Assembly: GCA_902812455.1 (NCBI GenBank)
Contig: CADDZH010000031.1
Location: forward strand, 1-47,928
DNA from: Chloroflexota bacterium
GTDB taxonomy: Bacteria > Chloroflexota > Ktedonobacteria > Ktedonobacterales > Ktedonobacteraceae
DNA: 47,928 bases
Direction: 5' to 3'
Shown: positions 1 to 47,928 of the stretch, piece after piece
Layout: each line of letters begins with the position of its first letter
Position numbering within the stretch: the stretch's first letter is position 1
Program-made: the position numbers and the translations under genes
The notes under the pieces: model-generated
The model's input: the letters and a program-made list of their open reading frames with translations, nothing else
The model's database searches: none
Told to the model about the DNA's origin: nothing

Positions 1-127
1 GACTCGTCCCATCCTCTCTTGGCGAGAGGATCAAGATCCCAGGCAGACCACCTGGTGGATAGACCAGCGGTGGACACCGGGTAACCGGCGCAGCCGCCTG
101 GCCCTAATGATCGTACGGCTTGTGTGC
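1..127 (+). rRNA. 23S ribosomal RNA, 3' end (partial)
   Basis: The first bases align by eye with the end of bacterial 23S rRNA: a GGTGGATAGACCAG segment, then a GTAACCGGCGCAGCCG segment and CCTAATGATCGTACGGCTTG, matching the E. coli terminal stretch TTGATAGGCCGG / GTAAGCGCAGCGATGCG / ACTAATGAACCGTGAGGCTT. The 5' part lies outside the window. The mature 3' end is placed at about 127 by analogy and could be off by several bases. No 5S rRNA can be recognised in the next 300 bases (no CCGAACTCAG-like core), which is unusual. Confidence 0.85.
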
Positions 128-382
128 AGCCATCCAGCTCAGTACCCAGGCGGCAGGCGAGTGGCCTGGCCTGAATGGGCTGGTGGTGGCAGGCAAGGTG
201 AATGCGTGAAGAAGTAAGTTGAGTGGATGTGCTTTGGGACTGTGCGTGCTGGCTCGTGAGCGAGCGGGCACGATTGGTTCGTCCCGGCAAAATTGAGGAA
301 ATCGTTCAGTGGGTCATTGAGCACAGCGTGAATGATGGGTTGCTTGGCGTGCAGGAGTTCTCGTTCGCATAAGACACATAGG

Positions 383-422
383 AAGGGCGCAACGCAGATG
401 TTGCGCCCTTTCTTGTTTTTTA
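383..422 (+). terminator. Rho-independent terminator of the rRNA operon
   Basis: An 11-bp perfect stem (383-393 pairs with 400-410) with the six-base loop GCAGAT is followed by a T-rich run to 422. It lies downstream of the 23S end and points with it. The 128-382 stretch holds no gene that I can recognise and is read as rRNA trailer. Confidence 0.85.
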
Positions 423-447
423 GCAAATCTGGCTGAAAAGTGATCGA

Positions 448-1641
448 TTATTTCGCGGGAAATGTTTCCAGGGCGCAACGTATCTCTTTACGTACTTCCT
501 CGCCTTCCTCTATCAAAAGGGCATCCTGTAGAGCCTGGTAAGCCTGTGTACCACCAAGCCGTCCAAGCGCCCATGCGGCATGGCCACGCACGAGCGGCTC
601 ATGGTCATGCAAGGCACCGATCAGGGCCGGTACTGCCTGTCGATCCCCACTGTTACCCAGAGCAACGCATACATTGCGTAGCAACCCGCGCCTTTTTGCG
701 CGCCGGATGGGGCTGAAACGAAAACGCTCACGAAACTGCTCTTCGGTCAATGAGAGCAAAGGGATGAGTTCAGGATTGCTGCCTATGCCAGATCGTGGCC
801 GGAACTCCTCACGGGCTTTGATCTGTAGAGGTGAAGCGCCGCGATCTTTCCTGAGGCCAAGCCGCCTTTCAACCGTGATATTGACGGGACATACTTCCTG
901 GCAGATATCACAACCGAAGATGAGATTGCCCATGAGCGGGCGAAGCTCCAGAGGAATGCTACCACGCAGCTCAATCGTGAGAAATGAGATGCAGCGGGTG
1001 TTATCAAGGGTGTAGGGAGCAGGAAGGGCCTGCGTAGGGCAGGCATGCAGGCAAATTTCACAGTTTCCGCAGTTTGTTTTTACAGGCAGATCGGCTTGCA
1101 AGGGGAGGTTCGTGACAATTTCTGCCAGGAAGACCCATGATCCCCACCCTTTTGTGAGAATATTGGTGTTTTTGCCGTACCATCCTAATCCGGCACGCTG
1201 TGCGACTGCCCTATCTACCATGCGACCTGTATCGACAAACAGGCGCGTCTGGACTTCATCACCCATCTCATTGCGGGCATACTCACGCAGCCAGGATGCA
1301 AATTGCTGTAGCTTTGGCTTGATGACTTCGTGATAGTCCATGCCCCAGGCGTAACGCGAGATGCGGCCCCGTGGAATCCCATCATCCGGCTCCTCAGGCT
1401 GTTCGGTCAGGTAGAACATGGCCAGCGTAATGATAGACTGCGCCCCTGGCAGCAAGGAATCGGGATGACACGAGACCCCGGCGCGCTCCTCTGTGAACCA
1501 GGGCAAGCCACCCATCAGCCCCTGAGCAATGCGCTCTTTGATGATGCGCTCTGCTTCGGGGAATCCCTCTGCCGTGGTGATGCGGGCTATATCGAAGCCA
1601 AGCTCGTAGGCATGCTCTTTGATCGTATGCGAGTTCAACAT
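448..1641 (-). CDS. queG: Epoxyqueuosine reductase
   Basis: Catalyses the last step of queuosine biosynthesis, reducing epoxyqueuosine in tRNA to queuosine with a cobalamin cofactor and two 4Fe-4S clusters (family knowledge). The 397-residue protein has the ferredoxin-like motif CGNCEICLHACP and a second cluster motif CDICQEVCP in the middle. The C-terminal third carries HEAT-like repeats (VPALIGALHD, then RGHAAWALGRLG), as in full-length QueG. The start ATG overlaps the stop of the upstream ABC permease by one base (TGATG), so the two are probably translationally coupled. No other queuosine genes are in the window. Identification is secure. Confidence 0.95.
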   Translation of the reverse strand: MLNSHTIKEHAYELGFDIARITTAEGFPEAERIIKERIAQGLMGGLPWFTEERAGVSCHPDSLLPGAQSIITLAMFYLTEQPEEPDDGIPRGRISRYAWGMDYHEVIKPKLQQFASWLREYARNEMGDEVQTRLFVDTGRMVDRAVAQRAGLGWYGKNTNILTKGWGSWVFLAEIVTNLPLQADLPVKTNCGNCEICLHACPTQALPAPYTLDNTRCISFLTIELRGSIPLELRPLMGNLIFGCDICQEVCPVNITVERRLGLRKDRGASPLQIKAREEFRPRSGIGSNPELIPLLSLTEEQFRERFRFSPIRRAKRRGLLRNVCVALGNSGDRQAVPALIGALHDHEPLVRGHAAWALGRLGGTQAYQALQDALLIEEGEEVRKEIRCALETFPAK

Positions 1642-2630
1642 CAGTTTGTCACGTCACGATGGACTATTGCCCACAAGGCAACGCCAATGAATATTGCCAG
1701 GTAAACGGCAAGCACAAGCAGCGCATGCAGGCTGGAAGCGTATCCAGCCTGCGAACCGTACAAACCAGCAGCAACATTGCTACCAAAAACATATGGCGCC
1801 TGGTGCGCCAGGAGCGCAGCAATGCTTTTCCCGATAGTATAATCGGGAAGCGCCCGGAAGAAGTCCCCGGCAGGCCCACCTATGCTGCTCCCGAACGCGC
1901 CCAGAAAATTAATAATAGGCTCGATGAGGAAGCTCCAGACCAGCACACCTGCTATTCCGGCGGCTGTTGCTCGCCCCAACGTCGATAGGAACAGTGCCAT
2001 CATAGCATACACGAACAAACCCAGGATAATGATTAAAAAGAAAATCAGGGTGTGAGCAAGCCAGGCAGCGCTGAAGAAGTCGAAACTTTGCGCGACGCCC
2101 GAGGTCAGATTGAGTAGCAGGCTGCTTAACACACCCAGCACAGCGACGCCAATCACGCCGATGATGGCAATGATAAGCCCCGTGCCGGCTTTAGCAAGGA
2201 GGAACTGGGTGCGCGAAGGCCCGCGCGTAAGCATGAGGCGTATGGTACCTGAACTGTACTCGCCGCCAATGATGGTGCTGGTAAGAATGACGATCAAGAT
2301 TTGTCCCAATAAAAGGAGCAGTTGCGCAATGAGATAAAGGGATAGGGGAAGGCGCAGTGGCTCAGAAATGCCTTGTATTTCTGGTGCCGGCGATGCATTT
2401 TGTGTAACCAGGAACACAGCGAAGGCAAAAAGGGCAAAGAGGCCTATCGTTGCCAGGATGCTAATGATGCCCAGGACTTTGGACATCACACGACGCCGTA
2501 TTTTATACAACTCCATCCCTATCAGGCGCAGCAAGACGCTAATATAGTCCTGGCGCCCAATGAGAACCGAGCTTGCTCGTCCTGACGAAGGAAGAGGTGA
2601 TTCTGCTATTGTTTGTGGCGTATAGTTCAT
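1641..2630 (-). CDS. ABC-2 type transporter permease
   Basis: A 329-residue integral membrane protein with about six hydrophobic segments, starting with a long one near residues 55-75 and ending with one near the C terminus. The overall plan fits ABC-2 permeases of export systems. The segment GGEYSSGTIRLMLTRGPSR after the second membrane helix is the typical cytoplasmic loop of this family. It lies 17 bases behind its ATPase gene and overlaps queG by one base, so the three form an operon. The start is supported by GAGG six bases upstream. Substrate cannot be told from sequence. Confidence 0.88.
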   Translation of the reverse strand: MNYTPQTIAESPLPSSGRASSVLIGRQDYISVLLRLIGMELYKIRRRVMSKVLGIISILATIGLFALFAFAVFLVTQNASPAPEIQGISEPLRLPLSLYLIAQLLLLLGQILIVILTSTIIGGEYSSGTIRLMLTRGPSRTQFLLAKAGTGLIIAIIGVIGVAVLGVLSSLLLNLTSGVAQSFDFFSAAWLAHTLIFFLIIILGLFVYAMMALFLSTLGRATAAGIAGVLVWSFLIEPIINFLGAFGSSIGGPAGDFFRALPDYTIGKSIAALLAHQAPYVFGSNVAAGLYGSQAGYASSLHALLVLAVYLAIFIGVALWAIVHRDVTN

Positions 2631-2647
2631 GGCGTACCTCGCATCTT

Positions 2648-3715
2648 TTATCTTGAGAATCCCTCAACATTCAGACCTGGCTCGTGGCTGCTCCCGGCCA
2701 GCGCTGCCATACCTGGTCGAGATGCGCCAGCGCTGCTGGGTGGAGCTGTCAGTTCCAGGAAGACCTCTTCCAGGCTACCTTCTAAGGGATGAATTTCCGC
2801 AGCATAGAGATTCTGCTGCGCCAGGAGCGCATTGATCTCTGCCGAGCGCGAGCGAGGTGCGTCAACCCGGATGACGGGTATATGCTGCTTGCTCGTATCC
2901 ATAGCCGCACGCGCTATCCACTCAATACCACGTTCGCGCGCATGCTCTAAGAAGGCGAGGGCCTGTTGAGTCTCTTCTGCCGTATTCATGCGGATGATGA
3001 TCTGCTCGCTCCCTTGCAGCAGATCATTCACCGCACCTTGCTTGATCAGGTTGCCTTTTTGAAGAATTGCTACACGATTGCAGACCTGCTGGACTTCATA
3101 CAGCACGTGACTGGAAAGGAAGATAGTTTTCCCCAGCGTAGCCAGTCGCTGGATGAGCTGGCGGATCTCGAACATGCCGGCAGGATCGAGGCCATTGCTA
3201 GGCTCATCGAGAAGAACCAGCTCGGGATCGGTTATGAGGGCAGCCCCTATGCCAAGTCGCTGCTTCATACCGAGCGAATACTTGCGGAAAGCATCGTTGG
3301 CCTGTTTGCGTAGCTCGACGATCTCCAGCACCTCTTCGACGCGGCGGTTGCTGGCTTTTCCCTGGATCATACCGGAGGCGGCAGCGACAACATGCAGGTT
3401 GTCTTTGCCTGATAAGTAAGGATAGAAGACGGGCGTTTCTACGAGGGCGCCCACATGCTGGAGGATGGTGGGAAGCTGGTAGGCAGTATCCATACCAAAG
3501 ATAATCGCCCGGCCGGCGGTAGGGCGAATAAGGCCGAGCAACATGCGAATGGTGGTTGTTTTCCCCGAGCCGTTTGGCCCCAGAAAGCCAAATACATCGC
3601 CACGCATGACCTGGAGATGGAGGTCATTGACTGCGACCAGGTTCCCAAAAGCTTTTGTGAGCCGGCTTGTGCTGATCACGATATTTTCATCGTAGTGAGC
3701 AGTTATTTCTTCCAA
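2648..3715 (-). CDS. ABC transporter ATP-binding protein (export type)
   Basis: The 355-residue ATPase energises the adjacent permease. Walker A GPNGSGKTT is at residues 46-54, the signature is YSLGMKQRLG, and Walker B is ELVLLDEPSNGLDP, followed by the switch histidine in LSSH. A roughly 100-residue C-terminal extension follows, as in bacitracin/lantibiotic-type and Nod-type exporters. The start is probably TTG at 3715: an AAGGAG ribosome site lies seven bases ahead and no ATG fits it. First gene of the ABC-queG operon. Substrate unknown. Confidence 0.92.
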   Translation of the reverse strand: MEEITAHYDENIVISTSRLTKAFGNLVAVNDLHLQVMRGDVFGFLGPNGSGKTTTIRMLLGLIRPTAGRAIIFGMDTAYQLPTILQHVGALVETPVFYPYLSGKDNLHVVAAASGMIQGKASNRRVEEVLEIVELRKQANDAFRKYSLGMKQRLGIGAALITDPELVLLDEPSNGLDPAGMFEIRQLIQRLATLGKTIFLSSHVLYEVQQVCNRVAILQKGNLIKQGAVNDLLQGSEQIIIRMNTAEETQQALAFLEHARERGIEWIARAAMDTSKQHIPVIRVDAPRSRSAEINALLAQQNLYAAEIHPLEGSLEEVFLELTAPPSSAGASRPGMAALAGSSHEPGLNVEGFSR

Positions 3716-3811
3716 AGATGAACTCCTTCGTTAACAGGATTTTTTAGTGCTGCAAGCGCTCTTCCTTCTGCTTTGCTGCTGCCGGTGCATGGTGCATAAC
3801 CACCTAACCTT

Positions 3812-3885
3812 TTAGGGAATAAGAAAGGTTGGGGACACCCCAAACCCCGGCAGGGGGCGAAGCCCCCTGCACCCCCATTCCCTAA
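3812..3885. repeat. Nested palindromic intergenic element
   Basis: Outer arms TTAGGGAAT (3812-3820) and ATTCCCTAA (3877-3885) are perfect inverted repeats. They enclose a second perfect hairpin, GCAGGGGGC (3850-3858) with GCCCCCTGC (3862-3870). The core around CCCCGGCAGG and CTGCACC recurs in the element at 10582-10722, so this is a dispersed family. It sits in the 507-base gap 3716-4222, which otherwise holds only promoter space for the flanking divergent genes. Confidence 0.7.
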
Positions 3886-4222
3886 CCGCTTTCTTGACTT
3901 TACAATGGATGTTCGATAGGGGTACAGGTTCCTCTCCCATGCCTGTATGATAGTTTACATGAATTGGCAAGAGGTTGAAAAATAACGTGAAGAATATCAT
4001 AGACAACCCCAAAAAACTATGCTACACTACGTTTACCTTGTGGATGGGCATGAGGACTACATAAAAGACCCTGCCTAAAAGGGAGATTTTTCAATACTCT
4101 ATTTCTATTAGTAGAGAGGAGGCTGCTCAGTCATCATCACTAGTGTTCACCCTAGTAGCGCCATCACTCACAATCAGACCTGATGTTTCATTTCGTTCCA
4201 CAAATCTTTGGAGGTACCAGCT

Positions 4223-5674
4223 ATGGAAGCTTCTCTCATTGGTCCATTTGGTCCTACGGCTCTTGGATCAACCAGGTTAACTATCGGACGAGCACCCGAT
4301 AATAACATAGTGCTCAATGATGCCAGGGCTTCGTCACATCACGCCGAGATTCGTCCAGAAGGGGAATATTATAGTATTGTTGATCTGGGCAGCACGAATG
4401 GGACGTTCGTCAATGATCAGCAGATCTATAGCGGTTCCCCGCGACTCTTGCAGCCAGGTGACACAATTCGTATTGGCGATACTACCTTTAAGTTTGAAGG
4501 GAGCAGCGCAGGCGCAGATCGAACGGCCTATGCCGAAGGCATCGGCTCTACTATGCGCGCCACCCCCTCTTCTGGCCCTGTAATGAGCAACGTAGGAGGT
4601 GGCAATACCAGTTATGGTGGCGGCGGAAATTATGGTGGCCAGCAGGATTACGGGGAGACAGTGCCGGCTCAACCACCCTCATATATGGATCAGCAACCCT
4701 ATGCTCCCCCACCCGCTCCGCCTCCGTATATGTCGGAGACCCAGATGCCGACTTACACGCCATCCTCCTATGGGCAGTCCGGTCAAGGCGCTTATACTCC
4801 GCCACCGCCATCGGCCTACGCTGGCCCGCCATCAGGTCCCCAGCCGGAGATGCCGGTCTATAATCCTCCACCGGAGCAGCCAAAGCGAGGCTCGCCACTA
4901 AGAAACATTTTGCTGGCCGTCGTGGCGCTTGCGGTTGTGATAGCAGCGGTTGCCATATTCTTTGTTGTCCAGCATAATAACCAGGTCACCCAGAACAACA
5001 ATTCCACGGCTACCGCGAATGCGAATAACCACGCCACTTCTACGGCTATTGCTCTTGCCACAGCTCATGCGCAAGAGACGGCCGCTGCCTCAGCAACGGC
5101 CCTGGTCACTTCGCATTACCCACCTTTTACAACCCTGGCGCTCTATGCTCCGCTGACCACCAGCAGCAGCCAATGGGATACAAATTCATCCTGCCAGTTC
5201 ACCTCATCCGGCTACCAGGTCAGCATTGCTCAAGCCGGGTACTTTCACTGGTGTTTGGCTTCCCAGCAGTTTGCTGACATCGCCTTCCAGGTCAACATGA
5301 CTATCACTCAGGGCGACTGTGGGGGCCTGATGTTCAGGTACGTGGATTCGAACAATTTCTACATGGCTGAAGTTTGCCAGAATGGAACCTACAATCTTGG
5401 GGATTTCGTCAACGGAAACGCCAACTACCTGTATACGAATCCACGTTCGAGTTCAGCAATTCAGCAGGGACCTAACCAGACGAATGTCGTAGCGATTGTG
5501 GTGCAGGGCAACACGGTGAACATGTACGTGAACGGCCATCAAATCGACACGGCCACGAGCGATACCTTAACGAGTAGCCAGTTTAGCCAGGGGGCGGTAG
5601 GGATGCTTGCTGACGATGTCAGCGATCCAACGGCTGTTACCTACACAAACGCTCTGGTGTGGACACAGAGTTAG
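4223..5674 (+). CDS. FHA-domain membrane protein with C-terminal extracellular domain
   Basis: From N to C: an FHA phosphothreonine-binding domain (residues 1-92, with GRAPDNNIVL, SSHHAEI and DLGSTNGTFVN), a long Gly/Pro/Tyr-rich linker (about 100-225), one membrane helix (about 228-249), a Thr/Asn/Ala-rich stalk, and an outer domain of about 180 residues whose predicted beta-rich pattern (GGLMFRYVDSNNFYMAEV, VNMYVNGHQI) suggests a LamG/DUF1080-like jelly roll. The start is ATG 4223 with GGAGGT at 4210-4215; an in-frame TTG at 4208 would put that ribosome site inside the gene. The FHA end should read phosphorylation by a cytoplasmic Ser/Thr kinase such as the one at 14508. Ligand of the outer domain unknown. 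Confidence 0.85.
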   Translation: MEASLIGPFGPTALGSTRLTIGRAPDNNIVLNDARASSHHAEIRPEGEYYSIVDLGSTNGTFVNDQQIYSGSPRLLQPGDTIRIGDTTFKFEGSSAGADRTAYAEGIGSTMRATPSSGPVMSNVGGGNTSYGGGGNYGGQQDYGETVPAQPPSYMDQQPYAPPPAPPPYMSETQMPTYTPSSYGQSGQGAYTPPPPSAYAGPPSGPQPEMPVYNPPPEQPKRGSPLRNILLAVVALAVVIAAVAIFFVVQHNNQVTQNNNSTATANANNHATSTAIALATAHAQETAAASATALVTSHYPPFTTLALYAPLTTSSSQWDTNSSCQFTSSGYQVSIAQAGYFHWCLASQQFADIAFQVNMTITQGDCGGLMFRYVDSNNFYMAEVCQNGTYNLGDFVNGNANYLYTNPRSSSAIQQGPNQTNVVAIVVQGNTVNMYVNGHQIDTATSDTLTSSQFSQGAVGMLADDVSDPTAVTYTNALVWTQS

Positions 5675-5730
5675 CCAGTTAACCTGCCAGGGGAAGGGCA
5701 AGCCTTCCCCCTACCATGAGGCGATTAAGG

Positions 5731-5852
5731 AATTTTAACGACCAAAACTGGTAATCCATGTCATGCTGAGCGAAGCGAAGCATCTGCTGCCGATAGATAG
5801 AGATCCTTCGCTACGCTCAGGATGACAAACCATTCCCGATCCTGATTGTTAA
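5731..5852. repeat. Dispersed palindrome (TCATGCTGAGCG family) inside an inverted-repeat frame
   Basis: The arms at 5761-5783 and 5802-5825 (TCATGCTGAGCGAAGCG against CGCTCAGGATGAC) form an imperfect palindrome. It sits inside outer arms TTTTAACGACCAAAA (from 5733) and GATCCTGATTGTTAAA (to 5852). A shorter version of the outer frame without the insert is at 7851-7926. Related cores are at 14389-14450 and 18303-18502. Confidence 0.7.
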
Positions 5853-5853
5853 A

Positions 5854-5914
5854 CATCATATATAGTCAGAGCAGAAATCTCAGTTCTGGATTCCTGCGCT
5901 GGCCATATATGATG
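5854..5914. terminator. Inverted repeat between the FHA gene and hutU, possible terminator
   Basis: CATCATATAT (5854-5863) pairs perfectly with ATATATGATG (5905-5914) across a 41-base loop. It lies just past the hutU stop in the transcript direction of hutU. There is no clear T tract, so terminator function is uncertain. Confidence 0.35.
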
Positions 5915-5930
5915 GTTCTCGGATCAGCCA

Positions 5931-7643
5931 TTAGCTCGCTTGAGGGATTGAAACAAACGGTATCTTTATCCCATGTTCCTCTGCGCACTCAATGGCTTCC
6001 TCGTACCCAGCATCAGCGTGACGGGCCACCCCAATGCCGGGATCGTTGGTCAATACCCGTGCGAGCCTCTTGGCGGCTTCAGGCGTGCCATCAGCCACAA
6101 TGACCTGTCCGGCATGAATGGAATAGCCAATGCCGACACCTCCGCCGTGGTGGATCGAGACCCAGGTCGCGCCTGAGGATGTGTTGAGCAAGGCATTCAA
6201 GAGTGGCCAGTCGGCTATAGCGTCGCTTTTGTCCTTCATAGCCTCTGTTTCCCGGTAAGGAGAGGCGACAGAGCCGCTATCCAGGTGGTCGCGCCCGATC
6301 ACGATTGGCGCTTTGACAATGCCTTTCGCCACCAGTTCATTGAAGGCAAGCCCGGCCTTATCTCGTTCCCCATAACCAAGCCAGCAAATGCGAGCCGGCA
6401 AGCCCTGGAAGTGAATTTTTTCCCGCGCCAGCGTGATCCAGCGTTTGAGCGACTCATTTTCTGGGAAGAGTTCCAGCACAGCCTCATCGGTGCGATAGAT
6501 GTCCTCGGGGTCACCCGAAAGGGCAACCCAGCGGAACGGCCCTTTGCCCCGGCAGAAAAGCGGGCGAATATAGGCAGGCACGAAGCCAGGATAATCCAAT
6601 GCGTGCGTCTCGCCAGCAGCCAGCGCCTGCCCGCGCAGGTTATTGCCGTAATCAAAGACCACGGCGCCCCGCTTTTGCATCTCCAGCATGGCCCGCACGT
6701 GCGTTACCATCGATTCCATCGAGCGCCTGATGTATTCCTGTGGATCGCGCTGGCGTAGTTCGCTGGCCTCTTCAACTGAAAGCCCCGCTGGAATGTAGCC
6801 GTTGAGAGCATCGTGAGCCGAGGTCTGATCGGTGACGACATCGGGAGTGATGCCCCGGCGCACCAGTTCTGGATAGACCTCGGCGGCATTGCCGAGTAAG
6901 CCGATGGAGAGCGGCAGGCCGAGATTGCAAGCCTCGCGTATCTGGTCCAGCGCTTCGTCCAGCGTGCTGGCCATCTCGTCGCAGTAGCCTGTTTCGAGGC
7001 GCCGCTCGATGTGATGCTGGTCGACTTCGACAGCGAGGCAAACGCCCTCGTTCATGGTCACCGCCAGGGGTTGGGCGCCACCCATGCCACCCAGGCCTGC
7101 CGTGAGCACGAACTTTCCTTTCAAAGTGCCCCCGAAGTGCTTGCGCGCTACCTCCGCAAAGGTCTCATAGGTTCCCTGCACAATTCCCTGGGAGCCGATG
7201 TATATCCATGAACCCGCTGTCATCTGCCCGTACATCGTCAGCCCCAGCGCTTCCAGGCGGCGAAACTCATCCCAGGTAGCCCAGTGAGGCACAAGATTCG
7301 AGTTGGCGATCAGCACGCGCGGCGCGTCAGGATGGGTTTTGAACACGCCGACCGGCTTGCCGGACTGGATGAGTAGCGTTTCATCGCCTTCTAACTGGCG
7401 CAGCGAAAGGACAATAGCATCGAAAGCCGCCCAGGAACGAGCGGCACGTCCAGCGCCTCCATAGACTACCAGGTCGTTGGGGCGTTCTGCTACATCAGGG
7501 TCCAGATTGTTCATGAGCATACGCAGAGCGGCTTCTTGTTGCCAGCCCTTGCATGAGATAGTCGTCCCACGTGGTGCGCGAACGGTACGCGGTCCGCCTG
7601 GCTCTGATGCTTCCGCCTGGGATGTGTGCTCTTTATCGGACAT
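5931..7643 (-). CDS. hutU: Urocanate hydratase
   Basis: Converts urocanate to imidazolonepropionate with tightly bound NAD in histidine breakdown (cytoplasm; family knowledge). The 570-residue product has the expected length and the family signature [19 protein letters not shown] near residue 410, plus the NAD-binding region [20 protein letters not shown] and the N-terminal [19 protein letters not shown]. The start ATG at 7643 has GGGAG nine bases upstream. No hutH, hutI or hutG is nearby, so the pathway must be completed by genes elsewhere or the enzyme is used alone. Flanked by repeats on both sides. Confidence 0.97.
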
Positions 7644-7787
7644 GTATTGTTACTCCCTTTAAAATCTATATCTTGCCAATGTAGCTAGCATGTTTTTTTG
7701 GTCTTCTACAAAATACCACACGCTTACCATAATGCCAATATCAGTGGATCTCCATCCCTTGAAGTAATTGACGAGGATGAGCCGATT

Positions 7788-7926
7788 CGCACATTGATGA
7801 AATAATGCACCAATCAAGTGTAGGGGCCGATGTATCGTGACTGCCGACTATGAAATTTAACGACCAAAACCGGTCATGGTTTGTCATGCTATACACTGGC
7901 CTTGCCGGTCTTGATTGTTAAAATTC
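7788..7926. repeat. Two intergenic repeat copies upstream of the LuxR-type regulator
   Basis: 7788-7848 is a reverse-complement copy of the GCCGATCAATCGGC / CGGCCCCTAC repeat seen at 14260, 18232, 23876 and 26788. 7851-7926 is a separate inverted repeat: the arms at 7851-7873 and 7905-7926 each contain a TTTAAC(A/G)A(C/T)CAA core. Together they fill most of the 435-base gap 7644-8078. Confidence 0.6.
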
Positions 7927-8078
7927 ATTATCAGGGGGAGTAGTCGCTTAAAATGGCATCAAATGAGCGCAGCGTTCGTCAAACAGCTTTCAATCACGCG
8001 ATTGCCCTGGGTATGAGCAGAATATGCGAAATTATGGTAGAATTGATGAGGCATTCGTTCTCTAGCAGGAGAGAAAAG

Positions 8079-10553
8079 ATGATGCAAGCTGCGCCCAACA
8101 ATCTGCCTCTTCAGGTAAACCGGTTTATTGGCCGCGAACGCGAGCTGACCGCGGTCAGAGGGTTGCTCGCGACTACCCGGCTGCTCACCCTCACTGGCGC
8201 TGGCGGCAGTGGCAAAACGCGTTTGGCCCTGCAGGTCGCCACCGATCTCCTGGAGGAGTTCGCGCATGGTATCTGGTGGGTGGAGCTAGCTGCCATCTCC
8301 GATCCTCTGCTCGTGCCACAGGCCGTCGCCTCAGTTGTAGGCATCCCTGAACGTGCCGGTTGCACGGTGACAGAGAGCCTTTCAGATGCGCTCCGTCCCA
8401 AACATCTGCTCCTCGTGTTAGACAACTGTGAGCACCTGCTGGGGGCATGCAGGCAGTTGATCGAAACGCTCCTGCATACTTGCTCACAGTTGCGCGTGCT
8501 GGTCACCAGTCGCGAAGCACTGACGATCACGGGTGAAACGATCTGGGTGGTTCTTCCCCTGCGTGTACCTGATACCTATCAACTGCCGCCCATCGAAGGG
8601 CTGATAACCTATGAGGCCATTCAATTGTTTGTTGAGCGAGCGCGGTCTGTCCTCTCTTCCTTCGCCCTCACACAGGAGAATGCACCGGCAGTGATGCAGG
8701 TGTGTCGCCGGCTCGACGGTATGCCGCTGGCGATTGAGCTGGCTGCGGCTCGTATACGTACCCTTTCTGTGGAGCAGATCGCTGCGCGACTGGATGATGC
8801 CTACCGGCTGCTCACCGGGGGCAGCCGATCGGCCTTACCGCGACAGCAAACCTTGCGAGCAGCCATCGATTGGAGCTACAACTTGTTGTCAGCACAAGAG
8901 CAGGCCCTCTTCCGCCGGCTCTCAGTGTTTGTCAGCGGTTTTTCGCTCGCAGCGGCAGAGGCTATCTGCGCAGGTGAGCCAGGCGAAGCATACGACGTGC
9001 TTGATGTCCTCTCCTCCCTGATCGATAAATCAATGGTCCTCATGGAGCAACGTAGCGACGAGGCACGCTACCGCTTGCTAGAGACGATGCGGCAGTATGG
9101 CCAGGAGAAGCTACGGCAGGCGGGCGAAGTGGCCACCATCCGCCGCAGCTATTGTGACTGGTATGTCCGTTTTGCCCAACGCCCGGGGTCCGAAACAGCC
9201 GGTCGACAGCAGATCGAATGGCTTCATCGCGTAGAATTGGAGTATGATAATATCCGAACGGCACTCGCATGGTTAATCGAGCAGGGAGAGGAGGAACCAA
9301 GCCTTCGCCTCGGTTCCTCCTTGTGGCACTTCTGGGTCTATCGAGGCTATCTGGCTGAGGGACGAAACGTGTTGGAGCGCATACTCCAGCAGTATTCAGA
9401 GCAGACAACTGTGCGAGCAAAGACACTGGTGGGCGCAGGATTGTTGGCGCTCTACCAGGGTGACTATGCACGAGCAACCATCCTCGTGGAAGAAAGTTTG
9501 CGCCTATCTCGTGCGCTCTCAGATAGGGAGGGCATTGCCTACGCCCTGAATGTTCTGGGAACGCTTGCATGCAGCAGGGGTGACTACCAGCAGGCAATCA
9601 CACTCCATGAGGAGAGTTTCCTGCTGCTCCGTGAGCTGGGAGATAAGCGGGTCATGGTCATGGCCCTCTCTGGTTGGGGCCTGGCCCTGCTTGCTCTGGG
9701 AGAGTATGAGCGAGCGAGAGCCCTGTGCGAGGAAAGCCTGGCCCTGGCACGTGAGCTGGGATCCCTCCAAAGTATTGCCGCTTCACTCACGACTCTCGCC
9801 ATTGCAACGCTAGGGCAAGGCGACTATGAACGAGCGAGAGTCCTGGGTGAGGAAAGCCTGGCGATCTGGCAGAAACTAGGAGATACAGGAGAAAGCGCCC
9901 ATACACTCACTTTGCTAGGACGCGTGGTACTTTATGAGGGTGACTATGTGCGAGCAAAAGAACACTACGATGAGAGCCTGTCCATGGGGCAAGCAATGGG
10001 AGACAAAGAAGGGATTGCTTCTGCTTTGGAGGGATTGGCGAGCATAGCCCAGGGGCAGGGACAACCACTGAGCGCAGCGCGGCTGTATGGAGCGGCAGCG
10101 GCTCTGCGCGACGCTATTGACGCTCCCCTTCCGCCAACCGACCACGCCTTTTATGAGCGTATGGTAGGCGACCTGCGTGTCCAACTTGATGCAGTAGCTT
10201 TCGAGGCAGCATGGGCCGAGGGGCAAGCATTCACACTTGAACAAGCCATCGCAGCCACAGAACAGGTGAACGTGCGAGAGCAGATTCCTCCAACTTCTCA
10301 GTCTACCGCTGGAGTAGCTCCTGCGACCGTCCCTCAGGCACCTGCGTCCAGAGGGAATCCATTCGGCCTGACCGCTCGCGAGATCGAAGTCCTGCGCCTG
10401 GTGACGCTGGGGCTGACCACCACCCAGATCGCTGAGCAGCTCATGGTCAGTCCACGCACTGCCGATGCGCACTTGCGCTCGATTTACAGTAAGCTCGGTG
10501 TCACCTCTAGAGCCGCCGCGACTCGTTCTGCCATCGAGCACAAGCTGATCTGA
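8079..10553 (+). CDS. NB-ARC/TPR regulator with C-terminal LuxR helix-turn-helix
   Basis: A large signal-integrating transcription factor of 824 residues. An NTPase domain opens with RFIGRERELTAV and Walker A GAGGSGKT (40-47), and continues through the Walker B-like LLLVLDNCEHL and the GMPLAIELAAARIR motif of AfsR/NB-ARC ATPases. Five or six TPR repeats of about 40 residues follow (GDYERARVLGEESLAIWQKL and similar). A LuxR-type DNA-binding domain ends the protein (LTAREIEVLRLVTLGLTTTQ, then SPRTADAHLRSIYSKLGV). I choose ATG 8079 because AGGAGAG at 8067-8073 precedes it; an in-frame ATG at 7953 lacks a ribosome site. Target genes are not evident. Confidence 0.92.
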   Translation: MMQAAPNNLPLQVNRFIGRERELTAVRGLLATTRLLTLTGAGGSGKTRLALQVATDLLEEFAHGIWWVELAAISDPLLVPQAVASVVGIPERAGCTVTESLSDALRPKHLLLVLDNCEHLLGACRQLIETLLHTCSQLRVLVTSREALTITGETIWVVLPLRVPDTYQLPPIEGLITYEAIQLFVERARSVLSSFALTQENAPAVMQVCRRLDGMPLAIELAAARIRTLSVEQIAARLDDAYRLLTGGSRSALPRQQTLRAAIDWSYNLLSAQEQALFRRLSVFVSGFSLAAAEAICAGEPGEAYDVLDVLSSLIDKSMVLMEQRSDEARYRLLETMRQYGQEKLRQAGEVATIRRSYCDWYVRFAQRPGSETAGRQQIEWLHRVELEYDNIRTALAWLIEQGEEEPSLRLGSSLWHFWVYRGYLAEGRNVLERILQQYSEQTTVRAKTLVGAGLLALYQGDYARATILVEESLRLSRALSDREGIAYALNVLGTLACSRGDYQQAITLHEESFLLLRELGDKRVMVMALSGWGLALLALGEYERARALCEESLALARELGSLQSIAASLTTLAIATLGQGDYERARVLGEESLAIWQKLGDTGESAHTLTLLGRVVLYEGDYVRAKEHYDESLSMGQAMGDKEGIASALEGLASIAQGQGQPLSAARLYGAAAALRDAIDAPLPPTDHAFYERMVGDLRVQLDAVAFEAAWAEGQAFTLEQAIAATEQVNVREQIPPTSQSTAGVAPATVPQAPASRGNPFGLTAREIEVLRLVTLGLTTTQIAEQLMVSPRTADAHLRSIYSKLGVTSRAAATRSAIEHKLI

Positions 10554-10581
10554 CCTCCACGCTTTCTCCTCGCCATCCATA

Positions 10582-10722
10582 ATATCAAATCCGTTTAAAA
10601 AGCGATTCTTTGGGTTCCCTGCACACTGTCCCCCAGACAGCGTTCCCCACACCCCGGCAGGAGGGCCTGCGGCCCTCCTGCACCTCCTGCTTGTTCCGTC
10701 ACGATTCAACCGGATTTGATAT
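10582..10722. mobile_element. MITE-like palindromic element
   Basis: A 141-base unit with perfect 12-bp terminal inverted repeats: ATATCAAATCCG at 10582-10593 and its complement at 10711-10722. Its centre is a 10-bp perfect hairpin (GCAGGAGGGC at 10657-10666, loop CTGCG, complement at 10672-10681). It encodes nothing. The centre resembles the element at 3812-3885. No obvious target-site duplication was seen. Confidence 0.55.
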
Positions 10723-10813
10723 AACACATCGGTAATTCCGCCTAGGTATGTGGCTCCCCACCCCTTCTTCCCGGTCAGGGGCAAAATAGGTAACACAATC
10801 ACGTATTCTACCG

Positions 10814-10954
10814 ATGCCCTCCAGCCTCCGAATGGGTACACTCTCATCAGGAGTATTGCTCAGTAAATCCGGGCTGGCGATTCCAAATGAACTGGCACCA
10901 CTCTTTGAAAAATACGGTATGACTCTCATGGGACCGCCGGAGGGTTGTCAATTG
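10814..10954 (+). pseudogene. Possible remnant of a cupin-like gene
   Basis: The reading frame here gives LSKSGLAIPNELAPLFEKYG followed by MTLMGPP, which resembles the C-terminal end of cupin-domain proteins. There is no recognisable cupin core upstream; the repeat at 10582-10722 sits where it should be. Read as a truncated relic, weakly supported. Confidence 0.25.
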
Positions 10955-11009
10955 CTAACGTGGGCGGAATCCCCCCGGCACGACAAAACAGAAAGGATGG
11001 GGACGTACC

Positions 11010-11294
11010 ATGCCATATGTACTTATCAGAACCAAAGTTCAGGATTATGCGCAGTGGAGGCCGGTGTTTGATGAAGACGGTGTCAACCGCCAGGCCAATG
11101 GGTCCCGAGGGGGACAGCTTTTCCGCAGCGCCAGTGACCCCAATGAACTGGTCATTCTTTTCGAGTGGGATAACCTGGAGAAGGCGCGCCAGTTCTCCCA
11201 ATCGGAGGATTTACGACAGGCGATGCAGCGGTCGGGGGTTGCTGGCCAGCCTGACATCTACTTCCTGAAAGATGGGGAACAGATCTCCAGGTGA
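11010..11294 (+). CDS. Small ABM-like (dimeric alpha/beta barrel) protein, copy 1
   Basis: A 94-residue soluble protein with the pattern beta-strand (MPYVLIRTKVQDYAQW), helix, a GGQLFRSASDPNELVILFEW strand pair, helix with ARQFSQSEDLRQAMQ, and a short final strand. This fits the ferredoxin-like fold of antibiotic-biosynthesis-monooxygenase/cyclase-type small proteins; catalysis cannot be inferred. AAAGGATGGGG precedes the ATG. The gene and about 65 bases upstream are repeated at 11879 (dead copy), and the gene alone at 12267. Confidence 0.8.
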   Translation: MPYVLIRTKVQDYAQWRPVFDEDGVNRQANGSRGGQLFRSASDPNELVILFEWDNLEKARQFSQSEDLRQAMQRSGVAGQPDIYFLKDGEQISR

Positions 11295-11347
11295 GTGAAG
11301 GAACGTTTCACCCCTATCTATTGCACACACAGAAAGGAGCATTTCAC

Positions 11348-11776
11348 ATGGCAACAGAAGACGAAGTTCGACAGGCATCCGACCAGTTCTACGCGGCGTT
11401 GAACCGCATGGCCGATGGCGATGCCAGCCCAATGATGGAGATCTGGTCGCATAGCTCAGATGTGACGACCATGCACCCGCTCGGCGGCCGTGAGGTTGGC
11501 TGGGAGCAGGTACGAGTGCCCTGGGAGCAGGTCGCCGCGATGGCCTCGGGTGGCCAGGTCACCCTCAGAGACCGCCTGATCCGGGTGGTCGGTGACTTAG
11601 CCTACGAGGTAGGCACCGAGTCCGGGGAGGCCACGCTCGCCGGCCAGCCGGTCTCCATTGAGCAACGCGTCACGAACGTCTATCGCCGTGAAGCGGGAGG
11701 GTGGAAGATCGTGCACCACCACACCGATCTCTCCCCGGCCATGCAAGACATTGTTGCACATTTGCAACAAGGATAG
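11348..11776 (+). CDS. SnoaL/ketosteroid-isomerase-like protein (NTF2 fold)
   Basis: A 142-residue protein. The N-terminal helix has VRQASDQFYAALNRMADGD, followed by MEIWSHSSDVTTMHPLGG and the WEQV helix. The C-terminal strands RVTNVYRREAGGWKIVHHHT are the hallmark of the DUF4440/SnoaL_3 group. AAAGGAG at 11333-11339 places the start at ATG 11348 rather than the in-frame ATG 11291. It sits between two copies of the ABM-like gene in the same direction. Substrate unknown. Confidence 0.85.
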   Translation: MATEDEVRQASDQFYAALNRMADGDASPMMEIWSHSSDVTTMHPLGGREVGWEQVRVPWEQVAAMASGGQVTLRDRLIRVVGDLAYEVGTESGEATLAGQPVSIEQRVTNVYRREAGGWKIVHHHTDLSPAMQDIVAHLQQG

Positions 11777-11878
11777 ACCAGAAAGAGGTAACCATTGTTC
11801 TTGTAGATGTAGTCCTGCAACATGCTGACGTGGGCGAAGTCGCCCAGAACGACACAACAGAAAGGATGGAGACGTACC

Positions 11879-12162
11879 ATGCCATACATGCTTTTACACA
11901 TTAAAGTCGCGGACTATGCGAAGTGGAAGCCAGCGTTTGATGGTAACAGTGCCAACCGCCGGGCGAGCGGTTCGCAAGGTGGCCAGCTCTTCCGCAGCGC
12001 AATGATCCCAATGAACTGATCGCCCTTTTTGAGTGGGATGATCTTGAGAAGGCGCGCTAGTTCTCCCAATCGGCGGATTTACGAGAGAGGATGCAACAAG
12101 CTGGGGTGATTGGCCGCCCTGATGTCTACTACCTGGAAGAGGTGGAACACGTTTCCGCGTGA
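11879..12162 (+). pseudogene. ABM-like gene copy 2, inactivated
   Basis: Clearly homologous along its full length to the copies at 11010 and 12267, but broken twice. One base is missing near 12000: CGCAGCGC should be followed by CAATGATCCC to keep frame, and the present frame stops at 12017-12019. After correcting that shift, an in-frame TAG stands at 12058-12060 where both sister copies have CAG (Gln). The upstream AAAGGATGGAGACGTACC matches copy 1, so the ribosome site was duplicated with the gene. Confidence 0.85.
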
Positions 12163-12266
12163 GTGAATGAAAGGAGGCATGCCAGCACTTCAAAGCGCGT
12201 CCCACGGAGATTGGGTAAGACAGGCTTACCCGCAGTTTTGAAACACAGAAAGGAAATCAATGCATC

Positions 12267-12551
12267 ATGCCATACATACTTGTGCGGCATAAAGTCGAAG
12301 ACTATGCCAGGTGGAAGCCGATCTTTGATGAACACAGTGCTACCCGCCGGAAGAGCGGTTCCCAGGGCGGCCAGCTCTTCCGCAATGCCCAGAACCCCAA
12401 CGAAGTCGTCGCCCTATTCGAGTGGGATGATCTCGAGAACGCCCAGCAGTTCGCCCAATCGGATGATTTGCGAGAGAAGATGCAACAGGCCGGGGTAGCG
12501 GACCAGCCTGATATCTACTTCCTGGAGGAGGTAGAACACGTTTCCGCGTGA
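12267..12551 (+). CDS. Small ABM-like (dimeric alpha/beta barrel) protein, copy 3
   Basis: A 94-residue intact paralogue of the gene at 11010, differing at many positions but with the same GSQGGQLFRNAQNPNEVVAL core and the C-terminal QPDIYFLEEVEHVSA end. The dead copy 2 shares this last part (EEVEHVSA), so copies 2 and 3 are closer to each other at the 3' end while copies 1 and 2 share the upstream region. AAAGGAAATC precedes the start. A hairpin with GTGAGTGA / TCACTCAC arms overlaps the stop codon. Confidence 0.82.
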   Translation: MPYILVRHKVEDYARWKPIFDEHSATRRKSGSQGGQLFRNAQNPNEVVALFEWDDLENAQQFAQSDDLREKMQQAGVADQPDIYFLEEVEHVSA

Positions 12552-12633
12552 GTGAGTCCCTTCACTCACAAATGTGCAACAAAGCGGCCCCATTTCCCCC
12601 CCCGATGGGGCCGGCAGAACGAAACCCTCGCTC

Positions 12634-12661
12634 TTGTAGACGCCCCGTGATCTGCTATAAT
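12634..12661 (+). promoter_or_regulatory. Probable sigma-70-type promoter of glnA
   Basis: TTGTAG (12634-12639), 16-base spacer, TATAAT (12656-12661), 67 bases ahead of the glnA start. A GGCCCCAT / ATGGGGCC hairpin at 12586-12612 separates it from the preceding gene and may end that transcript. Confidence 0.5.
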
Positions 12662-12728
12662 TGTCCTTACCCTCACAACGAGAAACATGAACGATAGACA
12701 GTGAGATGAGGAAGCGAGGATATGCAGT

Positions 12729-14144
12729 ATGGCAGAGAAGCAAAATAAAGATGAACGGGAGCGCGTTCTCGAAGGGCAGAGGGAGATGATCCTGGCAGCG
12801 ATTGAAGCTGAGCATGTCCGTTTCGTGAACCTGGAGTTTACCGATGTTGTGGGTATGGCAAAGTGCGTCACCATCCCCGTTGAGCAGTTTCCTGATTGCC
12901 TTCTTCACGGCAAGTGGTTCGATGGATCTGCTCTGGAAGGGTTTGCGCGAGTTGCGGAAAGCGACATGTATCTTTTTCCTGATCTGGCAACTTTCGCTGT
13001 TTTGCCTGCAGGCGTGCGCCCACAGGGAGCAGCGCAGTCGTTTGATATGATTGCGGAGGAAGATGTGGTGGCCCGCGTAATCTGCGATGTGCGCACACCC
13101 GACGGTGAGCGCTTTGATGGCGATCCCCGCGCTACGCTCTTACGAGCGCTTTCGGTGGCCGAATCGATGGGATTCTCGTTCTTTGCCGCGCCCGAACTGG
13201 AATTTTTCCTCTTACGCCTGGAAGACAAGACGCCAGCACCCTTGCCTCATGATCGAGGCGGTTATTTCGATCTTTCGACCGATCTAGCCGCTGCAGTGCG
13301 CCGGCAAATGGTGCAGGCGCTTAAGCAGATGAACATCAATATCGAGGCAAGCCATCACGAGGTAGCGGCCGGCCAGCACGAGCTTGATTTCGAGATCGGC
13401 GATGCGCTCTCTATCGCCGATGGGCTGATGACTGCCAAATATGTTCTTAAGGCCATTGCTGCCCAGCATGGTCTCTACGCGACCTTCTTGCCCAAGCCAT
13501 TCTATGGAATCAACGGCTCTGGTATGCATACACACCAGCAATTGATCTATAAGGAGACGGGCCAGAACGCCTTTGTTGGTGAAGATGGTGAATACGGCCT
13601 CTCGGATGTTGGCCGCTATTATATAGCCGGGCAACTGGCTCATGCCCGTGCTATATGCGCGATTCTTGCTCCTTTAGTGAACTCATATAAACGCCTGGTG
13701 CCGGGCTACGAAGCGCCTGTGTTTATTAACTGGGGACGTGTAAACCGCGAGGCGCTGATTCGCGTTCCACGACCAGGTCCAGACCACCAGTTGTCGGCGC
13801 GCATCGAATTACGCTGCTGCGACCCAAGCTGTAACCCGTATCTGGGCTTAGCTGTGATGCTGCGAGCCGGGCTGGATGGTATCCAACGCAAGTTGCCCCT
13901 GCCTCCCGCCATGGATGAGAGCCTCTTCTTACGCGATGAGCATGAGCGGGTGCAACCGCATGAACTCTTACTTCCTGCCACACTTGGTGAGGCGTTAGAA
14001 GATTTGCAAAAAGATACGCTTGTGCGTGAGACGCTGGGCGATTCTATTTATGAGGGCTTCCTCGAAGCGAAAACGATCGAGTGGAAGGAGTATCGCAGGC
14101 AGGTTCACGCCTGGGAGATCGAACGTTATTTGCCTGTATTCTAA
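12729..14144 (+). CDS. glnA: Glutamine synthetase, type I
   Basis: Makes glutamine from glutamate and ammonia with ATP (cytoplasm). The 471-residue protein has the expected type I layout: beta-grasp N domain (FVNLEFTDVVGMAKCVTIP), active-site strand with FDGSALEGFARVAESDMYL, metal ligands in APELEFFLL, the HEVAAGQHELDF and NGSGMHTHQQL segments, and RVPRPG / RIELRCCDPSCNPYL. The adenylylation-loop tyrosine motif (NLYDLPP) of GSI-beta is absent, so control by adenylylation is not expected. The start at 12729 has GCGAGGA about eight bases upstream; ATG 12722 is out of frame. No GlnR or PII gene is adjacent. Confidence 0.95.
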   Translation: MAEKQNKDERERVLEGQREMILAAIEAEHVRFVNLEFTDVVGMAKCVTIPVEQFPDCLLHGKWFDGSALEGFARVAESDMYLFPDLATFAVLPAGVRPQGAAQSFDMIAEEDVVARVICDVRTPDGERFDGDPRATLLRALSVAESMGFSFFAAPELEFFLLRLEDKTPAPLPHDRGGYFDLSTDLAAAVRRQMVQALKQMNINIEASHHEVAAGQHELDFEIGDALSIADGLMTAKYVLKAIAAQHGLYATFLPKPFYGINGSGMHTHQQLIYKETGQNAFVGEDGEYGLSDVGRYYIAGQLAHARAICAILAPLVNSYKRLVPGYEAPVFINWGRVNREALIRVPRPGPDHQLSARIELRCCDPSCNPYLGLAVMLRAGLDGIQRKLPLPPAMDESLFLRDEHERVQPHELLLPATLGEALEDLQKDTLVRETLGDSIYEGFLEAKTIEWKEYRRQVHAWEIERYLPVF

Positions 14145-14259
14145 TAAACCCACATGCTAACTATTACCAGAATGGATCGTATATACTACGATATAAAAGG
14201 AACCTTTGCATCTTATGAACCTTACCAAATAAATTGGAGGATGACGAGGGATTGCTTTT

Positions 14260-14302
14260 GGCCGATCAATCGGCAGTGGGCACGATAAATCGGCCCCTAC
14301 AG
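14260..14302. repeat. 43-nt dispersed repeat (GCCGATCAATCGGC type)
   Basis: Differs from the copy at 26788-26830 at only two of 43 positions. It starts with the palindrome GCCGATCAATCGGC and ends with CGGCCCCTACAG. More diverged copies are at 7788-7848 (inverted), 18232-18275 and 23876-23940 (partial). It lies in the 363-base non-coding gap 14145-14507. Confidence 0.75.
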
Positions 14303-14388
14303 TTTTCCTCCGAGTAATTTGTTTATCTTCATTTAAAGCAAGGTTCAATTAGAAAGAAGATCCTTAACAGGTTGAACAGTCACATGAT

Positions 14389-14450
14389 GTCATCCTGAGC
14401 GAAGCGCAGGATCTCTCTTGAGAGACAGCGGATGCTTCGCTCAGCATGAC
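14389..14450. repeat. TCATSCTGAGCG-type palindrome
   Basis: TCATCCTGAGCGAAGCG (from 14390) pairs with CTTCGCTCAGCATGAC (to 14450). Same family as 5761-5825 and 18303-18502. Confidence 0.7.
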
Positions 14451-14507
14451 AGGACTGAACCTTATCTTAGAGCGTATCACCTGGAGAGTTATCAGAAAGG
14501 CCGGGGC

Positions 14508-16079
14508 ATGAACAGCGCCCCTTCTCGTTTCTGCGGTCTATGCGGTGCAGCTATCGCTGATCAAGCAACGATCTGCGATACCTGTGGTAGTCCTCTTCGC
14601 CTCTTGCATCTCGTTTCTTCCTCGATGCCAGTTGCCCCGCTGGCTGCAGGCCTTTCTGCACCTGTACCAGCCGGGCCATTGCGTCCCGGCTCCCTGTTCG
14701 TCCGGCGTTACCGCGTGCTCAGCAAGGCTGGTGAAGGAGGGTTCGGCGAAATTTACAAAGCTGAGGATCTCGATCATCGTCGCAGATTGGTCGCCATCAA
14801 GCAGATCAACCTGCGCACTCTCAGTCCGAGGGAGATGATCGAGGTAACCGATTCGTATAACCGCGAAGTGCGCTACCTCTCGCAATTGCGCCATAAATGC
14901 ATCCCCCGCATCTACACTTACTTGACCGATCCCGATCACTGGTATGTCGTAATGGACTTTATCGAGGGCCAGACGCTGGAGGACAGTCTGAAGCAGGCTC
15001 GTCGTGGGCGCTTCTCAACGAAAAGAGTCCTCGAGATCGGCATAGCGCTCTGCGATGTGTTGGGTTACCTGCACGCCCAGCACCCGCCGATCATCTTTCG
15101 CGATGTCAAACCCGCGAACATCATGCTGGCTAAAACTGGGCGCATCTACCTGATCGATTTTGGCATTGCTCGCCAGTATGCCCCAGACCGTACCAGGGAT
15201 ACCGGCTCGCTTGGCTCTCCAGGCTATGCGGCACCCGAACAGTATGGGAAAGCTCAATCCACTGCGCAAACCGATATCTACGGCCTGGGCGCGACACTAC
15301 AAACCCTCCTGACAGGAAAAGAGCCTCTGGAGCTGGTTGCCAGCAGCGAAAAGCAGGCGCGAAAAATTCAGCGCAGGATTCCCAGGAAGCTGCACCCACT
15401 GCTCAAGCAAATGCTCGAGGTGGATGCCAGCAAAAGACCGCAAAGTATGGAAGAGGTGAAACAATCTCTTCAGCGGATCAAAGAGCACTCGGTAATGTAC
15501 CGAGTGAAGCAAACAGCACACTTTCTCATCCACTCGGGTCCCAGTATGCTCCTGCTCGTGGCTCTGCTGCTCTTCATATCTCTCCTCTCTTTCCAAGCCG
15601 GTTTTTTCAATAGCCCGTTCTGGATACCGTGCCTTCTTGCTATGTTGGGAGTTATTGTTGGCCGGAGCGCCTACTATCTTCACCGGGCAATGGAGGAAGC
15701 CTCGGGCAGGCTGCACGCGCAAGAAGCGCTGGGTATTGTGCTGAAACATCTGAAAGGCTCCATTCTCTTTACGTTGATACCGGCCATAGTCTTCCTTTAT
15801 CTCTATGCTATCCTGACGCCAGGTGGTCCCCTTGGAGCACTCGATTATCTTTTTCTCGGAGGGATCGTCCTCGCCTTCATTATTGGCGGCCTTTACTTTT
15901 TCTGGTGGGAAATCTGGTCATTCTTGCACCAGGTCAGTTCGTGGCGCCTCATCGGTGCCGGGGTGGGATACGTTCTCCCTGAAGTCAGGTCGTTCTTGCG
16001 CCGGATTACTTCATGGCGGCTGGGCCGTAAGCAGAAACAAGTGGCTCCTCTCCAGCAGCAAACGCATAAGCATCCATGA
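14508..16079 (+). CDS. Membrane Ser/Thr protein kinase with N-terminal zinc ribbon
   Basis: The 523-residue protein starts with a zinc ribbon (Cys 9, 12, 23, 26). The Hanks-type kinase domain runs from about 68 to 345: Gly loop GEGGFGE (75-81), catalytic Lys in VAIKQ (98), FRDVKPAN (197-204; Phe replaces the usual His of HRD), DFG (217-219) and the GSPGYAAPEQYG activation segment. About four hydrophobic helices follow in the C-terminal third, so it is membrane-anchored with a small C-terminal tail. ATG 14508 is chosen over an in-frame ATG at 14418, because 14418-14450 lies in a dispersed repeat. FHA proteins at 4223 and 24857 could be readers of its phosphorylation (inference). Confidence 0.92.
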   Translation: MNSAPSRFCGLCGAAIADQATICDTCGSPLRLLHLVSSSMPVAPLAAGLSAPVPAGPLRPGSLFVRRYRVLSKAGEGGFGEIYKAEDLDHRRRLVAIKQINLRTLSPREMIEVTDSYNREVRYLSQLRHKCIPRIYTYLTDPDHWYVVMDFIEGQTLEDSLKQARRGRFSTKRVLEIGIALCDVLGYLHAQHPPIIFRDVKPANIMLAKTGRIYLIDFGIARQYAPDRTRDTGSLGSPGYAAPEQYGKAQSTAQTDIYGLGATLQTLLTGKEPLELVASSEKQARKIQRRIPRKLHPLLKQMLEVDASKRPQSMEEVKQSLQRIKEHSVMYRVKQTAHFLIHSGPSMLLLVALLLFISLLSFQAGFFNSPFWIPCLLAMLGVIVGRSAYYLHRAMEEASGRLHAQEALGIVLKHLKGSILFTLIPAIVFLYLYAILTPGGPLGALDYLFLGGIVLAFIIGGLYFFWWEIWSFLHQVSSWRLIGAGVGYVLPEVRSFLRRITSWRLGRKQKQVAPLQQQTHKHP

Positions 16080-16105
16080 AGGTATTTTTCTAAACATGAA
16101 AAAGA

Positions 16106-16124
16106 GCAGGCTGTAACAGCCTGC
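16106..16124. terminator. Bidirectional terminator between the kinase gene and phaA
   Basis: GCAGGCTG, loop TAA, CAGCCTGC: a perfect 8-bp stem with an A-rich run on the left and CCCTTTTT on the right, so it has T tracts in both directions. It sits between the convergent stops at 16079 and 16157. Confidence 0.85.
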
Positions 16125-16156
16125 CCTTTTTACCTGGCTTAGTTTATGGTTAAGTT

Positions 16157-17344
16157 TTAGCGCTCGACAATCATGGCTACGCCCTGGCCGCCGCCGATAC
16201 AAAGCGTTGCCAGGCCGTAATGGGCATTACGCCGCTGCATTTCATACAGCAATGTCACCAGGATACGCGCTCCGCTGGCTCCAATCGGGTGGCCAAGCGC
16301 AATTGCTCCGCCGTTCACATTGAGCTTCGAGCGATCGAAGCCAAGCTCTTTTCCTACCGCTACCGACTGTGCGGCAAAGGCCTCGTTCGCCTCAACCAGG
16401 TCAATATCGGACATACTGAGCCGGGCTTTTTCTAGCGCCAGCTTTGTCGCGGGGACAGGCCCCATTCCCATGATGCGTGGATCAACGCCTGCAGAAGCAT
16501 AGCTACGAATGGTTGCCATCGGCTGCAAACCTAGCTCTTCTGCCTTCCTGCGGCTCATCACCACAAGAGCTGCTGCCCCATCATTGATACCAGAAGAGTT
16601 GCCTGCCGTGACCAGCCCGCCCTCTTTCTTAAATGCCGGGCGCAGCTTTGCCAGCGCCTCTGGCGAGGTATCTGGACGTGGCTGCTGGTCTGTATCGAAG
16701 ACAGTTGGCCCTTTTCTTCCCGGCACTTCTACCGGAACGATCTCATCGCGGAACAGGCCTGCTTCGATCGCATGCACTGCTCGTCGCTGGCTCTCCAGGG
16801 CGAACTGATCGAGTTCTTCACGGGTCAAGTGGTAGTCGGCGCAGACATTTTCCGCTGTGATCCCCATGTGGCAGTCATTGAACACGTCCCACAGGCCTTC
16901 ATGAATCATGGAATCAATCAGCGGGCCGTCGCCCATGCGATAGCCGAAGCGGGCCTTGTCCAGCAGGTATGGAGCGCGGCTCATGCTCTCCATGCCGCCG
17001 GCCACAAGCACATTGGCGTCGCCTACACGAATGGCCTGGGCAGCCAGCATAACGGCCTGAAGGCCGCTGCCGCAGACTTTATTGATGGTCATGGCGGGAA
17101 CCTGCACGGGCAGGCCCGCAAAAATGGCCGCCTGCCGCGCCGGATTCATGCCGACCCCGGCCTGCAGCACATTGCCCATGATCACCTCTTCCACCTGCTC
17201 AGGTTTGATGTCAGCCCGCTTGAGTGCTTCTCTAATACAAACTTCACCTAATTTTGGCGCAGGCACCTCTGCCAGTGCGCCGCCAAATGTGCCTATGGCG
17301 GTTCTCACTCCACTGGCGATCACCGCTTCTTGCAATTCGGCCAT
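16157..17344 (-). CDS. phaA: Acetyl-CoA acetyltransferase (thiolase), PHB pathway
   Basis: Condenses two acetyl-CoA to acetoacetyl-CoA, the first step of polyhydroxybutyrate synthesis. The 395-residue length is standard. The acyl-accepting cysteine is Cys91 in [11 protein letters not shown]. The base His is in [11 protein letters not shown] near residue 351 and the second cysteine in LCIGGGQG near 381. It follows the reductase gene by 30 bases in the same direction and lies in the pha locus, which supports a biosynthetic role over beta-oxidation. The ribosome site GGAGAAAGGAAC precedes the ATG. Confidence 0.93.
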
Positions 17345-17374
17345 GTGTCTTGTTCCTTTCTCCAGGGTAAACCC

Positions 17375-18121
17375 TTACATGTAAATGCCACCATTGATGT
17401 TGAGTGTCTGGCCCGTGATATAGTCGCCATCGACGATGAGATAGCGCACTGCACGAGCCACTTCCTGAGGGGTGCCAACCCGGCCAAGCGGAATTCGCTT
17501 CAGGATCGCCTCCTTTACTTTCTCCGGAACAGTCGCGTACATGTCCGTTTCAATGAAACCAGGGCAAATGGCATTGACCGTGACATTGGAACGCGCAAAT
17601 TCGAGAGCAGCAGTCTTGGTGAAGCCGATAATGCCGGCCTTAGCTGCTGAATAGTTGGCCTGGCCGAAGTTTCCCATCTGCCCAACAAAGGAGCTGATGT
17701 TGATGATCTTCCCGCCTCCTTGCCGGATAAAATAAGGCGTCGCCGCTTTCACCGTGTAGAAATAGCTGTTCAGGTTCGTCTGGATCACTTTGTCCCAGTC
17801 TTCTACGCTGAGGTTTTTGAGCGTGCGGTCGATATTGATGCCGGCGTTATTGACCAGCACATCGATGCGGCCAAACTGCCTGATCGTTTCCTCGATCAGG
17901 TTGCTTGCCTGGCTGGGATCGGCCACATCCGCCTGGATCGCGACGGCCTGCGGCGAGCCATTCTGCAAGAGCGTGGCCACTACCTCCTCGGCTGGCCCTT
18001 TACTTCGCGCATAGTTCACTACTATCCTCGCTCCGCCTCGCCCCAGCTCTTCGGCTATTGCGCGCCCTATACCTCTTGCGGCCCCGGTCACTACGACTAC
18101 GGCTCCTTCCAACGTTCCCAT
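17375..18121 (-). CDS. phaB: Acetoacetyl-CoA reductase (SDR family, FabG-like)
   Basis: A 248-residue short-chain dehydrogenase: cofactor loop TGAARGIG (12-19), NNAG (91-94), Ser near 143 in NISS, and YSAAK (157-161). By sequence alone FabG and PhaB cannot be separated. The position directly before the thiolase and next to phaC/phaE makes acetoacetyl-CoA reduction to (R)-3-hydroxybutyryl-CoA the likely job. AAAGGAGG lies seven bases ahead of the ATG. Confidence 0.88.
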   Translation of the reverse strand: MGTLEGAVVVVTGAARGIGRAIAEELGRGGARIVVNYARSKGPAEEVVATLLQNGSPQAVAIQADVADPSQASNLIEETIRQFGRIDVLVNNAGINIDRTLKNLSVEDWDKVIQTNLNSYFYTVKAATPYFIRQGGGKIINISSFVGQMGNFGQANYSAAKAGIIGFTKTAALEFARSNVTVNAICPGFIETDMYATVPEKVKEAILKRIPLGRVGTPQEVARAVRYLIVDGDYITGQTLNINGGIYM

Positions 18122-18231
18122 CAGAACTCCTCCTTTCTCAAATATATGGAGTACATCTCAGGCTGAGAGAGTGAGAACCTGCACACTCTCTACATAGAAG
18201 GATATTTACATCTTATCACATTTTTATAGAG

Positions 18232-18275
18232 GCTGATGAATCGGCGGTGGGCGCAATGAATTGCGCCCCTATGGG
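18232..18275. repeat. Diverged copy of the GCCGATCAATCGGC repeat
   Basis: Reads GATGAATCGGCGGTGGGCGC then GAATTGCGCCCCTA. It contains its own palindrome GGGCGCAATgaATTGCGCCC. Same family as 14260 and 26788. Part of the 397-base gap 18122-18518, which holds no gene. Confidence 0.6.
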
Positions 18276-18302
18276 TCTACCCACATTATTTTGTTTGGGG
18301 CC

Positions 18303-18502
18303 GATGATGAAATTTAACAAGCAAGATCGGACATCATTTTCACCGGTGGGTTGCATCACAGCAACCCGCATGCGCCGGCCATGCCATGCTGAGCGCATGA
18401 GCCGAAACCCTGAGCGTAGCGAAGGGGAAGCATCTGAGCCGATCGACAGAGATCCTTCGCTGCGCTCAGGATGACATCCCTTACGGGCCTTAAAAAGGTT
18501 AA
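18303..18502. repeat. Long composite palindrome (TCATGCTGAGCG family)
   Basis: Begins with GATGAAATTTAACAAGCAAG, like the frame at 7851. It contains CATGCTGAGCGCATGAGCCG, a second inverted core CCTGAGCGTAGCGAAGG and GATCCTTCGCTGCGCTCAGG before ATGACA. It appears to be two overlapping copies of the family at 5731. Confidence 0.6.
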
Positions 18503-18518
18503 TGTGCATCATCAGCCC

Positions 18519-19595
18519 TTATTGTGAGCGGGGCGCCAGCCAGTTGTCTATCTTGGGCCACAGCCCCTTCTTTGCTTCGGAGCCTGTCAGCAAGCCAACA
18601 TGCCCCGCATCCAGGACATAAAATTCTTTATCCTGGCTGCTAATCAGGCTCATGATTGCCTCGGCTTGCGGCACAGTGCAGATATGGTCTCTCTTCCCCG
18701 CGATACTGAGCACCGAGCACGCAATATTCGCCAGATCCACCCTCATCCCGCGCAAGCGGATCTCTCCCTTGACCAGCTTGTTCTGCTGGTAAAATTCGCG
18801 AATCCATTGGCGGAACGCTGCCCCAGGGAAAGGAACTCCATCATTGACCCATTTGCTCATGGCCAGCCAGGTATCCATCGGCTTCTCATGCAGGATACGA
18901 TCCCACATTGTGACGTAAGAGCCTACATAGTTGGCGACCGGCCTGGTCAGCCTGTTCCCCGTGTCCACTAACTCCCCTGGAACGTTTCCAAAGGCATCGA
19001 CTAGGAGGTCAGGGTTAAAGTATCGCTCGTTCGTCCAGATGCCGTACAGCCCCATATGCTCCGGCGAGAAATCGATTGGGGCTGTCAGCAGCACGAGGTT
19101 TTTGAGCGGCTTAGCGGGGAAAAGCGCGGCATACATGGCGCTCATTGTCCCGCCCATACAATATCCGAGCAGCGTAAATTCCTCAGCATGAGAAGTTCTG
19201 AGCACTTTTTTGACAGCGCGGGGAAGGTAATCGAGTATGTAGTGTTCAAATGAGAGGTTCTTATCTTCATCACCTGGATTGCCCCAATCCAGCATATAGA
19301 CATCGAAGCCGCGTCTTATCAAGAACTCCACCAGGCTGTTGCCAGGAATCAAGTCCAGCACATAGGGTTTGTTAATAAGAGCGTAGACCAGCAAGATGGG
19401 CACCGGGTATTGCTTCTTCAGCCCGGCTTCATAACGATAGAGCCTGGCTTTGTTCTTCGTCCAGATCACTTCTTTGGGCGTCTGCCCGGTATCGGCCCGC
19501 GCTCCCTCCAGGATGATCTGCATGCCCCTTTTATATTTTCTGAGAGCATCTTCAATCTCATCCAGGACGGCATTGTCCTGATTTATCTGATTCAT
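18519..19595 (-). CDS. phaC: Polyhydroxyalkanoate synthase catalytic subunit (class III/IV PhaC)
   Basis: Polymerises (R)-3-hydroxybutyryl-CoA into PHB on granules. A 358-residue alpha/beta hydrolase, the short length typical of class III/IV PhaC. The lipase-like box is GYCMGG (144-149) with nucleophile Cys146; the Asp is in GKRDHICTVP and the His in DAGHVGLLTG. ATG 19595 has AAGGAGA directly upstream and starts one base after the stop of the PhaE gene (TGAgATG); a longer frame from 19700 would run inside phaE. The two subunits should be co-translated. Confidence 0.95.
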   Translation of the reverse strand: MNQINQDNAVLDEIEDALRKYKRGMQIILEGARADTGQTPKEVIWTKNKARLYRYEAGLKKQYPVPILLVYALINKPYVLDLIPGNSLVEFLIRRGFDVYMLDWGNPGDEDKNLSFEHYILDYLPRAVKKVLRTSHAEEFTLLGYCMGGTMSAMYAALFPAKPLKNLVLLTAPIDFSPEHMGLYGIWTNERYFNPDLLVDAFGNVPGELVDTGNRLTRPVANYVGSYVTMWDRILHEKPMDTWLAMSKWVNDGVPFPGAAFRQWIREFYQQNKLVKGEIRLRGMRVDLANIACSVLSIAGKRDHICTVPQAEAIMSLISSQDKEFYVLDAGHVGLLTGSEAKKGLWPKIDNWLAPRSQ

Positions 19596-19596
19596 C

Positions 19597-20292
19597 TCAT
19601 TCTCCTTTTTCTGGCTTCGGTGCCCTGCGACGAGCCTGCCTGCCAGCTCCGGTGGTAGCGGGAGCAGGTTGCTCTTGCTCTCTTGTCTCACGCCTCTCAA
19701 GCGTGGCTAAAAGGCTATCCAGCTTGCTTTCAACTCTTCCTAGCCGCTCTTGCAACTCCCCTAGCGACCCGGCATCCTGCAGCGCGGCGGGCAGGTTCTC
19801 CAGCCTTTGCTCCACAGTATCCAGGCGCTGCTCCACGCTTGCTAAAGATTCAGCCATTGCCGTCGCCGGTTGCGCATACTTCTCCTCGTAGTTCTCAAAT
19901 GCATCCTCTACTTGATCTACCTTTTCTTCCAGCGCGATCACAAGCTCGGCCACACGGGCTATATCAGAGCGCGTAGGCAGTTGGAGATTCCTGAAGTACT
20001 CTTCGTTCGCCCTGCGAAACGCCTTATAGAAGCTGGCGTAGCTCTCCAGAAACTGGCTGGCCGCCTCTACGAACTTCTCACTCCCGATCACATCTCCTGT
20101 GGCCTTTGACCACGCCTCGCTCGCGGCATCATACCACTGCTTGAAAAAAGTGAACGGGTCCATAGGAAAGAGACGGCCCGATTCCTTGCTGCCATCCAGC
20201 AAGCCCGACCAGGCCTTCGCGGTTGCATCGTACCATTGCCTCCATAGCTCCGTTGGGTCTGGAAAGGGAGGCATTTTCGCTTCCTCTGGCAT
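19597..20292 (-). CDS. phaE: PHA synthase accessory subunit, PhaE (class III) or PhaR-like (class IV)
   Basis: A 231-residue acidic helical protein: conserved-looking N part with FPDPTELWRQWYDATAKAW, then FFKQWYDAASEAWSKATGD, and FYKAFRRANEEYFRNLQLPT. A long coiled coil (VIALEEKVDQVEDAFENYEE; VEQRLDTVEQRLENLP) and a basic tail rich in Arg, Pro and Ala follow. Partner of PhaC in two-subunit synthases. Its length is nearer to Bacillus PhaR than to the roughly 360-residue PhaE of purple sulfur bacteria. ATG 20292 has AAAGGAG eight bases upstream; the ATG at 20346 lacks one. Confidence 0.85.
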   Translation of the reverse strand: MPEEAKMPPFPDPTELWRQWYDATAKAWSGLLDGSKESGRLFPMDPFTFFKQWYDAASEAWSKATGDVIGSEKFVEAASQFLESYASFYKAFRRANEEYFRNLQLPTRSDIARVAELVIALEEKVDQVEDAFENYEEKYAQPATAMAESLASVEQRLDTVEQRLENLPAALQDAGSLGELQERLGRVESKLDSLLATLERRETREQEQPAPATTGAGRQARRRAPKPEKGE

Positions 20293-20358
20293 TGCGCACG
20301 CTCCTTTCATGCTATCTGACCCCCATAAGGGAGGCCAACGTGCCAATAAATTGGCACT

Positions 20359-20769
20359 CTACTGCATGTCATTCTTGTTTTCTTTGTCTTCTGCCCTGGG
20401 CTGGCCAGTATAGAGGCGGAAAAAGGTGTCCATCATCTTCTGGTACTGGTTGAGCGAATCCGCCCAGTATTTGAGGTATGCCTCGCCCGCCTCGGTAATT
20501 GAATACATGCGGCGCGCCGGTCCTGCATCTGTTGTCTTCCAGGTGGAACTGATGATCCCGTCTTTTTCCATCTGCCGCAACGTGCGATAGACGGTTCCCG
20601 GGTTCATAGCAGCAAAGCCAAATGCTGCCATCTTCTCCATTAATTCGTAGCCATAGGAGCTCCACTCTCGCAGCATCAACAGCAGGACGGGAACCAGCCA
20701 GTTTTTCGACCAGGCCTCGGTCGCCGCATTGCGGTTCTCGTTCTCCTTGTCCTTCTTCGATCCTTCCAT
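20359..20769 (-). CDS. phaQ: PadR-family PHB-responsive repressor
   Basis: A 136-residue winged-helix protein. The core NWLVPVLLLMLREWSSYGYE, then NPGTVYRTLRQMEKDG and GPARRMYSITEAGEAYL, matches my memory of the PhaQ group (poly-beta-hydroxybutyrate-responsive repressor of Bacillus megaterium). Its place as first gene before phaE and phaC fits autogenous control of the operon by polymer. It lies 66 bases ahead of phaE and diverges from otsB. Confidence 0.82.
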   Translation of the reverse strand: MEGSKKDKENENRNAATEAWSKNWLVPVLLLMLREWSSYGYELMEKMAAFGFAAMNPGTVYRTLRQMEKDGIISSTWKTTDAGPARRMYSITEAGEAYLKYWADSLNQYQKMMDTFFRLYTGQPRAEDKENKNDMQ

Positions 20770-20909
20770 CTCACACCTGCATAGTGACTCTATTCATTGA
20801 GTCTTATATGAGTACCTACTATATAATATACGACGTAGACCTATATGCAGTCAACATCTATATGCCAGAATACGATTGGGTATAATAAAAACAGAAGGGG
20901 AACCATTCT
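20770..20909. promoter_or_regulatory. Divergent promoter region phaQ / otsB
   Basis: AT-rich 140-base spacer. A TATAAT at 20881-20886 is well placed for otsB. The palindrome-rich stretch 20800-20832 (CTTATATGAG, CTATATAATATACG) is a likely place for the phaQ promoter and a PadR-type operator; CTATATGC occurs twice (20841, 20858). No operator is proven. Confidence 0.4.
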
Positions 20910-21716
20910 ATGCCAGCAGGAGATATACAAAGCGTGCTGGCCCAACGACCGCTGGGCCTCGTCTTCGATATTGACGGCACGCTCAGTCCTATCGCGCCCA
21001 CACCTGAAGGGGCCACGCTCTATCCAGGAGTTGCGCCTTTGTTGGAGCGGGCGCGGCAGTATGCCCATGTGGCTATCATGACAGGCCGGGCCATCGAGGA
21101 TGGGGCTGCCATGGTCAATGTAGAGGGGCTGACTTACATCGGAACGCACGGGCTGGAGTGGAGCGATGGATTGCCCTGGCAGCATCCTGTGGAAGTGGTG
21201 CCGGAGGCGCTGGCTTATCGCGAACCTGGTATGTACCTGCTTGACCTCGTTGAGCAGCGCCTTCCCGAACTGCCTGGCGTCATTGTGCAGCGCAAACACA
21301 TCGGCGGCACGGTTCACTATCGCCTTGCCCCTGACCCTGAAGCTGCCCGCCAGATCATCCTTGCCATTCTCGAAGAACCCGCGCGCCAGCTCAATATGAG
21401 CTTGAGCGAAGGCAAGCGCATGGTCGAAGTGCGCGTACCTCTAGCGATTGACAAGGGGCAGGCCTTACACCGCTTCGTGGAGCGCTTCAAGCTGCATGGA
21501 GTCATATTCGCCGGTGATGATCGCACCGACCTGGATGCCATCCTCGAAATTGCTCGCCTGCGCCAGGCCGGCATGAGCGCCCTCTCGATTGTCGTTCAGC
21601 ACGCTGATACACTGCCCACCCTGCTGGAACAGGCAGACATCGTGGTGCCAGGCGTCAAAGGCATGGTAGACCTTTTACAACGTATCGTGGAGGCCTTAGA
21701 ACGAGGATCGGCATAA
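20910..21716 (+). CDS. otsB: Trehalose-6-phosphate phosphatase
   Basis: Removes phosphate from trehalose 6-phosphate. The 268-residue HAD-fold enzyme has motif I FDIDGTLSP (Asp20, Asp22), TGR in motif II (MTGRAIED), the trehalose phosphatase cap features GTHGLEW and KRMVEVR, a Lys in VPLAIDKGQAL, and motif IV GDDRTDLDA. The synthase OtsA is not in the window. The stop lies three bases from the convergent CoA-transferase stop. Confidence 0.9.
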   Translation: MPAGDIQSVLAQRPLGLVFDIDGTLSPIAPTPEGATLYPGVAPLLERARQYAHVAIMTGRAIEDGAAMVNVEGLTYIGTHGLEWSDGLPWQHPVEVVPEALAYREPGMYLLDLVEQRLPELPGVIVQRKHIGGTVHYRLAPDPEAARQIILAILEEPARQLNMSLSEGKRMVEVRVPLAIDKGQALHRFVERFKLHGVIFAGDDRTDLDAILEIARLRQAGMSALSIVVQHADTLPTLLEQADIVVPGVKGMVDLLQRIVEALERGSA

Positions 21717-21719
21717 GGA

Positions 21720-22916
21720 CTATGCCTGCTTCACGACTCCCTCTGCCTCTAGGCGCTCGCACTGCTCTTTACTCAAACCTAGCGACTCCAGCACCTGGAA
21801 TGTGTGCTGGCCGAGCACCGGGGCTGGTCGATAGAGATGCGGGGGCGTGCCGGAATACTTGACGGGGAAGCCGATAGCGTGGATGCGGCCTGCAATGGGG
21901 TGCTCGATTTCCATATCCATCTGGCGGGCCTGCACCTGGGGATGGCGGTACACCTCGTCGAGGGAGAGCACAGGGCCTGATGGAACGCCAGCCTGCTCTA
22001 GTAGCTCTAACCACTCCTCCGTTGGGCGCGTCTTGAGCGTTTCGGTCAGCGCTTCAACCAGCGCCGGCAGATGCGCCATACGGTCGCCGTTGCTGGCGAA
22101 GAGGGGATTGTCCAGCAAATCCGGGCGGTTAAGCGCCTGCGCCAATCGCTCCCAGTTACGTTGATTAGCCGCGCCGATGGCGATCCAGCCATTAGCTGTC
22201 CTGAAGACCTGGTATGGCGCGGAGAGGCGATGGGCTGTTCCTAACCTCCCGGGCGCTTTGCCTGTCGCCCAGTACTCGTTGGACTCCCAGATCGTGTATG
22301 CCAGCGCCCCCTCAAGGAGCGACGTATCGATGTACTGCCCTTCGCCTGTACGAGTGCGTGAAAAGAGAGCGGCAAGGATGGCATGGCTGGCAAGTAATCC
22401 CGCGTTGAGGTCGCTAATTGGCACACCTACCTTCGCAGGTTCTTCGGGCGTGCCTGTGACAGATAGCACACCACTCATTGCTTGCGCTACCAGATCAAAG
22501 CCGCCGCGTTCAGCATATGGCCCCGTCTGGCCAAAGCCGGAAATCGAGCAGTAAATTAAACGTGGGTTCTTCTCATGAACCTGCTCGTAGCCAAAGCCCA
22601 GGCGTTCCATCGTGCCGGGACGAAAATTCTCCACTAGCACATCCGCCGTCTCGATCAATCGCCAGAGTATCTCGCTGCCCTGCGGCGTGCGAATATCCAA
22701 CGCAATGCCATACTTGTTGCGATTCACCGCTATGAACGCTGCCGATTCACCATTGTAGTAAGGCGGAGCCATGCGCCGCGAATCATCGCCGCCCCGTGGG
22801 TTCTCGATCTTGATCACTTCGGCTCCCAGATCCGCCAGCAGCATGCAACAAAACGGGCCGGCCATGATCTGCGTCAATTCCAGGACGCGGATTCCTTCCA
22901 ATGCGGATGTCAACAT
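21720..22916 (-). CDS. CaiB/BaiF (family III) CoA-transferase
   Basis: A 399-residue enzyme that moves CoA between carboxylic acids. The N-terminal motif LEGIRVLELTQIMAGPFC and the segment LADLGAEVIKIENPRGGDDS are diagnostic. The catalytic Asp is expected in ISDLNAGLLASHAI; VENFRPGTMERLG and SISGFGQTGPY also fit. ATG 22916 has GGGAGG nine bases upstream; a longer frame to 22976 lacks one. Specific acids unknown. Confidence 0.92.
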   Translation of the reverse strand: MLTSALEGIRVLELTQIMAGPFCCMLLADLGAEVIKIENPRGGDDSRRMAPPYYNGESAAFIAVNRNKYGIALDIRTPQGSEILWRLIETADVLVENFRPGTMERLGFGYEQVHEKNPRLIYCSISGFGQTGPYAERGGFDLVAQAMSGVLSVTGTPEEPAKVGVPISDLNAGLLASHAILAALFSRTRTGEGQYIDTSLLEGALAYTIWESNEYWATGKAPGRLGTAHRLSAPYQVFRTANGWIAIGAANQRNWERLAQALNRPDLLDNPLFASNGDRMAHLPALVEALTETLKTRPTEEWLELLEQAGVPSGPVLSLDEVYRHPQVQARQMDMEIEHPIAGRIHAIGFPVKYSGTPPHLYRPAPVLGQHTFQVLESLGLSKEQCERLEAEGVVKQA

Positions 22917-23004
22917 GTATGTTTTCCTCCCAACGTAAGGTCGATTCAGACTTGTCATCCCCCAGGGGTTGCGCAACGAGAGAAATTCAAGGAAAGAAGA
23001 GAGA

Positions 23005-23039
23005 AAAGCCCGTCATGCGAGCAAAGCACGATGGGCTTT
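23005..23039 (-). terminator. Terminator of the methyltransferase gene
   Basis: AAAGCCC (23005-23011) pairs with GGGCTTT (23033-23039), with further pairing inward (TC/GA, TGC/GCA). On the minus strand the stem is followed by a T/C-rich run. It lies 20 bases past the methyltransferase stop. Confidence 0.65.
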
Positions 23040-23058
23040 CTTTTTCGCATCCCCGCAC

Positions 23059-23853
23059 TCACTTGATTCCGATGCGGACTCGGTAACTAAAATACCAAGG
23101 GATGGATTGGGACCCGATAGATTGGAACGCAGCGCGTGCGAGGCGATCCAAACCGATCTCCTGGTCGGTGAAGTGGAACTGGTGGCTGAACGCATTGCTC
23201 CGCATCATCTCAAGAAATCGTGCAGCTTCTCCTTGCTCGATATGATGAAGCAACACCTCACGGGTGAAGCGGAAGTGGCCACTCTCGCGCAGGGGGTCGA
23301 GAGATTTGTTCTTCGGCCATATCTTGAGACTCTGAGCCAGCCCGCGCTCCCGGACAAGCTCCACCAAGCGCTTACCAACCTCCTGGGCGAGCCGATCAAG
23401 CTCCCAATGGATGGCTGGTGGCCAATCATAGTCATAAGCAGCAAAGAGTCCTCCGGGCCGAAGAATACGAGCAATCTCGGCCAGGGTCGACGCTGGTTCC
23501 ATCCAGTGGAACGCTTGAGCAACAGTGAGGATATCAGCACACCCATCAGGCAGGCCAGTCTGATGAGCAAGCCCTTCTCGATACTCGATATGGGCTGTGT
23601 TTGGATGGGCTTCGAGTTTGCGCCGGGCCTCTTTCCGCATATCGGCATTGGGCTCGATCCCAATCACCCGCTCGGCCCGCTCCCCCCAGATCGCCGTGGA
23701 CAGTCCGGTGCCGCTGCCCACATCCACCACCAGGGCAGGATGCGGCATGTCAATCAACTGCATCAGCAGATCGAGCAAATCCGGTGGCGGCGCCGGGCGC
23801 GCCCGATCGTAGCTGCTGGCTTTGCCAGTCCAAACTTCACTGGTTTCTGTCAT
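23059..23853 (-). CDS. Class I SAM-dependent methyltransferase
   Basis: 264 residues. Motif I is VVDVGSGTGLST, followed by the acidic end VIGIEPN. The region GCADILTVAQAFHWMEP and the post-motif RILRPGGLFAAYDYDWPP are typical of Methyltransf_11/25. The N-terminal WTGKASSYDRARP is common in this subfamily. AAGGAGG is ahead of the ATG. Substrate unknown. The opposite strand is open through the whole gene, which is a by-product of codon composition. Confidence 0.9.
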   Translation of the reverse strand: MTETSEVWTGKASSYDRARPAPPPDLLDLLMQLIDMPHPALVVDVGSGTGLSTAIWGERAERVIGIEPNADMRKEARRKLEAHPNTAHIEYREGLAHQTGLPDGCADILTVAQAFHWMEPASTLAEIARILRPGGLFAAYDYDWPPAIHWELDRLAQEVGKRLVELVRERGLAQSLKIWPKNKSLDPLRESGHFRFTREVLLHHIEQGEAARFLEMMRSNAFSHQFHFTDQEIGLDRLARAAFQSIGSQSIPWYFSYRVRIGIK

Positions 23854-23875
23854 GCTGTTTCCTCCTTACTTTGGG

Positions 23876-23940
23876 CGCGATCAATCGGCCCCTACATGTA
23901 TCCCGGCATTATTTTGTTCATCCTCATAATCGGGCCCCTA
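23876..23940. repeat. Partial copy of the GCCGATCAATCGGC repeat
   Basis: CGCGATCAATCGGCCCCTAC, then the CATTATTTTGTTCATCCTC tail that also follows the copy at 18232. Confidence 0.55.
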
Positions 23941-24012
23941 CCTACACATGGTACAATGCTGAACAGCACAGGCGCAATGCTCTCGTGCGACAATAGAAAG
24001 GGAGATACAGCT

Positions 24013-24852
24013 ATGTCAACTGAAAACGAACATGAAACTGGGAATGAACATGAAAGCGAGGCTGCTGCCCATAAAAACGAGAGCGGTACGGTCCTCCTGG
24101 AGCGCAAGGAGCCGGTTGCCATTCTCACGCTCTCGAATCCTGCGGCCCTCAATGCCCTGACATGGAACATGTACGAGCAAATGGAAAAACATCTCGAAAG
24201 CCTGGCCTCTGATGATACAGTCCGCGTGGTGATTATGCGTGGAGATGGCTCAAAGGCCTTTGCCGCCGGCACCGATATCCAGCAATTTAAAGGATTTAGC
24301 GGGGAAGACGGCGTTGCCTATGAGCAAAAATTGGATGCGATTATTGGGCAGCTCTATACCTTTGCCAAGCCTACCATTGCTGCTGTGCAAGGTTACGCGG
24401 TGGGAGCAGGAGCCGTTATTGCCGCTGTTTGCGATCTACGCTATGCATCGCCAGCAGCTCGCTTCGGCATTCCTATCGGGCGCACGCTGGGCAACATCTT
24501 AAGTCTCAAAAACTACAGGCACGTCATAGAGGCTTTCGGCGCTATGCGCGCAAAAGAAATGCTCTTCACCGGCAGGCTGCTTTCTGCTGCCGATGCCTTA
24601 CAGTGTGGCTTTCTCACTGCCATCATCGATGAAGACCGCCTCTTCACGCAGGTACTTGAAATTGCCCAGCAGGTTTCTACCATAGCTCCCCTCACCATCT
24701 GGGCAGCTAAAGAGGCGCAAAAGCGCCTGGATGCAGCAGAAGCGCCTGTTGCCTTCGATGATGTCGTGGCCCGTGTCTATGGCAGCCGCGATTTCGCAGA
24801 AGGTGTGCAAGCCTACCTGGAGAAGCGCAAACCAGTATGGCAAGGAGAATAG
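24013..24852 (+). CDS. Enoyl-CoA hydratase/isomerase family protein
   Basis: 279-residue crotonase-fold enzyme. An acidic, probably disordered leader (residues 1-27) precedes VLLERKEPVAILTLSNPAAL. The oxyanion-hole segments are AFAAGTDIQQF and KPTIAAVQGYAVGAGAVIA. The second segment has AVGAGA where hydratases have a Gly-Gly-Gly-Cys-E pattern, and the usual two catalytic Glu are not obvious, so the reaction could differ from water addition. ATG 24013 is preceded by AAAGGGAG; an upstream extension of the frame to 22969 is antisense to the methyltransferase. Confidence 0.88.
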   Translation: MSTENEHETGNEHESEAAAHKNESGTVLLERKEPVAILTLSNPAALNALTWNMYEQMEKHLESLASDDTVRVVIMRGDGSKAFAAGTDIQQFKGFSGEDGVAYEQKLDAIIGQLYTFAKPTIAAVQGYAVGAGAVIAAVCDLRYASPAARFGIPIGRTLGNILSLKNYRHVIEAFGAMRAKEMLFTGRLLSAADALQCGFLTAIIDEDRLFTQVLEIAQQVSTIAPLTIWAAKEAQKRLDAAEAPVAFDDVVARVYGSRDFAEGVQAYLEKRKPVWQGE

Positions 24853-24856
24853 AGCC

Positions 24857-26275
24857 TCAGGCCTTCTTAAAGGTACATGTCACCTTCCCGAAGGTGAGAA
24901 TATCTCCATCATTGATGGGTGTCGCCTTGTCCGGTTCGAGGCGCTTGCCATTGAGGCGCGTCGCATTCGTGCTATTGAGATCGGTCACGGTGTAGGTGCT
25001 GCCGATATGCTCGATAGCGGCGTGAATGCGGGAGACCGTATCTGCTCCCTGTTCTGCGCTCAGATCAACTTCTGGCTGGTTGCCGGCAATATCATGATCG
25101 TGGCGCCCTACCACTGCGCGTTCCCCGGCAAGTTTGATCTGCCTGCCATCGCTGAAGACCAGGTAGCCCCAGGCAGCCGCTGAATCAACAGCAGGCTGGG
25201 AGGATGGCTTTGCCTTGATCGGTTGAGGCGCTGGCGCCTTTGGTTGCGGTGACAACTGCTGCGGGCTGACAGGCGGCGGCGTGTAATATGGCACCTCCGG
25301 CTGCTTTCGCGGTTGCGGTTTAGGAGGCGTCCCCTGGCCGGGCGAAGCAGGCACATAGGTGATCGTCGGTTTTGGCGCTACCGGTGGCTCCTGTGGAGTG
25401 GGAGGCACATAAGGCTGCGCCTCAGGCGGTGGCGTATACACGGGCGCCTGCGATTGAGCAGGTGGTGGTGTATATACAGGAGCCTCTGGTTGTGGCGCCG
25501 GCTGAGGAGCAGGTGGCGGTGTATATACCGGTGCGGCCGGCTGCGCCGGCTGTTGTTGCACAGCCTGGGATGATTGCGTTGCTGCAGCGTGAAAGATGGA
25601 GACTCCACAATTTGGGCAGAAGGCTACGTTGTCTTTGATCTCGGTTTTGCAGTTTGGGCAGCGCATCACCAATGGCCTCCCGCAGCCTGTGCAAAAGGCA
25701 TCGCCAGGCTCGTATGGCGTATTGCAATTTGGGCAGCGCAGTTGTCCTCGCGCGGGAGCCGGAGCAGATGGCGGCAGCGCATTCACTACTTGCGGTGGTG
25801 GCACGTAGTATGGTGGAGGCGGCGCCCATTGCTGCTGGAGCTGTGGCATGAGCTGCATGGGAACCGGCCCGATCTGTATCTCTGGTCGCTGCTGGCGCAC
25901 CAGGCCGTCTACCACGTTCAGGACCTGGTTAGCAAGGCTTGCCTGCCGTATTGCTCCCGCGCCCGCTGTGAGCATCAGCGGCCAGAGCACGGGTGCAGCA
26001 AGGAGGCCAACTGCACCAACAGCCGCTTTATCTAACCACTTTTGCTGCCCGATCATAGCAATCACGCCGCCGCTGGTGCGCTGTATAATCACACTGAGCG
26101 CGGCTTGCAGGCCAATGATGGCCTCGAGGTCACCGCCCTTCTTCAACTGCACCATTACCTGGTCTCTGTTGCCAATTTGCTGCGTCTGGTAGCCCTGCGA
26201 GCGGTATATGTTCTCCAGGTTATTGGCAAGTTGCTCAATATCAATATCTTCTGCATTGTAGAATCGCGCATCCAT
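24857..26275 (-). CDS. Zinc-ribbon / proline-rich / FHA protein
   Basis: 472 residues in four parts. (1) A 130-residue N domain (DIEQLANNLENIYRSQGYQT, VMVQLKKGGDLEAIIGLQAA, QQKWLDKAAVGAVGLLAAP) that also forms the entire next gene, 26294. (2) Two zinc ribbons, CPNCNTPYEPGDAFCTGCG and CPNCKTEIKDNVAFCPNCG. (3) A Pro/Gln-rich linker with repeated VYTPPPA units. (4) A C-terminal FHA domain with VVGRHDHDIAG, SRIHAAIEH and TDLNSTNATRLNG. Likely a phospho-signalling adaptor. AAGGAGAG supports the start. Confidence 0.85.
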   Translation of the reverse strand: MDARFYNAEDIDIEQLANNLENIYRSQGYQTQQIGNRDQVMVQLKKGGDLEAIIGLQAALSVIIQRTSGGVIAMIGQQKWLDKAAVGAVGLLAAPVLWPLMLTAGAGAIRQASLANQVLNVVDGLVRQQRPEIQIGPVPMQLMPQLQQQWAPPPPYYVPPPQVVNALPPSAPAPARGQLRCPNCNTPYEPGDAFCTGCGRPLVMRCPNCKTEIKDNVAFCPNCGVSIFHAAATQSSQAVQQQPAQPAAPVYTPPPAPQPAPQPEAPVYTPPPAQSQAPVYTPPPEAQPYVPPTPQEPPVAPKPTITYVPASPGQGTPPKPQPRKQPEVPYYTPPPVSPQQLSPQPKAPAPQPIKAKPSSQPAVDSAAAWGYLVFSDGRQIKLAGERAVVGRHDHDIAGNQPEVDLSAEQGADTVSRIHAAIEHIGSTYTVTDLNSTNATRLNGKRLEPDKATPINDGDILTFGKVTCTFKKA

Positions 26276-26293
26276 CCTTAATTCTCTCCTTCT

Positions 26294-26701
26294 TTATTGT
26301 GCTCTCACATTGGGTTGTTGCTGGCGGATCAGGCTATCAAGAACGTTCATAGCCCGGTTGGCCAGTTCGGCCTGCCGTAGCGCGCCCACCCCAGCAGTAA
26401 AAAACAACGGCCATAGCCCTGGAATGGCTATTCCGGCCGCCCCGGCTGCTGCCTTATCTATCCACTTCTGCTGCCCTGCTTCGGCCATTACCCCTTCCGC
26501 TGTGCGCTGTATGGTAATCGTTAAGACAGCCTGCATCCCAAGAATGGCCTCGAAGTCGCTGCCCTTCTTCAACTGTACGATCATTTGCTCGTTATTACCA
26601 ATATGCTGCGCCTGGTAGCCCCGTGTGCGGAAAAGATTTTCCAGGTCCACCGCCAGCCGTTCAATATCAAGATTGTTGGTTTTATAAAAGTGGCCTGCCA
26701 C
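26294..26701 (-). CDS. Stand-alone homologue of the N domain of the next gene
   Basis: 135 residues, homologous throughout to residues 1-135 of the protein at 24857-26275 (for example DIERLAVDLENLFRTRGYQA, IVQLKKGSDFEAILGMQAVL, QQKWIDKAAAGAAGIAIPG). It includes one hydrophobic stretch, GIAIPGLWPLFFTAGVGALR. The start is GTG 26701 with AAGGAG seven bases ahead. It is first of the two-gene unit, 18 bases before the larger protein. It may compete or pair with the larger one through the shared domain (inference). Confidence 0.82.
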   Translation of the reverse strand: MAGHFYKTNNLDIERLAVDLENLFRTRGYQAQHIGNNEQMIVQLKKGSDFEAILGMQAVLTITIQRTAEGVMAEAGQQKWIDKAAAGAAGIAIPGLWPLFFTAGVGALRQAELANRAMNVLDSLIRQQQPNVRAQ

Positions 26702-26787
26702 CCGCTTTCTCCTTTTACCTGCTGCTATTGATTGATTCGGTTATGAACATTAGCAAATTGATCCTCCAATGATGTGGCCAGGATACA

Positions 26788-26830
26788 GGCCGATCAATCG
26801 GCGGTGGGCGCGATAAATCGGCCCCTACAG
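26788..26830. repeat. 43-nt dispersed repeat (GCCGATCAATCGGC type)
   Basis: 41 of 43 positions match 14260-14302. In the 444-base gap 26702-27145, which otherwise holds the repeat at 27026 and the padR promoter. Confidence 0.75.
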
Positions 26831-27025
26831 CCCATTGGTGAATTAATTTGTCAATGTGCTTTATCTTGCTTATTTTTTATTGCTTTTATTGAGAGCGCAG
26901 TTGTACCGATCAATAACATATACGAACAGCAATTCCTGGAAGTTAGAACATGGCCAGCACCACCCTAGAGTATACCATGAAGTCGATGGCGATTCTACCA
27001 ACACTTGGGTGCCGGCTCCTTCCTT

Positions 27026-27068
27026 GAGGGTAGGGGCGATGCTTCGCCACCGGCCACCATCGCCCTGG
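27026..27068. repeat. 43-nt repeat, left copy of an inverted pair
   Basis: GAGGGTAGGGGCGATGCTTC, then CACCGGCCACCATCGCCCTGG. The reverse complement occurs at 29739-29781 with four mismatches. The pair brackets the genes 27146-29683. Confidence 0.75.
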
Positions 27069-27081
27069 CTCCCAGCTCTGA

Positions 27082-27103
27082 AACACATGATATAATACGT
27101 GTT
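27082..27103 (+). promoter_or_regulatory. padR promoter with inverted repeat over the -10 box
   Basis: TATAAT at 27091-27096 lies within AACAC-N12-GTGTT (27082-27086 / 27099-27103), a candidate autoregulatory operator. A run of ACAT follows. No clear -35 box. Confidence 0.45.
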
Positions 27104-27145
27104 ACATACACCCAATGAACCTTCGTACAGCAAAGAACATAGCCT

Positions 27146-27757
27146 ATGACAGAACAACTTGATACCTTATCAGCAACACATGATGATTTGAATCTGAATG
27201 GCGCCAACTCTCGCAACACGCTACGCTACATTATCCTGGGCCTGCTGGGAGCGCGGCCTATGAGCGGCTACGATATCAAGCAGGCCTTTGACCGGGCGCT
27301 GGCCAGCTACTGGAACGCGGGAAATAGCCAGATATATACGACATTGAAGAGCCTGAACGATGCCGGGCTGGTTGAAGCTGAGGTAATTGTGCAGAAGACA
27401 CGCCCCAACCGCAAAGTGTACCGCCTTACACCCGCCGGGCAGGCCGAACTTGACCGCTGGCTACAGGAAGATGTTCCCGAGCGTTTTACGAAAGACGAAT
27501 TTCTCACCAAGCTCTTTTTCTGCGGGGAAACTTCCGATGAAATTGCCCTCAAGCACTTGCAGGAGCATCGTGCCAGCCTGCTCAAACAGTTGGAGCATAT
27601 GGAATGGGCGCGCCAGCAATACGCTACACGCCCCACGCGCCGCCCGCGCCTGCTCGAATACCAGATGCTGGTGCGCGAATACAAAGAAGCCGTCTTGAAA
27701 GCAGGCTTAGAGGTGACGGAACGGGCGATTGCGAAGCTGGAGGGGAAACTACCGTGA
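27146..27757 (+). CDS. PadR-family transcriptional regulator (Vir_act_alpha_C type)
   Basis: 203 residues: a disordered N-terminal tail, a winged helix (RYIILGLLGARPMSGYDIKQ, then SQIYTTLKSLNDAGLVEAEV, RKVYRLTPAGQAEL) and the C-terminal helical dimerisation region (EFLTKLFFCGETSDEIALKH, then MLVREYKEAVLKAGLE). It lies 24 bases before the hydrolase gene, so the two are an operon. The 13-base unit CCGTGAAGGAATA is tandemly repeated across its stop and the hydrolase ribosome site (27753-27777). Confidence 0.9.
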   Translation: MTEQLDTLSATHDDLNLNGANSRNTLRYIILGLLGARPMSGYDIKQAFDRALASYWNAGNSQIYTTLKSLNDAGLVEAEVIVQKTRPNRKVYRLTPAGQAELDRWLQEDVPERFTKDEFLTKLFFCGETSDEIALKHLQEHRASLLKQLEHMEWARQQYATRPTRRPRLLEYQMLVREYKEAVLKAGLEVTERAIAKLEGKLP

Positions 27758-27781
27758 AGGAATACCGTGAAGGAATAAGGA

Positions 27782-28672
27782 ATGCCATACGTCCATGTAA
27801 ACGGCGTTGATCTCTATTATGAAGCTGGTGGAAAGGGAGCGCCGGTCATCTTTGTTCACGGTGGCTTCCCCAGTCTGGCATCAAGGATCCAAGATTTCCT
27901 ACAATGGAGCTGGACATGGGAAAATGACTTTGCCGAATCGTTCCGCTTTATCTGGTATGACCGGCGGGGGTGCTATCGCTCATCCTGCCCTGAAAGCGGC
28001 TACGATTTAGAGAACCAGGCGCTTGACCTCGCCTCGCTGCTTGATGCCCTCCATATCCCCTCTGCACATGTAATTGGCAGTTCCGCCGGCGGGCCGATCA
28101 GCCTGATGTTTGCCGCGCTCAATCCCCATCGCGTTCGCTCGCTCACCTTGGCGGGTACAGACATCGACTTGTTTCCGGTGGATGATCCGGTGAGTGATCT
28201 CATTTGCCAGCTCATTGCAATACTAGATAAAGAAGGAGCCAAGGCTGCTTTCGCCCGGCGGCCTGCTGGTATAGAGACCTCGCTTGAGCCATTGTGGGTT
28301 GTCGATGAAATGCAGGCACGTGGCCGCTACGCTGAATTTCTCGAGCAGGAACAGCACTTGGCACGTCAGGTTCAAACGATGCCAATAGCTGAACGAGCGC
28401 GCTACTTTTCCGTCGAGCTTCGTTCAATGCAGGCGTATATGCGAGACGATTTGCAAATTTACGCACATCAGGTGAAGTGTCCCACGCTGGTGCTGCATGG
28501 CAGTGATGATCGGGAGGTTCCGCTTGCCTGGGGCCAGGCGCTGGCTGCGATGATCCCAACTGCACGAATGCACATCATCCCAGGCGGGGGCCACAGTCTT
28601 GTCCATCGTTCTGTTGAAGGACGACAAGTGGTGATCAACTTTATTCAAGCTAACGGAAACTCTTCCAGGTAG
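27782..28672 (+). CDS. Alpha/beta hydrolase
   Basis: 296 residues. VNGVDLYYEAGGKGAPVIFV leads into HGG (oxyanion); the nucleophile elbow is GSSAGG, the Asp is in VLHGSDDREVPL and the His in PGGGHSLVH. Full-length and probably active. It follows padR in one operon and may act on, or produce protection from, the small molecule sensed by that regulator (inference). The 3' end overlaps the opposing hicB-like gene by 28 bases. Confidence 0.9.
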   Translation: MPYVHVNGVDLYYEAGGKGAPVIFVHGGFPSLASRIQDFLQWSWTWENDFAESFRFIWYDRRGCYRSSCPESGYDLENQALDLASLLDALHIPSAHVIGSSAGGPISLMFAALNPHRVRSLTLAGTDIDLFPVDDPVSDLICQLIAILDKEGAKAAFARRPAGIETSLEPLWVVDEMQARGRYAEFLEQEQHLARQVQTMPIAERARYFSVELRSMQAYMRDDLQIYAHQVKCPTLVLHGSDDREVPLAWGQALAAMIPTARMHIIPGGGHSLVHRSVEGRQVVINFIQANGNSSR

Positions 28673-28815
28673 AGTTCGGTCGCCTCTTTCAGATTGGCAA
28701 GGGCTTCTTCAATCGTCGTTCCCTGGCTGGCTGTGCCCACCTCTGGGCATTCAGCGACATATAGATCATCTTCTTTGTGGATAACCGCGGTAAAGGTTCG
28801 CGTTTGGGTAGCCAT
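28645..28815 (-). CDS. HicB-like small protein, apparently orphan
   Basis: 56 residues: MATQTRTFTAVIHKEDDLYV, then AECPEVGTASQGTTIEEALA and NLKEATELYL. This is the HicB partial RNase-H-like fold (strand, AECPE, GxTxEEAxxNLxEA). GGAG lies eight bases ahead of the ATG. No HicA-type toxin gene (about 60-80 residues with a GSH motif) is adjacent on the same strand; downstream lies the hydrolase gene in the other direction. It could be a leftover antitoxin or a stand-alone HicB-fold protein. Confidence 0.75.
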   Translation of the reverse strand: MATQTRTFTAVIHKEDDLYVAECPEVGTASQGTTIEEALANLKEATELYLEEFPLA

Positions 28816-28894
28816 CGCCAAGTCTCCTCACTATTTGACGCACTTTGAATTACCACAATACTAGCATACTGCCAGCAAGCTCACAAGAGATTGC

Positions 28895-29683
28895 CTATTC
28901 CTGCCAGCCGCGCTTCCTGAAGATCGACAATGTCTGCTGATCGCCGGGGATGTAGCTCACCATCGAGTAGGTATTGATGCCGGTAAAGACTGTGGTTGCC
29001 GTGCGCAGGATCAGGCGGCCAAGCTCGCTATGTTGTATCTGGAAGACAAAGGAAGGCACCGGCTTCCCCTCGGAATGAACTACAGAAGCAATGCGCCGGA
29101 ACTCTGGCAGCGCCCGTAAACGCTTCATAAGGGCTTTGTATTCTGGCAGATAAGCGATGGTGCGCGTGTTGTACTGGAAATCGCTCACCAGGCGGCGAGC
29201 CAGGTTCTCCCAGCCGTGGAAGTGACCGCGCCTGCGCGCATCAAACACTATCTCGAGCAGGTGGTGCCTCTCCCCACTTGCTAACTCGTCCTGCACCTCA
29301 AACAGTGTAATGGCGGCCTCATTCCAGGAATGCAAAAACCACAGGCGGTCAAGCGAATGAGCTGGATACGAGGTGTTATGAACGAGCAGGCTGGCCAGTT
29401 CGCCAAGGCCAAGCAGCGTGCTATCCTGAGACCCGGCATCAATCGGGCGGCCCGTCAGCTTCGTGTACGCCGCAAAGAGCTGCCGCTTCTCCTCACTCTG
29501 GAGTTCTAAAGCGCGCGCAATAGTTTCTACGACATGCTGCGAAGGATTTCTGCGCATGCCGCTCTCAAGATGATACACATACGTGCGCGAAAGCCGTGTT
29601 GCCTGCGCAAGCTGTCCCTGTGACATCCCACGCTGCTGCCGGAACCTGGTAATCTGTTGTGCAAAATCAGAAACCTCACTCAT
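28895..29683 (-). CDS. XRE-family regulator with MmyB-like ligand domain
   Basis: 262 residues. N-terminal helix-turn-helix (FRQQRGMSQGQLAQATRLSR, then TYVYHLESGMRRNPS). The C-terminal MmyB/PAS-like domain has LWFLHSWNEAAITLF, HLLEIVFDARRRGHFHGWEN and RRIASVVHSEGKPVP. Such proteins usually sit beside a dehydrogenase they control; here the neighbours are unrelated. A ribosome site at proper distance is not evident (GAGGT abuts the ATG). Confidence 0.88.
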   Translation of the reverse strand: MSEVSDFAQQITRFRQQRGMSQGQLAQATRLSRTYVYHLESGMRRNPSQHVVETIARALELQSEEKRQLFAAYTKLTGRPIDAGSQDSTLLGLGELASLLVHNTSYPAHSLDRLWFLHSWNEAAITLFEVQDELASGERHHLLEIVFDARRRGHFHGWENLARRLVSDFQYNTRTIAYLPEYKALMKRLRALPEFRRIASVVHSEGKPVPSFVFQIQHSELGRLILRTATTVFTGINTYSMVSYIPGDQQTLSIFRKRGWQE

Positions 29684-29738
29684 ACCTCGATTCTACCACT
29701 TTTTCACCCCGGTTCCACCAATTATTGGGTGCTAAGAA

Positions 29739-29781
29739 CCAGGGCGATGGTGGCCGGTGACGAAGCATCACCTCTACTCTC
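29739..29781. repeat. 43-nt repeat, right copy of an inverted pair
   Basis: Reverse complement of 27026-27068 at 39 of 43 positions. Confidence 0.75.
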
Positions 29782-29925
29782 AACGGTGATATTGGTCTCC
29801 AATTTTGGATAGCAGCTTTCACCCCTCGCTTGTTGCAATTCTTATGCATGAGATGTAATCTATCTATCTATAAACGGCTGACCTTTTTAGAGCAGGGAAT
29901 TGAATAAGAGGAGGTCATACACCCT

Positions 29926-30951
29926 ATGCTACTACGTCAACGCACTTCAACACAGATTCGCCGGGATGCCATAAAGATGGCTATTCAGAAGGCCAACCAG
30001 GGCTGCCTCTCGTGCGCCCACAATTATTTCGACCTGGCTAAACAACATGGCGCAAGCGAGGAGGAGATCGCCCAGGCAATCAACAAGGCTGCGCTGCCAG
30101 CAGGAAGAGGCTTGAGCCGCCGCGATATGCTCAAACTCGCGGCAGGTGTTCTTGTGGGGGTAGCTCTGGGCGCAGATGTACTGGTGTCCAGGCGTGCAGA
30201 AGCGGCTACCACAGCTTATTGGGGCACCGATAGCAACTCTGCCACTTGCTGTAATCTGCCGCAGAACTTCTATATTGGTCGCTTTGGCTATGGCACGACC
30301 GGCAGTACACTCTACTTCAATACCAGCGCAGCCCAGGCGGCCGGCAAGAGCAGCACCTACATCTACTGGGGCCTGGAGGGGCCGGGAAGCAGGCCGAGAA
30401 AAACCACCCCCTATAATTGGGGTGTGAAGCAAGCCCAGGCAGCCATCAATCAATGGTCGAACAATCCCAATGCGCAATACGTTGGGGGGACTACGATCTT
30501 CGCAGACATCGAATCGGGCTTTGGAGGCTGGAAAAGTGGTTCCAAGTTCTACAGCAACAATCAAGAGGTGGTGCAGGGCTACCTGGATACAATCGCCGGC
30601 AATGCATCCCCTACGTTCCATCCCGGCATTTATATTACCCTCAATAACTGGGGATCCTTTTTCGGCACGGCTTTCCGGCCGTCACAAACGTTCGTGCTGT
30701 GGATCGCCGGTTGTTTGACGTGTAGCAGCCAGATTTGCCCGCCATGCCCTGCCTGCTCTAGCACTGAAACGGACGTCGAAAATCTGCTGCAAACGTCCGT
30801 CGCCAGCACCATCCTCGGCGGCTCTCAAATGGTATTGTGGCAGTACTGGATCAGCAATTGCAGTTGCGGCGACTTCAACGTGGCCATCCAGGATCCATCG
30901 GCTGGCTTTGCGCCGGTGAGCAGCCAAACAACATATCATTCGGGGTGCTAA
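29926..30951 (+). CDS. Tat-exported glycosidase-like protein with an N-terminal cysteine/His extension
   Basis: 341 residues. Residues 1-60 form a helical segment with CLSCAH (Cys27, Cys30, His32) followed by FDLAKQHGASEEEIAQAINK, reminiscent of the AhpD/carboxymuconolactone decarboxylase helix pair. A twin-arginine signal comes next (SRRDMLKLAAG, 64-74) with a hydrophobic core and likely cut at AEA-A near 93. The exported part (about 95-341) resembles the Rv2525c/DUF1906 or GH25-like TIM barrels, with IFADIES as the likely acidic active-site strand, FHPGIYITLNNWG and MVLWQYW. A Cys-rich patch (CLTCSSQICPPCPAC) is unusual. GAGGAGG precedes the ATG. Confidence 0.75.
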   Translation: MLLRQRTSTQIRRDAIKMAIQKANQGCLSCAHNYFDLAKQHGASEEEIAQAINKAALPAGRGLSRRDMLKLAAGVLVGVALGADVLVSRRAEAATTAYWGTDSNSATCCNLPQNFYIGRFGYGTTGSTLYFNTSAAQAAGKSSTYIYWGLEGPGSRPRKTTPYNWGVKQAQAAINQWSNNPNAQYVGGTTIFADIESGFGGWKSGSKFYSNNQEVVQGYLDTIAGNASPTFHPGIYITLNNWGSFFGTAFRPSQTFVLWIAGCLTCSSQICPPCPACSSTETDVENLLQTSVASTILGGSQMVLWQYWISNCSCGDFNVAIQDPSAGFAPVSSQTTYHSGC

Positions 30952-31134
30952 GCGCCAGATGGGGAAACGGACGGGCGACCACAAGGGCACAAAGACCGTC
31001 CACCCCGCTCTGCATCCCTGCTCGCCCCTACGATATACGCCGTGCCGTTGCATATCTGCACGGTTGTGGACATGTCATGCTGAGCGCGTGAGCCGCCCTT
31101 TACATATGTTATAATTGACACGAAGTCCGCTAAT

Positions 31135-32259
31135 ATGCGTGAAAAACCAGATATTCCAGACAAACTTTTGCGAACCACTTTACAGGATCAGTATGACCTG
31201 GTTCCCGTCACACTTGAGTTCCTTCCTCGCGGAAAGGATTACCATGCCGGCGTGTACCGGGTGGTGAGCGAGCAGGGAAGTATCTACTTGCTCAAAGTCA
31301 CCTCCAGACCTCTCTATGCACCACGCTACCAGGTTCCTCGCTATCTCTACGATCAGGGCATCACATCCGTCGTCGCTCCCCTGCCTACCAGGAGCGGTGC
31401 CTTGTGGACAAAGCTGGCGGATTGGGCGGTGATCGTCTACCCCTTTATCGAAGGGGATTCCAGCCTGCCGGGCATGACGAATGAACAATGGAAAGAGTTG
31501 GGAAGCATCTTCAAGCAGATTCATCACACCCCTGTACCGGCTGTAGGGTTCGAGTCGCTGCGCAAAGAAACCTTTGATGCAACCGAGTATGTCCGGTGGA
31601 TACATACCTTTGAGACAGAGCACCTCTATTCACAACACGGTGAAAGTGCCTCTCAGCGTGTGCTTCGCACTGACTGGCTGGCGCACCAGGCCACGATTCA
31701 CAGGGCAGTAAGCTCCCTGGAAAAGCTGGCGCGAGTGCTCCAGCAGCGATCAGGGCCATACGTCATCTGTCACGCGGACTTGCACCCGGCCAATCTGATC
31801 CGCGATGCTAGCGGCCATGTGTTTGTGATCGATTGGGATGACGTGATGCTGGCGCCCAAAGAGCGCGATTTCATCTTTATCAGGGAGCCGCAGGCAGATG
31901 CGTTCTGGGAAGGATACGGGCAGCCGCAAATTGATTGGATCGCACTCACCTACTACCTCTGGGAACGGGTCGTGCAAGATGTGATCGCGTGCGCCGATGA
32001 CGTGTTTTTCCAGGACGACCTGGGAGAAGAAACCAGGGCAGATATTGCCGGGTTGTTTCATGTGATCCTGGAGGAGAACAACAGCATCATCAATGCTGCA
32101 AATGCGGCTGCTGCACATCTTCCAGCAGATCTCAGCTTAGGGGGTAAAGGGGTGCCTCTCGTTTTTCATTCACTATCCCTGCTGCTTGATCCGGATGAAT
32201 TGTTCCCATCGAGATATTGGTCGAGAGCTTACCTTCTTTCCATATACCTCGCCATGTAA
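31135..32259 (+). CDS. Aminoglycoside-phosphotransferase-family kinase (APH), C-terminal extension
   Basis: 374 residues with the APH fold: a nucleotide Lys in YLLKVTS (54), the catalytic loop HADLHPAN (213-220) and the metal-binding IDWDD (232-236). The LAPKERDFIFIREPQADAFW part resembles spectinomycin phosphotransferase-like proteins, but substrate is not assured. The usual fold ends near residue 335; the last 35-40 residues run into AT-richer DNA that is also the 3' end of the opposing gene at 32173, so the original end may have been replaced. A TATAAT is at 31110-31115 and no ribosome site is seen. Confidence 0.85.
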   Translation: MREKPDIPDKLLRTTLQDQYDLVPVTLEFLPRGKDYHAGVYRVVSEQGSIYLLKVTSRPLYAPRYQVPRYLYDQGITSVVAPLPTRSGALWTKLADWAVIVYPFIEGDSSLPGMTNEQWKELGSIFKQIHHTPVPAVGFESLRKETFDATEYVRWIHTFETEHLYSQHGESASQRVLRTDWLAHQATIHRAVSSLEKLARVLQQRSGPYVICHADLHPANLIRDASGHVFVIDWDDVMLAPKERDFIFIREPQADAFWEGYGQPQIDWIALTYYLWERVVQDVIACADDVFFQDDLGEETRADIAGLFHVILEENNSIINAANAAAAHLPADLSLGGKGVPLVFHSLSLLLDPDELFPSRYWSRAYLLSIYLAM

Positions 32260-32421
32260 GTTGCTTATCAAGTACTCAACGACCGTAGCAACCTCTTGGG
32301 AATTTGACAAGAAAGGGATAGCTCTAATATCACTAATCGAGAGTTCGCCTTTCTGCCTGAGAATGTTCGAGGCAATTTGAATGGCTATTTGTGTTCTATC
32401 ATGAGCAGATTGTTGAATCAT
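32173..32421 (-). CDS. Small helical protein, possible winged helix
   Basis: 82 residues, family not recognised. The order helix (RTQIAIQIASNILRQKGELS), helix (ISDIRAIPFLSNSQEVATVV), helix, and the basic end (GKKVSSRPISRWEQFIRIKQ) would suit a small winged-helix or an adaptor. AAGGGGG ten bases ahead of the ATG supports translation. It is the last gene of the left arm, 48 bases behind protease 1. Its 3' end overlaps the APH gene end by 87 bases in opposite orientation. Confidence 0.6.
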   Translation of the reverse strand: MIQQSAHDRTQIAIQIASNILRQKGELSISDIRAIPFLSNSQEVATVVEYLISNLHGEVYGKKVSSRPISRWEQFIRIKQQG

Positions 32422-32469
32422 CGTAGTTCTACCCCCTTTCTTGAAGCTGTGCCATCTTCAAAAATAGCG

Positions 32470-33435
32470 CTATTCATTTCCATCCAGAAGGGCACTCCTT
32501 TTTCCAGATTCGGGAACTGCCTTCATTATTTCAGGGAAATTTTTCAAGAGCTCCTCCATCCGGCTTGCCTTTGCTTGCCTTTCGATTTCTTCTTTTTGCT
32601 TGTTGAGTTCATATAACTCCCAAACGAGGTCGAACTCATCTGGCTCTAATTCCCGCACTTTTAGCCCAATAGAGCTTGCCTCTTCAACATCTATGCAGAA
32701 TCCATGATCAGAATATTGTTCTGTTAAGGCCTGCCCTATTGCCCTAGCCTGTTCTTCGGCTCCTTCTCCACTGAACATGTGAGTGGTAAGTAGTTTGACA
32801 ACGTATTGCTTACCTACATCAAGAGACTTTTTTATACCACCGAGAGTAAGTGGAAATTGAAGTCGCTGTAACAGGCCTTGAGCAAGTTTTTCGTTGCCAT
32901 GGGCAAACTCGTTCCGTATCATGTCCAATATCGCCTCTATGCTGAGAGGCGAGAAATATTCTAACCGCTTTTCAAGTTGATTGTATTGGGTAATTTGTGG
33001 GTCCAAAGGACCTAACTCAGCGATGGGCCCCATATATATTATATCACCACCACATACTAATAGGGTAGCCGCGCTTTTAGCCCACCGTGGGACAATGAAA
33101 TTAAGCTCTTCCTTAGCAAATCGTCGAAATAGACGGGCGAGATTATACGCTGCATGAATATCGCCTCCCGATGAGTCTACTATAACATCTAATCTTGTAC
33201 AAGTGTTTGCGATACAGGAACGAAGATCATCGAAAACACCATCTACGGTATAACCCTCAATAATTGTATCGCCCAGAAACAGAGGATATACAGATCGTCC
33301 TCGCTTCTCTTCTAACCGAGAGAGAACTTGTTGTATCTTCTCATCAATTTCTTGTAGCAAGCTATCAACTGACTTAGAGGTGTTGCTCATATCTGTGGGC
33401 TCATTCGGTATAGTATCGTTGAACTTCTTACGCAT
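32470..33435 (-). CDS. SDH_sah-type (ClpP/SppA-fold) serine protease 1
   Basis: 321 residues. A coiled N-terminal part (about 16-47) precedes the crotonase/ClpP-like core: IVDSSGGDIHAAYNL (oxyanion region, 85-99), the likely nucleophile Ser121 in RWAKSAATLL, and AELGPLDPQI (139-148). The LGP-DPQ motif after the Ser is typical of the serine dehydrogenase proteinase group (SDH_sah). No signal peptide, so probably cytosolic. The C-terminal region is helical and charged. GGAGGG precedes the ATG closely. Divergent from mod and separated from it by the zinc-ribbon gene. Confidence 0.82.
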   Translation of the reverse strand: MRKKFNDTIPNEPTDMSNTSKSVDSLLQEIDEKIQQVLSRLEEKRGRSVYPLFLGDTIIEGYTVDGVFDDLRSCIANTCTRLDVIVDSSGGDIHAAYNLARLFRRFAKEELNFIVPRWAKSAATLLVCGGDIIYMGPIAELGPLDPQITQYNQLEKRLEYFSPLSIEAILDMIRNEFAHGNEKLAQGLLQRLQFPLTLGGIKKSLDVGKQYVVKLLTTHMFSGEGAEEQARAIGQALTEQYSDHGFCIDVEEASSIGLKVRELEPDEFDLVWELYELNKQKEEIERQAKASRMEELLKNFPEIMKAVPESGKRSALLDGNE

Positions 33436-33564
33436 TGTCCCTCCACCTACGAATTATGCTACGATTGACAAATGGAACCTGAGGAGATTGGCGAACCATA
33501 TAATAACATATCTCTTCTATTATCTCAAGTATATGCTATCAAAACCAGCATTTCTAAGCCGTTC

Positions 33565-33762
33565 TCAATTGGTTCGCGATGCTCTCGCCGCTTTCTTCTC
33601 ATTGTATGTAGGCATAGCTGTCTTCTTCCTGGGCACATTCCAATATGGACTTTTGCATTTTGGACACACACGAGGATCTGGTTGCCCTTTGTCCTGCTTT
33701 CTTGGCAACCACTCATGCCCACATCGCTCACAATGATAACCCCATAATTGTATCCTGCTCAT
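33565..33762 (-). CDS. Small zinc-ribbon protein
   Basis: 65 residues with CERCGHEWLPRK and CPKCKSPYWNVPRKK: two CxxC knuckles of a rubredoxin-like zinc ribbon. Similar small ribbons often stand beside TA or defence genes (my recollection). First gene of the left arm, 129 bases before protease 1. Confidence 0.75.
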   Translation of the reverse strand: MSRIQLWGYHCERCGHEWLPRKQDKGQPDPRVCPKCKSPYWNVPRKKTAMPTYNEKKAARASRTN

Positions 33763-33821
33763 ACCTAAAAGTATATGATTAGAAGGTAAGTTTTGTCAAT
33801 GGACTGTTCTCAAATCAACCC

Positions 33822-33850
33822 TTGCAATTTCCTCAACAATACGCTACACT
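33822..33850 (+). promoter_or_regulatory. Probable promoter of mod-res
   Basis: TTGCAA (33822-33827), 17-base spacer, TACACT (33845-33850), 82 bases ahead of the mod start. Confidence 0.45.
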
Positions 33851-33931
33851 GAGCTTATCGCAAAACCCATCAGGCACACAACCAGCATTCATTCAAATTC
33901 GACAAACTCTGCTAGATAGGAAACCTGTCGC

Positions 33932-35881
33932 ATGACCGAGCTTATATGGGATGGCAAGTACAAGGATGGGAAAAAAGTAGGGCCGGTACGCATTCAACTC
34001 CCCTTTCAGACCGTCGAGACCGTCAACGAATCCGCCCAGCAGCGCCAACTGATGCTCGATCTCCTCTTCTCTGGCCAGAAAACCGGCTGGCGCAACCGCC
34101 TGATCTGGGGCGACAAAAAGTATGTGCTGCCCAGCTTGTTACCAGAGTTTGCCGGCAAGGTCAACCTTATTTACATCGATCCACCTTTCGCTACTGGAGA
34201 TAACTTCTCATTCACGGCTACTGTTCCAGAGACCAGCGAGAGATTCGTCAAGGAGCCTAGCATCATTGAACAGAAGGCTTATCGGGATACCTGGGGACAT
34301 GGACTTGATAGCTATATGCAATGGTTTTATGAAACAGTAGTATTGCTGCGAGAGCTATTGGCGGAAAACGGAAGTATTTATGTTCATCTCGACTGGCACG
34401 TCGGACATTATGCCAAAGCCATATTGGACGAAGTCTTTGGATATGAGAATATTGAAAGTCAAATTATCTGGCAGAGAGTTACAGGCCATATGGACACTCA
34501 AAGTTTTGGGTTTAACCACGACATGATTTTACACTATGGAAAATCCAGAGGCGTGATCATATGGCATCCGCAATATGCTCTCTATGATGAAAGCTATCTC
34601 GCAACTCATTATAGGAGCCAGGATGCAGATGGTAGAAGATATGAACTTGACCAAATAAGTGCAGCGGGTCAAGGCCCGCCTAGATATTTCTTTGGAAAGT
34701 TGCTTGATCCACCAGCAGGAACTCACTGGCGTTGGTCACAAGAGCGTATTGATCAGTTATGCAAAGAAGGTCGAATAGTTATCACATCAGGCGGCAGACC
34801 AAGATACAAACGATATCTTGATGAACAACCTGGCAAATCAGTTCAATCTATCTGGACAGATATTCCCCCTGTAAATTCTCAGGCCAAAGAAGATACAAAA
34901 TACGCAACCCAAAAACCGGAAGCCCTCCTTGAACGCATCATCAAAGCCTCATCCAACGAAGGCGATCTCGTTCTTGATTGCTTTTGTGGCAGTGGCACAA
35001 CTGCCGCCGTTGCCGAGAAGCTTGGTAGGCGCTGGATCGCCTGCGATTTAGGACGTTTTGCCATCCATACCACGCGCAAGCGCTTGCTCTCTATCGATAA
35101 CGTCAGGCCGTTCGTCGTGCAGAATCTTGGCAAGTACGAGCGGCAGGCGTGGCAGGCTGCCGAGTTTGCCGATCCGGCGCAACGAGCCAACGTCCAGTTG
35201 CGCTATCGCAATTTCATCCTTGACCTCTACCACGCTACTCCCATCGATGGCTACACCTGGATACATGGCATCAAAGCCGGGCGGCTCGTACATGTCGGCT
35301 CGGTCGATGCTCCCATCGCGTTAGGGGAAGTCAGATCTATCGTCAATGAGTTCTGGCGCGTCAAGGGTAGGGATGCCGGGGAGCACAGCAACGGCATCGA
35401 CGTGCTTGGCTGGGATTTTGCCTTTGACCTCAACGAGACGGCAAAGCAAATGGCCGCCGATGCCAATATTCGCCTTTCGTTCAAGAAGATACCGCGCGAG
35501 GTGCTTGAGAAAAAGGCCGTTGAGCAGGGCGATGTTGTCTTCTATGAACTGGCCGCGCTGGATGTTGCCGTGAAAACTGAGAAGAAATCTCTTTCGGTGG
35601 AGCTACAAAACTTCTTCGTGCCGCCCGATGATGTGCCGGAGGAAGTGCGCTGCGCCATTACGCATTGGAGCCAGTGGATCGATTACTGGGCCGTTGACTG
35701 GGATTACCGCGATGATACCTTCCATAACCAGTGGCAAACCTACCGTACCAAGAAGGAACCAAAGATACTTTTGCGCACCTTCCATACCTACGATGAGCCA
35801 GGAACCTATACCATCGTCATCAAGGTGATCGACATTTTAGGCAACGATACCACGAAGTCTATTACTGTGGAAATAATGTAG
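33932..35881 (+). CDS. mod: Type III restriction-modification DNA methyltransferase (Mod)
   Basis: 649 residues; adenine-N6 methyltransferase of the beta class because the catalytic motif DPPF (83-86) precedes the SAM-binding FCGSGTT (351-357). Phe in place of Tyr in DPPY is a common variant. In this class the target recognition region lies between the motifs; here residues of about 90-330 coincide with a drop in GC (22/60 in 34441-34500 and in 34801-34860, against 35/60 in 34021-34080 and 39/60 in 35101-35160). The C-terminal 250 residues follow the methylase core and end in a beta-rich FHTYDEPGTYTIVIKVIDIL segment. 39 bases ahead of res. Recognition sequence unknown. Confidence 0.93.
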   Translation: MTELIWDGKYKDGKKVGPVRIQLPFQTVETVNESAQQRQLMLDLLFSGQKTGWRNRLIWGDKKYVLPSLLPEFAGKVNLIYIDPPFATGDNFSFTATVPETSERFVKEPSIIEQKAYRDTWGHGLDSYMQWFYETVVLLRELLAENGSIYVHLDWHVGHYAKAILDEVFGYENIESQIIWQRVTGHMDTQSFGFNHDMILHYGKSRGVIIWHPQYALYDESYLATHYRSQDADGRRYELDQISAAGQGPPRYFFGKLLDPPAGTHWRWSQERIDQLCKEGRIVITSGGRPRYKRYLDEQPGKSVQSIWTDIPPVNSQAKEDTKYATQKPEALLERIIKASSNEGDLVLDCFCGSGTTAAVAEKLGRRWIACDLGRFAIHTTRKRLLSIDNVRPFVVQNLGKYERQAWQAAEFADPAQRANVQLRYRNFILDLYHATPIDGYTWIHGIKAGRLVHVGSVDAPIALGEVRSIVNEFWRVKGRDAGEHSNGIDVLGWDFAFDLNETAKQMAADANIRLSFKKIPREVLEKKAVEQGDVVFYELAALDVAVKTEKKSLSVELQNFFVPPDDVPEEVRCAITHWSQWIDYWAVDWDYRDDTFHNQWQTYRTKKEPKILLRTFHTYDEPGTYTIVIKVIDILGNDTTKSITVEIM

Positions 35882-35920
35882 GGGTTTGATTTATCGTGCC
35901 CACTAGCAAGGACAAGCAAC

Positions 35921-38491
35921 ATGGCACGCAGCCGTAAACCGCAAGCAGACGACACGCAACCCAGCCTCTTTGACCTGACCCTCTATCTCAAAACAGCCCC
36001 CTGTGTTCCGGCTCTGCGTAAGCTGGTCGCCGAATGGAGAGCGAACGGCTACCAGGGTAGCACGCGCACCACGCACACGCTCTTGAACTACTGGTTCTCC
36101 GCCGATCACAAATTGCCCAATGGCCAACTGTTCCGCTATCTTGAAGCGCAACGCGAGGCCATTGAGACGCTCATCTATGTCTACGAAGTTGCCAGGGTGC
36201 GCACGCGCAAAGACCTCTTAGAGAAATATGCACCGGCCAACAGCCAGGTACGCCTCCCTGCCTATGATGAGTTCGCTCGCTACTGCACTAAGATGGCCAC
36301 CGGCAGCGGCAAAACAAAAGTCATGTCCTTAGCTATCGTTTGGCAGTATCTCAATGCTGTCCTGGAAAGCGAAGAAGACTATGCCAAAACCTTCTTGATC
36401 ATTGCCCCCAATGTCATCGTGTATGAGCGCCTGAGAACCGACTTTGAAGGCGGGCGCATCTTTGTGACCGATCCGCTTATCCCGCGCGAGTGCAAAATCT
36501 TCTGGGAGTTCGATTGTGTCATGCGCGGCGATGCCGAACGCGCTCCCACCGATGGCATGTTGTTTGTGACCAATATCCAGCAGCTTTACGACAGGACAGA
36601 GCGCAAGAGAAACGACGACGATGAGCCGGACATCATGACCGAGGTGCTCGGCCCCAGGCCGAAAGAAGACCTCAATAGCGATCTTACCGGCTTTCTTGAC
36701 ATGCTTGCCAAACGCAGCGGCAAGCTCCTGGTTCTCAATGATGAGGCCCATCATACGCACGATGAAGAAAATGAATGGAACAAGGTGATCCGCCGCCTTC
36801 ATACCAACATACCCATTGCCGCCCAGCTCGATTTTTCTGCCACGCCACGCTTCACCAGGGGCGGCTTATTCCCCTGGGTCATTTCTGATTATCCCATCAA
36901 GCAGGCCATTATCGACAACGTGGTCAAACGGCCTGCCAAGGGTATTGCCAACTTTGACGAGGCGAAGAGTGACGTTGCCAGCGTGCGCTATCAAGCCTAT
37001 CTGACGGCAGGCGTGGAGCGCTGGCGCGAGTACCGCGAGCAGCTTGCGCCCATGAAGAAGAAGCCCATTCTCTTTATCATGATGAATACGACCGAGGAAG
37101 CCGAGGATGTCGGCGACTGGCTACGCAAGAAATACCCCGGCGAGTTTAGCGGCGACCATAAAACGCTGGTGATCCACACCGATAAGACAGGCGAAATCTC
37201 CAAAAAAAGCCTTGATGCTGCGCGCAAGCTTGCCCGTGAAGTCGATAGACCCGATTGCCCAACCAACGCCATTGTGAGCGTGCTCATGCTGCGCGAAGGC
37301 TGGGATGTACAGAATGTGACCGTTGTGGTTGGCTTGCGTCCCTATACCGCCGCTGCCAATATCTTACCGGAGCAGGCTATCGGGCGCGGCCTGCGCCTGA
37401 TGTTCCGGGGCCAAAACTATACCGAGCGCGTCGATATCATCGGCAACAAGAAATTCCTGGAGTTCGTAGACGAGCTGGAGAAGCTAGAGGAGCTGCAGCT
37501 CGATACATTTGAAGTTGGCAAAGACAGGCTCAAGATCATGGCGATTGAGCCAGTGCCGGAAAAAGCAGTCTATGATCTGGCATTGCCCAGGTTGACGCCC
37601 ATGATCGCTCGCAAAAAGACGCTTGGCGAGGAAATCGAATCCATCGATGTCATGCGCTTCAGATTCAGTCCCGATCCCTTATCTCGCAAACCGAAGGACG
37701 AAGATATCAAGAAGTTCCAGTACGAAGCTTTCGACATCATCACAAGGGAGAAGCTCTTTGAACGCGAGTATGCCATCCAGGACCCGCAGCGGCCGGACGA
37801 AATTGTGAGCTACTACGCGAAAGTGATTGCCGGTAGCCTGAAGCTGCCCAGCCAGTTCAGCGCCCTTGCGCCGAAAGTGTGGACATTCTTTGAGCGTCGC
37901 GCCTTCGGTGATAAGGTCGATATGTACAGCCCCACCATCATCCAGGCCATGAACCATCGCGTCGCCGGTTACGTCGTCCTTGATGTCTTCGCCAGGGCCT
38001 TGAAAGACAAGATCATCGAGCAGTTGGAGCCAACCATCGAGGGTGAGAGCCGGCAACTTTCATCGATGGAACCCTTCGCCTTCTCGCGGCAAGTTCTCGA
38101 AGCCAGGAAATGCGTCCTCAACTATGTGCCATGCGACAACGACTTTGAGTATGAGTTCGCCCGTTTCCTCGACAACGCCAGGGATGTAGAAGCCTTCTCC
38201 AAGCTGCCCCAGCAGTTCGGCTTCTCCATAGAATACACCGACAACAACGCCAACCTGCGCTACTACTACCCCGACTTCGTCGTCAAAACTGAAACCGGCG
38301 AAATGTGGCTTGTGGAAACAAAGGGCCAGGAGTCACTCGAAGTAGCCTTCAAAGACCGCGCCGCTCGCCTCTGGTGCGAAAACGCCACCATGCTCACCGG
38401 CGAGCGCTGGAGCTACGTCAAAGTCCCCCAGCGAGAGTACTACAAGCTGCAACCGGTAGAGTTTTATGATTTGCTGGCATTTGTTATGTAG
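35921..38491 (+). CDS. res: Type III restriction enzyme (Res): helicase plus nuclease
   Basis: 856 residues. Walker A ATGSGKT (126-132), DEAH (274-277), SATPR (motif III) after QLDFSAT, and motif VI-type EQAIGRGLR. The C-terminal PD-(D/E)xK nuclease has YPDF (Asp785) and VETKG (Glu799, Lys801). It works with Mod to cut unmethylated sites after translocation or sliding. Both catalytic ends are present, so the enzyme should be active. GC content is similar to most of the window, unlike the flanking protease genes. Confidence 0.93.
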   Translation: MARSRKPQADDTQPSLFDLTLYLKTAPCVPALRKLVAEWRANGYQGSTRTTHTLLNYWFSADHKLPNGQLFRYLEAQREAIETLIYVYEVARVRTRKDLLEKYAPANSQVRLPAYDEFARYCTKMATGSGKTKVMSLAIVWQYLNAVLESEEDYAKTFLIIAPNVIVYERLRTDFEGGRIFVTDPLIPRECKIFWEFDCVMRGDAERAPTDGMLFVTNIQQLYDRTERKRNDDDEPDIMTEVLGPRPKEDLNSDLTGFLDMLAKRSGKLLVLNDEAHHTHDEENEWNKVIRRLHTNIPIAAQLDFSATPRFTRGGLFPWVISDYPIKQAIIDNVVKRPAKGIANFDEAKSDVASVRYQAYLTAGVERWREYREQLAPMKKKPILFIMMNTTEEAEDVGDWLRKKYPGEFSGDHKTLVIHTDKTGEISKKSLDAARKLAREVDRPDCPTNAIVSVLMLREGWDVQNVTVVVGLRPYTAAANILPEQAIGRGLRLMFRGQNYTERVDIIGNKKFLEFVDELEKLEELQLDTFEVGKDRLKIMAIEPVPEKAVYDLALPRLTPMIARKKTLGEEIESIDVMRFRFSPDPLSRKPKDEDIKKFQYEAFDIITREKLFEREYAIQDPQRPDEIVSYYAKVIAGSLKLPSQFSALAPKVWTFFERRAFGDKVDMYSPTIIQAMNHRVAGYVVLDVFARALKDKIIEQLEPTIEGESRQLSSMEPFAFSRQVLEARKCVLNYVPCDNDFEYEFARFLDNARDVEAFSKLPQQFGFSIEYTDNNANLRYYYPDFVVKTETGEMWLVETKGQESLEVAFKDRAARLWCENATMLTGERWSYVKVPQREYYKLQPVEFYDLLAFVM

Positions 38492-38641
38492 ATTAAGCTT
38501 TGTCCATAGAGAAAGTAGGACAAATGGCCTATGTAGCCTATTCTAATGTGAAAAACGATCTGCTCAACGTTGAAGTTGTAGACATATCTTCTACCCACAG
38601 ACAATAGCTTCATATTCTACTAGTAGCAAGGAAGGCAGACA

Positions 38642-39811
38642 GTGAGCAGAGAAAGCAGAGTAGCAATTTTAGAAAAGATCCAGACGTTGAGAAACTCTTA
38701 TGTCCTCGTATACCTTACTGGGGATCGACAACCGACTCAAGCTGTAATTGCTGAGGATGCAGTTCGTCCTCTTTATGATCATCTATTAGCATTGGCACAG
38801 TCTACACCTACGAAAAGGAAAATAGACTTATTTCTTTACAGTCGAGGAGGCGATGTCAGCGTTCCCTGGCGGATAGTTAGCATGATTCGCGAGTTCTGTG
38901 ATGAGTTTTGTGTCCTGATCCCATACAAAGCCTATAGTGCTACGACAATGATTTCTATGGGAGCCGATCAAATTGTTATGGGCAAGAAGGCTGAATTAGG
39001 CCCTATTGATCCTACACTTGTGAGATCGATAACCGGTGAGGCAGGGGTACCACCAACGGAGATCAGTGTAGAAGATGTATTCTCCTACATCTCCTTTATG
39101 AGGGAGAGGGCAAATATCAGCGATCAAGTTGCTCTTGCTCAGGTGGTGTCGCAGCTAGCAGATCACTTAACTCCTTTGACATTGGGAAGGGCTAATCGAC
39201 AGTATTCTCATATTAGGCTGGTCGCTAGAAAACTACTCACATCACATCAACAGAAAATAGAAGAGAGCAAAATTGGAACGATTGTTGAGGCTCTTACGGA
39301 GAAGATGTACTCACACGGACACGCAATTGGAAGAGCTGAGGCGGCTGAAATTGGCTTACCGGTAGAAATACCCGATGATGAGCTTGAGAAACTGATATGG
39401 AATCTCTATACGGAATATGAGACTTTACTGCAACTTAACGACGCTCTCGAGCCCGAAGAGTTAATGGAACAACAGAATAAGGATCAGATTAAAGAAAGAG
39501 TCCTGTTGGCTATAATTGAGAGCACCCAAAAACAACACGTAGTGGAAGCTAATGCGGTCTTCCAACGGAGGCGACAAATTCCTTCAAATCCTCAAATAAA
39601 TATCAACTTACCACTAAGTCTACCGCCTGGACTTGATCCGGCTCAACTGCCTTCTGACATTCAACAACTGTTGCAGCAAATGCTTACCCAATTATCCCAG
39701 ATAATCCCACAAATTGTACAACAGGAAATAGTTCGTCAGTCGCCAGTTATTGGCATTGAGGGAAGAGTTTATGCAGCTAAATGGATAGAAAAAATAGACG
39801 ATATGATATAA
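38642..39811 (+). CDS. SDH_sah-type (ClpP/SppA-fold) serine protease 2
   Basis: 389 residues. Core: FLYSRGGDVSVPWRI (64-78), the likely nucleophile Ser99 in YKAYSATTM, and AELGPIDPTL (117-126). It is a different branch from protease 1: identity looks limited to the motifs. The C-terminal part is Pro/Gln-rich (PLSLPPGLDPAQLPSDIQQL) and ends with coiled-coil-like repeats. Start is GTG 38642 with AAGGAAGG ten bases ahead. It follows res after 150 bases; a 28-codon frame with a weak ribosome site (38524-38607) sits in between. The small gene 39850 comes 38 bases later. Confidence 0.8.
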   Translation: MSRESRVAILEKIQTLRNSYVLVYLTGDRQPTQAVIAEDAVRPLYDHLLALAQSTPTKRKIDLFLYSRGGDVSVPWRIVSMIREFCDEFCVLIPYKAYSATTMISMGADQIVMGKKAELGPIDPTLVRSITGEAGVPPTEISVEDVFSYISFMRERANISDQVALAQVVSQLADHLTPLTLGRANRQYSHIRLVARKLLTSHQQKIEESKIGTIVEALTEKMYSHGHAIGRAEAAEIGLPVEIPDDELEKLIWNLYTEYETLLQLNDALEPEELMEQQNKDQIKERVLLAIIESTQKQHVVEANAVFQRRRQIPSNPQININLPLSLPPGLDPAQLPSDIQQLLQQMLTQLSQIIPQIVQQEIVRQSPVIGIEGRVYAAKWIEKIDDMI

Positions 39812-39849
39812 TATACCTTGTTTAACAGTTAAGGAAAGGGGAGGCACCC

Positions 39850-40065
39850 ATGTCCATCAATGTAAACTTGCAAGTAGTGCCCTTTGGACAGATTGTTTTT
39901 AAGATAGATTCGCCTACCAACGAGCCCCTTAAACGTTTGCCTGATGCTAGCCAAGAAAAGATTGAATACCATGAGCCTCAGCAAACAGTCCCGGTGGTGT
40001 ATGAGATCATATACGAATATCAACTGGGAAATTTTGTTGTGCCCTCCTCCACAACTTATCGCTAA
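39850..40065 (+). CDS. Small beta-rich protein of unknown function
   Basis: 71 residues, family not recognised. MSINVNLQVVPFGQIVFKID, later VVYEIIYEYQLGNFVV, are mainly strands. AGGGGAGG lies five bases ahead of the ATG. Likely co-transcribed with protease 2 and may be its partner or substrate adaptor (inference). Confidence 0.65.
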   Translation: MSINVNLQVVPFGQIVFKIDSPTNEPLKRLPDASQEKIEYHEPQQTVPVVYEIIYEYQLGNFVVPSSTTYR

Positions 40066-40080
40066 TTAATTTCTTGTGCA

Positions 40081-40482
40081 CTATTCATCTTGTACAGTAA
40101 ATACTACTCTGGCGATCATTTGAAGTAATTTGTCCCAGGAAGCAGTTTGCACTTCTTCATATTTGCGGACACCGTCCTGTTGATCTATGTAAAGATAACC
40201 CAGGACGCCGGAAGGGTCAGCGTGGACGGCAATTTCAACTGGTCGTGTGCCCCACTCAATTTGTATGCCGCCGCCGGCACGTGGCGCCACAACTTGTGGC
40301 TGAGATTGTTCTGGGGTCAGCCTTCCGAAGATCTCATACACAGCCTGGAGCAGGTTGTATGCTGTAGCGATGGCTTGAGGAGATGGAGGATCGCCACCAT
40401 ACGAATCCCAGTCCGGTCCGAGTTTCGCAATTTCATCAAGCTGATCTGATGCCCACTGCATCCAGCTCCTGGACAGTGACAC
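40081..40482 (-). CDS. Hypothetical protein (WDSYGG type)
   Basis: 133 residues. IAKLGPDWDSYGGDPPSPQA, APRAGGGIQIEWGTRPVEIA and LGYLYIDQQDG define a soluble alpha/beta protein; I recall similar proteins in Chloroflexota and Cyanobacteria but no function. The start is GTG 40482, or ATG 40461 with AGGAGC close to it. It follows the 77-residue gene by 18 bases. Confidence 0.65.
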   Translation of the reverse strand: MSLSRSWMQWASDQLDEIAKLGPDWDSYGGDPPSPQAIATAYNLLQAVYEIFGRLTPEQSQPQVVAPRAGGGIQIEWGTRPVEIAVHADPSGVLGYLYIDQQDGVRKYEEVQTASWDKLLQMIARVVFTVQDE

Positions 40483-40500
40483 AGATAAGTTCCATAGCGA

Positions 40501-40734
40501 TCACACATCTACCGGTCTGAATTTAAGCGTAAACTCTGTATACTTACTCTGCATGGGCTGTTTTCTTTCGGTCTCATAGCGCTTTCTTTTTGCTTCTCTC
40601 GTAGCTAAATTTTGCTGTGCAATAAATGTACCCGCATTTTGATATTTTTGCAAGGGTTGCAAAATACTCAGCGTTGCCTCAGCCCATCGTTGGATAGCCT
40701 GGGCATGCTCGCGATCGTGGTCAAGTGGGAACAT
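40501..40734 (-). CDS. Hypothetical 77-residue basic protein
   Basis: Unknown family. One long helix (EHAQAIQRWAEATLSILQPL), a basic middle (REAKRKRYETERKQPMQ) and a terminal strand KYTEFTLKFRPVDV. ATG 40734 comes two bases after the stop of the Crp gene, so it is probably coupled to it; a longer frame to 40782 would overlap that gene. Confidence 0.6.
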   Translation of the reverse strand: MFPLDHDREHAQAIQRWAEATLSILQPLQKYQNAGTFIAQQNLATREAKRKRYETERKQPMQSKYTEFTLKFRPVDV

Positions 40735-40736
40735 GT

Positions 40737-41444
40737 TCAGCCGAGTGAGTGCTCGAACTCTTCGTTGATAATGCGATAGCATTCGCAGGAACGTGCTTCC
40801 AATCCCTCTCGATCCATAATGGTGATAATCCCGCGATGGTAGCGGATCAGTCCGGCCTGCTGCAATTCGCTGGCAACTTCACTGACGCCAGCCCGGCGTA
40901 CCCCTAACATTTCAGAGAGGAATTCCTGGGTGAGGGGAAACTCATTTGTGCCTACTCTATCCTGCGTCGTCAACAGCCAGCGCGCACAGCGCTGGGAGAT
41001 GTTATGCACCCGATTACAGGCGACTGATTGCGCCACCAGCATAAACATCGCCTGCGTATAGCGCTGTAAAATATCTCGCAGGGGTTCCAGGTGCGTGAGG
41101 GTTTGTCCGAACGTTTCAGAGGACATGCGCAGAGCTTCTCCCGGGATTTGAACTATTGATCTGGTTGGCATCGCGTCTGACCCGAGAAAGACGGGCAAAC
41201 CCACCATACCCTCGTTGCCTACCGTTGCCACCTCGATACTGGTTTCATCTTCCAGCACAACAAGAATGGAAACAACCCCACTGAGGGGAAAGTAGACATG
41301 GGACATGGGAATATCCGGCTCTTGCAGCGTTTGTTTGAACGAAAGTGCGACGTGCTCCAGGACAGGTGGAAGCTGTTCATAAGCCTCAGGTGGAAGAGCT
41401 GCCAGCAGGCGATTCCTTCTTGCAAGACGAGCTTCTATCTCCAT
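40737..41444 (-). CDS. Crp/Fnr-family transcriptional regulator
   Basis: 235 residues. The cNMP-fold N domain (VYFPLSGVVSILVVLEDETS, EVATVGNEGMVGLPVFLGSD) lacks the cAMP-contacting residues of Crp (no RxS phosphate-binding cassette) and any Fnr cysteines, so the ligand is unknown. The C-terminal winged helix has FPLTQEFLSEMLGVRRAGVS. GGAGGTGA is ahead of ATG 41444. Confidence 0.9.
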   Translation of the reverse strand: MEIEARLARRNRLLAALPPEAYEQLPPVLEHVALSFKQTLQEPDIPMSHVYFPLSGVVSILVVLEDETSIEVATVGNEGMVGLPVFLGSDAMPTRSIVQIPGEALRMSSETFGQTLTHLEPLRDILQRYTQAMFMLVAQSVACNRVHNISQRCARWLLTTQDRVGTNEFPLTQEFLSEMLGVRRAGVSEVASELQQAGLIRYHRGIITIMDREGLEARSCECYRIINEEFEHSLG

Positions 41445-41568
41445 AAACGAAAGTCACCTCCTCAAGACGCCAGTGTATAGAGTAAATTGAGCTACGATAA
41501 GCATTGATCTCAGATATCCCCCGTTAAATACGTCCCTTTCATGAAAAAGGTAACACGGCTGATTCCCC

Positions 41569-41635
41569 TGGACAAAACGATTGTTGAGGAGTATAATCTT
41601 TTGTGTACGGTAGCGTACATATAGTAGCGTACATA
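41569..41635 (+). promoter_or_regulatory. Promoter of the CheB-like gene with tandem 11-bp repeats
   Basis: TGGACA (41569-41574), 17-base spacer, TATAAT (41592-41597). TAGCGTACATA occurs at 41611-41621 and 41625-41635 (14-base period), just after the expected start of transcription, where a repressor could sit. Confidence 0.6.
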
Positions 41636-41678
41636 CGAGAAGTCAAAGAGATCTAGCAGCAAATAGAAAGTACCTGTC

Positions 41679-42329
41679 ATGCTCTCATCTACGTCGTCTC
41701 ATCAACCTGGTGTTTGCCCTTCCACATCGTTTGATGTGGTGGTGATAGCGGCTTCCCTTGGCGGAATACAAGCGCTCAGTACAGTACTTTCTGCTTTGCC
41801 CGCAGACTTTCCTGTTCCGATCATCATCGTGCAGCACTTGAGTCCTCACCACGAGAGTCATCTCGCAGAAATCTTGCAGAGCCGGACGCCTCTTGCAGTC
41901 AAGTGGGCTGAGTCCAGGGAAACCTTGCAGGCAGGAACCGTCTACGTCGCTCCTCCCGATACGCATGTGCTTGTCAATAAACCTGGCGTCCTGACCCTGT
42001 CAAAGACCGCCAGGGTTCAGTATGCGCGTCCTTCAGCCAATCTCTTGTTTGAATCGGTGGCCAGGTGCTACCAGGGCCGTGCTATTGCCGTCGTTCTCAC
42101 CGGAGCAGGCAGGGATGGGGCCGATGGTGTACGAGCCATCAAACAGTTTGGAGGAACTGTCCTGGTGCAGAATTGTCGCACATCGCAAGCCTTTTCTATG
42201 CCATATGCTGCTATGAAGACCGGATGTGTCGATTTTGTCCTCTCCTTGCGCGTCATTGCTTCTGCGTTAGTCTCCCTGGTGATGGTAAGAGGCGCTGCTC
42301 AATTCTTTTCGGTCGCAAAAGGCGCATAG
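41679..42329 (+). CDS. Stand-alone CheB-type methylesterase
   Basis: 216 residues with the CheB catalytic triad: Ser26 (AASLGG), His53 (VQHLSPHHES), Asp146 (TGAGRDGADG). There is no receiver domain and no CheR, CheA or receptor genes near. Such single-domain proteins act on non-flagellar sensory systems or unknown methylated proteins. The ribosome site is weak. Confidence 0.88.
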   Translation: MLSSTSSHQPGVCPSTSFDVVVIAASLGGIQALSTVLSALPADFPVPIIIVQHLSPHHESHLAEILQSRTPLAVKWAESRETLQAGTVYVAPPDTHVLVNKPGVLTLSKTARVQYARPSANLLFESVARCYQGRAIAVVLTGAGRDGADGVRAIKQFGGTVLVQNCRTSQAFSMPYAAMKTGCVDFVLSLRVIASALVSLVMVRGAAQFFSVAKGA

Positions 42330-42361
42330 CAATTCGGACTTTTCTCAATTTTGAGCGCCTC

Positions 42362-42772
42362 CTAGTCGGCAACCAGAAAGGCCACCATGATGGAGGTTCC
42401 AATGATGAGCACAGTTAACACGTGACTGATGAGAGAGGAGCCGAGCCAATTCGTATTAATGGTAGGGGCGTTGGGAATAGTGAGTGTGCCAAGCAGCAAA
42501 ATGAGGCCGCCGATAGCGAGTGAACATGCATAGGCCATGACAAGCCCGATAAGAGGGGCTTTGTAGGAGCGTATACCTTTCCCGATAGCGCTACCAATGA
42601 ATGCAAAGACGAAAACTGCCACCAGGAGCAAAATTAAGTTTAAGATTACCGTTCCAACAGAGCCTGTGGTGATCAGGGCAATCAGTGGAAACGTAATAGC
42701 GTGCGCGAGGGATAGGACGTACAAGAGGGCCAAAATAACGAGTGCTTTTATTGCCACGTTTGGAACGTTCAT
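42362..42772 (-). CDS. Small membrane protein (about four helices)
   Basis: 136 residues. Hydrophobic segments at about 5-35, 40-65, 75-98 and 110-135, with a short GKGIRSYK loop. AAGGAGG is five bases ahead of the ATG. No family recognised; convergent with the CheB-like gene. Confidence 0.7.
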   Translation of the reverse strand: MNVPNVAIKALVILALLYVLSLAHAITFPLIALITTGSVGTVILNLILLLVAVFVFAFIGSAIGKGIRSYKAPLIGLVMAYACSLAIGGLILLLGTLTIPNAPTINTNWLGSSLISHVLTVLIIGTSIMVAFLVAD

Positions 42773-42883
42773 GAAATCCTCCTTGAAAAAGCTAGTCCTG
42801 GAGAGGGTTTTTCATGCTCTGAGCATAGAATAAAGTGTTCTATATAAGTATACAGGTAGTTTCCCCTTTTGTGAAGTGCAACA

Positions 42884-43960
42884 TTACAAATACAGCCTCC
42901 TGGCCGTGATCAATGTGGCTCCCGGTATCAGCAGGCGATGACGGCGTATATGGCCCATACCCGCTCCTTCCAGCCAGCCTTTTACTATTGCAAAGGGGTA
43001 GCATGTCCCGCCAACCATGGTCACCGTTAAGGTCATGAGTTGCATGACCAGCGAAGCCAACTGCGAGCCAGAGGTCTGGTCCGTCACCTGGTCAACATAG
43101 ACAAGCATTCCCCCTGGCTTCAGCAGCTTCGCTACCTTTGCCAGGACGGCAGCATTGACCTCTGGGGAGAAGAAGTGGGCCATGTGGAAATACAGCGCTG
43201 CATCGTACTGAGGATGGGGCGACAGGAGCGTCCCAAGATCATCATGCACAACATCCGCACATACAAAACGCAAGCGATCCTCCATTTTCTCTCGCGCTGC
43301 CGTGCGCTTACCGGCTTCAATACCAGACGGCAGATCAAGAATAGTAGCATGAAGATGAGGATATTTGCGGCAGAAAAGGACGCTATAAGCTGCGTGAGAG
43401 CCGCCTACATCGAGCAATTCTGTGGCACCTGCAGGCAGGCGCACGCGAACAGTGATCTCTTTTCCAAGCGCCATTGCCAGCGAGGCCAGGCCTGCGTAGT
43501 GACGAGCCAGTGCCTCTCTTGCTGCCGGGTCGCTGGTATCCTCTTCATATGGCAGGCGCACCGTTTGCTCACCCGTGCGTACCACCTCCGGCAAAGAGTC
43601 CCATAGAGCGAGTATATCGGGGCTGTGAATAATGTACGGGGCGATGTTTAACGGAGAATCAGCAGTAAGCCAGCGCTGCGCCAGGGGGCTGTTCCTGTAT
43701 TGTCCATGACGCTGGCGTAGGTAGCCGGATGAGACCAGCAATTGCAGCAGTAATTGCAATCCCTCCGGCTGGCAATGCAATTGCTCTGCCAGGCTATCCA
43801 ACGTAGACGACTGCGAGCCCAAAGCATCGAAGACGCCCAGTTCGCAAGCCGTGACAAGCGTCCTACCTACTCCCGGAAGCAGGGGCATATCGAACAAAGG
43901 CAGAGGTAAGAGGTTCAGGCGGGCAAGGACTCGCTCTAGCAAAGTAAGGTGTAGTGGCAT
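42884..43960 (-). CDS. O-methyltransferase-like SAM enzyme
   Basis: 358 residues: an N-terminal helical dimerisation/winged-helix region (LFDMPLLPGVGRTLVTACEL, LDSLAEQLHCQPEGLQLLLQ) and a class I methylase core (ELLDVGGSHAAYSVLFCRKY, LDLPS, FHMAHFFSPEVNAAVLAKVA, LLKPGGMLVYVDQ), as in acetylserotonin- and plant-type O-methyltransferases. ATG 43960 overlaps the stop of the UbiA gene by one base (TGATG) and has AGGAG ahead; 43984 is an alternative start. Confidence 0.82.
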   Translation of the reverse strand: MPLHLTLLERVLARLNLLPLPLFDMPLLPGVGRTLVTACELGVFDALGSQSSTLDSLAEQLHCQPEGLQLLLQLLVSSGYLRQRHGQYRNSPLAQRWLTADSPLNIAPYIIHSPDILALWDSLPEVVRTGEQTVRLPYEEDTSDPAAREALARHYAGLASLAMALGKEITVRVRLPAGATELLDVGGSHAAYSVLFCRKYPHLHATILDLPSGIEAGKRTAAREKMEDRLRFVCADVVHDDLGTLLSPHPQYDAALYFHMAHFFSPEVNAAVLAKVAKLLKPGGMLVYVDQVTDQTSGSQLASLVMQLMTLTVTMVGGTCYPFAIVKGWLEGAGMGHIRRHRLLIPGATLITARRLYL

Positions 43961-44847
43961 CAGATCAGAACTCCTATCAGCCATCCTCCGGCAAGCATGA
44001 TGGCGGTAAGCGCTGCTACGTAAAAATGCACTTTGCGTGTACTCACAGGCTTTGCCGACCCGCAGAATAATATCATATAACCTAAAGCAAGGCAGGTAAT
44101 GATGAATGTTGGGACAACGATTTGCGGCAGAGCGGGAACGGCATCCGTTATTGTCAGGATGCCTGCCGTAAGAACGCTCAGGGCAATGAGCAGGTGGCAG
44201 ACCAGAAACGATTTTTGGATGCCCAGGACGACGGCGAGCGAGCGCCCGCCATAGGATGCCTCTTCCTCCATATCAATAAGCCCATTCGCGAGGTTAAGGG
44301 CCACGCCGAGGAAAAAGCCTACCGGAACGAGCCAGAACAGGACGGGCAGGATGCGACCCACTCCGGCAAAGGCGTAGAGGGGAATGAGTGGCATGGCCAG
44401 CGCAAATACCAGGCCACTGAAGGGTGTCGATTTAAGCCCCAGGTTGTATCCCTGAGCCAGCAGCAGGTAGACGAAAGAAATGAGCATTGCCAGCCGGTTG
44501 AGTGGAAGCAGCAAGATGACCATGACCACCATCATTGTGAGGCCTCCAATAAGCGCTTCGCGGGGATAGACCAGGCGCCGGGGGATAGGTTTCTGTGGTT
44601 TTGTTGCTGCGTCCAGGTGGCGATCACAGTAGTCATTGATCATGGCAATTGAGATTTGCATGGCCGCATGAGCTGCAATGACAAACACAACCACACTCCC
44701 GATAAGATGCGGCCACGCAGCCAGGAATGTAAATACTGCCACTCCAAGGATGTGCAGCAACACAGGGGCCGGGTGACTGAGAAGGAAAAAGCCGAGCAGG
44801 ATTGCACTGGCCCGGCGCTTTCTAGTGGTTTCCATAGAGGGCTGCAC
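43960..44847 (-). CDS. UbiA-family prenyltransferase
   Basis: About 295 residues with eight or nine membrane helices. The first prenyl-diphosphate/Mg site is NDYCDRHLDAATKPQKPIPR (71-90, Asp72, 75 and 79). The second Asp-containing site, ANGLIDMEEEASYGGRSLAV, has fewer acidic-spacing features than the usual DxxxD. Related to 4-hydroxybenzoate and (S)-3-O-geranylgeranylglyceryl phosphate prenyltransferases; acceptor unknown. The start is GTG 44847 or ATG 44835. Part of the sigma-factor operon. Confidence 0.85.
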   Translation of the reverse strand: MQPSMETTRKRRASAILLGFFLLSHPAPVLLHILGVAVFTFLAAWPHLIGSVVVFVIAAHAAMQISIAMINDYCDRHLDAATKPQKPIPRRLVYPREALIGGLTMMVVMVILLLPLNRLAMLISFVYLLLAQGYNLGLKSTPFSGLVFALAMPLIPLYAFAGVGRILPVLFWLVPVGFFLGVALNLANGLIDMEEEASYGGRSLAVVLGIQKSFLVCHLLIALSVLTAGILTITDAVPALPQIVVPTFIITCLALGYMILFCGSAKPVSTRKVHFYVAALTAIMLAGGWLIGVLI

Positions 44848-44860
44848 CGGGAAATAACGA

Positions 44861-45406
44861 TTAGACGGGCAGGCGGTCTAATATGGCCTTGAACCACTGG
44901 GTGCGCAGCTCGCTTCCCGCAAGCACCAGGGTAATGCAAATGCCGAGAAGAGCGCCAACTATCCAGAGGATCATACTTCCTGCGGGCACGAGATGCAGGA
45001 GACTCACAAAGGCCAGTGAAAGCGAGTCGTGCCCATTGGCAAAGGGAAGCGCGTCACGTAACGATGGATCCTCCCACATGATGCCTAAGGTGGCAATTGT
45101 AGCCAGCAGTATAGCTGCCACCAGTTCCAGGAAAGAGGGCCGCAGCATGGAGAAATCATCGTTTTTCTGCTCTTTTTGCTGCTGGGGAGTCACTGCAACC
45201 CGCTGCATGACACGCATGGTCAGATCTTCAGGCTCGGCTACCAGTGGCAGATCATGGAGTGCGGCAACCACGCCTGCCAGCAAGCGCATCTCATGCTGGC
45301 AGGCCGCGCACTCAGCAATATGAGCTTCCAGCGCGCGCACCTGTTCTAGTGTGAGCTGGTTATCAATGTAAAGCTGTAGTTGCCTGGTAACTTCCGCGCA
45401 GCGCAT
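44861..45406 (-). CDS. Zinc-binding anti-sigma factor
   Basis: 181 residues. The N-terminal zf-HC2 motif has HIAECAAC (His29, Cys33, Cys36), one membrane helix lies at about 100-120 (LVAAILLATIATLGIM) and another near 150-170 (LVPAGSMILWIVGALLGICI), with a short tail. It binds the sigma factor encoded just upstream. ATG 45406 has GAGAGG six bases ahead; ATG 45433 would overlap the sigma gene by 17 bases. Confidence 0.85.
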   Translation of the reverse strand: MRCAEVTRQLQLYIDNQLTLEQVRALEAHIAECAACQHEMRLLAGVVAALHDLPLVAEPEDLTMRVMQRVAVTPQQQKEQKNDDFSMLRPSFLELVAAILLATIATLGIMWEDPSLRDALPFANGHDSLSLAFVSLLHLVPAGSMILWIVGALLGICITLVLAGSELRTQWFKAILDRLPV

Positions 45407-45416
45407 CATCGACCTC

Positions 45417-46058
45417 TCATTCTTGTGTTCCATTGGGGATCAATGCTTCTAAGCGTTCCTTGAGCAAATTGCGCGCCCGAAATAAATGTGTTTTAATAGT
45501 GCCGATAGGGATCGTAAGCATTTCTGCCATTTCTTCATACGTCATATCCTGCAGATGACGCAGGATAAGCACAATACGGTACTTTGCTGGCAGTTGCGCA
45601 AGTTGCTCCTGGATGAGTGCCAGGCGAGCCCGCGCCTCCACCCTGGTATCAAAATGTTCCTGCTGCTGGGCTTCGAGCGTTGCTTGCTCTGCTTTCATGG
45701 CTACCTGTAATGCGCGGTCGCGCTTGCGCTGCTCAAGTTGTTTTAATGAACAATTGTAGGCAATACGATACAGCCACGTGGAAAAACGCGCATCACCTCG
45801 AAACGAGGGGAGTCCCTGCCAGGCAGCTAAAAATGCCTCTTGCGTGATTTCACTGGCTTCCTCATAGTGGTGAAGGAGTCGAAAGACGAGGTTGAAAACG
45901 CGCCTCTGATAGCGTTGTACTAATTGGGCAAAAGCATCCTGGTCTCCTCGCTGGCTGGCAAGAACGAGCTTTGCTTCGTCCTGCTCACTCAGAGAGGAGA
46001 GCACATTAGAAAGGGGCATGCCAAGACTATGCGCCGGTTGTACCAGATGCTCATTCAT
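45417..46058 (-). CDS. ECF-type RNA polymerase sigma factor
   Basis: About 213 residues. Region 2: VFNLVFRLLHHYEEASEITQ, then FRGDARFSTWLYRIAYN. Region 4: LPAKYRIVLILRHLQDMTYE, then TIPIGTIKTHLFRARNLL. An acidic/Gln-rich linker joins them. First gene of the unit with anti-sigma, UbiA and methyltransferase. The start is ATG 46058 (in-frame TTG at 46070 possible). Confidence 0.93.
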   Translation of the reverse strand: MNEHLVQPAHSLGMPLSNVLSSLSEQDEAKLVLASQRGDQDAFAQLVQRYQRRVFNLVFRLLHHYEEASEITQEAFLAAWQGLPSFRGDARFSTWLYRIAYNCSLKQLEQRKRDRALQVAMKAEQATLEAQQQEHFDTRVEARARLALIQEQLAQLPAKYRIVLILRHLQDMTYEEMAEMLTIPIGTIKTHLFRARNLLKERLEALIPNGTQE

Positions 46059-46177
46059 GAGTTCTCTCAAATAAGATGCTATGGAGCGTTAAATTGTTTC
46101 ATTACCCCAGCCTGCAATATCTTCTCTACCGGGTATATCATACCATACAGAGAGAACGTTGCTCAACGAGGTAAGTG

Positions 46178-46603
46178 ATGACCGCGAATACACTCATTGT
46201 CTTCATTGGCTGGCTGATAGCCCTGGTCTTTTTCTTCGGATTCATCGTGCTCCTGCGCTATCTGCAGTACCGCGAGCACATCGCCCTGATACGTTACGGT
46301 CTCAATCCCCATGACCTGCGACGACAGCATCGAAGCACAGGCATATTACGGGCTGGATTGATTACAGCGCTAGTTGGCTTTACGCTGACTATTGGCCTCT
46401 ATCCTCTCGGCTTCATCCTGCCGCCAACGTTTGCCGCCATTCCTTTTCACTTCGGCCCCTGGCTTCTCCCCGGCCTGATCCCTTTTGCTGTAGGCATCGC
46501 GCTTATTGCCAGCTATTACCTGGAACGCGATCCCTTGCCCCCAGAGGACGACGATATATCAAGCTTTAAAGCCAAAAGTAACCAAGAACCCCCCTCAATT
46601 TAG
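46178..46603 (+). CDS. Small membrane protein (DUF6249-like)
   Basis: 141 residues: one N-terminal helix (LIVFIGWLIALVFFFGFIVL), then the basic stretch YREHIALIRYGLNPHDLRRQ, and two further helices. The arrangement recalls DUF6249. GAGG is six bases ahead of ATG 46178. Divergent from the sigma gene. Confidence 0.7.
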   Translation: MTANTLIVFIGWLIALVFFFGFIVLLRYLQYREHIALIRYGLNPHDLRRQHRSTGILRAGLITALVGFTLTIGLYPLGFILPPTFAAIPFHFGPWLLPGLIPFAVGIALIASYYLERDPLPPEDDDISSFKAKSNQEPPSI

Positions 46604-46744
46604 GAAGCAAGGCAGGGATGATTGCAATATGGCGATTTTCCTTCTATATTTATTGTAGTATAGAGAGGGCTGGACTATCGACCTGCTTTCGTGTCCCTTT
46701 TTTCTTGCAGTTCGTACACAATTACTTTCTTAGGAGGATCTGGT

Positions 46745-47416
46745 ATGACACAGTTCGTCTTTCCAGCAGCGGCATTCCTACCGCTCGCCGCTGCCCCGAC
46801 ACAGTTCGTATTTCCGCCGTCGGCATTCGTCCCGCTCGCTATTGGTTTCTTCGGCCTGGGCACAGGTTACTTCGTCTGGGGCGGCCATGCGGTGTTTGGC
46901 TTCCCTAAAGAGGAACCGGATGTGAGCAAAACGATGGGCATGTGGGCATTCTGGATGCCCGGCTTCATGCAGTTTATCACCGGTATCTCTTTCCTCGTTG
47001 GATTAACCTGGTTTAATGTCTTCGGTCTTAGTAAGTCAGGGACGCCCGTCAATACCTCACCGCTCTACATGGCCGCTCTTGCCTTCACAGCATACGGCAT
47101 CCACTGGTTTGCTATGGCACACCGCCGCTTTATCGGGGCCAGCGCGCTACCCGATGCCTGGATGGCAATTGCCTTCTTCCTCATCTCAATACTCGGCGTC
47201 ATTGTCTTCATTATCGCCGGAGACATCCCTGTCGTGCTCGTTTTCGTCGGCCTTTCCCTGATCTACCTGACGGAAGCGCCCACGCGCTTTGGCATGTTGG
47301 GTTCCTTCGGGGTGCGCCTGGTTGGCATCTGGCAGTTGCTGACCGGCATCTGGCTAATGTACCTTACCTTTGCTGTAACCCTGGCTCTCGCTAATGGGGT
47401 GTCCACGTGGTTCTAG
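46745..47416 (+). CDS. Six-helix membrane protein, possibly acetate-transporter (GPR1/FUN34/YaaH) like
   Basis: 223 residues with about six membrane helices. The N terminus is a tandem duplication of 17 residues (TQFVFPAAAFLPLAAAP then TQFVFPPSAFVPLAIGF); the second copy runs into helix 1. The pattern of helices fits GPR1/FUN34/YaaH but the NPAPLG motif is not present, so the family is tentative. AGGAGG (46732-46737) seven bases before ATG 46745 rules out the longer frame from 46691. Confidence 0.7.
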   Translation: MTQFVFPAAAFLPLAAAPTQFVFPPSAFVPLAIGFFGLGTGYFVWGGHAVFGFPKEEPDVSKTMGMWAFWMPGFMQFITGISFLVGLTWFNVFGLSKSGTPVNTSPLYMAALAFTAYGIHWFAMAHRRFIGASALPDAWMAIAFFLISILGVIVFIIAGDIPVVLVFVGLSLIYLTEAPTRFGMLGSFGVRLVGIWQLLTGIWLMYLTFAVTLALANGVSTWF

Positions 47417-47475
47417 CTTGAAATTGATAGCCAGCCCTCTCTAGCCCTCGTCCTCGATCTACAGCGCTCGTTATC

Positions 47476-47514
47476 AGGGTTTCTGGAGAAGCCTCGACGT
47501 TTCCTGGAAACCCT
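47476..47514. other. Inverted repeat upstream of the rRNA promoter
   Basis: AGGGTTTC (47476-47483) pairs with GAAACCCT (47507-47514). A second one, GCGAAAT / ATTTCGC, lies within 47530-47575. Possible terminator of the membrane-protein gene or operator ahead of the rRNA promoter. No gene is seen in 47417-47801. Confidence 0.4.
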
Positions 47515-47581
47515 GGCAATAGATCAGCCAGTTTTGCGAAATCGAAATTTTATAATTCTCCGAAATTTCGCACCAAACCTC

Positions 47582-47610
47582 TTGACACTGCTTGAATGCG
47601 GTGGTATCAT
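47582..47610 (+). promoter_or_regulatory. rRNA operon promoter
   Basis: TTGACA (47582-47587), 17-base spacer, TATCAT (47605-47610): near-consensus sigma-70. The leader then has GTGCGCCTGA pairing with TCAGGCGCGCAC, and a short stem AAATCTC / GAGATTT just before the 16S start. Confidence 0.8.
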
Positions 47611-47801
47611 CTCATGTGCGCCTGACGGGAAAGCTGCTCAGGCGCGCACCATCGCGAAAGCATAGAGTACCTGAACAACTGAAAAGTGGTAAGGAACTAA
47701 TAGGATAACCTGTCAATGAATTGCTAGACAATCTTCGTCATCCCGTCTTCGGACGAGTAATATATGAAAAGTAAATCTCCGTGGAGAGATTTGCTATACA
47801 T

Positions 47802-47928
<127 letters not shown>

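Follow-up and report, generated by a model that had tools for sequence, protein, structure and literature searches.

Within the window (the whole 47,928-nucleotide stretch of DNA that was analysed) a mod-res gene pair is bracketed by two serine protease genes with small neighbours, and all seven ORFs listed for this locus in a preliminary description were present. The first core gene (33932–35881, plus strand) encodes Mod, a type III-like N6/N4 DNA methyltransferase of 649 aa matching PF01555 (E = 1e-42) and the PADLOC model MTase_III (E = 9e-111). It carries DPPF at 83 and FCGSGT at 351, so that motif IV precedes motif I, and with both model matches this order identifies the beta-class N6/N4 methyltransferase of type III systems. 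The second gene (35921–38491, plus strand) encodes Res, a helicase-nuclease of 856 aa with matches to PF04851 (E = 1.2e-16), PF19778 (E = 1.8e-6) and REase_III (E = 4.8e-26). Walker A, DEAH, SAT and QAIGRGLR motifs and a PD-x13-ExK close to the C terminus give it the SF2 helicase and PD-(D/E)xK nuclease expected of type III enzymes; the catalytic motifs earlier judged intact were thus confirmed for both proteins. We call the core type III-like because Res reached only 15.5 bits against the NCBIfam type III endonuclease equivalog PRK15483 (cut-off 564) and was closest to the BPTD_3080 family, at 297 bits still under the cut-off of 800.

On the minus strand to the left lie the genes for P1 (32470–33435), an SDH-type ClpP-fold serine protease of 321 aa, and p82 (32173–32421), its 82-aa small partner, which shares 87 bp with the end of a convergent ORF (31135–32259, plus strand). 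To the right, on the plus strand, P2 (38642–39811), an SDH-type serine protease of 389 aa with a GTG start, is followed by the 71-aa partner p71 (39850–40065). Both proteases exceed the PF01972 cut-off of 31.3 bits, P1 with 57.1 bits (E = 2e-15) and P2 with 54.2 bits (E = 1.5e-14). No AAA+ unfoldase was found among the nine genes scanned at 32173–40782, and a housekeeping unfoldase may be encoded elsewhere in the genome. A further minus-strand gene (33565–33762) encodes a 65-aa zinc-ribbon protein that is weakly FmdB-like (PF09723, 25.7 bits; TIGR02605, 21.6 bits; both under cut-off). In the relative loci compared for this gene no homologue appeared at E < 0.01, and we rejected it as a conserved part of the system.

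Tentatively, and with somewhat less than even confidence, we take the locus to be a mosaic in which a type III-like mod-res core is flanked on each side by a two-gene protease module (P1 with p82, P2 with p71). Of the 69 loci clustered, the window was the only one in which two distinct SDH proteases bracket one core. GC3 is 0.38–0.46 in both protease modules, 0.55 in mod and 0.70 in res; the modules therefore did not arrive together with the core as one old unit.

The protease family and its small partners

P1 and P2 are homologous and distant (hhalign probability 99.7%, 30% identity), which bears out the view that two different proteases of this fold are present. Their putative triads, Ser121/Asp145/His244 in P1 and Ser99/Asp123/His225 in P2, were assigned by alignment and occupy shared columns, the two serines being those named previously as retained nucleophiles. 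The Ser-Asp-His triad was invariant in all 60 fetched family ORFs of at least 250 aa. Among the matches listed, 240 homologues including the two of the window, Ser was kept in 238 (two gaps), Asp in 238 (two Glu) and His in all 240, from which we infer that these columns hold the catalytic residues. At E ≤ 1e-5 we found 944 homologues of P1 and at least 2646 of P2, the latter among the best 7997 candidates scored. Most close P2 homologues are of equal length and share a common start point, and the C-terminal tail of P2 (NPQININ followed by a Q-rich part) is conserved. By sequence, P1 and P2 are members of a large family of SDH-type ClpP-fold proteases that occurs sporadically and whose proteins are soluble and look catalytically intact.

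The fold and catalytic region of P1 and P2 are common to PF01972/NF047768 proteins, NfeD 1510-N and SppA, and the P2-family profile matches 1510-N (E = 1.6e-4) and ClpP. They differ from these proteins in their clade-specific partners, in having no transmembrane-like segment and in scoring 64.8 (P1) and 70.8 bits (P2) against the SDH Clp-fold equivalog NF047768, whose cut-off is 250 bits. Since PF01972 is matched and this equivalog is not, we assign them to different subfamilies of the same superfamily. Their Ser-Asp-His order also differs from ClpP, where the order is Ser-His-Asp. Neither protease matched any of the 5027 PADLOC-DB models at E ≤ 0.01. Single-sequence searches of the PDB returned two chance-level matches in one case and none in the other, and the best solved structure in a profile search with P1 had E = 0.064.

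Several other identities were considered and rejected. A membrane protease like SppA or NfeD is at odds with the lack of any hydrophobic, transmembrane-like stretch in P1 or P2. A phage head-maturation protease was dismissed, as the scores against NF045542 were 26 and 32 bits (cut-off 120) and an E. coli prophage with a family copy has its own HK97-type prohead protease. Chance or a pseudogene was discarded because the triad is invariant and the partners are conserved.

The partners are clade-specific. In nine of the 13 other P1 loci, or nine of the 11 having downstream sequence, the gene immediately 3' of P1 encodes a p82 homologue, the four loci L013, L014, L015 and L017 (31–36% identity) being set aside. 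Six of 120 homologues among the matches listed carry p82 as a C-terminal fusion to P1; standalone p82 rows were left out of the joint alignment A4. A p71 homologue lies directly 3' of P2 at all five P2-clade loci (the window, L063, L082, L083 and L084), archaea included, and the database holds 13 further homologues besides p71 itself. These two partners and two more families found on the Fic side (see below) are mutually unrelated in sequence (hhalign probabilities <1%). The proposal that small partners accompany the proteases thus stood for p82 and p71 and failed for the zinc ribbon in the loci checked.

Restriction genes near the proteases

We scored restriction-modification (RM) genes with a panel of 26 proteins, 20 of them drawn from test loci; each locus's own members were omitted, and the panel remains tuned to relatives of the test set. 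Of 57 dereplicated family loci, several of them short contigs with a correspondingly lower RM count, 24 had RM genes near the protease, against 4 of 38 random windows from 16 genomes that are a subset of those with test loci (p = 0.001). The remaining 33 groups had no panel-detected RM gene within 10 kb. These counts treat DUF499, which falls outside the classical RM enzymes, as a restriction or defence core, and they include L005 and L012 solely via each other's DUF499 protein, L050 via one 95-aa ORF alone, and L057 as type I positive with an ORF read as transposase between protease and hsdM; L053 and L083 are uncounted, being matched only by their own panel members.

Restriction genes were present at 9 of the 13 P1 loci (Fisher p = 1.2e-4). 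PF01555 methyltransferases, at loci assigned by hand, occurred near P1 in 7 of 13 where the genomes' own density predicts 0.72 (p = 6e-7), or in 8 of 17 when the four loci set aside are included; at L001 a distance of 6.5 kb, occupied by other genes, separates the methyltransferase from P1. For the P2 clade proper the panel detected restriction genes at one of five loci, or two with L083 added, and a search for further loci in the classes of G542 and G026 yielded no new one. The expected recurrence beside such genes in several phyla was therefore seen for P1 and the wider SDH family, the P2 clade being a thin sample.

Within this sample the SDH family is found beside or inside several restriction types more often than at random places drawn from a subset of those genomes. 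The comparison is with random windows, RM genes cluster in defence islands and the hsdS-hsdR gap is a proposed recombination hotspot, so nearness is no proof of coupling.

The accompanying cores vary and comprise type III-like, type I, MmeI-like, Eco57I-like, MvaI/BcnI and DUF499 genes. A type III-specific system was rejected on these grounds, and the suggested tie to sensing by Res in particular was not upheld, as copies of the family also stand alone, for instance in E. coli prophages, or accompany DUF499 and type I, II and IIG loci. In L008 (Cloacimonadota) the order is P1-p82-mod-ORF-res, all co-directional, and in L002 (unclassified bacterium) P1 lies with mod and with an ORF resembling Res (E = 4e-8). 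Distant SDH relatives are found with res and mod in L014 (Latescibacteria) and L056 (Dehalococcoidia); in L014 res is followed co-directionally by the protease after 83 bp, the corresponding distance in the window being 150 bp. In L130–L133 (Chloroflexota) relatives matched by the P2 profile lie within type I operons that have the order protease, PemK-like gene, hsdR, with 0.85–1.1 kb between protease and hsdR occupied by the PemK-like gene, and hsdS lies about 4 bp (L131) and 43 bp (L130) upstream of the protease. L053 has an MvaI/BcnI-type enzyme beside the family protease. Seven of 69 loci have Fic/Doc-like genes at most 350 bp from the protease, Pfam Fic having been checked for one of them, L097.

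Possible roles of the protease modules

Restriction-modification is one of the most common defences of prokaryotes, which makes it of interest which accessory genes of its operons are true components and what these do. PrrC is described as embedded in a type IC locus and coupled to the RM state (PMC12707154, PMC3506569). DarTG2 is reported between hsdS and hsdR of an EPEC type I system, a gap called a potential recombination hotspot there (PMC12255303), and TgvAB within a V. cholerae type I RM operon (PMC11411939). Like DarTG2 and TgvAB, the family forms two-gene modules inside type I operons; DarTG2 is a toxin-antitoxin system and TgvAB a type IV nuclease, whereas ours holds a protease, and no relation at sequence level would be expected. 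The likeness to PrrC/EcoprrI is that an accessory enzyme is encoded within or next to an RM operon, as found in the window, L008, L014 and L130–L133. It extends to an analogue at most, the candidate effector being a protease that has its own small partner, and no anticodon nuclease; the family moreover spans several RM types, and in the window the proteases flank the type III-like pair while PrrC interrupts its locus.

The reading we favour, with a confidence a little short of even, is that portable protease-plus-partner modules act as latent, restriction-coupled, PrrC-like effectors. The protease would serve as a second, latent line of defence; its small partner would hold it inactive, and it might be docked on the RM complex. 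Engagement of the complex on foreign DNA, or its disabling by a phage anti-restriction factor, would unleash the protease, which might then cut host or phage proteins or free a toxin, and infection would abort, as with PrrC in EcoprrI, the tRNA nuclease being replaced by a protease. This proposal draws on the RM enrichment, co-directional gene order, intact triads, dedicated partners and p82 fusions, and likewise on the protease-PemK-hsdR order, the Fic/Doc-like neighbours and the known embedding of DarTG2 and PrrC. It is weakened by the 33 RM-free groups, the standalone copies, the few P2-clade RM loci and the GC3 mismatch. The abortive-infection or regulatory role proposed earlier for the proteases is compatible with the neighbourhood data.

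Rather more tentatively, SDH proteases with clade-specific partners may constitute an RM-coupled class of proteolytic immunity effectors in bacteria and archaea, one that fits type I, II, IIG and III systems and of which the window would carry two around one core. The data suggest that antiviral immunity has a protease arm not described so far, and none of the results listed in our literature search reports such a protease-bearing RM system. If real, this arm would tie DNA sensing to protein cleavage, a link known from some CRISPR and STAND-type systems. The P1-p82, P2-p71 and protease-PemK pairs are small, conserved and compact.

Dedicated restriction alleviation, in which P1 and/or P2 would degrade or clip Res or HsdR when these threaten the host chromosome, for instance on entry into a new cell, appears unlikely to us. 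MvaI/BcnI-type enzymes, such as the core of L053, are type II nucleases of the ordinary kind and lack a motor for translocation, which speaks against it, as do the PemK-like and Fic-like neighbours, better suited to a killing module. The standalone prophage and archaeal copies, among the latter five near-identical loci in housekeeping surroundings (L085–L089), have no adjoining restriction gene to control. The idea draws on the proximity of protease and helicase-nuclease genes in the window, L014 and L130–L133 and on the many mobile RM types involved, all of which face the entry problem. A precedent in which a ClpP-fold protease targets a restriction enzyme is ClpXP with EcoKI, described as degrading type IA/IB HsdR on DNA-bound, translocation-competent enzyme (PMC4231737, PMC12707154) and termed a quality-control protease (PMC12707154). 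ClpXP is however a housekeeping AAA+ protease, and no unfoldase gene was seen beside P1 or P2.

We give an equally low probability to an uncoupled passenger. Protease and small partner would then make up a complete module of their own, either toxin-antitoxin-like or for stand-alone defence, which gathers in defence islands and makes no contact with restriction enzymes. The groups without a panel match, the base composition unlike mod-res, the unrelated partner families, copies in prophages, in one phage and near a TOTE-type primase gene (L095), and the proposed hsdS-hsdR hotspot (PMC12255303) would all agree with this. Against it, the gaps of a few to some tens of base pairs to hsdS in L131 and L130, with insertion between hsdS and hsdR, and the co-directional P1-p82-mod order of L008 suggest co-expression, and the methyltransferase enrichment around P1 exceeds the genomes' own density. 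Very unlikely, in our estimate, is counter-defence cargo, by which the protease would shield its carrier element by cleaving host defence proteins and RM nearness would reflect shared mobile elements. Relatives occur in 47 of 5426 E. coli genomes, the 3 of 49 places that were inspected being lambdoid prophages, a Shewanella Mu-like phage carries a copy, and transposase genes lie near the copies in L003, L009, L010 and L016; phage-encoded ClpXP homologues of unknown function are mentioned as possible anti-restriction factors (PMC12707154). Scans of the viral contigs in IMG/VR for the P1 and P2 subfamilies gave pattern matches and confirmed no relative, and in L130–L132 the protease stands in-line within the type I operon.

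Architecture of the locus and of its two proteases

ORF calling and a motif check returned all seven ORFs of the preliminary description together with an intact mod-res pair. On the plus strand mod (33932–35881) and res (35921–38491) are followed by the protease gene P2 (38642–39811) and its small partner p71 (71 aa; 39850–40065). The minus strand carries a zinc-ribbon ORF (33762–33565), the protease gene P1 (33435–32470) and its partner p82 (82 aa; 32421–32173). The outer neighbours are hydrolase-, HTH-, phosphotransferase-, Crp- and CheB-like ORFs, apparently unrelated when their translations are read by eye, and a tRNA search over the whole window gave no tRNA gene. Mod matches PF01555 (1e-42) and the PADLOC model MTase_III (9e-111), keeping the motifs DPPF and FCGSGT. 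Res matches PF04851, the endonuclease domain PF19778 and REase_III (4.8e-26), with GSGKT, DEAH, SAT, QAIGRGLR and PD-x13-ExK intact. Since the core stays below the NCBIfam type III equivalog, we refer to it as type III-like; the best model, the BPTD_3080 family, is also under its cut-off. A promoter-like TTGACA-18-TATACT (11/12) is located immediately 5' of the zinc-ribbon gene (33770–33799, minus strand), the region-wide count of such sites being at chance level.

Both proteases exceed the PF01972 cut-off. Neither reaches that of the equivalog NF047768, PADLOC-DB gave no match to P1 or P2 at E ≤ 0.01, and a sequence scan detected no membrane-like segment in them. The two can be aligned over 240 columns (hhalign probability 99.7%, 30% identity), and a quick tree, in which some branches are long and some forks open, puts them in separate clades. 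The residues Ser121/Asp145/His244 of P1 share columns with Ser99/Asp123/His225 of P2, the two serines being the nucleophiles named previously, and S, D and H occupy these columns in all 60 fetched family ORFs of at least 250 aa. Among the 240 homologues listed, the window's two included, S is found in 238 (two gaps), D in 238 (two E) and H in 240. The order agrees with the Pfam name 'SDH-type', and alignment to ClpP and NfeD 1510-N suggests that these are the catalytic residues.

GC3 lies at 0.38–0.46 for P1, p82, P2 and p71, at 0.55 for mod, 0.70 for res and 0.53–0.66 for eight surrounding genes. In this the two protease modules resemble each other and differ from mod-res; they look like separate additions to the locus. 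Low GC3 does not set them apart, however, since p133 and p93 just downstream are equally low (0.46 and 0.41). The 133-aa protein p133 (40081–40482, minus strand) resembles the C-terminal part of the PADLOC candidate family PDC-M32A (E 5.5e-7) and is adjoined by the 93-aa ORF p93 (40501–40782, minus strand); the two may form an additional defence-type pair next to the protease module. When 73 ORFs in 69 loci were clustered, only the window proved to combine two distinct SDH proteases; the other doubles (L011, L084, L139) read as split genes.

The family is sparsely distributed. With the P2-based profile (E ≤ 1e-40), P2-like proteins were detected in 7/350 Chloroflexota genomes, the centre G003 included, 16/294 genomes in the phylum of the Methanosarcina genome G006, 14/396 in the class of G003 and 6/294 in the class of G001; the P1-based profile found 3/350 Chloroflexota genomes (G001, G003 and G009, all from the earlier genome scan) and 1/117 in another sample, its centre G008 itself, the samples partly overlapping.

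Restriction genes and small partners around family members

Type III-like genes accompany several proteases in other genomes. Locus L008 carries P1, p82, Mod (with PF12564), a 420-aa ORF and Res on one strand, and in L002 a Res-like ORF, two ORFs and Mod are followed by P1 2.6 kb on. L014 has Res, 83 bp, the protease and Mod 2.6 kb on; L056 has protease, Res and Mod. In the tree, neither the L014 nor the L056 protease belongs to the P1 or the P2 clade. Four loci from the class of G003 (L130–L133) share the type I order protease, PemK-like gene, hsdR. Here hsdS lies about 43 bp (L130) or 4 bp (L131) upstream of the protease and 1.4 kb from it in L132, whereas L133 shows none; L130–L132 also have hsdM. 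Type I genes are also found near the proteases of L096, L097, L124 and L125, and of L057, but there with a transposase-like ORF between. Further neighbours are MmeI-like (L007), Eco57I-like with HKD-Snf2 (L127, L129), an MvaI/BcnI endonuclease with methyltransferase (L053), Mrr (L125), DUF499 (L005, L012) and a PD-(D/E)xK-helicase protein (L048). The last locus, on a Candidatus Chlorohelix plasmid (L048:9974–16236), consecutively encodes an SDH protease, a 76-aa ORF, this 1326-aa protein, whose helicase part is DpdJ/MkoA-like (PADLOC), and a 255-aa ORF.

PF01555 methyltransferases occur in 7 of 13 P1 loci against 0.72 expected from each genome's own count of such genes (Poisson-binomial p 6e-7), and in 8/17 against 0.92 with four more distant loci (p 2e-7). 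A panel of 26 RM proteins, each locus's own members being excluded when scored, matched 27/69 family loci versus 4/38 windows of 20 kb placed at random in 16 of the genomes that carry such loci, a baseline not matched for defence-island clustering (p 0.0017). After merging proteases at 80% identity into 57 groups, the counts were 24/57 within 10 kb (p 0.0011), 23/57 within 5 kb (p 0.002) and 20/57 within 2.5 kb (p 0.008), each versus 4/38, and 13/57 versus 2/38 within 1 kb (p 0.024). The RM neighbourhood set earlier as a check on each protease is seen for the family and for P1 loci (9/13 versus 4/38, p 1.2e-4). The small sample of the P2 clade proper speaks against it, with 1/5 by panel (the window) or 2/5 if a PglXI-like methyltransferase in L083 is counted, two of the five loci (L063, L082) being short or beginning at a contig end; 33/57 groups are without a panel match, which also counts against an RM link.

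Conservation of the small partners was likewise to count as support, and p82 and p71 show it. A p82 homologue lies directly 3' of P1 in 9/13 P1 loci (L001, L003, L005–L011; genome scan), from Chloroflexota, Dadabacteria, Cloacimonadota, Gammaproteobacteria, Methanosarcina and a Heimdallarchaeote; L002 and L016 are without it, and L004 and L012 stop at or inside the gene. Of 120 homologues listed, 6 are fusions in which P1 carries p82 at its C terminus. A p71 homologue follows P2 in 5/5 P2-clade loci: the window and L063, L082, L083 and L084, all four from the phylum of G006. In L084 the protease gene is broken by stop codons and the adjoining p71 homologue is still open. No p71 match was found at L049 and L050, the nearest loci outside the clade, nor at L121 and L122, obtained after the tree and hence unplaced; L135 begins at a contig end. 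A database search gave 13 p71 homologues besides p71 itself; the only one with an organism name (P0247) is from a Ktedonobacteraceae MAG, which makes a Ktedonobacteria origin of the window likely. Elsewhere the partner is a PemK-like protein of 141–148 aa (five loci; Pfam checked on L131), a 97–101-aa protein (three loci) or, in several loci, a protein of about 90 aa adjoining a Fic/Doc-like gene. Comparison of four partner profiles gave no mutual relation. Fic/Doc-like genes, forming one cluster (Pfam checked on L097), lie at most 350 bp from the protease in L052, L053, L090, L096, L097, L098 and L129, several with a small ORF in between, which looks like a three-gene module of protease, small protein and Fic.

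Possible roles of the protease

The composition seen in the window is confirmed, and its interpretation as effector or regulator is partly supported. The data show intact-looking proteases, dedicated partners and repeated placing beside and inside RM systems. By analogy with PrrC, the anticodon nuclease embedded in EcoprrI (PMC12707154), the protease may tentatively be seen as a dormant effector coupled to the restriction complex. It would be silenced by its small partner and/or the restriction complex and set free once restriction is engaged or blocked. Passages of PMC12255303 describe the hsdS-hsdR slot as a known site of an embedded defence module and also as a potential recombination hotspot; TgvAB, in part of PMC11411939, is a further case bearing on embedded modules. 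Coupling of immunity with suicide genes is proposed generally in parts of PMC3506569, from whose main text the word 'protease' is absent. RM-linked accessory modules are of an already known kind, the enzyme here being a protease.

The main alternative is a built-in restriction-alleviation protease, a function that excerpts of PMC4231737 and PMC12707154 assign to ClpXP for EcoKI. We consider it rather unlikely for these loci. The present data separate it poorly from a latent effector: adjacency to res and hsdR fits both, and the effector is favoured by the type II case and by neighbours resembling PemK or Fic. A third and similarly improbable reading is that the protease travels in defence islands as a passenger uncoupled from restriction. 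In agreement with the earlier statement that no described system of this composition is known, the open full-text literature gave no SDH protease in RM loci among the matches listed (titles and abstract starts), a weak negative with thin coverage of subscription journals and bioRxiv. Three papers with PF01972 or 'serine dehydrogenase proteinase' appear unrelated, judged by title.

Copies away from restriction genes

Of 5426 complete E. coli genomes, 47 carry, at 49 places and with at least 99% identity, a wider-family SDH protease that is 35% identical to P2 over 82%. The three places inspected are lambdoid prophages with the protease between the Q antiterminator and holin genes, on the strand opposite to both; the annotation of these regions lists no restriction gene. 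In L047 a phage N6-adenine methyltransferase lies about 3 kb from the protease; an unannotated 59-aa ORF (L047:10983–11162, plus strand) overlaps this E. coli prophage protease at its end and by eye looks similar to the beginning of the small partner in L127 and L129. A more distant relative occurs in a Shewanella Mu-like phage, and IMG/VR yielded no confirmed relative of P1 or P2. Five near-identical archaeal loci (L085–L089) lie among housekeeping genes, namely Lhr-type helicase, alanyl-tRNA synthetase-like, SOR/SNZ and PALP, and count against an RM link. They also share a conserved protein of 282–332 aa that is weakly AbiTii-like (E 2.7e-4, below cut-off). In L095 a TOTE-type primase-domain protein (2742–5642, minus strand) is encoded about 4 kb from the SDH protease.
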